This document shows positions 1 through 64,000 of a stretch of 64,000 nucleotides of DNA, in pieces. The stretch lies in contig JADQCE010000003.1 of the NCBI GenBank assembly GCA_016278265.1, positions 310,001 through 374,000 on the forward strand, written 5' to 3'. The translations under genes were made by a program, and so were the position numbers. The notes beneath the pieces are model-generated. The model was not told the DNA's origin and ran no database searches. It saw only the letters and a list, made by a program, of their open reading frames with translations. Source of the stretch: Halothiobacillus sp. (GTDB lineage: Bacteria; Pseudomonadota; Gammaproteobacteria; Halothiobacillales; Halothiobacillaceae). Positions within the stretch are counted from its first letter, which is position 1. Each line of letters starts with the position of its first letter.

Positions 1-294
1 CGACCGATCGCATCGCCGACATGATCGGCTCGCTGAAGACGACCATGCATCAGGCCGCCGAGCTGATGACTGACTCGAGCGAATACGCCGAGCGGACCCT
101 GCAGGAGGCCGAGCAGGCCGGCGGCCCAATCGCAACGAGGCGAGGCGCACGAGCTCAGTTCAGCATTGCAGGAGATCGCCGTGCTTGCCGGCGAGGCAAT
201 TGAGGTCAGTCGAGATAATGAGCGCATGGGGAGTGCCATGCGCGAACAGTCCGACGACCTGGGTGTGCTGGTGGGGCGTTTTCGTTTCTCTTGA
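1..294 (+). pseudogene. C-terminal end of a methyl-accepting chemotaxis protein, frameshifted
   Basis: The gene enters from the left edge. Frame 3 (from base 3) reads a chemoreceptor helix, with TDRIADMIGSLKTTMHQAAE followed by an Ala/Glu-rich heptad pattern, up to about base 119. Homology then continues in frame 1 from about base 121 (AAQSQRGEAHEL), ending in LVGRFRFS and a stop at 292-294. Ending in a short LVGRFR-type tail is typical of chemoreceptors. The switch corresponds to one extra base in the G/C run near 117-127. The frame-3 reading alone would stop early at about 201. Only the cytoplasmic signalling end is visible, so its ligand domain is unknown. It could be a true pseudogene or a base-calling error. 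Confidence 0.6.
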
Positions 295-337
295 TTCGCC
301 TGGCCTGATGAGTTCATTCGGTTCTCGAGTTTGGATA

Positions 338-381
338 CACAAAGGCCGCGCAACCGGAGTTCGGTCAGCGCGGCCTTTGTG
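338..381. terminator. bidirectional terminator between the chemoreceptor and gpmI
   Basis: Arms at 338-351 (CACAAAGGCCGCGC) and 368-381 are perfect reverse complements, with a 16-nt loop. The A-rich and T-rich flanks (AAA/TTT inside the stem ends) suit termination from both convergent genes. Confidence 0.7.
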
Positions 382-405
382 GCTCGCAAAGCCGGTGCGA
401 TTCCG

Positions 406-1941
406 TTAGCTGGAGGGTTTTTCCAGCAGCAGGGAGCGCTTCATTTTCTTCGGCATGGGCAGCCCCATCAGTTCTAGGACGGTCGCGGCGATATTGGCGA
501 TGCCGCCGCCGGTGCGCAGGCGCACCGGGGTCTTGTCGATGACGATGCAAGGCACTGGATAGGTGGTGTGCTGGGTGTGCGGGTCGCCGGTCACCGGGTC
601 GACCATCTCGTCACAGTTGCCGTGGTCGGCGGTGAGGATGATCGAGTAGCCCTGCTCCCGGGCGGCATCCACCAGGCGACCGACCTCCAGGTCGACCGTC
701 TCCATCGCCTTGATCACCGACTCGCGCACGGCCGTGTGCCCGACCATGTCGCCGTTGGCGAAGTTGACCAGCACGAAGCCGTACTGCTCGGCGCGCACGG
801 CGTCGATGGCCGCATCCGCCACCTCGCGCGCACTCATCTCCGGTTGCAGGTCGTAGGTCGCGACCTTGGGCGAGGGCACCATGACGCGGTCCTCGCCGGC
901 GAAGGTCTCTTCCTTGCCGCCGTTGAAGAAGAACGTCACGTGTGCGTATTTCTCGGTCTCGGCGCAGTGGAACTGCTTGATGCCGGCCTGGCTGATCGCC
1001 TCGGCCAGCACGTTCTTGGGCCGCTCGGGCGGGAAGCCGATCGGCGAGAGGAAGCGCGGGTCGTACTCGGTTAGGCAGGTGACCACGAGCGGGCGGTAGT
1101 TACCGCGGTCGAAGCCGGCGAATTCCGCCTGGCCAAGCGCCTCGGTGAGCTGGCGCGGGCGGTCGTTGCGGAAGTTGAAGAAGATCATCGAATCATCGGA
1201 CGACAGTGGCTCGAAGCCATCGAGCACCGCCGGGCGGATGAACTCGTCGTGCTGTTCGGCCGCGTAGGAGGCGGCCAGCGCCTCGCGCGCGTCGGCAAAG
1301 CGCGGGCCGTCGCCGCGGACGATGGCGTTGAACGCCTCCTCGGTGCGCTCCCAGCGCTGGTCTCGGTCCATCGCGTAGTACCGACCGCTGATGGTGGCGA
1401 TCGCGCCGTTGGCGTCCTTGAGCTTGGGCTCGAGCTGGTCGAGGTAGGTCCGGGCCGATTTCGGTGCCGTGTCGCGGCCGTCGGTGATCATGTGGATCAG
1501 CGGCCGGGCGCCGACCTTCTTCGCCATCTTGATCAGCGCGAGCAGGTGGCGGACATGGCTGTGCACGCCGCCGTCGGACACCAGGCCGATCAGGTGGATC
1601 GGGCGACCGGCATCGGCGGCCTTCTGCATCGCCTGGTTGATGGCGGCATTCTCGTAGAAGCTGCCGTCCTTGATCGCGTCGTCGATGCGTACCAGGTCCT
1701 GGCGATTGATCGCCCCGCAGCCCAGGGTCAGGTGACCGACCTCGGAGTTGCCCATCTGGCCGTCGGGCAGGCCGCAGGCCCGTCCGGAGGCCTCGATCAC
1801 CGTGTGGGGGTGGTTGGCGTACAGCTCGTCGAGTCGGGGCGTCTCGGCCAGACTCACGGCGTTGTGCTTGCGGCTCGGGTTGACGCCGACACCGTCCATG
1901 ATCACAAGGAGGACGGGGCGTCGCGGGGCGATATTGGACAT
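406..1941 (-). CDS. gpmI: 2,3-bisphosphoglycerate-independent phosphoglycerate mutase
   Basis: Cytoplasmic glycolytic and gluconeogenic enzyme that interconverts 3- and 2-phosphoglycerate using two Mn2+ ions. The product is 511 residues, the usual length for the iPGM family. The alkaline-phosphatase-like metal core is visible: Asp16 in VIMDG, the phosphorylated Ser66 in QMGNSEVGHL, and TADHGNCDEM near the C-terminus. I chose the ATG at 1941 because the product then starts directly before the conserved core and an AAGGAA-type ribosome site lies just upstream. A longer in-frame start at 2043 would add 34 low-quality residues. It is the last gene of the his-tat block and ends before the hairpin at 338-381. 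Confidence 0.95.
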   Translation of the reverse strand: MSNIAPRRPVLLVIMDGVGVNPSRKHNAVSLAETPRLDELYANHPHTVIEASGRACGLPDGQMGNSEVGHLTLGCGAINRQDLVRIDDAIKDGSFYENAAINQAMQKAADAGRPIHLIGLVSDGGVHSHVRHLLALIKMAKKVGARPLIHMITDGRDTAPKSARTYLDQLEPKLKDANGAIATISGRYYAMDRDQRWERTEEAFNAIVRGDGPRFADAREALAASYAAEQHDEFIRPAVLDGFEPLSSDDSMIFFNFRNDRPRQLTEALGQAEFAGFDRGNYRPLVVTCLTEYDPRFLSPIGFPPERPKNVLAEAISQAGIKQFHCAETEKYAHVTFFFNGGKEETFAGEDRVMVPSPKVATYDLQPEMSAREVADAAIDAVRAEQYGFVLVNFANGDMVGHTAVRESVIKAMETVDLEVGRLVDAAREQGYSIILTADHGNCDEMVDPVTGDPHTQHTTYPVPCIVIDKTPVRLRTGGGIANIAATVLELMGLPMPKKMKRSLLLEKPSS

Positions 1942-2093
1942 GGGCTTGCGTTCCTTGTTCGTGTTTCGGTTGTAGCCACCGGAGCGAATCGGGTGGCGCG
2001 CGCCGTCATCCGTCCGGCGGGGGCAGCGGGCCATCCGTTTCATTCTGGGTTGGGCGGGCGAGGGGCCCGCCCGGCCGACGAGGTCGGGCGGTA

Positions 2094-3227
2094 TTAGCGC
2101 CGGTCGTTGCGTTCGTCGTCGTTCGCGTCGGGCGTTTCGTCTCGACGCGCATCCGAGTCTTCTTGCCCGGATCCGGGTTCAGACGCGCTGGGCGTCTCCT
2201 CATCCTTGGTCTCTTTCTTGGTTTCGTTGCGAGCGGCTTCGGCTTCGGCTTCGGCCTCGATCGCCTCGAGAGTCTGTTGCTCGCGTTCGACTTCCTCGAA
2301 GGCGCGATCAAAGTCGAAATCGTCGTCCTTTTCGGTTTCGTAGGCCTGCTCCGGACCCGCGCGACTGGCCGCCGCACTGCCGCCTTGGCCGCCAGTGGGT
2401 GAGCCACCGCCCACGCCGCCGCCTGGTGGGGTGCCATCCGGCTCGGGTTCATCGTCGGTCGGCAACACCGGGCCGCCCTGGCGCTTGAGCAGGATGCGGC
2501 CGATGACGATCCCCAGTTCGTAGAGGAACCAGACCGGGATCGCCATCATGAACTGCGACAGGATGTCAGGCGGGGTGAAGATCGCGCCGAGGATGAATGC
2601 GACCAGGATCGCGTAGCGGCGCTTTTCCGCCAGTTGATCGGGTGTGACCACGCCGATCAGGATCAACAGCACGGTCGCCACCGGTACCTCGAAGACGAAG
2701 CCGAAGGCGAAGAACATCGTGATGACGAAGCTCAGGTACTCGTTGATGTCGGGCGCGAAGCTGACTCCTGCCGGGCCGGAGCCGGCGAGAAAACCGAAGA
2801 CCACCGGGAAGACCGCGAAATAGGCGAAGGCGGCGCCCAGGTAGAACAGGAAGGTGCTGGAAAATACCAGCGGGACCACCATCTTGCGCTCGTGCTGGTA
2901 GAGCCCCGGGGCGATAAAGGCCCAGAGCTGATAGAGCAGGAACGGGATTGCCAGGAACAGGGCCGTGAAGCCGGCCAGCTTGAGCGGGATGAAGAAGGTC
3001 GATGCGACCTGTACCGCGATCATGGTGGCGCCTTCCGGCAGGAACTGGGACAGCGGTTCCGAGAGGAGGCGGAACAGATCATTGCGGAACGGGAACAGCG
3101 CCAGGAACAGGACGAAGACCACGGCCACCGACTTGATCAGCCGGTTGCGCAGTTCGACCAGGTGCGAGACGAAACCCGCCAGACCGGAGGGTTCGTCAGT
3201 TGTCGCGTCCGCGTTCCGTTGGCTCAT
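2094..3227 (-). CDS. tatC: Sec-independent translocase TatC with a long acidic C-terminal tail
   Basis: Inner-membrane core of the twin-arginine translocase. With TatB it binds RR signal peptides of folded exported proteins. Residues 1 to about 255 give the normal six-helix protein, with an N-terminal SHLVELRNRL motif and a conserved P/F-rich periplasmic loop. About 120 further residues follow: a Gly/Pro-rich spacer, then a very acidic and charged tail rich in Glu, Asp and Lys. Typical TatC is about 250 residues and lacks this tail. The start overlaps the end of tatB by 32 nt, so translation is likely coupled. The topology would place the tail in the cytoplasm. Confidence 0.93.
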   Translation of the reverse strand: MSQRNADATTDEPSGLAGFVSHLVELRNRLIKSVAVVFVLFLALFPFRNDLFRLLSEPLSQFLPEGATMIAVQVASTFFIPLKLAGFTALFLAIPFLLYQLWAFIAPGLYQHERKMVVPLVFSSTFLFYLGAAFAYFAVFPVVFGFLAGSGPAGVSFAPDINEYLSFVITMFFAFGFVFEVPVATVLLILIGVVTPDQLAEKRRYAILVAFILGAIFTPPDILSQFMMAIPVWFLYELGIVIGRILLKRQGGPVLPTDDEPEPDGTPPGGGVGGGSPTGGQGGSAAASRAGPEQAYETEKDDDFDFDRAFEEVEREQQTLEAIEAEAEAEAARNETKKETKDEETPSASEPGSGQEDSDARRDETPDANDDERNDRR

Positions 3228-3789
3228 CTTGGTCTTTTGCCGTCGATTCCTGGGTCGTGGCCGGCTCGGCCGGGGCGTCGGCTTCGGCCGACTCGAATGG
3301 GCGGCGGAAGGTCTCGCCGGTCTCCGATTCCAGTCGGCTCAGCTCGTCCTCGAAGGTGTCGGGCTCTTCGTCAGCGAGTGCCTTGAGGCGGCTGCCCTCG
3401 GCATCTGTGGTCGTGTCGCGGCTCGCGCTGGCCGACTTGCCGGCCTTGTCGAGTCGAGCCTTCTCGGCCTCGGCCGAACTGCGCATGGTCTGTTCGGCAT
3501 CGGAAAGGGCGCCCTTGACGCTCTTCCCGGTATCCGAGAGGTCGTCACGCGTCTCTTCAACCATCGCTCGCAGCTTGCTGATCTCGGATTCCTGCGAGTT
3601 CAGCAGCTGCTTCATGTCCTGCATGTTGAACTCGCTGTCCATCTCGGCCTTGGCGTTGGCGACGAACTTGCGGACCTTGTAGGTCCACTCGCCCGCCTTG
3701 CGCGCTACGCCAGGCAGCCGTTCGGGGCCGATGACCACCAGGGCCACGACCAGAATGAGCGACACTTCCCAGAAGCTGAAACCGAACAC
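3196..3789 (-). CDS. tatB: Sec-independent translocase TatB
   Basis: Tat receptor-complex subunit. One N-terminal transmembrane helix (about residues 6-20) contains the characteristic Glu8. It is followed by the GPERLP hinge and an amphipathic helix, then a long charged coiled-coil-like tail to residue 197. The GPxRLP hinge after a Glu8-containing helix separates TatB from TatA. It sits between tatA (26-nt gap) and tatC (32-nt overlap), in the standard tatABC order. The C-terminal region is Glu/Ala/Ser-rich and poorly conserved, as usual for the family. Confidence 0.93.
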   Translation of the reverse strand: MFGFSFWEVSLILVVALVVIGPERLPGVARKAGEWTYKVRKFVANAKAEMDSEFNMQDMKQLLNSQESEISKLRAMVEETRDDLSDTGKSVKGALSDAEQTMRSSAEAEKARLDKAGKSASASRDTTTDAEGSRLKALADEEPDTFEDELSRLESETGETFRRPFESAEADAPAEPATTQESTAKDQDEPTERGRDN

Positions 3790-3815
3790 GGATCAATACC
3801 GATGCGCGCTGGGGA

Positions 3816-4106
3816 TCAGCTGCCCTTGCGCTCGGTCGACTTCTCGGCGGTCTTCTCCTTGCCCGCCTCAATGGTCTCGCTTTCGATTACCCGGTTCGCG
3901 TTGGGCTCTTCGCCTTCCTTGTGCTCCAGGTTCTCGCTGCGCTTCTGCTCGTCCTCTTCCTTCTCCGACTCGTCCTTGACCGCGGACTTGAAGCCCTTGA
4001 TCGCAGAGCCCAGATCGCCGCCGATATTCTTCAGGCGCTTGGTGCCGAACAGAAGCAACACGATGGCGAGAATGATCAGCCAGTGCCAGATGCTAAAAGT
4101 ACCCAT
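3816..4106 (-). CDS. tatA: Sec-independent translocase TatA
   Basis: Pore-forming or membrane-thinning Tat subunit. It is 96 residues long, with one short transmembrane helix (residues 5-19), the Phe20-Gly21 hinge (LLFGTKRL) and an amphipathic helix ([18 protein letters not shown]), followed by a charged tail. TatA and TatE are hard to separate by sequence; the tatABC order supports tatA. It lies 26 nt downstream of hisE, so it is probably cotranscribed with the his genes. Confidence 0.93.
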
Positions 4107-4132
4107 GATCGCAATCTCCTACTGATGTTCTA

Positions 4133-4474
4133 TCAATCTTGTGCGCGCCGTGCCTTTTCTTCAAGGCCCGACAATCCGAATCGGCGTTCGAGCTCTTCGA
4201 GCACGTCCGCCGGGGTTAGGTTGGCATCGGCCAGCAGTACCAGGCTGTGGAACCACAGGTCGGCCATTTCGTTGATCAATTCGTCGCGGTCGTCGCCTAC
4301 CGCGGCAAGCGCGACCTCGACCCCTTCTTCGCCCACTTTCTGGGCGATCTTCGCCCGTCCTTTCTTATACAGGCTGGCGACGTAGGAGCTGTCCGCATCC
4401 GCGCCCTTGCGTTGCTCGAGCAGGGCGGCGAGCTGTTCCAGCACCTCGGTCGAGCGTTGGTCAGCTGCTGCCAT
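4133..4474 (-). CDS. hisE: phosphoribosyl-ATP pyrophosphatase
   Basis: Second step of histidine synthesis: removes pyrophosphate from phosphoribosyl-ATP to give PR-AMP. The 113-residue all-helical MazG-like protein shows [20 protein letters not shown] and the downstream [13 protein letters not shown] metal-binding Glu/Asp region. HisE is a separate protein here rather than a HisIE fusion. Its start overlaps the end of hisI by 14 nt. Confidence 0.95.
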
Positions 4475-4889
4475 AGATCGCTCCCGGGGATTTCCTGACC
4501 TCGTCGGTCGTCTGCCAACGGCCGTCCTTGAGGCGACGGTAGAAGCAGGACTTGCGGCCGGTGTGGCAGGCGATTCCGCCGTGTTGTTCGATCGACAGCA
4601 GCAGCACGTCGCCGTCGCAGTCGAGCCGGATCTCGCGCACCGTCTGCGTGTGGCCGCTCTGCTCGCCCTTGTGCCAGAGCTTCTGGCGCGAGCGGGAGAA
4701 GTACACCGCCTCGCCCAGCTCGACGGTCTTTTCGACCGCCTCGCGGTTCATCCAGGCGAACATCAGCACCCGGCCGGTCACGGCGTCCTGCGCGATCGCC
4801 GGCACCAGGCCGTGATCGTCGAAGGCGATTGTCTCGATCCAGTCGCGCGACTCGCGGAAAGCCGGGGGTGTTGCCTGAGCTTCGGTCAC
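4461..4889 (-). CDS. hisI: phosphoribosyl-AMP cyclohydrolase
   Basis: Third step of histidine synthesis: opens the adenine ring of PR-AMP, Zn-dependent. The 142 residues include [11 protein letters not shown], the DCDGD metal motif, and the Zn-ligand cysteines in [15 protein letters not shown]. The length fits monofunctional HisI. It is separated from hisF by 98 nt, the largest gap in the his block, where a weak internal promoter can be drawn. Confidence 0.95.
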
Positions 4890-4936
4890 TGTGGGTCTCG
4901 TCGATCAGTGGTGGGCGAGCCGGTGAGCGGCGCCGG

Positions 4937-4966
4937 AGTATATCAGGGTTGGCGGAAAAACCGTCA
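4937..4966 (-). promoter_or_regulatory. possible internal sigma-70 promoter before hisI-hisE-tatABC
   Basis: On the minus strand, TATACT (4937-4942) is preceded by TGACGG (4961-4966) with an 18-nt spacer. It lies in the 98-nt gap between hisF and hisI, the only sizeable gap inside the his genes. The -35 is a partial match only. Confidence 0.35.
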
Positions 4967-4987
4967 GCCCCGCCGGCGCCGCCAGGG

Positions 4988-5761
4988 TCAGTCCCGCACC
5001 TCGATGCCGGCCTCGGCCATCACGGTCTTGGCCTCGGCGATGCTGTGGGTGCCGAAGTGAAAAATGCTGGCGGCGAGCACGGCATCGGCATGCCCCTGCA
5101 CGATGCCCTCGACCAGGTGGTCAAGGTTGCCCACGCCGCCCGAGGCGATCACGGGAATCGGCACCGCGTCGCTGATCGTGCGGGTCAGCTCCAGGTCGAA
5201 GCCCTGCTGCATGCCGTCGCGGTCCATGCTGGTGACCAGCAGTTCGCCGGCACCCAGTTCGGCCATGTATCGGGCCCATTTGACCGCATCGAGTCCGGTG
5301 GGGTTGCGCCCGCCATGGGTGAATATCTCCCAGCGGGGGGGCTCGTCCTCGCCGGAAACGCGCCGGGCATCGATGGCGACCACGATGCACTGTGAGCCGA
5401 CCGCGTCGCTCATCTCCTTGATGCGCTCGGGATGATGGACCGCCGCGGTGTTGATCGAGACCTTGTCGGCACCCGCGTGCAGCAGCCGACGGACATCGGC
5501 CAAGGTGCGGATGCCGCCGCCGACGGTCAGCGGGATGAACACCTCGGCCGCCACGGCCTCGACCACGTGCTGCATGGTCTCGCGGCCTTCGTGGGAGGCG
5601 GAGATGTCGAGGAAGGTCAGCTCGTCGGCACCGGCCTGGTTGTAGCGGCGCGCCGCCTCGACCGGGTCGCCGGCGTCACGCAGCCCTTCGAACTGCACGC
5701 CCTTGACCACACGGCCCTCGGCCACGTCCAGGCAGGGGATGATGCGTTTTGCCAGTCCCAC
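4988..5761 (-). CDS. hisF: imidazole glycerol phosphate synthase, cyclase subunit
   Basis: TIM-barrel subunit that pairs with HisH. It uses ammonia to turn PRFAR into imidazole glycerol phosphate and AICAR. It is 257 residues long; the two catalytic aspartates are Asp12 in IIPCLDV and Asp131 in VVAIDARR. The phosphate-binding glycine loops TVGGGI and VIASGGVG are present. It lies 3 nt after hisA, consistent with coupled translation. Confidence 0.96.
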
Positions 5762-5764
5762 GGC

Positions 5765-6520
5765 CTACTCGGTGAACGGCGGGATGCCCGCGCGGTCGTC
5801 GATGCGTTTCTGGGCTTCTTGGAGGTCGATGCTGCCCTCGTAGAGCGCCCGACCGATGATCGCGCCGGAAACGCCGTCATCGGCGGCGTCGATCAACAGA
5901 TCGATGTCGCTCATGTCGGTCACGCCGCCCGAGGCGATGATGGGGATGCGCACGGACTTGGCCAGCTCGCGGGTGGCCTCGATGTTCGCCCCCTGCATCA
6001 TGCCGTCGCGGGAAATGTCGGTGAACACGATCGCAGCGACGCCGTCCTGCTCGAAGCGTTGCGCCATGTCGTGGATGTCGTGGTGCGAGAGCTTCGACCA
6101 GCCGTCAATGGCCACCTTGCCGTCCCGGGCATCCAGGCCAATGATGATGTGCCCGGGGAAGGCCAGGCAGACATCCTCGACGAAATGCGGCTCGGAGACG
6201 GCCTTGGTGCCGATGATCACGTAGTCCACACCCAGCTCGAGGTACTGCTCGATGGTGGCCTCGTCGCGAATGCCGCCACCGACTTGGATCGGCAGGTCCG
6301 GGTAGGCCTCGCAGATGGCCTGGATGACTTCGCGGTTCTTGGGGCTGCCGGCAAAGGCGCCGTCGAGGTCAACCAGGTGCAGGCGGCGCGCGCCGGCCTC
6401 CACCCAGCGGCCGGCCACGGCGACCGGGTCGTCGGAAAAGACGGTGTCGTCCTCCATGCGCCCCTGGCGCAGGCGCACGCATTTGCCTTCCTTTAGATCG
6501 ATGGCGGGAATCAGGAGCAT
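5765..6520 (-). CDS. hisA: ProFAR isomerase (phosphoribosylformimino-AICAR-P isomerase)
   Basis: Fourth step of histidine synthesis, an Amadori rearrangement on a TIM barrel homologous to HisF. It is 251 residues long, with Asp8 in IPAIDL and Asp130 in [10 protein letters not shown] as catalytic acids, plus the VGGGI phosphate loop. It lies between hisH (43-nt gap) and hisF (3-nt gap). Confidence 0.96.
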
Positions 6521-6563
6521 GGTTCAGGCGTCCTCGAAATGCGGCTGTCGTGTTGCGATGCGG

Positions 6564-7196
6564 TCAGGACCACGGTCCGGACCAGCGGGTGAAATTGGCC
6601 AGGAGCTTGAGGCCGTCGTCGGCGCTCTTCTCCGGGTGGGCCTGGATGGCGAAGACGTAGTCGTCGGCCAGCGCGGCGCAGTAGGTCAGGTCGTAGTCGG
6701 CCGTCGCGACCGGGTGGGCCGGGTCGGTCGGCTCGCAGTAATAGCTGTGCACGAAATAGAAGCGCGCGTCCTGACGAATGCCGGCAAACAGCGGGTGATC
6801 CTGCGTCTGGTGCAGCTGGTTCCAGCCCATCTGCGGCACCTTGAGCGACTCGTCCTCGGGGCGAAAGCGCTTGACCTGGCCGGGAAACCAGCCCATTAGG
6901 TCGACGCCGTCGTTCTCTTCCGAACGTTCCAACAGCACCTGCATGCCCATGCAGATGCCGAGAAACGGTCGGGTCTGCGCCGCCTCGCGCAGGGCGGCGG
7001 GCAGGTGGCGCTCGCGCAGCTTGGCCATGCACTGGGCCGCCGCGCCCTGGCCGGGGAAGACCACCTTCTCGGACTCCAGGATCACCTCGGGGGCGTCGGT
7101 CAGCACCACGTGGGCGCCGTCCGGGGCGACGTGCTCGATGGCCTTGACCACCGAGCGCAGGTTGCCCATCCCGTAGTCGACGACGGCGATCTGCAT
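6564..7196 (-). CDS. hisH: imidazole glycerol phosphate synthase, glutaminase subunit
   Basis: Class I glutamine amidotransferase that supplies ammonia to HisF. It is 210 residues long. The catalytic triad is visible: Cys82 in FLGICMGMQ, and His187 and Glu189 in AIQAHPEKS. The oxyanion loop FPGQGAA is present (PGVG in most HisH, here PGQG). Its ATG overlaps the stop codon of hisB by one base. Confidence 0.96.
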   Translation of the reverse strand: MQIAVVDYGMGNLRSVVKAIEHVAPDGAHVVLTDAPEVILESEKVVFPGQGAAAQCMAKLRERHLPAALREAAQTRPFLGICMGMQVLLERSEENDGVDLMGWFPGQVKRFRPEDESLKVPQMGWNQLHQTQDHPLFAGIRQDARFYFVHSYYCEPTDPAHPVATADYDLTYCAALADDYVFAIQAHPEKSADDGLKLLANFTRWSGPWS

Positions 7197-7789
7197 TACA
7201 ACGAACCCTTGGTCGAGGGAACCACGTCCGCCTGGCGCTCATCGGCGCTCAAGGCCATGCGCAGCGCGCGGCCGAAGGCCTTGAACATCGTCTCGGCCTG
7301 GTGGTGCGCGTTGCGCCCGCGCAGGTTGTCGACGTGCAGCGTCGCACCGGCGTGGTTGACGAAACCGCGGAAGAACTCCTCGACCAGTTCGGTCTCGAAG
7401 CGGCCGATCAGCGACCGGGTGAAGTCGCAGTCGAACTCGAGCCCAGGCCGTCCGGACAGGTCGATCACCACCCGCGAGAGCGCCTCGTCCAGCGGCACGT
7501 AGGCGTGGCCGTAGCGGTAGATGCCGCGCTTGTCGCCGACGGCCTTGGCTACGGCCTGGCCGAGCACGATGCCGCAGTCCTCGACCGTGTGGTGGTCGTC
7601 GATCTCGGTGTCGCCGTCGCAGGTCAGCGTGATGTCGATCAGCCCGTGGCGCGCGATCTGGTCGAGCATGTGTTCAAAGAACGGTACGCCGGTCTCGAGC
7701 CGGGCCTCGCCGGTGCCGTCGAGGTTGATCTCGATGGCGATGCGGGTCTCGTTGGTCTCGCGGCGAATCTGCGCGGTGCGTGCGGCCAT
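7196..7789 (-). CDS. hisB: imidazoleglycerol-phosphate dehydratase
   Basis: Mn-dependent dehydration of imidazole glycerol phosphate to imidazole acetol phosphate. The 197-residue monofunctional form lacks the HAD phosphatase domain of the enterobacterial HisB. The two metal motifs DDHHTVED and NAHHQAE are present. It is the first gene of the hisBHAFIE block; hisG, hisD and hisC are not in the window. The 5' leader from the predicted promoter is about 50 nt, too short for a classical his attenuator. Confidence 0.96.
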
Positions 7790-7848
7790 GTCGGTTCGCG
7801 TCTCGGGCGGATTGAATTGGATTGAACGGGAAAGCTCCCCGAACCCGG

Positions 7849-7877
7849 AGCATACAATGCCCGCCGCGGCGCGTCAG
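7849..7877 (-). promoter_or_regulatory. sigma-70-like promoter of the his-tat block
   Basis: On the minus strand, CTGACG (7872-7877), a 17-nt spacer, then TATGCT (7849-7854). It lies about 60 nt upstream of hisB and no leader peptide is visible between. Confidence 0.5.
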
Positions 7878-7941
7878 CCTTTGCTCGGAAAACGACTTGG
7901 CTCGCGGCGCCCGGATCTGCCCTGATCCGGCCCCGGCGGGG

Positions 7942-7970
7942 TTGACCGCGCGTCGTTTTTGCCGTTAAAT
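7942..7970 (+). promoter_or_regulatory. promoter of tRNA-Phe
   Basis: TTGACC (7942-7947), a 17-nt spacer, TTAAAT (7965-7970), followed by the GC-rich discriminator GCGCAGCC typical of stringently controlled stable-RNA promoters. The tRNA begins about 57 nt later. Confidence 0.6.
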
Positions 7971-8033
7971 GCGCAGCCTCGTCGCCCGGCGAAGGCGCCT
8001 GATTGCAGGTCGCCGGCAGCGAGAAGCGGACAT

Positions 8034-8109
8034 GGCCAGATAGCTCAGTTGGTAGAGCAGGGGATTGAAAATCCCCGTGTCGGGGGTTCGATTCCCTCTC
8101 TGGCCACCA
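8034..8109 (+). tRNA. tRNA-Phe (GAA)
   Basis: 76-nt cloverleaf. The acceptor GGCCAGA pairs with TCTGGCC (8099-8105), then A and an encoded CCA. The anticodon loop reads GAA within GGGGATTGAAAATCCCC, and the T loop is TTCGATT. It stands alone between its own promoter and terminator. Confidence 0.98.
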
Positions 8110-8120
8110 CGATTCCCGAA

Positions 8121-8150
8121 AACCCCCGATCCCCCGATCGGGGGTTTTTT
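8121..8150 (+). terminator. terminator of tRNA-Phe
   Basis: The stem AACCCCCGAT (8121-8130) pairs with ATCGGGGGTT (8137-8146) and runs into six T residues at 8145-8150. Confidence 0.85.
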
Positions 8151-8243
8151 CGTTGCGGGGAAGACGGTCCGGCGAGGCTGTCTTTTGTGCCGACGCTGCT
8201 GGCCGCATACTGCCCGTGTCAATGGCAAAGGCAGAGTGCATCG

Positions 8244-9890
8244 ATGCCGCGAGTTCCCTATCAGGCCTGTTTCGAGCAGTCGCAGGACGTGCTCTTTCTG
8301 ATCGCCCGGCGAGCGGATGGCGCGTTTGTCTATCGCGAGGTCAATGCCGCGTTGTTGCGCGACACGGGCCTGTCGCGCGAGGAGATCGTGGGCAAGACGC
8401 CGCGCGATCTCCTGCCTGCCGAACAGGCGGAGCATCTCGAGACCGTATACGCCGAGTGTTTTGCCAGCGGCGAGCCGGCGCTGGTCGAATCGATTTTCGA
8501 TGTGCCCAGCGGCAATCGCAGCTGGCAGATCCAGTTGAGCCCGTTGCGCGACGAGCAGGGCGAGGTGGTGGAGTTGTTGGGTGCGGCGCGGGACATCACC
8601 TGGAGCCGCGACTTCGCCCAGCAGTTGCATACGGTCTCGCGGCAGTTGCCGGGCTTTGTCTACCAGTTGCAGTGGTCGGGCGGAGAGGACTGGCGATTTC
8701 TGTTCGTCGGCGAGCGGGTCGAGGAAATGTTCGGCGTGCGTCAGGCCGAGGTGCTTGCCGATGCCGAGGCCCTGCTCGGTCGCATTCACCCCGAGGATCG
8801 CGACCGCGTGCTGGCCGACAGCATCGAGCGCGGGCAGCGGTCGCAGCCATGGCAGGCGGAGTTCCGCATGCGTGATCGCGATGGCCGCGTGCTCTGGGTC
8901 GAGGCCAACGACCTGCCGCAGCGGCTGGAAGACGGCACGATCATCTGGACCGGCTACGTCAACGACATCTCGTGGCGCAAGACGCTTGAGGCCGAGCTGC
9001 GCATCGGTGAAACCCGCTATCGCCAGCTGGTCGAGAACGCCAACGACATCATCTACACGCTCACGCCCGACGGGGTGTTCAGCTACGTTTCGCCCAACTG
9101 GACCGCGACACTGGGCCACCCGGTCGAGACCGTGGTCGGCGCCCACATCCGTGATCACCTGCACCCGGATGATCTGCCCCGTTGCCAGGGCTTCCTCGAG
9201 CAGGTGCTGGCTTCCGGGCAACCACAGAGCGGGATCGAGTACCGGGTGCGCCACCAGGATGGTGCCTGGCGATGGCATATCAGTAACGCTGCAGCGTTGC
9301 GCGGCGAGAATGGCGAGGTGGAGGCGTTTCTCGGCATTGCCCGCGACATCACCGAGCGACGTGCCATGGAGGAGCGCATCCGCGAGTTGGCACAGCACGA
9401 TGCCTTGACCGGACTGGCCAACCGGGCGTTGTTCTTCGAGCATATCGAGCATATCGAGCACTCGTTGCGGCTGGCGGCCCGTCACGGCGAGAAGGTGGCC
9501 CTGCTGTTCATCGACCTCGACGAATTCAAGCCGATCAACGATCGCCTCGGCCATGCCGCCGGGGACCAGGTGCTGTTGACCACCGCCCGGCGGCTGATCG
9601 ACGGTCTGCGCGAGTCGGACCTGGTCGGGCGGCTGGGTGGGGACGAGTTCGTCGCCCTTCTGCATGCCCCGGCCGGCGGCGAGGAGGCGTTGTCGGTCGC
9701 CCGGGCGCTGTGCCGGTCGTTGGCCGAACCGTTAACAGTCGAGGGCCAGACGGTGGCCGTGACGGCCAGCATCGGCGCGGCCCTCTATCCGGACCATGCC
9801 ACCGGTAGTGATGCCCTGGTGCGGGCGGCCGATCGGGCGATGTATCGCGCCAAGGCGGCGGGACGCAACCGGGCTACGTTGGCCGAGTGA
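8244..9890 (+). CDS. triple-PAS diguanylate cyclase
   Basis: Predicted cytoplasmic sensor that makes cyclic di-GMP. The 548 residues contain three PAS/PAC units (about 5-120, 125-255, 260-380, each ending in a DIT/DIS motif such as RDITERR) and a C-terminal GGDEF domain (about 385-545). The active-site signature GGDEF is intact. An inhibitory-site RxxD (RESD) lies exactly five residues before it, so product feedback is likely. No transmembrane helix is seen. I chose the ATG at 8244 because longer in-frame starts run back through the tRNA-Phe terminator. It lies 14 nt before dinB. The signal is unknown. Confidence 0.9.
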   Translation: MPRVPYQACFEQSQDVLFLIARRADGAFVYREVNAALLRDTGLSREEIVGKTPRDLLPAEQAEHLETVYAECFASGEPALVESIFDVPSGNRSWQIQLSPLRDEQGEVVELLGAARDITWSRDFAQQLHTVSRQLPGFVYQLQWSGGEDWRFLFVGERVEEMFGVRQAEVLADAEALLGRIHPEDRDRVLADSIERGQRSQPWQAEFRMRDRDGRVLWVEANDLPQRLEDGTIIWTGYVNDISWRKTLEAELRIGETRYRQLVENANDIIYTLTPDGVFSYVSPNWTATLGHPVETVVGAHIRDHLHPDDLPRCQGFLEQVLASGQPQSGIEYRVRHQDGAWRWHISNAAALRGENGEVEAFLGIARDITERRAMEERIRELAQHDALTGLANRALFFEHIEHIEHSLRLAARHGEKVALLFIDLDEFKPINDRLGHAAGDQVLLTTARRLIDGLRESDLVGRLGGDEFVALLHAPAGGEEALSVARALCRSLAEPLTVEGQTVAVTASIGAALYPDHATGSDALVRAADRAMYRAKAAGRNRATLAE

Positions 9891-9904
9891 GGCCTGCGAC
9901 GGTC

Positions 9905-10984
9905 ATGCGCAAGATCATCCACGTCGACATGGACGCCTTCTATGCCTCGGTCGAGCAGCGCGATCGGCCCGAGTTGCGTGGCCGTCCTGTGGTGGTCGGT
10001 GGCGATCCGGCCGGGCGTGGCGTGGTTGCCGCTGCAAGCTATGAGGCGCGACAGTTCGGCATCCATTCGGCGATGCCGGCTGCGCGCGCTGCTCGCGCCT
10101 GTCCGGAGGTGGTTTTCCTGCGCCCCCGATTCGATGTCTACCGCGCGGTTTCTCGCCAGATCCATGCGGTGTTTCGCCGTTACACCGATTGGATCGAACC
10201 CCTGTCTCTGGACGAGGCCTATCTCGATGTCACCGACAGCTCGGCCTGTCGTGGCTCGGCGACCCTGATGGCGCGCGAGATCAAGGCGGCAATCCATGAG
10301 ACGACCGGGTTGATCGCCTCGGCTGGCGTTTCCTACAACAAATTTCTCGCCAAGCTCGCCTCGGATGTGGACAAGCCCGATGGCCTTTACCTGATCGATC
10401 CCGAGGGCGCGCCGGCGTTCATCGAGGCGCTTCCCGTGGGTGATTTCCACGGTGTCGGACCGGCCACCGAGCGACGCATGAAGGCCCACGGCATCCACAC
10501 TGGCGGCGACCTGCGCGGTCACGATCTGCACGAATTGGTCGAGTGGTTCGGCAAGGCGGGGCGGCATTATTACCAGATCGCGCGCGGCATCGACGAGCGG
10601 CCCGTTCAGAGCCGGCGCGAGCGCAAGTCGCTGGGACATGAGACCACCTACGCACGCGACCTGACCTCCCGCGACGAGGTCGAGGCGGCCCTGCCGTCGT
10701 TGGTCGAGCGGGTCGCACGCGACCTGGCGGCACGCGAGCTTGCCGCGCGCACGGTCACGCTGAAGGTGAAGTACGCGGATTTCGTCCAGATCACCCGACG
10801 GCGCACCTTCACGCGGCCGTTGTCGTCGGCCGAGGAGCTGCTCGGCGCCTTGCCTGGTCTGTTTGATGACACCGAGGCCGGTCGCCGCCCGATTCGGCTA
10901 CTGGGCGTCACGTGTTCGGGGCTACAGGCTCGCCGAGGGATGCCGTTGGGCGAGCTCGATCTCGGCTGGCAGTCGTCGGGCTGA
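9905..10984 (+). CDS. dinB: DNA polymerase IV (Y family)
   Basis: Error-prone translesion polymerase. It is 359 residues long from the ATG at 9905, where MRKIIHVDMDAFYASVEQRD matches the canonical DinB N-terminus. A GTG at 9887 in the same frame overlaps the previous stop codon and is less likely. Catalytic acids are Asp8 in HVDMD and Asp103-Glu104 in SLDEAYLD. A helix-hairpin-helix region (HGVGPATERRMKAHGI) and the little-finger domain follow. I saw no convincing LexA box in the short gap upstream. The C-terminus lacks an obvious QL-x-LF beta-clamp motif, ending instead in a Leu/Gly-rich stretch. Confidence 0.93.
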   Translation: MRKIIHVDMDAFYASVEQRDRPELRGRPVVVGGDPAGRGVVAAASYEARQFGIHSAMPAARAARACPEVVFLRPRFDVYRAVSRQIHAVFRRYTDWIEPLSLDEAYLDVTDSSACRGSATLMAREIKAAIHETTGLIASAGVSYNKFLAKLASDVDKPDGLYLIDPEGAPAFIEALPVGDFHGVGPATERRMKAHGIHTGGDLRGHDLHELVEWFGKAGRHYYQIARGIDERPVQSRRERKSLGHETTYARDLTSRDEVEAALPSLVERVARDLAARELAARTVTLKVKYADFVQITRRRTFTRPLSSAEELLGALPGLFDDTEAGRRPIRLLGVTCSGLQARRGMPLGELDLGWQSSG

Positions 10985-11051
10985 GGCGACAATGGTTTTC
11001 TTGCTGGTGACGGTCTAGGGTCGATATGCATTCGTTTATCAGGATATATTT

Positions 11052-11798
11052 ATGGCTCTCGAAGTCAGCCTGCTGACCGTCTTTATTGCGGCACTGATCA
11101 CGGCGCTGACCACCGGGCTGGGGGCAATCCCGTTGGCGTTCGCCCGGCGGGTCGACGATCGTTGGCTTGCCGTGGGTGCGGCCCTGGCGGCGGGTTTGAT
11201 GCTGGCTGCCAGTCATAGCCTGATCAGTGAAGGCAACGCGATTGGCGGATGGCGCGTGCTGCTGGGGATCGCCTCCGGGTTGGTTCTGGTGGTGCTCGCC
11301 GATCGATGGATGGACCGACACAACACGCCCGATGTCAGCGACTTGCAGGGAGCGGATGCGAAAAAGGCCCTGATGATCGTCGGGGTCATGACCATCCATT
11401 CCTTCGCCGAAGGGGTGGGGGTCGGGGTGTCCTATGGCGGGGGCGAGGAGCTGGGCGTGTTTATCACGGCAGCCATCGCCGTACACAACATACCGGAGGG
11501 GCTGGCCATTGCCCTGGTGCTGGTGCCGCGCGGTGTCCCCGTCTGGCAGGCGGCCGGCTGGGCGATCTTTTCGAGCCTGCCGCAACCGCTGATGGCCATC
11601 CCGGCCTACCTGTTCGTGAGTGCCTTTGAGCCCTTCCTGCCGATCGGGCTGGGACTGGCTGCCGGGGCGATGATCTGGATGGTGTTTGCGGAATTGCTGC
11701 CGGACGCCAACCAACGTCTTTCGCCCGCCAATATTGGTCTGGTGGTCGTGTTGTCCTTCATGGCGATGTTCGCCTTTCAGTTGGTCATTGGCCACTGA
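11052..11798 (+). CDS. ZIP-family divalent metal transporter
   Basis: Predicted inner-membrane importer of zinc or another divalent cation. The 248 residues have eight predicted hydrophobic helices. The metal-binding helices are clear: His116 and Glu120 in MTIHSFAEG, and His145 and Glu149 in AVHNIPEG. It resembles the ZupT/GufA branch of ZIP proteins by these paired motifs. A CAGGA ribosome site lies just before the ATG. No Zur-like operator was recognised, so the metal is undecided. Confidence 0.85.
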   Translation: MALEVSLLTVFIAALITALTTGLGAIPLAFARRVDDRWLAVGAALAAGLMLAASHSLISEGNAIGGWRVLLGIASGLVLVVLADRWMDRHNTPDVSDLQGADAKKALMIVGVMTIHSFAEGVGVGVSYGGGEELGVFITAAIAVHNIPEGLAIALVLVPRGVPVWQAAGWAIFSSLPQPLMAIPAYLFVSAFEPFLPIGLGLAAGAMIWMVFAELLPDANQRLSPANIGLVVVLSFMAMFAFQLVIGH

Positions 11799-11965
11799 AC
11801 TGGCGTGGCAGGGCAAGCATCACGATGTGCTGATGCTCGGATATGCGTTCTGGCTGATGTTTTTCCTTCCAAATCAGTCACTCGGCGTGATAGTTTGTGA
11901 TTGAATTTTCGCGGTGTTGGGGGCATGCTTGACTCCCAAATCGGAGCGGAACGAGGGCAGGGATT

Positions 11966-12724
11966 ATGGAACGCATCAATTCATTTGGCGCCGGCCGTCT
12001 GGCGCGTGCGCTGGCATGTTCGCTGGCGGCCGGCGGTTTGGCTCTGCCGCTGGCAGCCCAGGCGGCCGACGTTCCGGTGGCCGTCGTGCAGGATCTCTAC
12101 GAAGATGGCGGCATCGAGCACTGGCTGCCCAAGGCCGAGAAGGGTGACATCTTTGCCCAGTACGTTCTGGGTCATATGTACTGCAACGGCAAGATGGTCG
12201 AGAAGAACTACGAGCAAGGCCTGCGCTGGTACCGCGCGGCGGCCGATGCCGGTTTCGCCCCGAGCCAGCTGGCGGTCGGGACCATGTACTTCGAGGGTCA
12301 GGGTGTCGAACGCGATCGTGCCAAGGCGCTCGAGTGGTTCACCCGCGCTGCCGAGGAAGGTTACGCGCGTGCCCAGAGCAACCTCGCCGCGCTCTACCTG
12401 GGCGAAGAGGGTATCGAGCCGGACTACGAGCAGGCCCTGCACTGGTATGGCGAAGCCGCCGCTCAGGGGCATGCCGTGGCGCGCTACAACCTCGGCATGA
12501 TGTACGCCCACGGTTTGGGTCTGGACAAGCCGGACTACGTCGCGGCCTATGGTCTGCTCAGCCCGCTGGTGGAAAACGGTCACCAGGCGGCCGACGAGCT
12601 GATGAAATCGTTCCTCGGTGAGATGAACGAGGAGGAGCTGCTTGCCGCGCGTGAGTTAGCAAAGGAGTTGCGAGCGCAGGACCGGATGTTGGTGGCCCTT
12701 GATCAACGGGCCACCGGACGCTGA
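11966..12724 (+). CDS. exported Sel1/TPR-repeat protein
   Basis: The 252 residues begin with a signal peptide (about 1-34, hydrophobic core then LPLAAQA-AD). Four or so Sel1 repeats of about 36 residues follow (for example AQYVLGHMYCNGKMVEKNYEQ-type and ARYNLGMMYAHG-type units) between about residues 55 and 200. Sel1 repeats are protein-interaction scaffolds; the partner is unknown. The protein would be periplasmic. It stands alone, ends in a strong terminator, and is convergent with the cardiolipin synthase gene. Confidence 0.8.
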   Translation: MERINSFGAGRLARALACSLAAGGLALPLAAQAADVPVAVVQDLYEDGGIEHWLPKAEKGDIFAQYVLGHMYCNGKMVEKNYEQGLRWYRAAADAGFAPSQLAVGTMYFEGQGVERDRAKALEWFTRAAEEGYARAQSNLAALYLGEEGIEPDYEQALHWYGEAAAQGHAVARYNLGMMYAHGLGLDKPDYVAAYGLLSPLVENGHQAADELMKSFLGEMNEEELLAARELAKELRAQDRMLVALDQRATGR

Positions 12725-12748
12725 GAACCCCGGCATTCGATTGAATTG

Positions 12749-12773
12749 AACGGCGCCTTCGGGCGCCGTTTTT
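12749..12773. terminator. terminator with UUCG loop
   Basis: The stem AACGGCGCC (12749-12757) and GGCGCCGTT (12762-12770) are closed by a TTCG tetraloop and followed by TTT. It separates the convergent Sel1 and cls genes. Confidence 0.85.
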
Positions 12774-12805
12774 CGTGGGGCGATCGATCATTACGCAGAG
12801 GCTCC

Positions 12806-14239
12806 CTAGAGCAGTGGCGAGGTCAGGCGGGCAAGGTTCTGCGCGAGGATGCGGCCGCGGCCACGTTGTTCGTCCCACTGCTCGCGGGTCAGTCGAGGGC
12901 AGGCCCGTCGGTAGGCCTCGATCTGGTCGGCGAGCCGGGCCGCGGTTTCACTTGAATAAAACAGCAGGCCGAATTCGGCGTTGATCAGCGAGGAGCGCAC
13001 GTCGAGGTTGGCGCTGCCGACGAGCGAGAGCCGGCCGTCGCAGAGGGTGATCTTGCTGTGCAGCAGCCGGGTCGGGTGACGCCGGATGATCACGTCGGCC
13101 TCGAGCAATTCCTCGAAGTAGGATTCCTGCGCCAGTTGTACTAGCGGGTGATCGAGCGATTCGGGCAGGATCAGCTCGCAATGCACCCCCCGACGGGCGG
13201 CGGCCTTGAGCGCATCGAGGGTCGACTCGTCGGGGACGAAATACGGCGTGACGATCTCGACCCGTTCGGTGGCGGCATGCAACAGGCCCAGCAGCAGACG
13301 CTGGAGCAGTGGCTCGGGGTATTCGGGGCCACTGGGCAGGCCGACGCAGGACTCGTGCCCGGCCGTGACCGGTGCCGGGAAATAGCGTTCCGTGTCCAGC
13401 AGCAGGCCCGTTTCCAGGTACCAGTCGCCGGCGAAGATTGCCTGCAACTCCAAGACAACCGGCCCCTCGATGCGCAGCATCAGGTCCTCGTAGGACTGCC
13501 CGCGGCCGAATTTCGGGCGCACCAGGTTCATCGAGCCGGCGTAGCCGACCTGCCCGTCGATCACCACCAGCTTGCGGTGGTTGCGCAAATCGAACCGGGC
13601 CGACTTGCGCGGCAGCTTCGAGCGCGGGAACGCCCGGCCAACCGCGATGCCGCGGCGGGAAAGCCGCCGCAGATCGCGCATGTTTTTCTTCGAGCCGAAG
13701 TCGTCGACGATCAGCCGGACGATTACGCCCCGTGCTGCCGCCCGCTCCATGGCATCGAACACCGGGCGGGTGGCCCGGTCGATTGCGGCAATGTAGAAGG
13801 TCAGGTGCACATGGTCCCGGGCCGCGTCGATCTCGCGCACCAGGTCGGCGGCGAAGGCGTCCATCGAATCGATCAGGCCGATGCGGTTGCCGTCGAACAG
13901 CGGGAACTGGCGCCAGCGACGCACCATCTGGTCGACCGCGGCGAAGCGCGCCGGCAGGTTGCCGCTGCCCTGTGGCTCCGTTTTTGCTAGCCGGTCGGTG
14001 ATCGGGAGGAGGATGTGCGCCAAGTGAGCGATTTTCTCGGCGCGATCCCGTGAAATGCGCGGCCGGCCCACCAACAGGTACATCACCAGGCCGATGATCG
14101 GCAGGAAAAAGAGCAACAACAACCAGGCGGTCGCGGCAGCGGGTGGTCGACGCAGCGGCACGATGAACAAGGCAGCCAGGCGGATCGTCCATTCGGCCAG
14201 GACATAGAGCTGCGCGATCGGCGAGTCGAGCGCGTTCAT
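12806..14239 (-). CDS. cls: cardiolipin synthase (phospholipase D family)
   Basis: Membrane enzyme that joins two phosphatidylglycerols into cardiolipin. The 477 residues start with two hydrophobic N-terminal segments (about 15-30 and 37-57), then two PLD catalytic motifs: His221-Arg-Lys in NHRKLVVIDG and His394-Ser-Lys in LLHSKITLCDG, each followed by a GS-N motif. This matches ClsA-type architecture. The ATG overlaps the stop codon of the upstream SDR gene by one base, so the two are cotranslated. Confidence 0.92.
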   Translation of the reverse strand: MNALDSPIAQLYVLAEWTIRLAALFIVPLRRPPAAATAWLLLLFFLPIIGLVMYLLVGRPRISRDRAEKIAHLAHILLPITDRLAKTEPQGSGNLPARFAAVDQMVRRWRQFPLFDGNRIGLIDSMDAFAADLVREIDAARDHVHLTFYIAAIDRATRPVFDAMERAAARGVIVRLIVDDFGSKKNMRDLRRLSRRGIAVGRAFPRSKLPRKSARFDLRNHRKLVVIDGQVGYAGSMNLVRPKFGRGQSYEDLMLRIEGPVVLELQAIFAGDWYLETGLLLDTERYFPAPVTAGHESCVGLPSGPEYPEPLLQRLLLGLLHAATERVEIVTPYFVPDESTLDALKAAARRGVHCELILPESLDHPLVQLAQESYFEELLEADVIIRRHPTRLLHSKITLCDGRLSLVGSANLDVRSSLINAEFGLLFYSSETAARLADQIEAYRRACPRLTREQWDEQRGRGRILAQNLARLTSPLL

Positions 14240-15099
14240 CAGCGCTTGCCGCCACCCGAGGCGCGCATCAGCACCCGGTCCATGGCTCGGGTGGTCAACA
14301 GGCGCTTGAGCACGGCGAACAGATAGGTCGGCACGGTCACCGGGTAACGCGCCTTCGGCCGGCGCGATTCGATCGCGTGGATCACGCGGCGGACCACGGC
14401 TTCGGGCGGCAAGGTGAACGGCGCGGCCGGTCCGGGTGTTTTCAGCCGTTCGAGTTGCCGTTCGTACGCCTCGTGGTGAACCGAGTGTTGCCAGTCGATG
14501 TTGGCCTCGAAGGCCCGTTGGGCGTTGGCGCGGAAACGGGAGGTGATCGGGCCGGGCTCGATCAGCGAAACGTCGATGCCGCTGCCGGCCAGTTCCAGGC
14601 GCAGGGTGTCGCTGATGCCCTCGAGCGCGAATTTCGAGGCGACGTACGCGCCGCGAAACGCCAGGGCGCTGACCCCCAGCACGGAGCTGTTCTGCACGAT
14701 CCGACCGAACCCGGCCGCCCGCATCGACGGGATGACCTGGTTGGTCAATTCCACCGTGCCAAGCAGGTTGGTCTCGAGTTGCGCGCGTAGGGTGTCGCGT
14801 GTCAGATCCTCGACGGCGCCCGGCTGACCGTAGGCGCCGTTGTTGAACAGCGCCTCGATCGGCCCGCCGGCCGCCTCGACCGCCGCTGTCAGCCCCGCGT
14901 GGATTGAGGTCGAGTCATTCAGGTCCAGGGGAACGGCCGGGATGTGGGCGTGCGGCCACTCGGCCACGTCGTCCGGATTGCGCAGGCTGGCGACCACGTG
15001 ATGGCCTCGCTCGGCGAGCATTTCGGCGGCGCGTCGGCCGATACCGGACGAGCAGCCGGTGATCAGGACGCGACGGGGTGGGATGGCGAGGTCGGACAC
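14239..15099 (-). CDS. short-chain dehydrogenase/reductase
   Basis: NAD(P)-dependent oxidoreductase of the classical SDR fold. The 286 residues show the cofactor loop TGCSSGIG, a structural NNGAYG motif, the catalytic Ser in the VQNSSVLG region, and the YVASK active site. I chose a GTG start at 15099 because an AAGGAG ribosome site lies a few bases upstream and the Rossmann fold then begins at once; upstream in-frame starts would add a non-conserved segment across the divergent promoter. The substrate is unknown. Coupling to cls suggests a lipid or membrane-related alcohol or ketone, which is inference only. Confidence 0.85.
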   Translation of the reverse strand: MSDLAIPPRRVLITGCSSGIGRRAAEMLAERGHHVVASLRNPDDVAEWPHAHIPAVPLDLNDSTSIHAGLTAAVEAAGGPIEALFNNGAYGQPGAVEDLTRDTLRAQLETNLLGTVELTNQVIPSMRAAGFGRIVQNSSVLGVSALAFRGAYVASKFALEGISDTLRLELAGSGIDVSLIEPGPITSRFRANAQRAFEANIDWQHSVHHEAYERQLERLKTPGPAAPFTLPPEAVVRRVIHAIESRRPKARYPVTVPTYLFAVLKRLLTTRAMDRVLMRASGGGKR

Positions 15100-15133
15100 G
15101 AGGGTGCTCCTTGGATTCAGGTCGGTCGGACGA

Positions 15134-15161
15134 TTGCGCCTGAGTTCACAGCGCTTATACT
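15134..15161 (+). promoter_or_regulatory. promoter of the YccA-like gene
   Basis: TTGCGC (15134-15139), a 16-nt spacer, TATACT (15156-15161), about 50 nt before the ATG at 15211. Confidence 0.5.
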
Positions 15162-15210
15162 CCGGGGTCAACTCCGAATCACATGAATACCAGAGACGAG
15201 GTGAGGTTGC

Positions 15211-15879
15211 ATGGCATTCGAGAATCGGGCCACCGTTCAGACGGGGGTCTCCCAACTCGAGACCTACAAGGTCATTCGCAACACCTACATGATGTTGTCG
15301 CTGACGCTGTTGTTCTCGGCGCTGATGGCGACGGTGTCCCTGTTGGCCGGCGTGCCCGGCTGGACATCGCTGCTCACCCTGGGTGGCGCGTTGGCACTGA
15401 TCTGGTTCGTGCTGCCGCGCACTGCAAACTCCGGCATGGGCCTGGTGGTGGTCTTCGCCATCACCGGCCTGTTGGGTTTCGGGTTGGGCCCGATGCTGAG
15501 CCACTACCTGGCCTTGCCCAACGGCGGGCAGATCGTCATGACCGCGCTGGGCGGTACCGGCGCGATCTTCCTTGGCCTGTCGGGCTATGCCTTGGTTTCG
15601 CGCCGTGACTTCTCCTTCATGGGGGGGTTCCTGGTCGTCGGCCTGGTGGTGGTAATCGCCGCGATGCTGGGCAACATCTTCCTCGAGATCCCGGCGCTAT
15701 CCATGGCGATCTCCGCGGCGGTCGTGCTCCTGATGAGCGGGTTTATCCTCTACGACACCGGCCGGATGGTGAACGGTGGCGAGGACAACTACCTGCTTCT
15801 GACCGTCAGCCTGTACCTGAATATCTTCAACCTGTTCGTGCACCTGCTCAGTCTCCTGGGGATGAACCAGAACGACTGA
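15211..15879 (+). CDS. yccA: Bax inhibitor-1 family membrane protein, YccA-like
   Basis: The 222-residue inner-membrane protein has seven hydrophobic helices and the family's acidic motif in the last helices (MSGFILYDTGRMVNGGEDNY). In E. coli, YccA modulates the FtsH protease. The N-terminus (MAFENRATVQTGVSQLETYK) is soluble, as in YccA. It is a single gene with its own promoter and a hairpin about 60 nt downstream. Which BI-1 branch (YccA or YbhL) it belongs to was judged from motif memory. Confidence 0.85.
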   Translation: MAFENRATVQTGVSQLETYKVIRNTYMMLSLTLLFSALMATVSLLAGVPGWTSLLTLGGALALIWFVLPRTANSGMGLVVVFAITGLLGFGLGPMLSHYLALPNGGQIVMTALGGTGAIFLGLSGYALVSRRDFSFMGGFLVVGLVVVIAAMLGNIFLEIPALSMAISAAVVLLMSGFILYDTGRMVNGGEDNYLLLTVSLYLNIFNLFVHLLSLLGMNQND

Positions 15880-15940
15880 TGCGAGGGGCGCGGCTGCCCG
15901 ACCTGCTCGCCAGGCCGGGTGGCGGGCGTCAGCACACCGG

Positions 15941-15969
15941 ACCCCTTGCCTCGTGCAAGGGGTCTTCTT
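15941..15969 (+). terminator. hairpin after the YccA-like gene
   Basis: ACCCCTTGC (15941-15949) pairs with GCAAGGGGT (15955-15963) around a 5-nt loop, followed by CTTCTT. The T run is weak. Confidence 0.6.
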
Positions 15970-16024
15970 GTATGTGATCACCTGAATGTGGGCCCACTTG
16001 TTTGGGCCAAAAAGGAGTGACGTG

Positions 16025-16213
16025 ATGGACCTCTGGATGAAGATCGGCATGGCCGTGCTGCTGGGCGCGGTCCTGCTCTTCCTGCTGCCGCGGATCAAGC
16101 CGATGATGGCGGCCAGCCGCAAGGGCTCGCGCGAGGAATGGCTGGGAGTGGCATTGATCCTGCTCGCCGTGGCCGGGTTCGTGGCGTTCCTGATGAGCGC
16201 GGTCGGCAGCTGA
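16025..16213 (+). CDS. small two-helix membrane protein of unknown function
   Basis: The 62-residue protein starts MDLWMKIGMAVLLGAVLLFL. It has one hydrophobic helix at about 5-22, a short basic loop (RIKPMMAASRKGSREE) and a second helix at about 41-59. I chose the ATG at 16025 because an AGGAG site lies 8 nt upstream; an earlier in-frame ATG at 15986 is less likely. I do not recognise the family. It sits between the YccA-like gene and a chemoreceptor with its own promoter, so context says little. Confidence 0.6.
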   Translation: MDLWMKIGMAVLLGAVLLFLLPRIKPMMAASRKGSREEWLGVALILLAVAGFVAFLMSAVGS

Positions 16214-16267
16214 CGGGATGTTGGCGCTGGCCAACGCAGCGGGGGCGCGAAAAAGACGTGTGAGGCA

Positions 16268-16294
16268 TCAAGTTTTTGTCGCGCGGGTCGATAA
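16268..16294 (+). promoter_or_regulatory. sigma-28 (FliA) flagellar-class promoter
   Basis: TCAAGTTT (16268-16275), exactly 11 nt, then GTCGATAA (16287-16294). The FliA consensus is TAAAGTTT-N11-GCCGATAA, so 14 of 16 positions match with the right spacing. It lies about 70 nt before the chemoreceptor ATG at 16365. Confidence 0.8.
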
Positions 16295-16364
16295 CAACGC
16301 TTACCCACAAGAATCGCGCGGGCATCAGCCCGTCCGGAGATAGGAACGAGGGCAGGAGCAGCAG

Positions 16365-18374
16365 ATGCTAGGTTGGTTGAATCGTTTCAGTTTGTCGCAG
16401 AAGAACCTGCTCGGGTTCGCGTTGATACTGACCCTGATGGTCGCGATTGCCGTGCTCACCATGGTGAACATGAGCAAGGTGGCCCACGAGGTCGAAGAAG
16501 TGGTCGAGCGCGCTCAGCCCGCGGCCTTTGCCGCCGACACGATCCGTATCCAGGTCGAGCGGGGGGTCGGCGCGCTGGGTTTTTACCTGCAGAGCCAGCG
16601 TGACGAGGACCTGGCCCGTTTCCGTGATGCGCTGGAAAAGGTCGAGGCGGCGCGGGCCGAGCTGGCGCGCTACCGTGACAACGCTGGCGGTACGCTCGAT
16701 GAGCAGCTCGATCGATTCACCGCGACGGCCGAAAAGGTCATCGCGATTTCCGGCGACGAGGCGGCCAACAACCCGGGCATGCAGTACGCCAACGAGCATG
16801 CCAATCCGCTGCAGCGCGAGATCTCGGGCCTGCTCGGCCAGCTGCTCAACGCCGAGGAGAATGCCGATGCCAGTCGCTACTCCCGGCGCCGGCTGGTGAT
16901 GGATCTGGCACGCCTGCAGGCGGACTGGGGCAACGTGGTAGCCGGCCTACGCGGCTTCATCTCCTTCCGCTCCCCAGCCCTGCGCGAAAACTTCAACCTC
17001 TACGCCAACCAGGCCCTCGAGCGCTCGCAGAAGATCGCCGACGAGTACGACTACCTGCTCACCTTCGAGCAGCTTGATGCCGTCGAGCAACTCAACGAGA
17101 AATTGCCGCAGTTCATCGAGGCGGCCAACCGCGCCTTCGACATCCATGCCTCCGAGAAGTGGCGCATGGATGCCTACCTGGTGCGCACCGAATTGACGCC
17201 GGTCTTCAAGGAAATCGAGGACAGCGTCGAGTCGATCGTCCAGCGCGAGCGGGGCGAGATCGCCGAGCGCTCCAAAAGCCTGATGGCGGCACTGGAGTCG
17301 ACCAGTAATTGGCAGATCGGCTCGGTGGTCGCCGGGATACTCGTGGTCGGCCTGCTGGCCTGGCTGTCGGTGCTGACCATCTCCCGGCCGTTGCAGCACA
17401 TCGCCAACCGCATGCGCGACATCGCCGAAGGTGACGGCGATCTGACCCAGCGGCTGCCGGCGCAGGGCAACGACGAGATCGCCCAAGTGGGCGCGGCCTT
17501 CAACACCTTCGCCGACACCGCGCAGAACCTGGTGCGCGAGGTGGCCCGCTCGTCGTCGGCCATGTCCGAGGCCTCAGAAAGCCTTGAGCGTGCCTCGCGG
17601 CGCGGCCGTGAAGGGGCCAAGCGCGAAGAGGCGGCGATCGATTCGCTGATGACCGGTATGGGCCAGACCCTGGAGGCGGCCGAAGAGGTGGCCCGCGGTG
17701 CCGAGGAGGCCAGTTCGGCCGTCCAGCAGGCCAATCGCCAGCTGCATGACGGTCTGGGGCAGGTCAACGGCAGCGCGCGCAACGCCGAGGAACTCGACGA
17801 GGTGCTCACCCGCGCCGAGGGCATCGTCGCCAATCTCTCCGAGCAGTCGCAGTCGATCGGCAAGGTGCTGGATGTCATCGGCTCGATCGCCGAGCAGACC
17901 AACCTGCTGGCATTGAACGCGGCCATCGAGGCGGCGCGTGCCGGTGAGCAGGGTCGCGGCTTTGCGGTGGTTGCCGAGGAAGTGCGCTCGCTGGCCAACC
18001 GCACCCAGGATTCGACCCGCGAGATCACCGACATCATTGCCCGGCTGCGCGAGGGGGCCGGCGAGGCGGTCGAGGCAATGACCAGCGGCCGCGAGGTAAG
18101 CAACAAGAGCCTCGAGGCGGTCACCCAGGCCGATCGCATGCTCAACGAGATCGCCTCGGCCTTCGAGCGACTCGAGGACATGAGCACGCGCATCGCGGCG
18201 GCGGCCGAAGAGCAGACCGCGGTGTCCGGCGAGATGAAGACCAGCATCGAGCACATGAGCGAGACGACCAGCGACAACGCCCAGGCCGCTCAGGAAACCG
18301 CCGATGCGGGCGAATCGGTGGCGCGCTATGCCCATGAGCTCTCGCGGCAGGTGAGCAAGTTCAACACCGGCTGA
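16365..18374 (+). CDS. methyl-accepting chemotaxis protein
   Basis: Transmembrane chemoreceptor of 669 residues. TM1 is at about 13-33 and a large periplasmic helical sensor at about 35-315. TM2 is at about 320-342, then HAMP (343-396, containing the [10 protein letters not shown] region), then the signalling domain. The hairpin tip [20 protein letters not shown] is intact, so it should couple CheA and CheW. No C-terminal NWETF-type pentapeptide is seen; it ends [10 protein letters not shown]. The sensor domain was not recognised as a named family. A GGCAGGAG ribosome site precedes the start. The sigma-28 promoter implies control by the flagellar cascade rather than by the pilus system. Confidence 0.93.
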
Positions 18375-18399
18375 TGCCGATCACGCCTGATAGCCAACC

Positions 18400-18423
18400 A
18401 TCGCCCGGGCCTTCCCGGGCGAT
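18400..18423 (+). terminator. hairpin after the chemoreceptor gene
   Basis: ATCGCCCGGG (18400-18409) and CCCGGGCGAT (18414-18423) around CCTT, followed by GTCGTTTCT. It is a strong stem with a poor T run. Confidence 0.5.
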
Positions 18424-18455
18424 GTCGTTTCTGGACGACTGTCCGGTCTGGATGA

Positions 18456-18483
18456 TTGCTACGGCGAGGCCTTGGCCTAGAAT
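18456..18483 (+). promoter_or_regulatory. promoter of the DUF3429-DUF502 pair
   Basis: TTGCTA (18456-18461), a 16-nt spacer, TAGAAT (18478-18483), about 60 nt before the ATG at 18544. Confidence 0.45.
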
Positions 18484-18543
18484 GACATTAGGTTCATCGC
18501 GCCGCCCGGCGTAAGCACGGCCCTGGGGGCCAAGGAGATCGGA

Positions 18544-19020
18544 ATGCGTACCACCGCCTACCTGCTCGCGTTTGCTCTGCTGCTGCCGTTCTGGGGGCTC
18601 GCGGTGCTGGCGTGGCTGGGCAGCCCTGGCTGGTCGGCCCATGCGCTCGATGCCTTGTCCGCCTACGCGGCGGTCATGCTCGGCTTTCTCGGCGCGATTC
18701 ACTGGGGCGTGGTCCTGGCGACCACGCCGGCCGAGCGCGCCCTGCTGGTCGGCGACGCGCGTCATCGCTTGGCCTGGGGGGCGCTGCTGGTGCTGGCGGC
18801 CTGGGTGGCGGCGATGTTGCCCTGGGCGGTGTTGTCGCTCTCGCTGCTGTTCCTGTTGCTGGTGGTTTCCTGGCAGATCGATCGCCACTGGCTGGATAAT
18901 CTGCCAGTGGGCTGGTCCTATCAGCGGCTGCGCCAGCTGTTCACATTGCTGGCCGCCCTGGCATTGCTGGCGGCCATCGCCTCGTGGCTGCGACCGTTGC
19001 TCCCCGCGGGGGGGGCATGA
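18544..19020 (+). CDS. DUF3429 membrane protein
   Basis: The 158-residue polytopic protein has about five hydrophobic helices and the conserved LGFLGAIHWGVVLA segment that marks DUF3429. Function is unknown for the family. The stop codon overlaps the ATG of the DUF502 gene (ATGA), so the two are translationally coupled and may act together at the inner membrane. Confidence 0.8.
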   Translation: MRTTAYLLAFALLLPFWGLAVLAWLGSPGWSAHALDALSAYAAVMLGFLGAIHWGVVLATTPAERALLVGDARHRLAWGALLVLAAWVAAMLPWAVLSLSLLFLLLVVSWQIDRHWLDNLPVGWSYQRLRQLFTLLAALALLAAIASWLRPLLPAGGA

Positions 19021-19748
19021 GCGAGCAACCGCCCATGCCGGAGGACGACAAGCCGGGCAAGGTCAGGCGCTTTGCCACCCTGCGCCGCTGGCTGATCGCC
19101 GGCATTCTGGTCTGGGCGCCGCTGGCAGTCACCTTCTGGGTGGTTAACGCCCTGATCTCCTTCATGGACAAGAGCATCGTGCTGCTGCCCCCGGCGTACC
19201 GCCCGGAAGCCCTGATCGGCTTCGAGCTCCCGGGGATGGGAGCGTTCTTCGCCGTGGTGATTGTGCTGCTCACCGGGGCGCTGGTGGCCAACATACTGGG
19301 GCGCAGCCTGATCCACGCCTGGGAGCGACTGCTCAACCGTATTCCGTTGGTGCGCAACATCTACTCGGCAGTCAAGCAGGTGATCGAGACCTTCGTCTCG
19401 CAGGACTCACGCTCGTTTCGCGAGGTGGTGCTGGTCGAATACCCGCGCCGTAATGCCTGGTCGATCGCATTTGTCTCCGGTGAGCCGATCGGCGAGGTGC
19501 AGGATCGTATCGAGGCTCACCTAGTGACGTTGTTCGTGCCTACCGCGCCCAACCCCACCTCCGGGTTCGTGGTCATGGTGCCCCGCTCGGAGTTGGTCGA
19601 GCTGAACATGACCGTCGAGGAGGGCTTTCGCATGGTGGTGTCGTTGGGCGTGGTTCTGCCGCCGCGTCGCGATGCCAAGGGGCGTGTGCTCGATACCGCG
19701 CCACCTGAACCGTACCTTGGCCGGACGGATTCGCGCGACGAGGGTTGA
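19017..19748 (+). CDS. DUF502 membrane protein
   Basis: The 243-residue protein has two transmembrane helices (about 25-47 and 77-97), followed by a soluble domain with the DUF502 signatures IPLVRNIYSAVKQ and FVPTAPNPTSGFVVMVPR. The family is widespread and uncharacterised, often noted in membrane-stress or cell-envelope contexts. I chose the ATG at 19017 for its ATGA overlap with the previous gene. aspS follows after about 70 nt. Confidence 0.88.
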   Translation: MSEQPPMPEDDKPGKVRRFATLRRWLIAGILVWAPLAVTFWVVNALISFMDKSIVLLPPAYRPEALIGFELPGMGAFFAVVIVLLTGALVANILGRSLIHAWERLLNRIPLVRNIYSAVKQVIETFVSQDSRSFREVVLVEYPRRNAWSIAFVSGEPIGEVQDRIEAHLVTLFVPTAPNPTSGFVVMVPRSELVELNMTVEEGFRMVVSLGVVLPPRRDAKGRVLDTAPPEPYLGRTDSRDEG

Positions 19749-19818
19749 GCCGGCCGCGAGCGCTCGAAAAATCAACGCGCTCGGGCTACCATAGCGGGCT
19801 TTCACCAAGACGGATTTG

Positions 19819-21624
19819 ATGACGATGCCGATGCGGACACATACCTGCGGACAAGTCGACCAGGCGCTACTCGACCAGGAAATCGAGCTGGTCGGCTGGG
19901 TCAACCGGCGCCGTGACCACGGCGGCGTGATCTTCGTCGACCTTCGCGACCGGGATGGTCTGGTGCAGGTGGTCTTCGATCCGGACGACCCGGACATGTT
20001 CGGCCTCGCCGAGATGTTGCGCAACGAGTTCGTCATCCAGGTGCGCGGCCGAGTACGCAACCGCCCCGAGGGCACCGAAAACGCCAATATCCGCTCGGGC
20101 CAGATCGAGGTGCTTGGTCTCACCCTGACCGTGCTCAACCGCGCCGAGCCGCTGCCGTTCCAGCTCGACGACGAGCGGGTTTCCGAGGACGTGCGGCTGC
20201 GCTACCGCTACCTCGACCTGCGTCGTCCGGAAATGCTCGATCGCCTGCGCCTGCGTCACCGCGTGACCAGCGCCATGCGCCGTTACCTCGACGAGGCCGG
20301 TTTCATCGACGTCGAGACCCCGGTGCTCACCAAGGCCACCCCGGAAGGCGCGCGCGACTACCTGGTGCCCTCACGCACCCACCCGGGCGAGTTTTTCGCC
20401 CTGCCGCAGTCGCCGCAGCTGTTCAAGCAGCTGCTGATGGTCTCGGGGCTCGAGCGCTACTACCAGATCGTCAAGTGCTTCCGCGACGAGGACCTGCGCG
20501 CCGACCGTCAGCCGGAGTTCACCCAGCTCGACCTGGAGATGAGCTTCGCCGACGAGGAGGCCGTCATGAACCTGATCGAGGAGATGATGCGTCATCTCTT
20601 CATCGAGGCAGTCGAGGTTGCGCTACCGGATCCCTTGCCGCGTCTGACCTGGCACGAGGCCATGCGTCGTTTCGGCTCGGACAAGCCGGACCTGCGCATC
20701 CCGCTGGAACTGGTCGACGTGGCCGATCTGGTCAAGGACGTCGACTTCAAGGTCTTCTCCGGCCCGGCCAACGACCCGCGTGGTCGCGTCGCCGCGTTGC
20801 ATGTGCCGCAAGGCGGCAAGATGCCGCGCAGCCAGATCGACGACTACACCAAGTACGTCTCGATCTTTGGCGCCAAGGGCCTGGCCTACGTCAAGGTCAA
20901 CGACGCGGCCGCCGGGCGCGAGGGTCTGCAGTCGCCGATCCTGAAGTTCCTCACCGACGAGGCGATCGCCGGCATCATGGAGCGCACCGGCGCGGCCGAC
21001 GGCGACCTGATCTTCTTCGGCGCCGACAAGACCAAGATCGTCAACGAGGCACTGGGCGCGCTGCGGGTGCGCCTCGGCCACGACCTCGAGATGGTCGAGC
21101 ATGGCTACAAGGCGCTTTGGGTGGTCGACTTCCCGATGTTCGAGTTCGACGAGAAGGACGGCCGCAACTACGCCTTGCACCACCCATTCACCGCACCGCA
21201 CCCGGACGATATCGACAAGCTCGAGTCCGACCCGGAGAACATCCGCTCGCGGGCCTACGATTTCGTGCTCAACGGCTACGAACTGGGCGGCGGCTCGGTG
21301 CGTATCCACGACCCGTCACTGCAGCAGCGGGTGTTCGCGCAGCTCGGCATCGACGAGGCCGAGGCGCAGGACAAGTTCGGCTTCCTGCTCGATGCCCTCA
21401 AGTACGGCGCGCCGCCGATGGCCGGCGTGGCCTTCGGTCTCGACCGCATCGTCATGCTGATGAGCGGGGCGACCTCTATCCGCGACGTGATCGCCTTCCC
21501 CAAGACCCAGTCGGCCGCCTGCCTGCTGACCGACGCCCCGGGCGAGATCGACCCGGCCGCCCTGCGCGACCTGTCGATTCGCGTGCGTCTGCCGCCCAAG
21601 GAAAACAAGGAAGACAAGGGCTGA
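19819..21624 (+). CDS. aspS: aspartyl-tRNA synthetase
   Basis: Class II synthetase charging tRNA-Asp, about 601 residues and the bacterial type. The OB-fold anticodon domain is N-terminal ([20 protein letters not shown]). The catalytic domain carries motif 2 ([14 protein letters not shown]) and motif 3 ([12 protein letters not shown]), with a GAD insertion in between. Three in-frame ATGs occur within 15 bases (19819, 19825, 19831). The last gives the canonical MRT-x-x-CGQ start, while the first has the best-spaced GGA site. Whether it is discriminating or also charges tRNA-Asn cannot be judged here. The tRNA-Asp gene lies in this window at 26013. Confidence 0.97.
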
Positions 21625-21643
21625 TCCCATCGCGCTTGCAATC

Positions 21644-21684
21644 GGCGGTGTCGTCCATACTCATGGGCGACACCGCCTTTTTCT
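21644..21684 (+). terminator. terminator of aspS
   Basis: GGCGGTGTCG (21644-21653) pairs perfectly with CGACACCGCC (21668-21677) and is followed by TTTTTCTTT. Confidence 0.85.
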
Positions 21685-21730
21685 TTGGCCGCCGGGTCTC
21701 CCCGGTGTGCCGTCCTTCCCGGGAGGCCGT

Positions 21731-22837
21731 ATGACCGCGAATGCCCAATCCGATCGCGCCGCGCGCGAGATCCCCGTCGCCCTCGAGCCCGAGATCGCCC
21801 GCATCGCGCTAGCCTCCAAGCCGGCCGCGCCGGTGAGCGTTGCCGAGCGCGAGACCCTGCGTGCCGAGATCAAGGAACTGCTGGCCGAGCAGAACGCCGT
21901 GCTGGTGGTCCACTACTACGTCGACGAGGACCTGCAGATCCTGGCCGACGAGACCGGTGGCCGGGTGTCCGACTCGCTCGACATGGCCGCGTTCGGCGCC
22001 GAGCACGAGGCGCAGACGCTGGTGGTTTGCGGGGTGCGCTTCATGGGCGAGACGGCCAAGATCCTCAGTCCGGAAAAGCGCGTGCTGATGCCCGAGCTGC
22101 ACGCCGAGTGCTCGCTGGACCTGGGCTGCCCCCCCGAGGAGTTCACCGCGTTCTGTGATGCGCATCCCGACCGCACGGTGGTGGTCTACGCCAACACCTC
22201 GGCCGAGGTGAAGGCGCGTGCCGACTGGGTAGTGACCAGCTCGAACGCCCTGGAGATCGTCGCGCACCTGAAGGAGCGTGGCGAGAAGATCCTCTGGGCG
22301 CCGGACAAACACCTGGGGCGCTACATCCGCGACAAGACCGGCGCGGACATGCTGCTTTGGGAAGGCTCCTGCGTGGTCCACGATGAATTCCGTGCCGACG
22401 CGCTGGCCGAGCTCAAGAAAAAGCACCCGGAGGCAGCCATCCTGGTCCACCCGGAATCGCCCGAGGCGGTGGTCGACATGGCCGATCGGGTCGGTTCGAC
22501 CTCGCAACTGATCAAGGCGGCGACCGAACTGCCCAACGAGACCCTGATCGTGGCCACCGACCGCGGCATCTTCCACAAGATGGCCGAGGCCGCGCCGGGC
22601 AAGACGCTGATCGAGGCGCCCACCGGCGGACGCTCGGCGACCTGCGTCTCCTGCGCGCACTGTCCGTGGATGGCCATGAACGGCCTGGTGAGCGTGCGTG
22701 ATGCGCTCAAGCACCCGCAGGACCACGAGATCACGGTCGACCCCGCGATTCGGGGCAAGGCGGTCGAATCGATCCAGCGCATGCTGGACTTCTCGCGCAG
22801 CCGGGGCATCGTCACTCAGGGCAACAACGACGCCTGA
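21731..22837 (+). CDS. nadA: quinolinate synthase
   Basis: [4Fe-4S] enzyme that condenses iminoaspartate with dihydroxyacetone phosphate to give quinolinate for NAD synthesis. It is 368 residues long from the ATG at 21731, which has a GGGAGG site 4-5 nt upstream. Three-domain NadA signatures are visible: [11 protein letters not shown], the cluster cysteine in ECSLDLGC, and a C-terminal CVSCAHCPW motif. nadB and nadC are not adjacent. It starts right after the aspS terminator, so it probably has its own promoter inside or near that region. Confidence 0.95.
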
Positions 22838-22860
22838 GCCGGCATTCTTCTCCTGTCTCT

Positions 22861-22890
22861 AAAGGCCCGTCCCGCGACGGGCCTTTTCCT
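22861..22890 (+). terminator. terminator of nadA
   Basis: AAAGGCCCGTC (22861-22871) pairs with GACGGGCCTTT (22876-22886), and T-rich bases follow. Confidence 0.85.
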
Positions 22891-22949
22891 TTCCGGGGCG
22901 GGCAGTTTGGATGTGGTGGTCCGTATCTTTATGTTTTCTTAAGAAACGA

Positions 22950-22967
22950 GTTGCGAATATTCGCAAC
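22950..22967. promoter_or_regulatory. 18-bp perfect palindrome, candidate operator
   Basis: GTTGCGAATATTCGCAAC is fully self-complementary, with no T run after it, in an AT-rich stretch unlike the rest of the window. It lies 110 nt before the DsrE-like ATG. The half-site core (A)TATTCG recurs at 23002-23008 and 23023-23028. A weak promoter TTGATT ... GATAAA can be drawn just downstream. I infer a dimeric regulator site. Confidence 0.5.
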
Positions 22968-23077
22968 TGCTTTGATTTATGAATGTGCTCGTTGGATAAA
23001 AATATTCGACTTCCTTGCTCAGGTATTCGCGGCGTAGGGTGCTCCCACTGGTTTTGATACTGAAGGAGGAAAAAACC

Positions 23078-23524
23078 ATGAAAAAGCTGATCGCGACACT
23101 CGCCCTGATCATTGCCGCGCCGCTGGCGCTCCAGTCCAACGTCGCCCTGGCGGCCGATGCCGAGAAGACCAAGCAAGTGGTCTATCACTTCAACAAGGCC
23201 GACATGAACACCATCAAGGCCGGGCTGCGTAACGCGACCAACCATGTCAACTCGCCCTCCGGTCCGGAAACCGCGATCGAGATCGTGGTGCACGGTGGCG
23301 GCATTGCCATGATGACCGAGGCACGCCAGGATCCGCAGCTCGCCGCGGCCATCGACAACCTCAAGGCCAATGACGTCGAGTTCAAGGTCTGTGCGAACAC
23401 CCTGCGCGGCAAGGGCCTCGAGGTGAGCGATCTCTACTACACCGACGAGTCGGATATCGTCCCGTCGGGCGTGGCTTATCTGGCCGACCAGCAGATGAAA
23501 GGCTGGGCCTATATCCATCCGTAA
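23078..23524 (+). CDS. exported DsrE/DsrF-like protein
   Basis: The 148-residue protein has a clear signal peptide (MKKLIATLALIIAAPLALQS, cleaved near VALAA-DA). A DsrE-fold domain follows: VVYHFNK, then IEIVVHGGGIAMM, and a Cys in EFKVCANTLRG at the position where DsrE-family sulfurtransferases keep their sulfur-carrying Cys. It would be periplasmic, unlike DsrEFH and TusBCD, which are cytoplasmic. An unusually strong ribosome site, AAGGAGGA (23063-23070), suggests high expression. It is a single gene with its own terminator. A role in handling sulfane sulfur is inference; no dsr, sox or tus gene is adjacent. Confidence 0.82.
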   Translation: MKKLIATLALIIAAPLALQSNVALAADAEKTKQVVYHFNKADMNTIKAGLRNATNHVNSPSGPETAIEIVVHGGGIAMMTEARQDPQLAAAIDNLKANDVEFKVCANTLRGKGLEVSDLYYTDESDIVPSGVAYLADQQMKGWAYIHP

Positions 23525-23582
23525 GCAGTCCGTTGGGCCCGTCGCCCCGGCCGTGGCGTGACGGGCAACCGACCATTGCAGC

Positions 23583-23607
23583 AACCCGGGTTATCCCCGG
23601 GTTTTTT
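23583..23607 (+). terminator. terminator of the DsrE-like gene
   Basis: AACCCGGG (23583-23590) pairs with CCCGGGTT (23596-23603) around TTATC, ending in six T residues. Confidence 0.88.
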
Positions 23608-23778
23608 CGTGGTTGATCGCTCGCGACGGGCGTGAGTGATCCGCGGCTTCGGAGTCGGCCTGGACGTGGGAAGTCGGGTGTTTCTCCTCGCCGCAACGCT
23701 CCGATGTCGCCGCCCGTGGATTCGTCCACCGGTGCGAATAGCGTCTATCATGCGGACTGGTTCCCAACGAGCGGCTTG

Positions 23779-25650
23779 ATGCACGACACGATTCTTCTTT
23801 CCCTGACCGCCATCGTGGTGCTGGGTATCGCCGCTCAGTGGCTCGCCTGGCGAGTGAAGGTGCCGGCGATCCTGTTCCTGTTGCTGATCGGCATCACGCT
23901 CGGACCGGCCTTTGGCCTGCTCAACCCCGACGAGCTGTTCGGTGACCTGCTCTTCCCGATCGTGTCGCTCGCCGTCGGCGTGATCCTGTTCGAGGGCAGC
24001 CTGACTCTGCGCTTTCGGGAGATACAGGGGGTCTCGTCGACCATCGTCCGTATGGTCTCGCTGGGGGCGGTGATTTCCTGGGGGGTGGCGGCTACCGCGG
24101 CGCACTGGTTTGTCGGACTGGACTGGCCGATCGCCTTCCTGTTCGGGGCGCTGGTGGTCGTGACGGGCCCGACGGTGATCGCGCCCCTGCTGCGCATCGT
24201 CCGCCCCACCCCGCGGGTCAGCAAGATCCTGCGCTGGGAGGCGATCATCATCGATCCGATCGGTGCCCTGCTGGCCGTGCTTGTCTACGAGTTCATTGTC
24301 ACCCAGTCGCAGACCGGGGCGGCGGGGCTCGAGGGCGTGGTGCTGCCGTTCCTCGAGCTGGTCGGGCTGGGTATCGTGCTGGGAGTCGCGGGTGGCTGGC
24401 TGCTCGGCCAGGTGCTGGCGCGCCATGCCCTGCCGGACTACCTGATCAACGTGACGGTGCTGGCCGCCGTGCTGGCCGTTTTCACCGCCTCCAACGTGCT
24501 CGCCGAGGAATCCGGCTTGCTGGCGGTGACCGTGATGGGTATCTGGCTGGCCAACATGCGCGGTGTGCCGCTCGATGACATCCTGCATTTCAAGGAAACC
24601 CTCAGCATCCTGTTTATCTCCGGGCTGTTCATCTTGCTCGCGGCCCGTATCGATCCGACCACCCTGAGTCAGGTGGGCTTCGGCGCGTTACTGGTGCTCG
24701 CGGCGATTGTGTTTGTCGCCCAGCCCTTGAAGGTCTGGCTGTCGGCGATCGGCAGCGGGCTGAACTGGCGCGAGAAGACCATGATTGCCTGGATCGGGCC
24801 ACGGGGTATCGTTGCCGCGGCCGTCTCGGGTCTGTTCGCGCTCAAGCTGGTCGAGCAGGGGCTCGAGGGCGCCGAGGTGATCGTGCCGCTGACCTTCATC
24901 ATCATCGTCGGCACCGTGGTGCTGGCCTCGTTGACCGCCCGTCCGCTGGCCAGGTTCCTGGATATCGCGCTGCCCGAGGATCACGGTGTGCTGATCGTCG
25001 GTGCCAATCGTGTCACGCGCGAGATCGCCAAGGTGCTGAAAAAACATGGGTTTCGGGTGGTGATGGCCGATGGCAACTACAGCGAGATCCGCCAGGCACG
25101 CATGGACGGGCTGGAAACCTATTACGGCAACCCCGTCTCCGAGGCGGCCGACCGCAAGCTGGACCTGGTCGGCATCGGTCAGATGTTCGCCATGTCCGCG
25201 CAATCGGAGGTCAACAACCTCGCGGCGGTGCGCTATCGCCACGAGTTCGGCCAGTCGAACGTGTTCGTGCTGCAGACCCCGCAGGAGGTGGCCGGTTCGG
25301 ACAACCAGCGGATCACCACTCAGTTCAACGCCCGTGGCCTATTCCGCGAGGACGTGTCGCTGGGGCATCTCTTCCGCCTGATGGAGGCCGGCGCCGAGCT
25401 GTTCAGCACCCGCCTGACCGAGAGCTTTGGCTACAGCGAATACCTCGCCCATTACGAGGGGCGCGGCGAGCTGCTGTTCGGCATCACCCCCAACGGCGCC
25501 CTGCGTCCGTTGAGTGATGAGCTGAGCCAGCGGCCGGGGTCGGGCTGGGTCCTGATCGGCTTGTATGAGCCGTCCGCCGACGCCGATCGGCCCACGGGCC
25601 GGGAAGGGGCGGGTATGCCATCCAGCGGTGGGGAGCGCCTGCCGGGTTGA
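23779..25650 (+). CDS. CPA1-family cation:proton antiporter with TrkA-N/RCK domain
   Basis: Inner-membrane Na+ or K+/H+ exchanger of 623 residues. The first 395 or so residues form a 12-13 helix antiporter core, including VVVTGPTVIAPLL and RWEAIIIDPIGALLA, where the acidic pair is ID. A Rossmann RCK/TrkA-N domain follows (about 400-515, HGVLIVGANRVTREIAKVL), and a further C-terminal module ends in a Pro/Gly-rich tail. The RCK domain implies gating by nucleotide or ligand. I chose the ATG at 23779 because the hydrophobic core begins right after it; a longer frame upstream lacks conserved features. Such exchangers fit a salt- or pH-stressed habitat. Confidence 0.88.
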   Translation: MHDTILLSLTAIVVLGIAAQWLAWRVKVPAILFLLLIGITLGPAFGLLNPDELFGDLLFPIVSLAVGVILFEGSLTLRFREIQGVSSTIVRMVSLGAVISWGVAATAAHWFVGLDWPIAFLFGALVVVTGPTVIAPLLRIVRPTPRVSKILRWEAIIIDPIGALLAVLVYEFIVTQSQTGAAGLEGVVLPFLELVGLGIVLGVAGGWLLGQVLARHALPDYLINVTVLAAVLAVFTASNVLAEESGLLAVTVMGIWLANMRGVPLDDILHFKETLSILFISGLFILLAARIDPTTLSQVGFGALLVLAAIVFVAQPLKVWLSAIGSGLNWREKTMIAWIGPRGIVAAAVSGLFALKLVEQGLEGAEVIVPLTFIIIVGTVVLASLTARPLARFLDIALPEDHGVLIVGANRVTREIAKVLKKHGFRVVMADGNYSEIRQARMDGLETYYGNPVSEAADRKLDLVGIGQMFAMSAQSEVNNLAAVRYRHEFGQSNVFVLQTPQEVAGSDNQRITTQFNARGLFREDVSLGHLFRLMEAGAELFSTRLTESFGYSEYLAHYEGRGELLFGITPNGALRPLSDELSQRPGSGWVLIGLYEPSADADRPTGREGAGMPSSGGERLPG

Positions 25651-25773
25651 TGCAAACCGGTTTCGCCACAAGCACGATGCCGTCGGGGGCGACTTTGTCG
25701 CCTGAGATCAACGAGATGGCTGGTCCGGCGAGTGAGCCGCCGAATTTTTTTCGTCATCCGCGTCCCCAAGGGG

Positions 25774-25801
25774 TTGCGTCACGAATCCGGGTTTGTATAA
25801 T
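25774..25801 (+). promoter_or_regulatory. strong promoter of the tRNA-Gly/Val/Asp operon
   Basis: TTGCGT (25774-25779), a 16-nt spacer and a perfect TATAAT (25796-25801). The discriminator GCGCGCTCT is GC-rich, as expected for a growth-rate-controlled stable-RNA promoter. Confidence 0.85.
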
Positions 25802-25846
25802 GCGCGCTCTAGCAAACGCGGTCGAGCGATCGGTCGCGAGAGATGC

Positions 25847-25922
25847 GCGGGAATAGCTCAGCTGGTAGAGCACAACCTTGCCAAGGTTGGGGTCGCCGGT
25901 TCGAATCCGGTTTCCCGCTCCA
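25847..25922 (+). tRNA. tRNA-Gly (GCC)
   Basis: 76-nt cloverleaf. Acceptor GCGGGAA pairs with TTCCCGC, discriminator T, encoded CCA. Anticodon GCC lies in the loop between AACCT and AGGTT. Confidence 0.98.
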
Positions 25923-25924
25923 TC

Positions 25925-26000
25925 GGGTGGTTAGCTCAGTTGGTAGAGCGGAGCCCTTACAAGGCTTAGGTCGGGAGTTCGAGCCTCTCACCACCCACCA
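25925..26000 (+). tRNA. tRNA-Val (TAC)
   Basis: 76-nt cloverleaf two bases after tRNA-Gly. Acceptor GGGTGGT pairs with ACCACCC, discriminator A, encoded CCA; anticodon loop CTTACAA. Confidence 0.98.
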
Positions 26001-26012
26001 TCATCTCTATAA

Positions 26013-26089
26013 GCAGCGGTAGTTCAGTTGGTTAGAATACCGGCCTGTCACGCCGGGGGTCGCGGGTTCGAGTCCCGTCCGCTGCGCCA
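26013..26089 (+). tRNA. tRNA-Asp (GTC)
   Basis: 77-nt cloverleaf. Acceptor GCAGCGG pairs with CCGCTGC, discriminator G, encoded CCA; anticodon loop CTGTCAC. It is the third gene of the tRNA operon. Confidence 0.98.
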
Positions 26090-26096
26090 CATCCCG

Positions 26097-26127
26097 AAAG
26101 GCCCGCCTTCCATGGCGGGCCTTTCTT
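26097..26127 (+). terminator. terminator of the tRNA operon
   Basis: AAAGGCCCGCC (26097-26107) pairs with GGCGGGCCTTT (26114-26124) around TTCCAT. Confidence 0.85.
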
Positions 26128-26199
26128 CGTCTGACCCCCGAGCAAGTGTTGGCCGGGCCATTCCTCTCGTTGCGTTCATGGCAGGCCGCCAGCGGTCGG

Positions 26200-26958
26200 C
26201 TACCGGCGCTGACCTCGGAGCGGTTGCAGCCATTGCCATGCCTGCCCCTGGGCGCGTCGCAGTGGCGGGCTTTCCCGGGTGAGTCGCCGCAGGCCGTTCT
26301 CCAGGTCCTCGGGGCGCCAGGCCTCCCGCCGATAGGTCATCACGGTGTTGAGGCGGTCGGGCACGTGGGCGACCAGCGCATCCGGGTGGAAATGCGCCGA
26401 GAGTTGCCGGTGGGCCTCGACCACCGCCGGCATGTGGTTGCGCCACAGGTTGAGGCAGATCATGCCACCGGCGGCCACCGCCTCGGCGAGCCGCGCGACC
26501 GTTTCATCCGGCAGGCGGATCATGCCGTCCTGGTCGAACAGGTCGATCAGCACGACATCCAGTGGCGCCGGCGGCTCCCAGTCGGGCGAGCTGACGTCGG
26601 CGAACTGTAGGTCCAGCCGAGGGTGGTCGAGGTCCAGGCCGAAGTGGCGCGCGGCAATGGGGCCAAGGGCAGGGCGCAGGTCGACGGCGTGGATGTTAGA
26701 CTCGGTATGTTCGAGAAGAAACTTCGCCAGAACGCCGCCCCCGAACCCCAACAGCCCGATACGGGCGGGGTGCGGGTGCAGTGCCAAGGGCAGCATCATG
26801 GCGCGGTAATAGGCGAAGCAGAGTTGCTCCGGCTGCTCCGGTCGCCAGGCCGACTGCAAGGTATGGTTGCCAAATTGTAGCGCGACCTCGCCGCCCTGCT
26901 CGATCACCTCGAGCGGGCCATGCTCGTCGTCCAGCCGTTCGAGTATATTGGCCTTCAT
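26200..26958 (-). CDS. spermidine-synthase-like methyltransferase-fold protein
   Basis: The 252-residue protein has a Rossmann-like SAM-binding core: IGLLGFGGGVLAKFLLEH (motif I), an acidic residue in IHAVDLRP, and VLIDLFDQDGM where spermidine synthases hold the catalytic Asp region. It resembles the orphan SpeE-like proteins common in Gammaproteobacteria rather than true SpeE, because there is no speD or speA/speC neighbour. It may be an aminopropyltransferase or a methyltransferase. It is divergent from the unknown exported gene that follows. Confidence 0.75.
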   Translation of the reverse strand: MKANILERLDDEHGPLEVIEQGGEVALQFGNHTLQSAWRPEQPEQLCFAYYRAMMLPLALHPHPARIGLLGFGGGVLAKFLLEHTESNIHAVDLRPALGPIAARHFGLDLDHPRLDLQFADVSSPDWEPPAPLDVVLIDLFDQDGMIRLPDETVARLAEAVAAGGMICLNLWRNHMPAVVEAHRQLSAHFHPDALVAHVPDRLNTVMTYRREAWRPEDLENGLRRLTRESPPLRRAQGQAWQWLQPLRGQRR

Positions 26959-27171
26959 GCGGTGGTCCTGCGATTCGGTGCGGGATGGACGCGGCGAGAG
27001 TTCGCTGGCCTCTCGGTGACCCGGGGCGGCGTTGCGCGCTTGGAAAACAGGTATTTCGAGGTAATGATGATGTGGATCTCCCTTTCAGCCGGCTGGACGA
27101 CTGGCATGGCTATGCCCGCCATTTTCGGTGAGTGGGTGCGTGACCGAGTCATTAAACCGATCACCCGTCAT

Positions 27172-28095
27172 ATGGCCCGTGTGGCCGGTGTCACCGCTGG
27201 CGCGGTGTTGCTTGTGTCTGCCGGCCTGGCGTCTGCCGCCAGCTTCGAGGTGGGCGAGAAGGTGTTCGTGCCGATGTTCGAGCCCAATCCCGAACTCGAC
27301 GGGTACGCCGAGGGCTTCGTCGAGCAGGTGCATGACGATGGCACCCTGACCCTCCGGATCAACAAGGTCCAGACCGGCAAGGGCAAGACCCTGAGCGGCA
27401 CCTGCCATCCCTCGGGTGGCACACCGCTTTCCGGGGCGGAAATCGTTTCCGACGACCCGTCGGACCTCCAGGTCAAGCAGCGTCTGCCGGCCGATGAGGT
27501 GATGACCTATCGGCGTGGCAGTCAGCTCTATCTCAAGCGCGAGAACCTGAGTATCGCCTACCTCAAGTACCTCGGCAGCGGCATGGGCATGACGCCGGAT
27601 CGCTTCGATGTGGCCATCCGTCGTGCCGAGGACGTGGGCCAGCCGCGCATGGTGGCGGCGATGGAGATCGGCAAGCTGCAGGTCGAGTCGACCCAGGGCC
27701 GGGGGTTCCCGGTACCGGCGTCTCGTGCCCTGCAGAAGGCCGCGCCGATGCTCGATGAGGTCGCCGAGAAGCTCGAGGCCTACCCCGAGTCGGTTGAGAC
27801 GGCTGCCCGCATGCTTGGCGGCACCACGCCCGAGCATCGCGATGATCCGTTGGCGGCGGTGATCGTGCGTCTGTACGAGATCCTCGACGAGCAGCTTGGC
27901 GAGCTTGCCCAGCAGAGCAGCGATCCGCGCGAGGTGTCCGGGTTCAGTGTCGATGAGCTATTGGCCATCTACACCGGCTGGTTCCGTGTGATCACCGCCA
28001 ATGACACCCAGTCGTTCCAGAATGCCGATGTCGACTACTATCGTGAGCGGGCGGCCAAGGCGCTGAACGACGGCGAGTGGCCAGCCCTGACGTAA
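27172..28095 (+). CDS. exported protein of unknown function
   Basis: I do not recognise this protein. From the ATG at 27172 it is 307 residues with a good signal peptide (ARVAGVTAGAVLLVSAGLASA, cut before ASFEV). A small beta-rich domain follows (about 24-95: GEKVFVPMFEPNPELDGYAE, lysine-rich turns and one Cys in GTCHPSGG). The remaining 200 residues are mainly helical and acidic. The frame is open further upstream; other starts at 27064-27070 (after GAGG) or 27106 would give a longer N-terminal region, so the start is uncertain. It ends in a strong bidirectional terminator. Confidence 0.65.
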   Translation: MARVAGVTAGAVLLVSAGLASAASFEVGEKVFVPMFEPNPELDGYAEGFVEQVHDDGTLTLRINKVQTGKGKTLSGTCHPSGGTPLSGAEIVSDDPSDLQVKQRLPADEVMTYRRGSQLYLKRENLSIAYLKYLGSGMGMTPDRFDVAIRRAEDVGQPRMVAAMEIGKLQVESTQGRGFPVPASRALQKAAPMLDEVAEKLEAYPESVETAARMLGGTTPEHRDDPLAAVIVRLYEILDEQLGELAQQSSDPREVSGFSVDELLAIYTGWFRVITANDTQSFQNADVDYYRERAAKALNDGEWPALT

Positions 28096-28120
28096 GTGCG
28101 CGCCGCACGTCGAATCACAA

Positions 28121-28153
28121 AAAACGCCCGGACCGTGCTGGTCCGGGCGTTTT
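28121..28153. terminator. bidirectional terminator
   Basis: AAAACGCCCGGAC (28121-28133) pairs perfectly with GTCCGGGCGTTTT (28141-28153) around CGTGCTG. It serves the unknown exported gene and the convergent dksA-rnd block. Confidence 0.88.
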
Positions 28154-28166
28154 CATTGGGGTCGAC

Positions 28167-28418
28167 CTATTTCTGGTAGCGGGTCTTCCACTCCTCGTAG
28201 GGCATGCCGTAAACCTGTTCGCGCGCCTCGGCATCCGCCAGATCGATGCCCTGCTTCTCGGCTTCCTCGCGCAACCAGCGTGACAAGCAGTTGCGGCAGA
28301 AGCCGGACAGGTTCATCAGGTCGATGTTCTGCACGTCGGTGCGTTCCTGCAGGTGGGCCACCAGCCGGCGGAAGGCGGCGGCCTCGATCTGATCTCGGTT
28401 GCTGGAATCGATGGCCAT
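28167..28418 (-). CDS. DUF1244 protein
   Basis: The 83-residue cytoplasmic protein carries the family hallmark NIDLMNLSGFCRNCLSRW, followed by the C-terminal VYGMPYEEWK. Function is unknown; the CxxC pair might bind metal. I chose the ATG at 28418, just after GAGGGACC; an earlier in-frame ATG at 28448 is less likely. It is the last gene of the dksA-ppi-rnd-bolA cluster. Confidence 0.88.
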   Translation of the reverse strand: MAIDSSNRDQIEAAAFRRLVAHLQERTDVQNIDLMNLSGFCRNCLSRWLREEAEKQGIDLADAEAREQVYGMPYEEWKTRYQK

Positions 28419-28489
28419 GAGGGTCCCTCGCGTATTGGTTTTATTCACTGCGGGCTCCGACTCACTTGGGGCAGTCGGTCGCGGGCGAC

Positions 28490-28714
28490 TCAGCTGTCAG
28501 GCGTGCGCGTGTCGTAGGTGACGGCATGCAGTTCGCCTGACTCCAGTGACGGTTTGAGGATGCGATTGAGGAGCTGGTGCTGCTGCAGCAGGGATTTGCC
28601 GACAAAGGCGCTGCTGGTCACGGCGATGCGGAAATTGCAGCCTTCACCGTCCGGACGTACGCGGGCGTCGGGCAGTTCGGCCTGGATCAGCTCGATGATC
28701 TCGTTGTCGGTCAT
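28490..28714 (-). CDS. ibaG: BolA/IbaG family protein
   Basis: The 74-residue BolA fold has GEGCNFRIAVTSSAFVGKSLLQ and a C-terminal HAVTYDTRTP. BolA and IbaG proteins pair with monothiol glutaredoxin Grx4 to handle [2Fe-2S] clusters. The short length and lack of the long BolA C-terminus favour the IbaG/YrbA branch, though the second half differs from E. coli IbaG, so the symbol is tentative. It lies 26 nt after rnd. Confidence 0.8.
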   Translation of the reverse strand: MTDNEIIELIQAELPDARVRPDGEGCNFRIAVTSSAFVGKSLLQQHQLLNRILKPSLESGELHAVTYDTRTPDS

Positions 28715-28740
28715 CTGCGGAAGGTCCTCCGGGTCGTGGT

Positions 28741-29889
28741 TCAGTCGGGTGCCTGCAGGATGGGGGCGAGCAGTGGGGCGCGCCAGCCCTGCGTAAGCCT
28801 TGATGGCCGATCCGGATTGGCCAGGTGTTGTCTGAGTTCGGCGCTGGTGGCCAGCCGCGACGGGCTGATGGCGTTCTCGTCGGCGATGGCGGCCAGCTGC
28901 GCCTGACGGGATTTTACCAGTTCACGCTGCGCTGGTGGCAGCGTCGGCGGGCGTGATAGCCGCGGCCAGTCGGCCGAATCCCCGGCCAGGGCGGTGGCGA
29001 TTTCCTCACCGAGCGCGTCCTGGGCGCTCGAATCCCGGCCCAACGGGGATCGAGCACGCGCGATCTGGTCGGTGATGGCCTCCGCCCCCGGCGGGACATC
29101 GGCCTTGGCGGCCAGTCGTGCGATCGCATGGGCCAGATCCAGCATGGCCTGATCGCCCCATACCCAGCGGCGTGGCCGGTCCTGTTCGCGTGCCAGTCGT
29201 TCCCGCCAGGCTGCAAGGACCTGCAGTACGGCCAATCCGGCCCGGTTGAGCGTCTGGGCGCCGCGGATCTTTAGCCAGCGTTGCTCGTCGGGCGGGGTAA
29301 AGCGGGCCGGGTCACATTGCCGCGCCGTCTCTTCGGCCATCCAGTCGGCGCGACCCGCCTTGTTCAGGCGTTGTTCGAGGATCGGGTATAGGGCGTGGAG
29401 CTGGGCGACATCCTGCACGGCGTAGTTCAGCTGCGTGTCGCTCAAGGGGCGGGCAAGCCAGTCGCTGCGCGTCTCGCCCTTGTCCAGGCGGGTGCCGAGC
29501 AGGGCCTCGGTGAGGGCCGCGTAACTCAACTGGCCACCGATGCCGAGCAGTTCGGCGGCGATCTGGGTGTCGAACACCTGCGGCGGCAGTCGCTCGGCGG
29601 CGGTGAGGATGAGGTCGAGATCCTGGTCGCCGGCATGCAGGACCACGGGGGTGTCACGCGAGACCAGCGCCTGCCAGAAAGGCGTGAGATCGAGCCCGGC
29701 GATCGGGTCGACCAGCCAGACGGTGTCGGTGGTGGCGATCTGCAGCAGGGCGAGCTGGGGGAAGTAGGTGCGCTCGCGGACGAACTCCGTGTCCAGCGGC
29801 AGGTAGCGAGCCGCGGCCATGGCCTCGATCAGCGCGGCGAGCTCCTCGGGGCGAGTGACGAAGCGAACCTGGGGGCGCTCGTGATTCAT
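28741..29889 (-). CDS. rnd: ribonuclease D
   Basis: 3'-5' exoribonuclease for tRNA and stable-RNA 3' maturation. It is 382 residues long. The DEDDy exonuclease motifs are visible: the Asp-Glu pair in LDTEFVRERTY, Asp in LHAGDQDLDLI, and Tyr-Asp in LNYAVQDVAQLH. Two HRDC-like helical domains follow (about 205-380). The length fits E. coli RNase D (375 residues). Confidence 0.94.
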   Translation of the reverse strand: MNHERPQVRFVTRPEELAALIEAMAAARYLPLDTEFVRERTYFPQLALLQIATTDTVWLVDPIAGLDLTPFWQALVSRDTPVVLHAGDQDLDLILTAAERLPPQVFDTQIAAELLGIGGQLSYAALTEALLGTRLDKGETRSDWLARPLSDTQLNYAVQDVAQLHALYPILEQRLNKAGRADWMAEETARQCDPARFTPPDEQRWLKIRGAQTLNRAGLAVLQVLAAWRERLAREQDRPRRWVWGDQAMLDLAHAIARLAAKADVPPGAEAITDQIARARSPLGRDSSAQDALGEEIATALAGDSADWPRLSRPPTLPPAQRELVKSRQAQLAAIADENAISPSRLATSAELRQHLANPDRPSRLTQGWRAPLLAPILQAPD

Positions 29890-29941
29890 GTGCCCGTCGT
29901 TGTGCTCTGGCGGCGGGATCTAGGGAAAATCCGCACGCTGG

Positions 29942-30535
29942 TTATTCGGCCGGCTCGACAATGTCCGCCGATTCGATCCGCACGGTTTCGCGGGGCACGT
30001 CCTGACGGAACGGGCCGGCCGCACCCGTCGGGATGGCGGCGATCGCCTCGACGTTGTCCAGCCCCTCGATCACCCGGCCGAACACGGCGTAGCCGGGCTT
30101 GCCGGCTTGGCGATCGAGAAAGTCGTTATCGGCGAGGTTGATGAAAAACTGCGAAGTGGCCGAATGCGGGTCGTTGGTGCGCGCCATCGACAGCGTGCCA
30201 CGACGATTCTTCAGGCCGTTGTCGGCCTCGTTCTCGATCGGCGCCCGGGTGGCCTTGCGCTCGAAGTCGGCGGTAAAGCCGCCAACCTGAACGACGAAGC
30301 CCGGGATCACGCGGTGGAAGATGGTGTCCTCGTAGAAGCCGTCACGCACATAGGTGAGGAAATTGTCGACCGTGGCGGGGGCCTTGTCGTCGAACAGCTC
30401 GATGAGGATGGCGCCGTGACTGGTATTCAGCCGCACCTGGGTGTCGGCGACTACCGGCAGGGCGGCAAGTGCCAGTACGGCGGCCAAGGCGGCTGCCGCG
30501 AATTGGCGCCCGGCATCAATCATCGCGCTGGACAC
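29942..30535 (-). CDS. ppiA: periplasmic peptidyl-prolyl cis-trans isomerase (cyclophilin)
   Basis: The 197-residue protein has a signal peptide (about 1-30, ending LPVVA-DT) and a cyclophilin domain. Active-site motifs are FHRVIPGFVVQVGG (Arg in HRVI), SQFFINLADN and FGRVIEG. It would accelerate proline isomerisation in exported proteins, like PpiA. The first ATG overlaps dksA by 20 nt; a second ATG four codons in is also possible. It follows dksA, so it is likely cotranscribed. Confidence 0.9.
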   Translation of the reverse strand: MSSAMIDAGRQFAAAALAAVLALAALPVVADTQVRLNTSHGAILIELFDDKAPATVDNFLTYVRDGFYEDTIFHRVIPGFVVQVGGFTADFERKATRAPIENEADNGLKNRRGTLSMARTNDPHSATSQFFINLADNDFLDRQAGKPGYAVFGRVIEGLDNVEAIAAIPTGAAGPFRQDVPRETVRIESADIVEPAE

Positions 30536-30932
30536 GCTCGAGGCGTTCGTGGCGCTCCTGGGCCTCGATCGTCAGGGTGGCGATCGGGCGAGCTTCCAGG
30601 CGCTTGAGACCGATCTCGTCGCCGGTCTCCTCGCAGAAGCCGTAATCACCATCGTTGATGCGCTTGAGCGCCTTGTCGATCTTGTTGATCAGCTTGCGAT
30701 AGCGATCGCGGGTGCGCAGCTCGAGCGCGGCGTCCGATTCCAGCGTGGCGCGGTCGTTGATGTCCGGCTCCTGCCAGTTCTCTTCGCGCAAGTGGTTGAT
30801 GGTCGAGTCCGACTCGGTCATCAACTGGTCGCGCCAAGTCATGAGCTTCTGCCGGAAGTACTCCAGCTGCATCGGGTTCATGTATTCCTCGTCTTCCGAG
30901 GGCTTGTAACCTTTTGGGAGTTCAACTGCCAT
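30516..30932 (-). CDS. dksA: DksA-type RNA polymerase secondary-channel factor lacking the zinc site
   Basis: Works with ppGpp on RNA polymerase to repress stable-RNA and activate amino-acid promoters. It is 138 residues long, with the coiled coil at about 35-95, including the functional tip acids near DINDRATLESD. The zinc-finger region keeps only Cys100; the other three ligand positions are Thr103, Thr121 and Ala124 (FCEETG ... LTIEA). Zinc-less DksA with this C/T/T/A pattern exists in many Proteobacteria. The predicted promoter lies about 175 nt upstream, so the leader is long. Confidence 0.93.
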   Translation of the reverse strand: MAVELPKGYKPSEDEEYMNPMQLEYFRQKLMTWRDQLMTESDSTINHLREENWQEPDINDRATLESDAALELRTRDRYRKLINKIDKALKRINDGDYGFCEETGDEIGLKRLEARPIATLTIEAQERHERLERVQRDD

Positions 30933-31108
30933 GTTTATCCACCACCTCTGCCCGAGCAGACGCCGAAATTGAATGTGAAGACGCCGAATAACGACTCGCG
31001 GAACGGACCCGGTTGGGGCCGCCCGGCATGTTGTGCGATCACGCGGATCGCGCCGGGGCCGCTGTCTGCCTCATCCTCCGGTCCATGGCCGAGAATGGGC
31101 GACGGGCA

Positions 31109-31137
31109 AGTATAGGGGCGGTGTCCGGTGAGCGCAA
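31109..31137 (-). promoter_or_regulatory. promoter of dksA and its downstream genes
   Basis: On the minus strand, TTGCGC (31132-31137), a 17-nt spacer and TATACT (31109-31114). A leader of roughly 165 nt would separate it from the dksA ATG at 30932. Confidence 0.6.
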
Positions 31138-31167
31138 CGCCCGCCGCATGGGGCTGTCGGTTGTCAA

Positions 31168-31962
31168 TCAAGGGTTTGCCGATTCGTCGCGCAGGCGCCG
31201 ATCACTGGTGAACACCCAGGTCCGTGTGATCACCAGCCGGTCGTGCCGGGCGGCCAGCTCGTCGGGGAACGACGGATAGGGGGCGGCGGCCTGCAAAAGG
31301 TTGCGCGCGGCATTGTCGAGGATCGGGTGGCCCGAGGACTGACGAATGGCGAGGTTGAGCACATGCCCGCGCTTGCCGACGGTCACCTCGAGGATCACCT
31401 GCCCGGAAAGGTTCTGTTGCACCAGGGCATCGGGGTAATGCTGGTTGCCGTAAGCCTCGACCTGGCGCTTCCAGCGGGCGAGATAGCGTCCAGCCGGTCC
31501 GCCTTGCGTACGGCTGGTGGCGTAGCCGGTACGCAGGGCGGCGTTGACCTGTTCGTAGAGCTGGTCGATCTGATCCTGGGTGGAAACGTCGCGGGGCGCA
31601 TCGCTTGCCGCCCAGGCCCCTTCCTGCTGTGGGCCCTGGCCGTCTTCCCTGAGGGTGTCGGTGGGGCTGTCCGGCCCGCGCTGGCCGGCAAGCATCGGAT
31701 CGGCCGGCAACTCGCGATCGAGGGCGTCGGTTTCCCGTCCGGCATCCAGGGTGCGTTCGGCCTGGGGGGCGTCCAGCGTGATCTCGATGACCGGCCGCTG
31801 TTCCACCTCGGGGCGGGTGATTTCGAGCAGCAACAGGCCCGCGTGGGCCAGCACGGCCAGCCCGATGGCGATCGGCAGCACCCGAGACGAACCCACCACG
31901 GGGCTTGCCGCGAGGCCGTCGGCGCGGTCGTGCTGTTCTGGAGTCGTTCCCTTGGTCGGCAT
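31168..31962 (-). CDS. TonB-like energy transducer, possible TonB3
   Basis: The 264-residue protein has one N-terminal transmembrane anchor (about 28-47) with the His seen in many TonB anchors (LAVLAHAGLLLL). An acidic linker follows, then a C-terminal TonB domain (about 165-260: YPDALVQQNLSGQVILEVTV and HPILDNAARNLLQAAAPY). There is no Pro-Lys/Pro-Glu rod, unlike E. coli TonB. Its place next to gshB and the pil-chp genes matches Pseudomonas tonB3, which is needed for twitching and pilus assembly. exbB and exbD are not adjacent. It could also power BtuB in this window. Confidence 0.8.
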   Translation of the reverse strand: MPTKGTTPEQHDRADGLAASPVVGSSRVLPIAIGLAVLAHAGLLLLEITRPEVEQRPVIEITLDAPQAERTLDAGRETDALDRELPADPMLAGQRGPDSPTDTLREDGQGPQQEGAWAASDAPRDVSTQDQIDQLYEQVNAALRTGYATSRTQGGPAGRYLARWKRQVEAYGNQHYPDALVQQNLSGQVILEVTVGKRGHVLNLAIRQSSGHPILDNAARNLLQAAAPYPSFPDELAARHDRLVITRTWVFTSDRRLRDESANP

Positions 31963-31988
31963 CCCTGCGCTTCCCGGGTGGTTCTGGA

Positions 31989-33053
31989 TTAGGGCGTATG
32001 CCAGTCGATCGTCCGCCCGGCGGGCGTCGTCGACATGGCCGACTGCATGCCGGCATCGCGCCACGGCCTGCCATTCTCGGTTACCAGCAGGATGCCGTCG
32101 AGTCCCAGCTGTCCGGCAAGGCGCTCGGCCTCGTCGGGGGAAAGCAGCATCAGCGCGGTGGCCGCCCCGTCGGTGATTACGGGGTCGCGGCCCAGCACCG
32201 TGGTGCCGGTGTTGTGGCGCGCCGGTCGGGCGGTCAGCGGATCGATGATGTGACCGAAGCTCTTGCCCCGATAACGCAGGCGACGCTCGTAGTCGCCGGA
32301 GCTGCACAGCGCGCGCCGTCCCGCTACCCGCACGCCGCCCAGCGCCGCCTTGCCACGCGGATCGCCCCTGGGGTCACGAATGCCCAGCTGCCAGTCTCGC
32401 CCACCGGCATGGCCGAGGGTGTAGAGGTCACCGCCGGAGTCGAGCAGGCAGTCGGTGACCCCGGCCGCCTTGATGGCGTCGAGCACCCGTTCGGCGGCGA
32501 AGCCCTCGGCCAGCGCGTTGAAGTCGAACTGAGTTCTCGGGTTGGTGGTGATCACACGGTCACCCTCGATGCGCACCTTATCGAGCGAGGGCGCGTCGTC
32601 CAGCCAGTCATCCAGTACGGACTCGGCGGGTGGGGTGATCGGCGTATCGCCGGCATCGCGGTGAAAGCCCCACAGGGCGATCAGCCCACCGATGCTGGGG
32701 TCGAATCGTCCGCCGCTGGCCTCGAACAGGGGGCGGGCGGCCCGGATCAGGGCGCGAACCTCTGGGCTGGCTACGGCCTCGCCGCGTTTGGCCAGTCGAC
32801 GGTTCAGGCGGGTCAGTTCGCTGTCGCGCCAGGGATGCAGGCGACGGTAGAGCGGCTCGACAATGTCCTCGGCGGCACGCACGGCGGCATTGATCTGCTC
32901 GGCGGGGGTGTTGGCGAAGCGCAGGGTCCAGACTTGACCGAAGACGCTAAAACCCGCCTCGCGGAAGGTCGGCTCGCCCCCGCAGCCGGGCAGGGCCGCG
33001 AGCGGCAGGCCGGCGAGCCCGCCGAGCAGCGCACGCCGGCGCCGGTCGATCAT
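31989..33053 (-). CDS. apbE: FAD:protein FMN transferase, lipoprotein
   Basis: Flavinylates target proteins such as NqrC and RnfG outside the inner membrane, using Mg2+ and FAD. It is 354 residues long with a lipobox (ALPGC, Cys at about 24). ApbE motifs include SGGRFDPSIGGLIALWGF, FDFNALAEGFAAERV and TDGAATALMLL. It sits 26 nt upstream of tonB and overlaps gshB by an ATGA, an unusual place for apbE. No Rnf or Nqr gene is nearby, so the target must be elsewhere. Confidence 0.9.
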   Translation of the reverse strand: MIDRRRRALLGGLAGLPLAALPGCGGEPTFREAGFSVFGQVWTLRFANTPAEQINAAVRAAEDIVEPLYRRLHPWRDSELTRLNRRLAKRGEAVASPEVRALIRAARPLFEASGGRFDPSIGGLIALWGFHRDAGDTPITPPAESVLDDWLDDAPSLDKVRIEGDRVITTNPRTQFDFNALAEGFAAERVLDAIKAAGVTDCLLDSGGDLYTLGHAGGRDWQLGIRDPRGDPRGKAALGGVRVAGRRALCSSGDYERRLRYRGKSFGHIIDPLTARPARHNTGTTVLGRDPVITDGAATALMLLSPDEAERLAGQLGLDGILLVTENGRPWRDAGMQSAMSTTPAGRTIDWHTP

Positions 33054-33994
33054 CGCTCGACGCGTTTGGCGAGCCGGTCGAGCATGGTGCCGGTCACGTC
33101 CTGCCCGGTGACCGTGCTGATCTCACGCGCGCAGGTGGGGCTGGTGACGTTGATCTCGGTCAGCCAGTCGCCGATCACGTCCAGGCCGACGAACCCGTAT
33201 CCCCGCTCGGCCAGCCACGGGCCGACGGTCGCGGCGATCTCGCGGTCGCGCTCGCGCAATGGCACCACCTCGCCCCGGCCGCCGGCGGCGAGATTGGCAC
33301 GGAAGCTCTTTTCGCCCGGTACGCGCAGCAGGGCGTGATCGACCGGCTCGCCGTCGATCAGCAGCACACGGCGGTCGCCGGTGCGGATCTCGGGCAGGTA
33401 GCGCTGCGCCATGACGAGCTCGGTCTGGTCGCGCGTCATCACCTCGAGGATCACTTGGGTGTTCTCATCGTCCGCGTGGATCTTGAATATCGAGCTGCCG
33501 CCCATGGCATCCAGCGGCTTGACCACGATCTCGCCCTGTTGGGCGATAAAGGCCTTGAACTGGTCGATCGAACGGCTGACCAGCGTCGGCGGGCAAAGGG
33601 CGGGGAAATGCTGCGCGAGGAGTTTCTCGTTGGCCGCCCGCACCGCGTCTGGACGGTTGGCGACCACGACGCCGGCCTGCTCGGCCAGCGACAGCAGGCC
33701 GGTGATGTAATGGTAGTCCAGGTCGATCGGCGGGTCCTGACGCTGCAGGATGATGTCGAAGTCCGTCAGCGCATGCACGGCACGCTCACCGAGCGTGTAG
33801 AAATCCGTGTCGCGGTCGACCACCGTGATCGGGGCAGCCTCGGCTTGTGGCGTTCCGTCGGCGAAGAACAGCCAGTCGGGCTCGATGTACCAGCAGTCCC
33901 AGTCGCGGGCCTGGGCGCTGAGGAGGAAGGCGAACGAGGTGTCCTTCCAGGGCTTGATCCGTTCGATCGGATCCATGACGACGGCGATGCGCAT
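33050..33994 (-). CDS. gshB: glutathione synthetase
   Basis: ATP-grasp enzyme joining glycine to gamma-glutamylcysteine, 314 residues. The diagnostic KPLDAMGGSSIF, NLAAGGRGE and TEINVTSPTCAREI motifs are present. It is cotranscribed with gshA (25-nt gap) and overlaps apbE by 4 nt. gshB beside pilG is conserved in Pseudomonas. Confidence 0.95.
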   Translation of the reverse strand: MRIAVVMDPIERIKPWKDTSFAFLLSAQARDWDCWYIEPDWLFFADGTPQAEAAPITVVDRDTDFYTLGERAVHALTDFDIILQRQDPPIDLDYHYITGLLSLAEQAGVVVANRPDAVRAANEKLLAQHFPALCPPTLVSRSIDQFKAFIAQQGEIVVKPLDAMGGSSIFKIHADDENTQVILEVMTRDQTELVMAQRYLPEIRTGDRRVLLIDGEPVDHALLRVPGEKSFRANLAAGGRGEVVPLRERDREIAATVGPWLAERGYGFVGLDVIGDWLTEINVTSPTCAREISTVTGQDVTGTMLDRLAKRVER

Positions 33995-34019
33995 GGGGCG
34001 GCTCCGCTTGCGGTTCGGA

Positions 34020-35363
34020 TCAGTCGGCAGCCGGGGCGACGACCGGGGCGTCGATCAGGTCGCGCTGTTCGCGCGCGGCGGCCAGCAGGGCCAGTCGGGC
34101 GACAACCCCGTAGCAGTACAGCCGGTTCTGGTCGCTGTCGGGCGAGGCATCCGGCGACGGTGTCACGCAGGACTGGGTGAAGGGCAGTGGCACGAATTCC
34201 GCGCCGGGCGAGTTGAGGTTCTCGCTCTCGCCCTTCTTGGTGTGCACGCGATAGAAGCCGCCGACCACGTGCCGGTCGATCATGTAGAGCACCGGCTCGG
34301 CGACGTGCCCGCTCGAGCCGAGGCGCTCGAAGCTGTAGATGCCTTCCTGGATTAGCACGCGGTTGATGCTGCGCCCATCCTTGGAGGCCGCCATCCGCGT
34401 GCGTTGCTTGCGATTCAGCCCGACCACCTCTTCGGCGGACTGGGCCATCATTACGCCCATGCCGTAGGTGCCGGCATCCGCCTTGATCACGACGAAGGGC
34501 TTTTCCTTGATCTCGAGCTCGTCGTATTTCTTCTGGATCGCGGCGAGCATCTCGCTGACCTTTTCCTGCAGGCAGTTCTCGCCCTCGCGCTTCATGAAGT
34601 CGATCTGGCCGCAGTCGAGGATCATCGGTGCGAGATGCCAGGGGTCGAGGTCGATCAGGTCGGCCAGCTCGTTGGCCAGTGCCTGGTAATGGCTGAAATG
34701 ATTGAACTTGGAGCGGTGCCACCAGCCCAGCGCCGTGGGCGGCACCACGGTCTGCTCGATGTCCTCGAGGATATCCTCGCGCCCGCCGGACAGGTCGTTG
34801 TTGAGCACGATCGTGCAGGGGGAAAAGCCGTCGACCTCGATCCGGCGGCCTTCACGGTGGATCGGATGCTGGGTCAACGTGCGTCCCGACGGCAGCTCGA
34901 AGTGTGCCGGGCCGTCGAGCGCATCGAGCGAGCCGATGCGTGTCTCGAAGCCGGCCAGCTCGAACAGATCCGCCATGGTGGCCAATGACTCGAGGTAGAA
35001 CTGGTTGCGCGTATGGCGCTCCGGGATGATCAGCATGCCGCGTGCGTCGGGGCAGGCGTGCTCTACCGCCGACTGGATCGCCTGCACCACTAGCGGGTCG
35101 AAGCTGTGGTTGAGATTGTTGAAGCCGGCCGGAAACAGGTTGGTGTCGACCGGGCCGAGCTTGTAACCGGCGTTGCGCAGGTCGACCGAGGAGTAGAACG
35201 GGGCCGGCGTCTTGCGCCACTGCTCGCGGAACCAGGTCTCGATCTGACGTCGGTTCTCGATGATGTGCGATTCGATCATCAACAGCGGGCCGCAGTAGCT
35301 CGCGTCGAGCTCGGGGGTCGAGTCCTGGGTGTCCAGTTGCAGGGCTGAATGGTTGTTTGTCAT
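34020..35363 (-). CDS. gshA: glutamate-cysteine ligase, Acidithiobacillus ferrooxidans type
   Basis: First step of glutathione synthesis. The 447-residue protein is unlike E. coli GshA and belongs to the separate proteobacterial family first noted in acidithiobacilli. Hallmarks I recall are SVDLRNAGYKLGPVDTNLFP, LIIPERHTRNQFYLE, VIKADAGTYGMGV and GGFYRVHT. It is the first gene of gshA-gshB-apbE-tonB and divergent from pilG over about 196 nt. Glutathione is likely important for sulfur metabolism in such bacteria, though the window does not show this. Confidence 0.92.
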   Translation of the reverse strand: MTNNHSALQLDTQDSTPELDASYCGPLLMIESHIIENRRQIETWFREQWRKTPAPFYSSVDLRNAGYKLGPVDTNLFPAGFNNLNHSFDPLVVQAIQSAVEHACPDARGMLIIPERHTRNQFYLESLATMADLFELAGFETRIGSLDALDGPAHFELPSGRTLTQHPIHREGRRIEVDGFSPCTIVLNNDLSGGREDILEDIEQTVVPPTALGWWHRSKFNHFSHYQALANELADLIDLDPWHLAPMILDCGQIDFMKREGENCLQEKVSEMLAAIQKKYDELEIKEKPFVVIKADAGTYGMGVMMAQSAEEVVGLNRKQRTRMAASKDGRSINRVLIQEGIYSFERLGSSGHVAEPVLYMIDRHVVGGFYRVHTKKGESENLNSPGAEFVPLPFTQSCVTPSPDASPDSDQNRLYCYGVVARLALLAAAREQRDLIDAPVVAPAAD

Positions 35364-35485
35364 CGACTTTTCGTCACGGTGTTCGCTGAGGTGGGGTGCG
35401 GGCCGGCACGTGGCCGCGCTTTCGTGCCCACAGTGTAAACGATGGCTGCCGCGTATGTTTCGTCACGGCGCGGGTGTCGAGGCGT

Positions 35486-35514
35486 TTGCCAAAGACGGGC
35501 GCGTTGGTTACATT
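35486..35514 (+). promoter_or_regulatory. promoter of the pilG-chpC array
   Basis: TTGCCA (35486-35491), a 17-nt spacer, TACATT (35509-35514), about 45 nt before the pilG ATG. Confidence 0.5.
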
Positions 35515-35559
35515 CGGCCGACGCAAGGCAAGAATCGGCCAGCAGCAAGGACGAAAGAC

Positions 35560-35991
35560 ATGGAAGCGACAGAGAATCACGCCGGCCTCGCCGGCTTGAG
35601 GGTCTTGGTGGTCGACGACAGCAAGACCATCCGACGGACTGCAGACAGCATCCTCAGTAAGGCGGGCTGCGAAGTGGAGAGCGCGATCGATGGATTCGAC
35701 GCCCTGGCCCGCATCGGTGCGTTCGACCCGGATGTCGTGATCATCGATATCCTCATGCCGCGTCTCGACGGCTACCAGACCACGGCGCTGATCAAGAACA
35801 ATGATCGTTTCGCCGACACGCCCATCATCCTGCTGTCCAGCAAGGACAGTATCTTCGACAAGGCGCGCGGTCGCATTGTCGGCGCCTCCGATTACCTCAC
35901 CAAGCCTTTCAACAGCGACGAGATTCTCGCCGCCGTGGAGCGTTTCGCCGAAGGGCGCCCCGTGGCCGACGAGGGCGCGATGGCGGACTGA
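35560..35991 (+). CDS. pilG: twitching-motility response regulator PilG
   Basis: Single REC-domain protein, 143 residues, of the Chp pilus chemosensory system. The phospho-acceptor Asp lies in VVIIDILMPRLDGYQ, with conserved DDSKTIRR at the N-terminus, Ser in LLSSKDS, and Lys in YLTKPFN. In Pseudomonas, PilG promotes pilus extension and cAMP synthesis. The longer frame upstream is non-coding; an AAGGAC site precedes the chosen ATG. Confidence 0.93.
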   Translation: MEATENHAGLAGLRVLVVDDSKTIRRTADSILSKAGCEVESAIDGFDALARIGAFDPDVVIIDILMPRLDGYQTTALIKNNDRFADTPIILLSSKDSIFDKARGRIVGASDYLTKPFNSDEILAAVERFAEGRPVADEGAMAD

Positions 35992-36070
35992 GAACGGCTT
36001 GGCTCCCGGGGTCCGATTCAGGACGCCGGGAGGATCGTATTGAACCGGAATTTTCTAGAGGAACAGGGTA

Positions 36071-36433
36071 GTGGCTCACATCGTTGTCATTGATGACTCG
36101 CCTACCGAGGTGTACGTGCTCCAGCAGATTCTCGAGCGTCACGGTCACCAGGTTTCCGTCGCCAACAGTGGCGAGGAAGGCGTTGAGCTGGTGCGTCAGG
36201 TGCGCCCCGACGCGGTGCTCATGGACGTGGTAATGCCGGGCATGAACGGCTTTCAGGCCACCCGCACCCTCAACAAGGACAGCGAGACGAGCGAGATCCC
36301 GGTGGTTATCGTCACCACCAAGGACCAGCAGACCGATCGCATCTGGGGCATGCGCCAGGGCGCCAAGGAGTACCTGGTCAAGCCGGTCAAGGAGGCCGAC
36401 CTGATCGCCGTGCTCAAGAGCGTGCTCGGCTGA
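36071..36433 (+). CDS. pilH: twitching-motility response regulator PilH
   Basis: A 120-residue REC protein with a GTG start after AGAGGAACAGG. The phospho-Asp lies in AVLMDVVMPGMNGFQ, and the Lys in YLVKPVK. PilH acts with or against PilG in pilus retraction. The family-typical WGMRQGAKEYLVKP is present. It lies 79 nt after pilG and 4 nt before pilI. Confidence 0.93.
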   Translation: MAHIVVIDDSPTEVYVLQQILERHGHQVSVANSGEEGVELVRQVRPDAVLMDVVMPGMNGFQATRTLNKDSETSEIPVVIVTTKDQQTDRIWGMRQGAKEYLVKPVKEADLIAVLKSVLG

Positions 36434-36437
36434 CGTC

Positions 36438-36986
36438 ATGCAGCGCACAGAGGATGTGTTCGATTATCTCGGCTGGATCAATCGCCAGGTCGATGAGCAT
36501 GCCGTCGGCCTGCCGAGCAGCGACGACCATGTCAGGACCTGGCAGGGCATCCTGTTTGCCGTTGATGGCCGCCGTATGCTCGTCGCCCTCGATGAGGTGC
36601 GGGCCATCGTCGCCCCGCCTCGCATGGTGACGCTTCCCGGTGCGCGTCCCTGGGTGTCGGGCGTGGCGAACCTACGCGGTGAACTAACCGGTGTGTTCGA
36701 CTTGGCCCGCTTCTGGTTTGACGTCACCACGCCGGAATCCCGCCACAGCGTGGTTTTTATCGCCAAACACGCCCAGGCCTCGTCGGCCTTTCTGGTGGAG
36801 CGCTCCTACGGCATCCGCCAGATTGCCTACGGCGACGAGCGACCCTTGAGCGATTCCGAGCATCACCGCGAGCTCGCTTCCCTGCCGGGTTTCCACCAGG
36901 AGGTGCGGCTCAACGAGGAGTGGTTGCCGGTGCTCGAGTTCCGGTCGCTGCTCGATCACGACCAGTTTCTCAATGCCGTCGCGTGA
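36438..36986 (+). CDS. pilI: CheW-like adaptor PilI
   Basis: The 182-residue CheW-domain protein links the receptor PilJ to the kinase ChpA. The CheW core contains GILFAVDGRRMLVALDEV, ANLRGELTGVFDL and EWLPVLEFRSLL. It is placed between pilH and pilJ, the standard pilGHIJ order. Confidence 0.9.
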   Translation: MQRTEDVFDYLGWINRQVDEHAVGLPSSDDHVRTWQGILFAVDGRRMLVALDEVRAIVAPPRMVTLPGARPWVSGVANLRGELTGVFDLARFWFDVTTPESRHSVVFIAKHAQASSAFLVERSYGIRQIAYGDERPLSDSEHHRELASLPGFHQEVRLNEEWLPVLEFRSLLDHDQFLNAVA

Positions 36987-37059
36987 CGTCGGCTTCGGGT
37001 GGCAGCCCGGACATAACTAAACAATGACGATGAATTCCATTCAGGAGTAAGTGGCAACT

Positions 37060-39096
37060 ATGAGTCTTGGCGCACGGATGGGCGGCATCAGCCGTAAGAT
37101 ACTGATCCTCGTGGTTCTCGCGGTTCTGGCCCTGGTCGCGACCGTGGTCGTGTTCATTTTGGCGGCCCAACGCGAGCAGGAATTCCTCGACCGTCGTCTC
37201 GCTGGCGCTGAGTTGGAGCGCTCCTCGCAGGAGATCACCATCGAGGTGTTGCGTGCCATCCGCGGCAACCCCGGGGCATTCGATCGGCTCCAGTCGATCC
37301 GTACCGATTTCACCGAGACGCTCAATGCCCTCCAGGGCGAAAACCCCGAGCGGCCCCAGCTCGAGGTGCCGCCGAATCGCGAAGACCTTCTCGCCGCGGT
37401 TTCCAATCGCTGGAACGTCTATAACGAATCCCTTAGCAAGGTGCTGGAGGGGCGTGAGGCCATCCTCAGCGTCGGTGAGCAGTCGGCCCAGATCGAGGAA
37501 ATCCTGCCTGAACTGACGGCCGCGTCGGACGAGGTGGTCCAGACGCTGGTCGCCAACGAAGCGCCCAGCCATCTCATCTACCTGGCCACCCGCCAGCTGA
37601 TGTTCATCGAACGCATTGGCACCACGCTCGACGAGATTACCGGCGGTGGCGAGCAGGCGGTCAATGCCTCCGAGCGCTTCGGCCGCGACGTCGCCCTGTT
37701 CGGCGGCGTGCTCAACGGCCTGCTCAACGGCAACCGCATGGCACCGCGCGTCAACAACGCCGAGGTGCGCGACGGGCTGCGCGAGGTGGGCGTGCTGTTC
37801 GCGACGGTCAACCAGCTGGTATCGGCCGTTCTTGAGCAGGCGCCGCAACTGCTGGCTGCCAACCAAGCGGCGCGCGAGATCGACCGCATGTCGAGCGACT
37901 TCACCGGCAGCACCTCGGAGCTGGCCCGGACTCTCGCCGCCGATCAGAACCAGGCATCGCAGTTCCTCTACCTTGGTTACGCTAGTGGTGCGATCGGCCT
38001 GTTGCTGCTCGTCTGGCTGGGCGTGACCCTGGTGCAGGAATCTCGCCGGGCGCTGGCGGAGACCGAGTCGGCCAACCAGCGTAACCAGGCGGCCATCCTG
38101 CGCCTGCTCGACGAGATGATGACGCTCGCCGACGGTGACCTGACGGCGCACACCACCGTGACGGAAGACATCACCGGGGCGATCGCGGACTCGGTCAACT
38201 ACACCATCGATGCCCTGCGTGACCTGGTCGGCACCATCAACGACACCTCGGTGCGCGTCGCCGAGGCGGTGCGTGCCTCGCAGGACAGCTCGCGGGCACT
38301 CGCCGATAAGTCGCGCGGCCAGGCCCAGCGGATCACCGAGATTTCCGATGCCATCGCGCAGATGTCCGACGAGATCGGCAGGGTTTCGGTCAGTGCGCAG
38401 GAGTCGGCCCAGATCGCCGAATCCTCGGTCGACGTGGCCCACCGCGGTGGTGATGCGGTGCGCCAGACCATCAAGGGGATGAACCAGACCCGCGAGCAGA
38501 TCCAGGAAACCTCCAAGCGCCTCAAGCGCCTGGGCGAATCCTCACAGGAGATCGGCGACATCGTTGGCTTGATCACCGACATCGCCGACCAGACCAACAT
38601 CTTGGCGCTCAACGCCGCCATTCAGGCCGCGATGGCCGGCGAGGCTGGTCGCGGCTTCGCGGTGGTCGCCGACGAAGTACAGCGGCTGGCCGAGCGTGTC
38701 AGTGACGCGACCCGTCAGATCGAGCTGCTGGTAAACACCATCCAGACCGATACCTCCGAGGCCATGCTCGCCATGGAGCAGACCACCTCGAACGTCGTCG
38801 ACGGCGCCACGCTCGCCGAGAACGCCGGCAAGGCACTGTCTGAGATCGAAAGTGTCTCGCTGAAACTCTCCCAGCAGATCAACGACATCACCTCGGTGGC
38901 CCAGAAGGAGGCCTCGGTGGCGACCGATCTGCGCGAAGCGGTCAACCGGATTCGCCAGGACACGCAGCAGACGGCGGAAAACGCGACCCAGGCCGCCGAC
39001 GAGATCGGCGAGCTGGGCTCGCTTTCGCAGGAGCTCAACCGCTCCGTGGCCGGCTTCACGATGCCCGAGCGCGACGACGCTCAGGCAGCGAGCTGA
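37060..39096 (+). CDS. pilJ: type IV pilus chemoreceptor PilJ
   Basis: The 678-residue membrane receptor has TM1 at about 10-30, a periplasmic PilJ-type region to about 300 and TM2 at about 306-326. A HAMP-like part follows, then the signalling tip [20 protein letters not shown], characteristic of PilJ (IQAAMAGE instead of IEAARAGE). The AGGAG site at 37043-37047 lies 3 nt before a GTG at 37051 and 12 nt before this ATG, so either start is possible. It is thought to sense pilus tension and surface contact. Confidence 0.93.
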
Positions 39097-39200
39097 TAGC
39101 GGCACGACAGCAGGCGGCCCGGTCGGCCGGCGAGGCAATCGTCGTAACCGGGGCACGGATCTTCCAGCAGGCGGGATGCCGAAAGGCGGTGAATTGAGAC

Positions 39201-45819
<6,619 letters not shown>

Positions 45820-45830
<11 letters not shown>

Positions 45831-46362
45831 AGGACAGCAAGCAGCCATGGCACAGCCAGACCAATTGCAAGCCGGCGAGGCCCCGATCCGCGCCGTGCGA
45901 CTCCCCACGCAGCTGACCGATCTCGAGCTGCTGATCCCCTATGCGTTGATCGCCGAGATCACCGACGTTTCCCTGCCCGAGGGCAGTATCCGTCTGGGAC
46001 GCAGCGAGGCGACCATCGTCAACTGGCGCGGCCAGCGCGTGCCGTTGGTGAGCCTCGAGGCGATGAATGGTGAGTCGGTGCCCACCATTGGTCGGCGTGT
46101 GCGGTGCGCCATACTCTATGGAACCGATCCCGAGCGGGCCTTGCCCTACTACGCCCTGCTCCTGTCTGGCGTGCCGCGCTCCGAGCAGGTCGAGCGTCGC
46201 CAGATCGAGACGGCCGGTCCGCAGGACAACCCGCTCTGGCACGCCGTCGTTCGCCTGGACGGACGTCTGACGGCCATTCCGGACATTCGCGTGCTCGAGG
46301 AGCGCGTCGACCAGATGCGCCTTGGCGAGGAAGAATCGCGCGGATCCCTCGTCAGCGAGTAG
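45820..46362 (+). CDS. chpC: CheW-like protein ChpC
   Basis: The 180-residue CheW-domain protein contains LELLIPYALIAEITD, IVNWRGQRVPLVSLEAM and AVVRLDGRLTAIPDI. It overlaps the end of chpA by 11 nt; another ATG at 45847 is possible. In Pseudomonas, chpC follows chpB; here chpB (methylesterase) is missing. It would be a second adaptor linking ChpA to receptors. A strong terminator follows. Confidence 0.85.
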
Positions 46363-46394
46363 TTTGCTGCCGCGGCTTGCGCTCAGGCATCGAC

Positions 46395-46433
46395 GAAAAA
46401 ACCCGGCACACCTCGGTGTGCCGGGTTTTTTGT
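46395..46433. terminator. terminator of the pil-chp array
   Basis: ACCCGGCACA (46401-46410) pairs with TGTGCCGGGT (46417-46426), extended by flanking A and T runs on both sides. It probably acts in both directions, also ending btuB-btuM. Confidence 0.9.
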
Positions 46434-46471
46434 TTTCCCCCGCCGATTCCGGGGCGAGATTTGCGGTCCGG

Positions 46472-47086
46472 CTAGCCGTGCCGCTGTGCCCGGACTCCGT
46501 CGTGAACGACATTCGTTGCCGCCATGGCGGCCAGCGCGATCACGCTGTAGATCGCCGCACTGGTCAGATAGCCACCTAGATATGGAAGCGTGCGCTGGGC
46601 GTATTCGAATGCCGCCATGGCCTCGAACTGACCGGAGAAGGCGTAGAACGTGGCGTTCGAGATGCCGAACGCGATCACGCTGCCCGCGAGCAAGGCCGGG
46701 GCAACCCACGCCAGCTCCGCGAGCGTGCCTTCCGAACCCCCCGTCAATCGCTTGCCCGCGAGCCGCCCCGCGCCCCAGAGGGCGGTGTAGGCGGCCAACA
46801 CGCCAGGGTAGGCCGGTGAGAAGCAACTGGCCATGGCCGCGCCATCGAGCCAGACGCTGCCCAGGTCGATCGCGACGGCGAGGACCAGCAGCCCGCCCAG
46901 TACCCGCAGCTGCCGGAGCCACAGCCCGGCGAGGAAGAACACCGCCCAGGAGGTGTCCGCCAGGTGCAGCGCCGAGCTGAAGTGGTGATAGCGCGTGGCG
47001 AGCATCGAGATCGCCATGACGGCAAGCGCGGCAATGGCGACAACTCGACTGGGCGGCAAAAGTCGTTCCTGGAGCGGATGGGGCAT
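46472..47086 (-). CDS. btuM: BtuM-like vitamin B12 transporter (ECF S-component relative)
   Basis: The 204-residue membrane protein has about six hydrophobic helices and a single Cys (Cys88) in MASCFSPAYPG. BtuM proteins of Gram-negative bacteria are solitary relatives of ECF S-components and use a conserved Cys in a similar helix to bind and decyanate cobalamin. A His pair (34-35), Asp74 and Tyr93 are spaced much like residues I recall as conserved in that family. It lies 40 nt after btuB, under the same cobalamin riboswitch. The call rests on context and motif memory, not on an alignment. Confidence 0.68.
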   Translation of the reverse strand: MPHPLQERLLPPSRVVAIAALAVMAISMLATRYHHFSSALHLADTSWAVFFLAGLWLRQLRVLGGLLVLAVAIDLGSVWLDGAAMASCFSPAYPGVLAAYTALWGAGRLAGKRLTGGSEGTLAELAWVAPALLAGSVIAFGISNATFYAFSGQFEAMAAFEYAQRTLPYLGGYLTSAAIYSVIALAAMAATNVVHDGVRAQRHG

Positions 47087-47126
47087 GGTCGGATGACGTC
47101 CTGAAAACCGGGTGGGAAGCGCTATG

Positions 47127-48977
47127 TTACCGGCCGTAGCGCAGGCTCACAAACACGCCGCGAGGTGCTTGATGAAAGCCATCGACGATTTGGTAATCCC
47201 GGTCGAACACATTGTCGATGCGGGCCTCGATGCGCCAGTCAGGTGCAAGACGATAGCTGCCGCGCAGATCGGCAACCACGTAGCCCGTGTTGTCGGTTTC
47301 CGAACCACTTTGCCCACGCAAGGTGCTCCCGAGCGAAAAGGCGCCCAGCTGACGATCGACGGCCAGTCGACCGCTCCACCGCGGTTGTTTCGGCAGGGGC
47401 TCGCCCGTGGCCTCGTTCTCGGTCGACAGGTAGGTGAGGCTCGCGTGAGCCGACCAGGTGTCGTTGCTCCAGCGAGCAACGAGTTCCGCGCCGCGGATTG
47501 TCGCCTCGGTGATGTTTTCCGGCACGTAGGTGGGCGGCGGGCTCGCGATCAGATCGTCGGCCGATGAGCGGAAGGCCGTCGTCTCGATGCCCCACTGCCC
47601 GCGGTTCCAGGCAACGCCGATGCGCGAGGTGCGCGTGCGCTCCGGCTCGAGGTCGGGGTTCGCCGTCGCGAAGCAAAGGCCCGGCGCGATGCAGTAGGGC
47701 GGGTAGTAGAGCAGGTTGAAGGACGGGACGTTGAACGAGGTGCCGTGTCCCGCGCTGAGTGTCCAGGCCTCGTCGAGACGATAGGCAAGATCCAGGGAGC
47801 CGGTATTGGCGGTGCCGAATTGCTCGTTGAAAGCACGGCGCAGCGCGCCCTGGATATCCAGACGTTCGCCAAGGCGAGTATTGAGCTGGGCAAACAGCCC
47901 CTGGTTGCGCCGGCCATCCTCGACGTAGTCGGTCGTGCTCGATAGCTTGTCGTATGTCTGGTCCGCGCCGACCGTCAGGGTAGTGGATGATCCGAGGAAG
48001 AAGTCGTTCGCCAGCGAGAGCGTGTCGCGTTGCGTGTCGAAACGTGAATCAAAACGCTGGTCGCGGAAATAGTCCTGGTCGTCGATATGACGCCCTGCCT
48101 GGGTGCGCAACTGCCAGAAGCCGATCCGGCCGGTGGAGGCCGACAGTCCGATGGTGCGTTGTTCGATTTCGCTGTTGTTGGTGGGGCCGTCGTACTCGAC
48201 CTCGGCGGAGGCGGCCAGCACGTGGGCACGCACATGGCCACCCTCTCCGAACCGATATCCGGCCTGCAACTGCAGCGAATCGCGTTCGTAGCCGTCGTCG
48301 TCCGGTTCATCGCCGTAACAGGGTGGGGTGAACGGGCCGCTGTTCTCGCAGGCATCGAAGCCATCGGTTTCCTCATGGGCCACGCCCAGCGAGTAGTCGA
48401 ACGCCCCTTGGCGGCCACCGATATGGGCATCGGCCTCGCGTTGACCGCGTGAGCCCGCGCCAATCCCGCCAGACAGATGAGCACCGTCCTCGGTGCCTTC
48501 TCGGGTGAAGATCTGGATCACCCCGCCGCCGGCATCCGCACCCCATTGACCGGAGCGCGGGCCGCGCACGATCTCGATCCGCTCGATCTGCTCCAACGGG
48601 ATGTGCTCGAGATACGATTGACCGGCGGATACCGAACCGATGCGCACGCCGTCGAGGAAAACCGCCGTCCGGTTGGCGCTCTGTCCCCAGATCGAGACAC
48701 TCGACAGCTTGCCGGGTCCGCCTTCGTTGCTGACGATCAGCCCGGCGCGTCCGGCGAGCAGGTCCGTGATCGATTGCGCCTGGCTGCGCTCGATCTCCTC
48801 GCGCGTGATGACGGTCTCGGGCATCGCGGGGGCGATGGCCGGGGCCTGGCGGGCGGCAGTGATGTTGATCGGGCCCAGCCGGTCATCGGCCTGTGACGGG
48901 ACGAGGGTAAAAAGACAGGTCAGGCCGGTGAGCCCGGCGGTGAGCGACGAGAGTCGCCGTGCGGAAGCATGCGTCAT
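47127..48977 (-). CDS. btuB: TonB-dependent outer-membrane vitamin B12 receptor
   Basis: The 616-residue protein has a signal peptide (about 1-30, ending VPSQA-DD). A short TonB-box region follows (around INITAAR), then a plug domain (about 45-165: ITREEIERSQAQSITDLLAGRAGLIV, RIEIVRGPRSGQWG) and a beta-barrel. The 'GPRSG-WGADA-GGVIQI' segment is typical of BtuB. It ends in SLRYGR rather than a terminal aromatic, slightly unusual for a barrel. The cobalamin riboswitch upstream settles the ligand. No clear ribosome site precedes the ATG, which may be part of riboswitch control. Confidence 0.93.
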   Translation of the reverse strand: MTHASARRLSSLTAGLTGLTCLFTLVPSQADDRLGPINITAARQAPAIAPAMPETVITREEIERSQAQSITDLLAGRAGLIVSNEGGPGKLSSVSIWGQSANRTAVFLDGVRIGSVSAGQSYLEHIPLEQIERIEIVRGPRSGQWGADAGGGVIQIFTREGTEDGAHLSGGIGAGSRGQREADAHIGGRQGAFDYSLGVAHEETDGFDACENSGPFTPPCYGDEPDDDGYERDSLQLQAGYRFGEGGHVRAHVLAASAEVEYDGPTNNSEIEQRTIGLSASTGRIGFWQLRTQAGRHIDDQDYFRDQRFDSRFDTQRDTLSLANDFFLGSSTTLTVGADQTYDKLSSTTDYVEDGRRNQGLFAQLNTRLGERLDIQGALRRAFNEQFGTANTGSLDLAYRLDEAWTLSAGHGTSFNVPSFNLLYYPPYCIAPGLCFATANPDLEPERTRTSRIGVAWNRGQWGIETTAFRSSADDLIASPPPTYVPENITEATIRGAELVARWSNDTWSAHASLTYLSTENEATGEPLPKQPRWSGRLAVDRQLGAFSLGSTLRGQSGSETDNTGYVVADLRGSYRLAPDWRIEARIDNVFDRDYQIVDGFHQAPRGVFVSLRYGR

Positions 48978-49024
48978 GGATACGGTTTCACGTGACCGAC
49001 CAGCCCACCGCAGGTCGGGAATGC

Positions 49025-49222
49025 CGATCAGAGGCCGGTCTCCGGGCTCGTGGTCTAGGGGATATCCCCTGTCGGCATCGCCTTCCCGGCCCGGGGTTGT
49101 CTGGGCCAGTGGCTAAATGATGCCGACGTCACCACCTACCGTTGCGGGGGCAGCACGGGCCTTCGACCCGTTTCCCTGTTTCAGTGCCCGCCATGTTCCG
49201 CGGGGGCACCACCTCTGACGTC
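49025..49222 (-). ncRNA. cobalamin (AdoCbl) riboswitch
   Basis: Read on the minus strand, all hallmark boxes occur in order: AGAGGTGGTGCCC, GAAACAGGGAA, CCGTGCTGCCCCCGCAACGG, GCCACTG, GGGAAGGCG and GAGCCCGGAGACCGGCCT. It ends about 48 nt before the btuB ATG. A CCGACC/GGTCGG hairpin (48996-49018) just after it may be the expression platform. B12 excess should shut off btuB-btuM. Confidence 0.95.
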
Positions 49223-49229
49223 GGGGCGC

Positions 49230-49258
49230 ATTGTTTGCAATCGGTTGAGTAAAGGCAA
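49230..49258 (-). promoter_or_regulatory. promoter of btuB-btuM
   Basis: On the minus strand, TTGCCT (49253-49258), a 17-nt spacer, AACAAT (49230-49235). The predicted start falls just before the first riboswitch helix. Confidence 0.55.
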
Positions 49259-49392
49259 GTCCTGGTGGTGACTCGTTTTCATGACCAAGATGAATCGAAT
49301 CTCGTTTACCGCGTGGTCGGGCACGACGGGCTTGTCGGCTACAATGACGGAAACTCCCTGCACCACCGCTCCACCCCATCACAGGCCGTGAC

Positions 49393-49962
49393 ATGCCCTC
49401 GACTGCCCCTCCCACCATCCAGGCGACCCGCACATTGGCCGAAACCCGCCTGTTTCGCGTGGAGAGTGTGGACCTGTGCTTTGCCAATGGCACCCAGGTG
49501 CAATTCGAGCGTCTCAAGGGCAGCACCAACGGCGCGGTGATTGTCGCCGCGGTGACCGACCGGGACGAGTTCGTCCTGATTCGTGAATACGCCTGCGGCA
49601 CCGAGCGCTACGAGCTGGGCCTGCCCAAGGGCCGGATCGATGCCGGCGAAATCCCGGTGGAGGCCGCCAATCGTGAACTGATGGAAGAGGCCGGTTTCGG
49701 CGCCCGACGCCTGACCCGGCTCAACGAAATGACCATGGCACCCACCTATTCCGGTCAGCGCACGCACCTGGTGCTGGCCGAATCGCTTTATCCGGCCCGC
49801 CTGCCCGGTGACGAGCCCGAGCCACTGGAGGTCAGTTTCCTACCAATGGCCGAACTGGATGATTTTGCCGCCTCGGGCGATTGTTCCGAGGCAAGATCAT
49901 TGGCCGCCATGTTCCTGGTGCGGGCGTACCGGCAGCGACAAGAAAGGGAAGAGAACGCATGA
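49393..49962 (+). CDS. nudE: ADP-compounds hydrolase NudE (Nudix)
   Basis: Cleaves ADP-ribose, NADH and diadenosine polyphosphates. The 189 residues match NudE along their length: RLFRVESVDLCFANG, LIREYACGTERYELGLPKG, the Nudix box GRIDAGEIPVEAANRELMEE (Glu pair in RELMEEAG) and MAPTYSGQRTH. TACAAT at 49340-49345 may be its -10. It overlaps cysQ by 4 nt, as nudE and cysQ are linked in many Gammaproteobacteria. Confidence 0.93.
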   Translation: MPSTAPPTIQATRTLAETRLFRVESVDLCFANGTQVQFERLKGSTNGAVIVAAVTDRDEFVLIREYACGTERYELGLPKGRIDAGEIPVEAANRELMEEAGFGARRLTRLNEMTMAPTYSGQRTHLVLAESLYPARLPGDEPEPLEVSFLPMAELDDFAASGDCSEARSLAAMFLVRAYRQRQEREENA

Positions 49963-50819
49963 CGGATCGTGTACCCCCGACGGGGGATTCAGCGGCTGGC
50001 GAGATTCGTGGTGTGGATGCCGCACTGCTCGCCGAGGTGCGGGCGATTGCCGCGGCGGCCGGAGAGGCCATCATGGCGGTCTACCAGCAGGATTTCGCCG
50101 TCGAGCGCAAGGCGGATGCCTCGCCGGTGACCGAGGCCGACCTGGTGGCCAACCACCTGATCGCCGAGCGTTTGGCCGCCCTCGGCGAGGGTTGGCCGAT
50201 CATTACCGAAGAGGGGCGAGCCCCGGCCTGGCGCGAACGGCGCGAGTGGCCCCGCTACTGGCTGGTCGACCCGCTCGACGGCACCCGCGAGTTCGTCAAG
50301 CGCAACGGTGAATTCTCCGTCAATATCGCGCTGATCGATGACGGTATCCCGGTGCTGGGTGTCGTGCTCGCCCCGGCGATCGACCTCGAGTACGCGGCGA
50401 TTCGCGGTCAGGGCGCCTGGCGCTATCACGACGAGCCTGGCCCGATTCAGGTACGCGCCCCCGCCGATCCACCCACCTTGGCCCTGTCGCGTTCGCATGC
50501 CAGCCGACGTGAAATGCAGCTGATCGACACCTTCTCCCGGCCGGGCGCGGAGGCCAGCGTGGTGCGTTGTGGCAGTTCACTGAAGACCTGCCTGGTGGCC
50601 GAGGGCAAGGCCGATCTCTATCCGCGCCTGGGGCCGACCTCGGAATGGGATACCGCCGCCTCGCAATGCGTGCTGGAAGCGGCCGGCGGCCACCTGACCG
50701 ATCTCTCGGGCCGCCCGCTGCGCTACAACACCCGCGAATCGCTGCTCAACCCGATGTTCGTGGCCCACAACGGCCTGAGTCTTGATTTCGACCGGTTGCA
50801 CGAGATCGCCGCGCTCTGA
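49959..50819 (+). CDS. cysQ: 3'(2'),5'-bisphosphate nucleotidase
   Basis: Hydrolyses PAP from sulfate assimilation to AMP. The 286-residue inositol-monophosphatase-fold enzyme has metal-site motifs PVTEADLVAN, ITEEGR, WLVDPLDGTREF and the C-terminal EWDTAASQCVLEAAGG. The ATG at 49959 forms an ATGA with the nudE stop, after an AGGGAAGAG site. Confidence 0.94.
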   Translation: MTDRVPPTGDSAAGEIRGVDAALLAEVRAIAAAAGEAIMAVYQQDFAVERKADASPVTEADLVANHLIAERLAALGEGWPIITEEGRAPAWRERREWPRYWLVDPLDGTREFVKRNGEFSVNIALIDDGIPVLGVVLAPAIDLEYAAIRGQGAWRYHDEPGPIQVRAPADPPTLALSRSHASRREMQLIDTFSRPGAEASVVRCGSSLKTCLVAEGKADLYPRLGPTSEWDTAASQCVLEAAGGHLTDLSGRPLRYNTRESLLNPMFVAHNGLSLDFDRLHEIAAL

Positions 50820-50836
50820 CGCAGACGCCGGCTGGG

Positions 50837-50871
50837 GTAAGGCCTCGCTCGTGCCGTGCGCCGGGCCTTAC
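50837..50871. terminator. weak hairpin between convergent cysQ and ycgL
   Basis: GTAAGGCC (50837-50844) and GGCCTTAC (50864-50871) can pair around a 19-nt loop; there is no T run. It overlaps the ycgL stop codon. Confidence 0.3.
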
Positions 50872-51164
50872 TCGGGTTGCGGCTTGCCGGCGCGGATGCC
50901 GGCCTTGAGGTTGTCCCAGTGGGCCCAGTTCTCGGCGCTCGGCGGCATCTGAAGATGAAAGCCCAGCTTTTCGATATGGTCGCGCACGATCGTGCTATCG
51001 GTGCGCGCCAACGGCCGGTCTTCCGATAGATCCAGCGCCATGACGAACTCGAGCTCACCCAGGCGCTCGCGCACCATTTGATCGAGTTCGTCCATGTCCT
51101 GTCCCTCGCGCACGAACAGGTACATGTCGGGGTTCTTGCGACTCTTGAAGATATGCGCCTGCAT
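50868..51164 (-). CDS. ycgL: YcgL-domain protein
   Basis: The 98-residue cytoplasmic protein has the YcgL signature: an N-terminal YKSxKxxDxYL-like stretch (IFKSRKNPDMYLFV), LGELEFVMALDLSEDRPLA and a C-terminal GFHLQMPP. Function is unknown. In many Gammaproteobacteria it is next to rnd; here rnd is about 21 kb away. The MITE-like element lies only 24 nt upstream of its start. Confidence 0.9.
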   Translation of the reverse strand: MQAHIFKSRKNPDMYLFVREGQDMDELDQMVRERLGELEFVMALDLSEDRPLARTDSTIVRDHIEKLGFHLQMPPSAENWAHWDNLKAGIRAGKPQPE

Positions 51165-51188
51165 GACGGGCCTGACCTGCCTGATTCA

Positions 51189-51458
51189 GGGAATCTCTGC
51201 ACGAATAGTAATACTGCTCTGCGCGCCTTGAGCCGGGCAGATGCAAGGCGACCGTCTGCCGCGGAAGAGTATTCTCTTTCCAAGGACGGCAACGCAGCAG
51301 ATGTCCGGCTCAAGGCGCGCCCTGCGGGGCTTGCCGAGTCGCCCGCCCTCGGCGTTGCGCTGTCTTGACGTGGCCGCCGGCACGCCGGCTACACCGCGCC
51401 TTGATGGCGAACGACTCGGCAAGCCAGAGCGGCATTACTATTCGTGCAGAGGTTCCCC
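51189..51458. mobile_element. MITE-like non-coding element with nested inverted repeats
   Basis: Ends at about 51189-51221 and 51425-51458 are inverted repeats. Both contain CTCTGCACGAATAGTAAT, with few mismatches over about 33 bp. Inside, 51221-51236 (GCGCGCCTTGAGCCGG) pairs perfectly with 51305-51320, and 51328-51341 pairs perfectly with 51412-51425. There is no convincing gene. The ends resemble IS5-group termini (a GA-rich start followed by CTYTGCAC), from memory. I could not define a target duplication. Confidence 0.6.
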
Positions 51459-51521
51459 AATGAATGGGTGGGCGATTGTCGCAGATTCCGCGCCCTCCGG
51501 GCAGTCGTGCCCTTGCCGTGG

Positions 51522-52169
51522 CTATCGGTAGCCCGGGAATCCCCCGGGATAGCGGCCGGAGTAGCCGGGCTCCTTGATCGGCCGACCATCGCTGGAATAC
51601 GGATCGCGCGACGGACGATCGCCATCGGGCCGACGGTGGTGGGGCGGTGGCCTGTGGTTCGGGAAGGGCCGCCCGCTGTCGAACCAGAGCGAGAAGCCGT
51701 CATCGCCCAGGCGCATCCCACCGTGCGCCGGATCGCGGTAGCGATCGTAGGGTGGCAAGTGCTCGCCCCGCGGGTAGTAGGGGGTGTAGCGGCGCTCGTC
51801 GCGCCACGGAGCGACCACGACCACCTCCGGGTTGGACAGGCGGCGCTCAAGGGCGCGCCGCTCGGCCTCTTCGCGTGCCTGCTGCTCGGCCTCGAGTCGC
51901 TCATCGTATTCCCGTGCCAGCCGGTTGATGCCTTCACGGGCCGCCTCGCCACCACTGCCAGCCTCCGGCGCGGTGATGGTCTGGATCTCCATCTTGCCGT
52001 TGCAGGGTTCATCGGAATAGACGATGCGCCCGTCGGAGTGGATGCACTTGTAGACGGTTTCGGATTCCTGCGCGCTGGCTGTCCCGGCCGCCCCCAGGGT
52101 GAGGGCCAGGGCCAGGTTGGCTATGCCGATGGCGGCCGGCAGTCGTAATGAGGTGTGCAACCGGATCAT
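51522..52169 (-). CDS. exported DUF4124 protein
   Basis: The 215-residue protein has a signal peptide (about 1-33, ending GTASA-QE) and a short DUF4124 domain with two Cys (VYKCIHSDGRIVYSDEPCNGK). A coiled-coil Glu/Arg segment and a Pro/Gly/Tyr/Arg-rich C-terminus follow. The family is periplasmic and uncharacterised. The chosen ATG at 52169 starts the signal peptide; the frame runs further upstream. It follows hrpA by 95 nt. Confidence 0.82.
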   Translation of the reverse strand: MIRLHTSLRLPAAIGIANLALALTLGAAGTASAQESETVYKCIHSDGRIVYSDEPCNGKMEIQTITAPEAGSGGEAAREGINRLAREYDERLEAEQQAREEAERRALERRLSNPEVVVVAPWRDERRYTPYYPRGEHLPPYDRYRDPAHGGMRLGDDGFSLWFDSGRPFPNHRPPPHHRRPDGDRPSRDPYSSDGRPIKEPGYSGRYPGGFPGYR

Positions 52170-52264
52170 CCTGCTCGCGCCCCGTGTGGTTGTCTTCAAG
52201 CTCGTTATCCCTAACGGGTATAGACCAGTTTGTCGCGGTCCGGTTTCGACTTCGCCCGGTCGGG

Positions 52265-55200
52265 TCATTGACCCGAGAGGGCCACCTCGACGTCCTTGGC
52301 CTTTGGTGCGCCCTTGCCGGCCAGCTCCTGGGTAAAGACGTCCAGCCGATGGCCCTCAAGGAGGTCGAGCAGCGCCTCGCGTCGTTGCCAGTCGACCAGA
52401 TCCGGGCGGCCCTTCATCAGTCGGTTGCGCACCTGCTCGGCGAGCGGGGCGAACGCCACCCGTAGCATGCGATCGCGCTCCGGCTGACGCTCGGTCTTTT
52501 CCAGGCGCTTCTCGGCGCCCTCGAGATAGCGCGGCAAGGCGGCCAGTCGTTCCTCGCTCGCCAGCCAGATTAGGCCGGGGTGGACCAGCAGGTCGATCTG
52601 GTCGCCGATTTCCTTGGCCGCCTCGATCACCGACAACGGCAGCCGCCCGCTCAGCTGGCGGCGCAGGCGATGCTGGTGCTCGAGGATGGCCCTGATCCGC
52701 TGGGCGAGCGCCATGGCACGGCGCGGCAGCTCGCCGTCGAGACGGGCAAGGCATGCACGGAAGGTGTCGGGGTCGCGAATCGGGGGCTCGCCGGCGACGG
52801 CCAGCTCCCATGCCGCGCGGAAGATCAGCTCCTGGTCGAAGGCGCGATCGGCTCGCTGAGAGGCTCGCATCCCCTCGGCGGGAATCGGCCGCGGGGACTT
52901 CAACCGGCTGTAGTGCAGACGCACCGTGTCCAATGAGCGGTCGCCGCGCAGGTCGGATTCGGCCTGGCGGACCATCTGGGCGCGGGCCAGCAACATCAAA
53001 CGGACGACACCGGCCTCATGGACCCGGCGCGCGCGCTCGGGGTCGTCGATCAGTTCGATCGCGACGTGATCACCGTGGTCCACCAGGGCCGGGTGCGCTT
53101 CGACCTGCGCGCCTCCACTCTCCACCGTGAGTTTTTCTGGCAGCTCGTCGAAATCCCACTCGGTCGCCTGATGGTCTTCCAGGCGGTGCTTGCTGCGCTG
53201 GTTGAATGCCTCTTGGGCGCGTTGGGCCTGCCGACCACGCAGGGCGTTGATGTCGCGGTCGGCGTCGATCGGCTCGCCGTCCTCGTCGACGGCGACAAAA
53301 CGCATGCGCAGATGCACGGGCAGCTTTTGCTCGTCGAACAGGGCCGGGTCGACCTCGTGGCCGGTCATGCGGCGCAGTTCGTCGGCCACGGCCTGCGAGA
53401 GCGACATGTCGGTGTCGGTGATCCGATCCTCGACCGCCTCGGCGAAGCTCGGGGCCGGGACGAAATGGCGGCGCTCGGCCTTGGGCAGTGCCCGGATCAT
53501 TGCCTCGATCTTCTCGCGGCGCAGCCCCGGCACCAAGTGTGTCGTCGGCGGCGTCTCGATGCGGTTGAGCAGGGCGAGCGGGACGTGCAGGCTCACGCCG
53601 TCGTCCGGCTCGCCGGGGGCGAAGTGATAGGCAAGCTTCAATCGGTAGCGCCCCGCCTGCCAGTGATCGGGCAGTTCGGACAGGCGGCGGTCGTCGGGCT
53701 CGGTGGCCAACAGGTCGTCGCGGGTCAGTTCGAGGCTCGCCGCCGCGGCGCGGTCGTCCTTGATCCAGTGATTGAGCTTGCGCGCGTCGGTGACGTCGGC
53801 CGGGATCCGTGCCTGGTAGAAGTCGTAGAGCACTTGGTCATCGACCAGGAAGGCCGGTCGACGCAGCTTGGCCTCGAGCGTGCGGATCTCCTCGATCAAC
53901 TCCTGGTTGTGTTGCCAGAACGGCTGGGCCGATTCGAAATCCCCCTCGACCAGGGCCCGGCGGATAAAGACGTCCCGGGCGGCGACCGGGTCGATGGCGC
54001 CGAAGTCGACCCGGCGCTTGGTCACGATCGGCAGGCCGAACAGCCGCACGGTCTCGAAGGCCGTCACTCGGCCGGATTTCGCGTCCCAGGTGGGCTCGTT
54101 GTGCTCGTGGGTGACCAGGTGGCCGGCCATCGGTTCGAGCCAGCGCGGATTGATGGGGGCGTTCATTCGCGCGAACACCTTGGAGGTCTCGACGATCTCG
54201 GCGGCGACCATCCACTTGGGCTGTGCCTTGACGGTCACCGAGCCGGGGAACAGGTAGAAACGGCGGTTGTGTGCGCCCAGGTACACGGTGGGCGTACGGC
54301 GCTTCTTGCCGCGATGATCGCCGGCGGCCTGCTGGTAGCTCTTCGGGGGAGCGGGGTCCCGCATCCCGACGTGGTCGAGCAGCCCGGCCAGTGCCGATTG
54401 ATGCAGTTGGTCGACGCGGCCGGCCAGCTCGGCGGGCAGTTTCTGCTTCTCGCCTTCGTCGGGTTTGTCCGGCATGACGATCGGCTCGAACGCCGGCAGG
54501 CGGATGCGGAACATCTCGTCGACCGACTGGCGCAGCTGGCCGACCAGGTCATGCCACTCGGTCAGGCGGTTGGCGTTCAGGTATCGCTTGATCGCCCACT
54601 GGCGCGCCTGGCGGCGGCTCTTGTGGCGGCTCACCTCGTGCCAGGCCGACCAGAGCGCGAGCGCACTGGCGAAGTCCGAATCGGCCAGGGCGAACTCGCG
54701 ATGGGCGGCATCGGCCGCGCCCCGTGCCTCGCTCGGCCGTTCGCGCGGGTCCTGCAGGGCGAGGAAGGCGGCGACCACCAGCATGTCCTCGGTGGCCCGG
54801 TCGCCATGCTCGCGGGCCGCCACGATCATCCGTCCCAAGGTTGGGTCGATCGGCAGGCGCGAGAGTCGCCGACCGATCTCGGTCAGATGGCCGTGCTCAT
54901 CGAGCGCGTGCAGCTCGAACAGGTGCTTGCGGGCCGAGGCCAGCTGGCGGGGTTCGGGCGGCTCGATGAAGGGGAAGTCCTCGGCGCGGCCGAGCTTGAG
55001 CGAGTCGAGTTGCAGCAGTACCGAGGCGAGGTTGCTGCGCAGGATCTCCGGGTCGGTGAAAGCGGGCCGGCCGTCGAAGTCTTCCTCGTCAAACAGGCGG
55101 ATGCACACGCCCGGGGCGATCCGCCCGCAGCGCCCGGCGCGCTGGTTGGCCGAGGCCTGCGAGATCGCCTCGACGCCGAGCTTCTGCAGGCGGGCGCGCG

Positions 55201-56386
55201 GGTGGTAGCGGCTGATCCGCGCCACGCCCGAATCGATCACGTAGTGGATGCCCGGCACCGTCAGCGAGGTCTCGGCGACGTTGGTGGACAGGACGATGCG
55301 TCGGCCGGCGTGCGGGGCGAACACGCGCTGCTGGTCGGCCGCCGACAATCGTGCGTACAGCGGCAGGATCTCGGTGTTCCTCAGGCCGTGGCGCGAGAGC
55401 TGGCGCTCGGTCTCGCGGATCTCGCGCTCGCCGGGCAGGAACACCAGGATGTCGCCCGGACCCTCGTGAACGAGCTCGTCGACCGCGTGCATCACGCCGC
55501 GGGCGATGGTCGAGCCGAGTTCCTCGTCGCGGTTGGCCTCGGGCGGGCGATAGCGCACCTCGACCGGGTAGCCACGCCCGCTGACCGAGATGATGGGCGG
55601 GCGATCGCCGCCCTCCTGGGGCCCTTTCTGAGTGAAATGCTCGGCAAAACGCTCCGGATCGATGGTCGCCGAAGTGATGATCAGCCGGAAGTCCGGCCGG
55701 CGCTTGATCAGGCGTTTCATCACACCGAGCAGGAAATCGATGTTGAGGCTGCGCTCGTGTGCTTCGTCGATGATCAGCGCGTCGTAGCGCAACAGATCGC
55801 GGTCGTGTTGCAGCTCGGCGAGCAGCAGGCCGTCGGTCATCACCGCCACGCGGCTGTTGGGGCGCGTCTGGTCGGAAAAGCGCACCTTGTAGCCCACGGC
55901 CGTGCGCCCGTCGCCGGCTCCATCGTCGCCACGTACGCCCTCGTCGAGTTCCTCGGCCAGCCGGTGGGCGACGTTGCGCGCCGCGATCCGCCGCGGCTGG
56001 GTGTGGCCGATCAGGCCGCGGCGGCCATAGCCGAGCTCGAGCAGCATCTTCGGGATCTGGGTGGTCTTACCCGAGCCGGTCTCGCCGGCGATGATGGTCA
56101 CCGGGTGACTCTGGATGGCCTCGATGATCTCCTGGCGTGCCCCGGATACTGGCAGGCTGTCGGGGTAGGCGATGTCGATCGCCAGGGCATCGCGCGCGGC
56201 CACCTCGTCGGCCGCCGCCGTCGCCCGGTCGAGCAATCGGTGCAGGGCGTCCTCGTCGGGCGTGCGTTCATCGAGCCGGCGCAATTGCCGGTCGATCTGT
56301 GGCAGATGACGCAGGGCCAGGTGATCGCGATTGGCGTTGATATACGCGAGAATGCTCGCCGGGTCGGCGCTGTCGGGATGGCTCAT
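52265..56386 (-). CDS. hrpA: ATP-dependent RNA helicase HrpA
   Basis: DEAH-box helicase acting on mRNA and stalled ribosomes. It is 1373 residues long, near the 1300 of E. coli HrpA. Motifs are GETGSGKTTQIPK (I), TQPRRIAARNVA (Ia), IIDEAHERSLN (II, DEAH), ITSATID (III) and QRAGRCGR (VI), followed by the HA2/OB-fold region and a long C-terminal DUF3418-type domain. I chose the ATG at 56386; other starts lie within 90 nt. The complementary strand is open for over 4 kb but is not coding. Confidence 0.95.
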   Translation of the reverse strand: MSHPDSADPASILAYINANRDHLALRHLPQIDRQLRRLDERTPDEDALHRLLDRATAAADEVAARDALAIDIAYPDSLPVSGARQEIIEAIQSHPVTIIAGETGSGKTTQIPKMLLELGYGRRGLIGHTQPRRIAARNVAHRLAEELDEGVRGDDGAGDGRTAVGYKVRFSDQTRPNSRVAVMTDGLLLAELQHDRDLLRYDALIIDEAHERSLNIDFLLGVMKRLIKRRPDFRLIITSATIDPERFAEHFTQKGPQEGGDRPPIISVSGRGYPVEVRYRPPEANRDEELGSTIARGVMHAVDELVHEGPGDILVFLPGEREIRETERQLSRHGLRNTEILPLYARLSAADQQRVFAPHAGRRIVLSTNVAETSLTVPGIHYVIDSGVARISRYHPRARLQKLGVEAISQASANQRAGRCGRIAPGVCIRLFDEEDFDGRPAFTDPEILRSNLASVLLQLDSLKLGRAEDFPFIEPPEPRQLASARKHLFELHALDEHGHLTEIGRRLSRLPIDPTLGRMIVAAREHGDRATEDMLVVAAFLALQDPRERPSEARGAADAAHREFALADSDFASALALWSAWHEVSRHKSRRQARQWAIKRYLNANRLTEWHDLVGQLRQSVDEMFRIRLPAFEPIVMPDKPDEGEKQKLPAELAGRVDQLHQSALAGLLDHVGMRDPAPPKSYQQAAGDHRGKKRRTPTVYLGAHNRRFYLFPGSVTVKAQPKWMVAAEIVETSKVFARMNAPINPRWLEPMAGHLVTHEHNEPTWDAKSGRVTAFETVRLFGLPIVTKRRVDFGAIDPVAARDVFIRRALVEGDFESAQPFWQHNQELIEEIRTLEAKLRRPAFLVDDQVLYDFYQARIPADVTDARKLNHWIKDDRAAAASLELTRDDLLATEPDDRRLSELPDHWQAGRYRLKLAYHFAPGEPDDGVSLHVPLALLNRIETPPTTHLVPGLRREKIEAMIRALPKAERRHFVPAPSFAEAVEDRITDTDMSLSQAVADELRRMTGHEVDPALFDEQKLPVHLRMRFVAVDEDGEPIDADRDINALRGRQAQRAQEAFNQRSKHRLEDHQATEWDFDELPEKLTVESGGAQVEAHPALVDHGDHVAIELIDDPERARRVHEAGVVRLMLLARAQMVRQAESDLRGDRSLDTVRLHYSRLKSPRPIPAEGMRASQRADRAFDQELIFRAAWELAVAGEPPIRDPDTFRACLARLDGELPRRAMALAQRIRAILEHQHRLRRQLSGRLPLSVIEAAKEIGDQIDLLVHPGLIWLASEERLAALPRYLEGAEKRLEKTERQPERDRMLRVAFAPLAEQVRNRLMKGRPDLVDWQRREALLDLLEGHRLDVFTQELAGKGAPKAKDVEVALSGQ

Positions 56387-56494
56387 GCGACCCATTGTAC
56401 GAGATGCCGTCGACCGGATCGTCACACAGATGGACAGGCTGGTTGGCCGCTCGATGGCCCGCGGCCGAACACGCACTCAATCAGAGGTTTCCAC

Positions 56495-57190
56495 ATGCCG
56501 GAAAACGTCAGTTTCTTCGCCGCCATGGCCGTCGGCTTCTTTGGCGGTGTGCATTGCGTGGGCATGTGCGGTGGGATCGTCGGGGCGCTGACCTTCGGCC
56601 TGCCCGCGGAGAAGCGTGAACGCGCCTCGCGGCTGTTCCCCTACCTGCTCGCCTACAACCTCGCCCGGATCACCTCTTACACCGTCGCCGGGGCGATTGC
56701 CGGCACCATCGGGTTGCTGGGGTTGTCGCTGGTGCCGATGCAGCAGGCCCAGCTGGTGCTGCTGGGCATTGCCGGCCTGTTCATGGTGATGATGGGGTTG
56801 TACGTGGGCGGCTGGTGGTTCGGGCTGACACGGGTCGAACGGTTCGGCTCACGCCTGTGGCGCTTTATCGAGCCGGTTGGTCGCCGCCTGATGCCGGTAA
56901 ACACACCCGCCCAGGCGTTTGGCCTGGGATTGGTGTGGGGATGGTTGCCCTGCGGGCTGGTCTACAGCGTGTTGATCTGGGCGCTGTCGGCTGGCGGGCC
57001 GCTAGCCGGGGCATTGCTCATGCTTGGGTTCGGGCTAGGCACGTTGCCGAATCTGCTCGCGATGGGCGCGTTCGCCGGGCAGCTGTCGGCCTTCGTGCGC
57101 CGCCCTTGGGTGCGCCGGATTGCCGGGGGCATGGTGATCGCCTTCGGTGTCTACCAGTTACTGCTGGCCGGGGCACGCCTGGCCGGTTGA
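56495..57190 (+). CDS. TauE/SafE-type (DsbD_2-like) membrane exporter
   Basis: The 231-residue inner-membrane protein has six helices. Its N-terminal motif FFGGVHCVGMCGGIVGALTFG, with two Cys, is characteristic of the PF13386 branch, often called sulfite exporter TauE/SafE and frequently linked to metal or cytochrome-oxidase assembly genes. No cco gene is adjacent, so the substrate is open. A CAGAGG site precedes the ATG. It is divergent from hrpA. Confidence 0.82.
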   Translation: MPENVSFFAAMAVGFFGGVHCVGMCGGIVGALTFGLPAEKRERASRLFPYLLAYNLARITSYTVAGAIAGTIGLLGLSLVPMQQAQLVLLGIAGLFMVMMGLYVGGWWFGLTRVERFGSRLWRFIEPVGRRLMPVNTPAQAFGLGLVWGWLPCGLVYSVLIWALSAGGPLAGALLMLGFGLGTLPNLLAMGAFAGQLSAFVRRPWVRRIAGGMVIAFGVYQLLLAGARLAG

Positions 57191-57194
57191 TTGC

Positions 57195-57473
57195 CTAGCC
57201 GGTTATAACGAACTTCTCCAACCCCTCGGGCGGCTCCTCGCGCACCGCGATTTGCTCGACACGTGCTTGCGGCGAGCCGTCGCGCAGCTTATTCAGCATG
57301 GTCGTCACCGACGCCGGTTCGCCTTCGAATACCGCCTCGACCCGGCCGTCGTCGAGATTGCGGACCCAGCCGGTCAGTCCTAGCGCCTGCGCCTGCTGCC
57401 GGGTGAAATCGCGGAAGAACACGCCCTGCACGCGCCCGCTGACATGCACGTGTCGCCGGATGGAGTCTGCCAT
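57195..57473 (-). CDS. acyP: acylphosphatase
   Basis: Small enzyme cleaving acyl phosphates, 92 residues. The active-site loop GRVQGVFFRDFTR (catalytic Arg) and Asn in VRNLDDGRVEAVFEG are intact. I chose the ATG at 57473, 9 nt after a GAGG site, over the neighbouring ATG at 57479. It is convergent with the exporter gene, with a 4-nt gap. Confidence 0.93.
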   Translation of the reverse strand: MADSIRRHVHVSGRVQGVFFRDFTRQQAQALGLTGWVRNLDDGRVEAVFEGEPASVTTMLNKLRDGSPQARVEQIAVREEPPEGLEKFVITG

Positions 57474-57496
57474 GGTCATTTCCCTCGGATCTGGAT

Positions 57497-58546
57497 TCAG
57501 TCGGGCCCTCGCGCCTTGGCCGTCTGTGAGCCGTGCTTCACGCGAGCCGCCTCGGGCACCTCCAAGTGAAGCAGGGTCCCCGGCCCGGTGCCCTCGCGCA
57601 CGATGTACAACTGGCTGGCGTCGCGGCCGAAGGCGATGCCTTCCCACTGATCGATACGCGGCAGCGAGCGCGACGCGACCGGTCGGCGAATGGCCTCGCT
57701 CCAGCGTTCACCCGCATCGCGGCGGAAAAAATACAGCGACGAGTAGGTCAGTACCGCCAGCAGGCGGCCATCGGGCGAAAGAGCCATGCCGGTGGGCAGG
57801 CTGGTCTGGCGGCCGGTCAACGGCGAGAGCAGCCAGTTGATCGGATCGGTGGGTACCAGGCCGCCCATCGGCCCGAGCAGACGGGCTTCTCGCACCTCCG
57901 CGCTGGCAAGGCGCTCGCGCGGACTACCCTCGTCGGGAAACGGTTGGCGTGCCGACAGCGGCAGGGCGAATAGACGCGGCGGGTCCTCACGCTTGGTCAG
58001 CACCAGGACCTGGCTGCCATGTGGATCGACGACCATGGCCTCGGTGTCGGCCGGGCCGTCCGGGTAGCTAAAGCGCAGCAGATGGGTCGGCGTGGTGGTA
58101 AGGGTTTTGGCCGATGGGGGGGGGTCCCCCGGCTCGTCGATGAACCACAGCACGTAGTCCGGCCAGCTGTCGCGGTTGTCCCCGGTGTCGGCGACCACCA
58201 GGCCGTGCGAGCCATCGATTTGGACGCTTTCGATCGCTTCCCAGTCGCGCTGGGTGACCCCGTCGAGTTCCAGGCTCAAAAGCCAACGCCCTTCGTGGTC
58301 GATGCCGTGCACGAGCGGGGTGACGCGCTGCATGGAGCCGGGGTCGTTGATGTTGTCGTTGTGCGTCCAGAGCAACGCGGCATGCTGACCCGACTGCGCC
58401 AGCCCGGAGGCCTCGTCGATGGCGCTTGGCAACTCGTGCTCCGCCGGGGCGGGTGGGGCGGCCCACAGGGGAGTGCCGGCGCCCCCCGTCAGCAGGAGGA
58501 GCAGCCCGAGTGGCCAGCGGTGAGAGTCACGTTCGATAAGGGCCAT
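57497..58546 (-). CDS. exported beta-propeller-like protein of unknown function
   Basis: The 349-residue protein has a signal peptide (about 1-36, ending PLWAA-PP). A blade-like repetitive fold follows, with motifs ASGLAQSGQHAALLWTHND, VVADTGDNRD, DTEAMVVDPHGSQVLVLTKRE and GMALSPDGRLLAVLTYSS. These resemble the SdiA-regulated or phytase-like esterase propellers, but I cannot name the family. It is likely periplasmic and lies 23 nt before acyP. Confidence 0.72.
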   Translation of the reverse strand: MALIERDSHRWPLGLLLLLTGGAGTPLWAAPPAPAEHELPSAIDEASGLAQSGQHAALLWTHNDNINDPGSMQRVTPLVHGIDHEGRWLLSLELDGVTQRDWEAIESVQIDGSHGLVVADTGDNRDSWPDYVLWFIDEPGDPPPSAKTLTTTPTHLLRFSYPDGPADTEAMVVDPHGSQVLVLTKREDPPRLFALPLSARQPFPDEGSPRERLASAEVREARLLGPMGGLVPTDPINWLLSPLTGRQTSLPTGMALSPDGRLLAVLTYSSLYFFRRDAGERWSEAIRRPVASRSLPRIDQWEGIAFGRDASQLYIVREGTGPGTLLHLEVPEAARVKHGSQTAKARGPD

Positions 58547-58700
58547 GGTCAGCGACGGGGTGAGCAGACATGGGAACGCCCCGACACACTCGGGCATCCC
58601 GGTGCGGCGGGGCGTGCTTCTGGACCGGCCGTCGGCCGGATCGATTCAAATGGGATCCTCGCACGGGGCCGAGGTTCCCCGGGTGCCGCGGATGCGGCGA

Positions 58701-58916
58701 TCAGACTGGGCCGTCTCCGGACTTGTCGGGACCTGCGCCACGCGTGTCGAACCCGATCAGCTTGTAGACCGGGCAGAAATTGATCAGGCCGGTGGCGAGC
58801 GGAATGATGCCGATGTAGCCCCACCAGCCGATCACGTCGAACAGCGCCAATGCGATCAGCAAGACGCCGACCACGATGCGCAACCACTTGTCGATCGTTC
58901 CCATATTGGCAGTCAT
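58701..58916 (-). CDS. DUF2892 (YgaP-type) membrane protein
   Basis: The 71-residue protein has two hydrophobic helices and the family pattern MGTIDKWLRIVVGVLL ... PLATGLINFCPVYKLIG, including the conserved Cys. This domain also forms the membrane anchor of the YgaP rhodanese, so a link with sulfur transfer is possible. A strong GGAGGAAG site lies 5 nt before the ATG. Confidence 0.9.
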   Translation of the reverse strand: MTANMGTIDKWLRIVVGVLLIALALFDVIGWWGYIGIIPLATGLINFCPVYKLIGFDTRGAGPDKSGDGPV

Positions 58917-58965
58917 TACACTTCCTCCGATTACGCGTGTTGTTAAGTCCGTATCGGGAGTGTAG

Positions 58966-59268
58966 TCACTGCGGGGGGAATTTCCCGTGCTCGACGCGGT
59001 GCAGCGCGATGCGCTTCTCGAAGAAGATGCTGAAATCGGCATAATCCCAGCGCGTGATCGGTGGCGTGGGGTGTTGGCCCGTGGTCGGCACGGGGGCGTG
59101 GCGACGTTCCGGCTCACCGAAGCGCGCGATGACCTGGGCCTGGGTCAGGCCGTGGACCGAGGTCGAGCGCTCGCCGCTCTGGGCGAACGTCGGGCTGGCG
59201 GCCAGGATGCCGGCGAGCACCAGCAGGGCGGCGGCCAGCGGCCGGGCGAGATGCGTCAACGGGGTCAT
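58966..59268 (-). CDS. small exported protein, SmpA/OmlA-like region
   Basis: The 100-residue protein has a signal peptide (about 1-29, ending PTFAQ-SG). The segment HGLTQAQVIARFGEPERR is of the kind found in SmpA/BamE-like small proteins. A conserved-looking ITRWDYADFSIFFEKRIALH follows. Similar short gammaproteobacterial proteins are often named phosphodiesterase without evidence. An AAGGAG site 6 nt upstream fixes the ATG at 59268. The function is unknown. Confidence 0.72.
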   Translation of the reverse strand: MTPLTHLARPLAAALLVLAGILAASPTFAQSGERSTSVHGLTQAQVIARFGEPERRHAPVPTTGQHPTPPITRWDYADFSIFFEKRIALHRVEHGKFPPQ

Positions 59269-59599
59269 GTTCGGCTCCTTGTCTTGCATTGATGACTCGT
59301 TCCCTGAATGATCGTCTGTCGCGTCCCGGTTGGCCGGGTGGTTCGGATGTCCCGCTGGGGATGGTCCGGCGGGCCGTGCGGCAGGGCACTGGGCGCGATT
59401 GTTGCTAGTCTGCGTCAGGCCGCCGTTGGCTGCAAGGAGGTTGAGCGGCGGTCGTGGGACAGTCCCCCTATCGGCGGTTTAGACTCTTGTCGCGGGACGC
59501 TGGCACGAATCGACGGTTTCGCGGTCGAAAAGGCCTATCGCGAGTCGATTCATGGCGGGCCTTCTCACCCTCTCCACCTACAGCACAGCAGGGGTCTGC
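59269..59599. other. 331-nt divergent intergenic region
   Basis: It separates the small exported gene (minus) from lolC (plus). Overlapping frames here lack codon pattern or motifs. A weak promoter GGGACA ... TAGACT (59480-59485) points to lolC. I see nothing else convincing. Confidence 0.5.
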
Positions 59600-60847
59600 A
59601 TGCGGCGGACATTCGAATGGATGATCGGGCTGCGCTACACGCGCGCCAAACGACGCAACCGGTTTGTGTCGTTCATTTCGGCCACCTCGATCATCGGCAT
59701 CACCCTCGGCGTAACGGCCCTGATCGTGGTGATTTCGGTGATGAACGGTTTCCAGGACGAGTTGCGCGAACGCATCCTCGGGATGACCGCGCACGTGACC
59801 GTCAGCGAACGTGGCGGCTCACTGGGTGACTGGCAGACGGTTGCCGAGCGAATTGGCGAGGAGCCGTCGGTGCGGGCGGTCGCGCCCTACGTGCAGGCCG
59901 AGGCGATGCTGTCGGCCTCCTCGGAGGTTTCCGGGGCGATCATCCGCGGCATCGAGCCGGAGCGCGAGTCGCCGGTCACCGATATTGGTGCACACATGAC
60001 GGAAGGGGCGCTTGAAGCCCTCGAGCCCGGCCAGTTCGGCATCGTGCTGGGCTCGGCGCTGGCGCGCACGCTTGGCGTGGGGCTGGGTGACCGGTTGATG
60101 CTGATCAGCGCGAACGTGGCCGTTACCCCGGTGGGTGGCATGTTGCGCCAGCGACGTTTCACGGTGGTGGGGTTGTTCGAGGTCGGCATGTACGAATACG
60201 ACCGCGGCACGGCAATGATCCACATGGCCGATGCCCAGGCGCTGTTCCGCACCGGCGGCAACGTCTCGGGGTTGCGGCTGAAGCTCGACGACATCTTCGG
60301 CGCGCCCGCCGTGGCGAGGGACCTGAACCAGCAGTTGGGCTACCCCTACGTGGCCCAGGACTGGACCCAGTCGAATGCCAATTTCTTCCGCGCCATCCAG
60401 ATCGAGCGCACGGTGATGTTCATCATCCTGTCGCTGATCGTGGCGGTGGCCGCTTTCAATATCGTCTCCACCCTCGTGATGCTGGTCACCGACAAGCAGG
60501 GCGACATCGCGATTCTGCGCACGTTGGGTGCCAGCCCGGGCTCGATCATGATGATCTTCATCATTACCGGGGTGTTCATCGGCCTGATCGGCACGGCCGT
60601 CGGGGTAGGCATTGGCGTGCTGATCGCCGAGAACATCGACGTGATCGTGCCCTGGATCGAAGGAGTGGTCGGCACCCAGTTCATGCCGGCAGACGTCTAC
60701 TACATCAGCGAAGTGCCCTCCCGGCTCGATTGGGGCGATGTCGGCCTGATCGCCTTGATGGCCTTCGTGCTCTCGTTCCTGGCCACGCTGTATCCCGCGT
60801 GGCGCGCCTCCCGTGTCCAACCGGCACAAGCGCTCCGCTATGAATAA
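59600..60847 (+). CDS. lolC: lipoprotein-releasing ABC transporter permease LolC/LolE
   Basis: Inner-membrane subunit that hands outer-membrane lipoproteins to LolA. The 415 residues have TM1 at about 25-50 (SFISATSIIGITLGVTALIVV), a periplasmic MacB-like domain at about 55-265 and three C-terminal helices (FtsX fold) with DIAILRTLGASPGSIM as coupling helix. I chose the ATG at 59600, preceding the conserved FEWMIGLRYTRAKRRN start. Only one permease is next to lolD; a second (LolE) would have to be elsewhere, or this is a LolF-type homodimer. Confidence 0.92.
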   Translation: MRRTFEWMIGLRYTRAKRRNRFVSFISATSIIGITLGVTALIVVISVMNGFQDELRERILGMTAHVTVSERGGSLGDWQTVAERIGEEPSVRAVAPYVQAEAMLSASSEVSGAIIRGIEPERESPVTDIGAHMTEGALEALEPGQFGIVLGSALARTLGVGLGDRLMLISANVAVTPVGGMLRQRRFTVVGLFEVGMYEYDRGTAMIHMADAQALFRTGGNVSGLRLKLDDIFGAPAVARDLNQQLGYPYVAQDWTQSNANFFRAIQIERTVMFIILSLIVAVAAFNIVSTLVMLVTDKQGDIAILRTLGASPGSIMMIFIITGVFIGLIGTAVGVGIGVLIAENIDVIVPWIEGVVGTQFMPADVYYISEVPSRLDWGDVGLIALMAFVLSFLATLYPAWRASRVQPAQALRYE

Positions 60848-60862
60848 TCCAGGCTCTGCATT

Positions 60863-61564
60863 ATGAATGATCTTCGCGATACCCCTCGCCCGGTGCTCGA
60901 GGCGCAGGGACTGACCCGCACCTTCCGCGAGGGCAGCCTCAACGTCGAGGTGCTGCGCGGCATCGACCTGGCCATTCATTCCGGCGAACGGGTGGCCATC
61001 GTCGGCGCGTCCGGGGCGGGCAAGTCCAGTCTGCTATCCCTGCTGGCGGGCCTCGACCAGCCCACCGACGGCGGGGTGTGGCTGGCCGGGCAACGTTTCT
61101 CCTCTCTCGGCGAGCGCCGCCGTGGCCTGTTGCGCAATCAGCATCTGGGATTCGTCTACCAGGCCCATCACCTGTTGGCCGAGTTCTCCGCGCTGATCAA
61201 CGTCGCCATGCCGCTGATCATCCGCCGCGAGTCGCGCGAACAGGCCGAGGCGCAGGCGCGGGCATTGCTCCAGCGCGTCGGCCTGGGGCATCGGCTCGAT
61301 CATCGACCGGGCGAGCTTTCGGGCGGTGAGCGCCAGCGTGTCGCCATCGCCCGGGCGCTGGTCACCCAGCCGGCGGTGGTGTTGGCCGACGAGCCCACCG
61401 GCAACCTCGATACCCGTAGCACCGAGGCGGTCTTTCAGGCGATGCTCGAGCTCAATCAGGCCATGGGTAGCGCCATCGTCCTGGTCACCCACGATCTGGA
61501 TCTGGCCGCCCGGATGGATCGCACCCTGCACATCGCCGACGGTCTGATCACCGACCGCGCCTGA
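60863..61564 (+). CDS. lolD: lipoprotein-releasing ABC transporter ATPase LolD
   Basis: The 233-residue ABC ATPase has Walker [10 protein letters not shown], signature [15 protein letters not shown], Walker [13 protein letters not shown] and the switch His in VTHDLDLA. It lies 15 nt after lolC, in the usual lolCD order. Confidence 0.94.
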
Positions 61565-61620
61565 GGCCTAATCTCCCTGCCCGCGGCCCCCGCCGGCAGC
61601 GCTCTGTTCCTCAAAACATA

Positions 61621-61648
61621 TTGCGACCCGGCAATGACGGTCTAGTCT
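61621..61648 (+). promoter_or_regulatory. possible promoter of the molybdenum hydroxylase pair
   Basis: TTGCGA (61621-61626), a 16-nt spacer, TAGTCT (61643-61648), about 70 nt before the GTG start at 61720. Confidence 0.4.
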
Positions 61649-61719
61649 CCTTGGCACTGTCCCGTTCGCCCCGACTACGGGGCGTCTACGACTCTGCACT
61701 CAACTTAGGGAGAACCGCC

Positions 61720-62217
61720 GTGGCAACACTCACCATCAATGGGCGATCTGTGACCCTTGAGGTCGCCGATAACATGCCCCTGCTGTGGGCCATCCGTGAC
61801 TACATCGGGCTGACCGGCACCAAGTTCGGCTGTGGTGCCGGGTTGTGCGGGGCCTGCACGGTGCACGTCGATGGCGAGGCGACCCGCTCCTGTATTACGC
61901 CGGTCGCCTCCGCGGACGGCAAGGAAGTCACGACCATCGAGGGGCTTTCCTCGGCCGGTGATCATCCGGTGCAGCTCGCCTGGGTGGCGGAGGATGCGCC
62001 GCAGTGTGGCTACTGCCAGTCCGGCCAGATCATGCAGGCCGCCGCGCTGTTGGCCGACACCCCGGATCCGTCCGACGAGGACATCGACCGGGCAATGAAG
62101 GGCAACCTCTGCCGCTGCGGGACCTACAACCAGATCCGCGCGGCGATCAAGCATGCCTCGCGGGCCAATATGGCCGGCAACGACGGCCAGGGTATCGACA
62201 AGGAGGTCTCGGCATGA
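61720..62217 (+). CDS. [2Fe-2S] subunit of a xanthine-oxidase-family dehydrogenase (IorA-like)
   Basis: The 165-residue protein has a plant-type [2Fe-2S] domain ([16 protein letters not shown]) and a second helical [2Fe-2S] domain ([10 protein letters not shown] and CRCGTYNQI). It passes electrons from the molybdenum subunit to an acceptor. A GTG start lies after AGGGAGA. It overlaps the next gene by ATGA. The pairing matches isoquinoline 1-oxidoreductase-like enzymes; the substrate is unknown and may be an aldehyde. Confidence 0.92.
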
Positions 62218-64000
62218 CCACGCGCAGGCAGTTTCTCAAGGTCTCCGCTGCCGTGGGTGGCGGGTTGCTGGTCGGCTTTCGTTTCGGCGCCCCCGAGTCG
62301 GCCATGGCCGCCGATGGCACGTCGGGCGCGTCGGGGGCGTCGGGTGTTTTCGAACCCAATGCCTGGATCGAGATGCATCCCGACGGTCGCACGATGCTCA
62401 CCATCTCGGGTTCGGAGATGGGCCAGGGCGCGATGACGGTGATCCCGATGATGATCGCCGAGGAACTCGACCTGCCTTGGGGCGAGTTCGATACCCGTTT
62501 CGCCCCGGCCGACGAGGCCTACGCGAACCCGGCGCTGGGCAGTCAGGTCACCGGCGGCAGTGCCACCGTGCGCGGCTTTTACACCAAGCTGCGCGAGGTG
62601 GGGGCGGCAACCCGCGAGATGCTGATGCAGGCCGCGGCCAATCGCTGGGACGTGCCCTTGACCGATCTGCGCACCGAGCCGGGCGTGGTGGTGCATACCG
62701 CCACCGGGCGGCAGGTCGAATACAAGGATCTGGTGGCGGATGCCGCTCAGCTCGAGCCACCGGAAGAGGTCTTCACCAAGGACCGCAAGGACTTCCGCAT
62801 CATCGGCAAGCCGACCAAGCGCCTGGATACACCGCAGAAGGTCACCGGCCAGGCGGATTTCGGCATCGATGCCCGCCCCGATGGCTTGTTGCAGGCCAGC
62901 ATCGAGCGCTGCCCGGTATTCGGCGGCAAGCTTAAGTCGGTAGACGCCGACGAGGCCCGCAAGGCCGATGGGGTCGAGGACGTGATCGAGCTCGAGCATG
63001 GCGTGGCCGTGCTGGCGCGTGACTGGTGGAGTGCCGACCAGGCGCGCGGCAAGCTCTCGATCGAGTGGGACGAGGGCGATCTGGCCGACCTCGATGACGA
63101 GGCGATCGACGCGCAATTCCAGGAACGGATCAAGAAGGATGCTCGCTCCGCGCGCACCGAGGGGCGTGGTGCCGATGCGCTGGGCAGTGACGAGAACACC
63201 CATAGCGCGACCTATCGCGTGCCCTATCTGGCCCACACCACGATGGAGCCGATGAACGCCACCGCCTCGGTGACCGACGACGGCGTGACCCTGTGGGTGC
63301 CGACCCAGGCACCTGGCTCGGTGCAGCAGGTGGCCGCCGAGGTCGCCGGCGTCGACAAGGAGAAGGTCACGGTGCATACCACCTTCCTCGGCGGCGGTTT
63401 CGGGCGTCGATTCGAGACCGACTTCGTCCGCGAGGCGGTCGAGCTCTCCAAACGCGCCGGTCGCCCGGTCAAGGTGATCTATTCGCGTCCGGACGACGTG
63501 CGCCACGACTTCTATCGGCCGGCGGCCTATAACGAGCTGTCCGCCACCCTGGGTGACGATGGCCTGCCGGTGACCTGGGTGCATCGCATCGCCAGTCCGT
63601 CGATCTGGTCACGTGTCGCCCCGGGCATGGTCAAGGACGGCATCGATCCGGCGGCCATCGAAGGTGCGGCGGATCACCCCTATCAGATCGAGAACATTGC
63701 GGTGTCCTACGCCCAGGTCGATCCGGGTATCCCGGTGGGTTTCTGGCGCTCGGTGGGTCACTCGCACAACGCCTACATCGTCGAGTCGTTTCTCGACGAG
63801 CTTGCCCGTCGGGCCGATGTCGATCCGGTCGAGTACCGGCTGCAATTGCTCGAGGGCGACTCGCGTCACGTCGGCGTGCTAAAGCGCGCCGCCGAGATGG
63901 CCGACTGGGGCGGCGAGGTACCCGAGGGCCGTGCCCGCGGCGTGGCACTGGCCAAGTCGTTCGGCAGCTACTGCGCGCAGGTCGCCGAGGTCTCCATCGA
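62214..64000 (+). CDS. molybdopterin-binding large subunit of an aldehyde/isoquinoline oxidoreductase-like enzyme (3' end cut by window)
   Basis: About 595 residues are visible. The N-terminus [17 protein letters not shown] is a twin-arginine (Tat) signal, so the enzyme is likely folded with its cofactor and exported by the TatABC encoded here. Molybdenum-site motifs of the IorB type include [62 protein letters not shown] and [12 protein letters not shown]. The active-site Glu near the C-terminus lies outside the window. The fused single large subunit without a separate FAD subunit is typical of this subfamily. Confidence 0.9.

Follow-up and report, generated by a model that had tools for sequence, protein, structure and literature searches.

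The element at positions 51,190 to 51,456 of the window, the 64,000-nucleotide stretch of DNA analyzed here, is most probably an IS5-type non-autonomous mobile element, or MITE, with a conserved core (probability of about 0.8, a figure that excludes any role of the core in cis). The core is better conserved than the outer arms and is combined with several unrelated sets of arms. The IS5-type MITE reading is largely right; what sets the element apart from a routine case is its inverted-dimer core, which is widely conserved, co-varies, and occurs with exchangeable ends.

By the IS5 convention (GGAATC..GGTTCC), the element is 267 bp long and lies on the plus strand; the limits given earlier, 51,189 to 51,458, include flank bases. 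The original prediction of an element with inverted repeats at this place describes a real structure, in which two 33-nt outer arms enclose two large hairpins and a mini-hairpin. The left arm (51,189 to 51,221, plus strand) is an IS5-type terminal repeat, and the right arm (51,425 to 51,457, minus strand) is its inverted copy. The two are 91% complementary, and they contain CTCTGCACGAATAGTAAT in both orientations. One inner repeat pair (51,221 to 51,244 with 51,297 to 51,320) comprises 24 nt at 88%, with 16 bp perfect at its start, and the other (51,328 to 51,350 with 51,403 to 51,425) comprises 23 nt at 87%, with 14 bp perfect. All three of the predicted repeats therefore exist, but they are not serially nested; the inner two lie side by side within the outer one.

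The first hairpin module, hairpin A (51,221 to 51,320, plus strand), carries the boxes CAAGGCG (51,244 to 51,250) and CAACGC (51,290 to 51,295). Hairpin B (51,328 to 51,425, minus strand) is its inverted homologue and contains GCGTTGC (51,352 to 51,358) and CGCCTTGAT (51,397 to 51,405). Between the inner repeats, the consensus structure places a mini-hairpin, CCC TGC GGG (51,320 to 51,328, plus strand), which yields a four-way junction. Alignments mark two junction boxes, the near-invariant CTCTGCG (51,217 to 51,223, plus strand) and GCCAGAG (51,423 to 51,429, minus strand). The predicted single-stranded DNA fold of 51,180 to 51,470 has an energy of −100 kcal/mol; 200 dinucleotide shuffles of the same interval averaged −58.3 (standard deviation, 4.0; z, −10.3), and none was as good. 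Open reading frames of 63 to 207 amino acids overlap the element mechanically. The half-element model found no second copy within the 64-kb window at E values up to 0.05.

The source genome, from the genus Guyparkeria, has many copies. BLAST returned 43 matches with 67 to 100% identity, and a covariance model built from 34 copies (alignment A2) returned 86, many of them one place seen on both strands; merging by hand gave 47 places, with 150 of 3,161 candidates scored. The element is present in 10 of the 11 Guyparkeria genomes searched, the eleventh genome being 64% complete. ycgL was found in nine relatives, and none of them carries the element beside it: the flanks directly adjoin in eight, and the ninth is unaligned across the site. 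These nine relatives indicate that the element is mobile. Empty sites exist for other copies as well (34 spanning alignments, some of which are imperfect or self matches, with 11 displayed). Between species, 11 shared-site pairs were found among 110 copies from four genomes (30, 26, 37, and 17 from G000, G001, G002, and G009, respectively), a lower bound because the copies were picked by score. The element is thus short, has terminal inverted repeats, occurs in multiple copies, and shows insertion polymorphism. The proposed search of the genome and its relatives therefore upholds the MITE-like classification, and the outcome that would have spoken against it, a single copy that all relatives share at one site, is not what these genomes contain.

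Several individual copies lie in distinctive surroundings. In one genome, two copies stand in tandem with 4 bp between them (G010:C174:10157-10424 and 10429-10694), as expected from insertion beside an existing YTAR. In G002, a copy (L274; G002:C4:221900-224550) lies midway in a terminator-like hairpin, and another locus (L087) contains the empty form of this hairpin. Halopseudomonas copies with GGGAAGCGCTAACCC ends sit in a longer repeat, and the same flanks recur among these loci (L113, L094, L138, L098, L132, L114, L119, and L131).

The element lies just upstream of ycgL (50,868 to 51,164, minus strand; PF05166), as had been noted, with some 25 bp separating it from the start codon. On the other flank is a gene with a DUF4124 domain (51,522 to 52,268, minus strand; PF13511). 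A consensus scan detected no promoter-like or terminator-like sites in 51,000 to 51,700, so it speaks neither for nor against the suggested gain or loss of a ycgL promoter. Upstream of ycgL, at about 51,474 to 51,490, the sequence GATTGTCGCAGATTCCG is nearly unchanged in eight relatives (L050 to L057). This stretch is a possible ycgL promoter, which would place the element in the 5′ leader. More generally, a crude ORF caller placed a gene on each side of 93 of 107 full-length copies; 63 of these sites are codirectional, 16 head-to-head, and 14 tail-to-tail, and comparison gene pairs elsewhere in the flanks number 89, 15, and 29, respectively. At the codirectional sites, the element runs along the genes' strand in 41 and against it in 22. 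In 22 of the 107 copies an ORF runs across the joined flanks, so some insertions may be within genes.

The flanks of the copies carry the evidence for IS5-type insertion. YTAR is the target duplication motif of IS5 (PMC10359306). Twenty-eight full-length copies have TA at each end, and in 14 of them the two flanking 4-mers are identical (TTAA in 4, CTAG in 4, CTAA in 3, TTAG in 2, and ATAA in 1); in the other half, the 4-mers are not identical. TA is preceded by C or T in 42 of 45 cases and followed by A or G in 47 of 51, a distribution that differs from background. Non-palindromic dinucleotides form direct repeats 14 times (3.5 expected) and inverted repeats 3 times (3.8 expected). This excess of direct over inverted repeats demonstrates a true duplication rather than a longer palindrome. 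At the window copy, the 4-mers in the place of the duplication, TCAG (51,186 to 51,189) and CCAA (51,457 to 51,460), mismatch each other, and the duplication is not intact. In the proposed comparison with an empty site, the one beside ycgL in G002 reads CTAG at the insertion point (the place of window 51,457 to 51,460); TCAG has drifted from YTAR, and CCAA has drifted as well.

The ends point in the same direction. Ends like GGAANCTCTG were found on real IS5-group insertion sequences, and about 10 to 18 nt of end are common to the element and to IS5-group elements of other genera. Methylomonas plasmid pUP202 bears an IS5-group element with ends AGGAACCTCTGATTAATTCC at TA and a frameshifted transposase; the Methylomonas plasmid end matches at 18 of 18 nt with an E value of 3, and an IS5 transposase is adjacent. 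H. pachastrellae carries an IS5-group element with similar ends (L440), which has GGGAAACTCTGAAG at CTAG and encodes an intact transposase with DUF772 and DDE_Tnp_1 domains. A Halothiobacillus locus (L431) has an end, GGGAACCTCTGATTG, at CTAG, with the opposite end past the contig edge. Canonical IS5 on Rts1 reads CTAA followed by GGAAGGTGCGAACAAGTCC and is similar to the arm of the Pontibacterium element (a match of about 91% across 23 nt of the IS5 end). The E values of such short BLAST queries are weak (3 to 5), so the argument is carried by the adjacent transposases.

The YTAR duplications and the similar IS5-group ends favor the suggested IS5-like transposase as the mover, but the genus shows no partner for it; likewise, an insertion sequence with similar ends exists in IS5-group elements elsewhere, and none was found within Guyparkeria. 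A profile search with PF05598 gave no match in 10 Guyparkeria genomes and matches in 12 of the 30 genomes tested overall; among 14 control genomes the profile was detected in 3, which did not include E. coli, and its sensitivity is therefore uncertain. PF01609 (DDE_Tnp_1) matched once across the 11 Guyparkeria genomes G000 to G010, in an element with other ends, so the genus looks poor in that class though rich in the element. Opposed exact ends at the distance of an insertion sequence were absent from the source genome and from the matches listed in the genus search, and three Halopseudomonas genomes showed no end pair at that distance. Plasmids yielded no match to the Guyparkeria element or its end and only a 37-nt piece of the Halopseudomonas element. 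These candidate leads were set aside: a transposase of the source genome (L203), whose inverted repeats are AAAGAGGTCAGAACC..; a DUF772 fragment near a Guyparkeria-like end (L433), the second end of which was not seen; and two plasmid matches (H1 and H2) that adjoin no transposase. A partner insertion sequence for Guyparkeria would be named by GGAAACTCTGCACGAAT ends. Its absence from these searches lowers the case for present mobility and leaves the IS5-type MITE status as it is.

Bacterial MITEs are usually defined by their ends: the terminal repeats are what the transposase recognizes, and the interior serves as filler. In this element, the middle is the conserved part. RNAalifold predicted 93 base pairs from 34 copies, with two-sided changes at 55 of them. 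Paired cells amounted to 96.7%, compared with 83.5% for shuffled partners and 33 to 42% for slid partners. The fold behind the suggested cruciform, which might extrude in cells, is thus strongly conserved. The halves of the element are homologous and inverted, each running from the arm through CTCTG, a hairpin with CAAGGCG, CAAG, and CAACGC to GCCCC; the fixed boxes of the hairpin modules are CTCTG, CAAGGCG, and AACGC. Copies from Halothiobacillus, Halopseudomonas, Pseudomonas abyssi, Porticoccus, Pontibacterium, and metagenome-assembled genomes (MAGs) have the same layout, and 16 of 17 aligned copies from other taxa are 264 to 268 bp long, the remaining one being 273 bp.

The half-element model (R2) matched 91 of 369 gammaproteobacterial genomes, in 71 of 271 genera, at E values up to 1e-8; in this survey, calibration was short, nine candidates were scored per genome, and reading by eye was limited to matches of about 1e-15 or stronger. 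In 26 genomes, one locus each was read by eye; an exact CAAGGCG stood in at least one half in 22, and a second half was found in 22, of which two were weak or short. Applied to 18 transposase loci, most of them IS5-like, R2 gave nothing better than an E value of 0.2. One locus (L403:2003-2091) is a hairpin module on its own, which contains CAAGGCG and CAACGC but has neither arms nor a second half.

The ends vary around this core. Over ten representatives, two of them from Guyparkeria, identity in 45 pairwise comparisons was 0.49 for the outer arms, 0.65 for the core, and 0.91 for the boxes. Arms can be unrelated even among copies of one genome: a single MAG (G065) has at least six unrelated arm sets around the same core, namely, GGGCACCTCT, TGTAGTGTCC, TACTCC, CCAAGACAATCG, TTAACCCGGCA, and TGTACTGCGTC. 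An ungapped arm finder detected arms in 40 of 57 loci, 26 of which have arms of 29 to 35 nt; four of the 17 misses lie at contig ends, and another (L327) has arms visible in its fold. Three copies (L316, L336, and L338) are bounded by CTAG on each side. Insertion at YTAR is not clear for the arms of the CCAAGAC and TTAACCC types or for those classed as types IV and V; types IV and V are tied to no insertion sequence, and a search with type V gave no match.

Whether the core matters for movement bears on two opposed readings. In the source genome, 26 of the 47 places are 267 to 271 bp long, and the other 21 each have a different length, from 44 to 361 bp; no multiplied shortened form is visible among the 47. 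Twenty shortened or altered forms were read: by eye, the short ones resemble products of separate deletions that left remnants of the core, and two are a single form found at one site in two species. If the ends sufficed, some short form should have multiplied, and none visibly has. We infer from these length counts, with a probability of about one half, that the element multiplies only when the folded core is present in cis. That the repeats form a class-wide family defined by its folded interior, a chassis required in cis around which terminal repeats and transposases are exchanged, is a tentative extension that falls somewhat short of even odds. On the opposing reading, the core is passive and the arms alone matter, with conservation arising from arm exchange by recombination and co-variation being left by template switching during palindrome repair or by conversion between copies. 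Copies at shared sites speak for this reading. Of 1,023 pair comparisons, 80 had changed: 33 on one side with pairing kept, 34 on one side with pairing broken, 12 on both sides with pairing kept, and 1 on both sides with pairing broken. The two-sided changes are more numerous than the roughly 2 that a hand estimate from the single rate predicts. Neither strand is favored among private mismatches (24 G-T and 30 A-C), as would be expected when no one strand is selected. In 10 of 11 shared-site pairs, similarity is higher for the element than for its 120-bp flanks on average. Constraint at the level of DNA, repair of palindromes, and conversion between copies are possible causes of this pattern. 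Against a passive core, conservation is highest in boxes for which pairing is not required, a pattern that repair leaves unexplained, and no short form has visibly multiplied in the source genome. We regard the passive core as a doubtful reading, if one with real weight.

The same private mismatches weigh on the idea that the element is a structured RNA, either a small RNA or a regulatory leader, that was amplified as a repeat and kept for its RNA function. Its conserved, co-varying fold, its place close upstream of ycgL in the window, and the excess of codirectional sites on the genes' strand would all suit such a role. Among mismatches shared by at least 5 copies, G-T types also outnumber A-C types (20 versus 9; P = 0.06), but the consensus structure allowed G-U, so this excess is confounded and was set aside. 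Private G-T changes do not exceed A-C changes, so no single strand seems to be selected; either strand of the inverted dimer bears one module; sites turn over between species; and no Rfam family matched the element in window 50,000 to 53,000 or in 12 related loci. The suggested RNA role thus finds no support in the strand comparison, and we consider it improbable. A core that is itself mobile and inserts into the middle of palindromes or MITEs, the arms belonging to its hosts, could account for the occurrence of one core within six or more unrelated arm sets in a single MAG and for the copy centered in a terminator-like hairpin (L274). This reading is disfavored as very improbable: the core-poor palindromes that were read keep central remnants of the core by eye and so resemble deletion products, arms multiply along with the core (in G064, several copies have the same arms), and the duplication falls outside the arms. 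The two inverted hairpin modules also recall a REP doublet, and the solitary module at L403 would fit a giant REPIN-like element that travels in single-stranded form with the help of a REP-associated (Y1, HUH) transposase. REPINs are marked by a lack of target duplication, and the 4-bp direct duplications and IS5-type ends found here make that origin the remotest of those considered.

The preferred reading, an IS5-type MITE with a conserved core, suggests the following course. An IS5-group DDE transposase, presumably the enzyme concerned, would act in trans and cut at the outer arms, and the element would insert at YTAR and duplicate 4 bp. The two homologous inverted modules, with their fixed boxes and the mini-hairpin, would let a single strand fold as a cloverleaf, and the core could bring the two ends together or dock a host factor. 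With no transposase source visible in Guyparkeria now, the source may have been lost or may arrive at intervals.

The element resembles IS5 (IS5 subgroup, IS5 family) in its YTAR duplication and GGAAN.. ends but shows no transposase gene. ERIC, Correia/NEMIS, and other TA-flanked MITEs are likewise small, intergenic, and hairpin forming, with TA ends and target duplication; they measure about 100 to 200 bp with ends fixed within a family (PMC2229807), whereas the present element is about 268 bp long, is an inverted dimer, and has ends that vary between copies. The R0 and R2 repeats of P. fluorescens are also intergenic and have inverted repeats that match resident insertion sequences, but they are 89 and 110 bp long and are biased toward tail-to-tail placement (PMC2718517), a bias that the element lacks (14 of 93 sites). 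The QMITEs of Coxiella and Chunjie of Geobacter are similarly multicopy MITEs with many truncated copies; their terminal repeats are the better conserved part (PMC10969869), in contrast to the interior of the element. No description of the element was found in the open-licence papers covered, which is not proof of absence.

The conserved middle is recognizable in about a quarter of the sampled gammaproteobacterial genomes (91 of 369), joined to ends that are unrelated. Should movement depend on the core, IS5-type transposition would have a structural requirement that cannot be read from the ends. If movement does not depend on it, transposons of many genera bear a conserved structure without a known function. 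Either way, the family gives a common name to many unannotated palindromic repeats.
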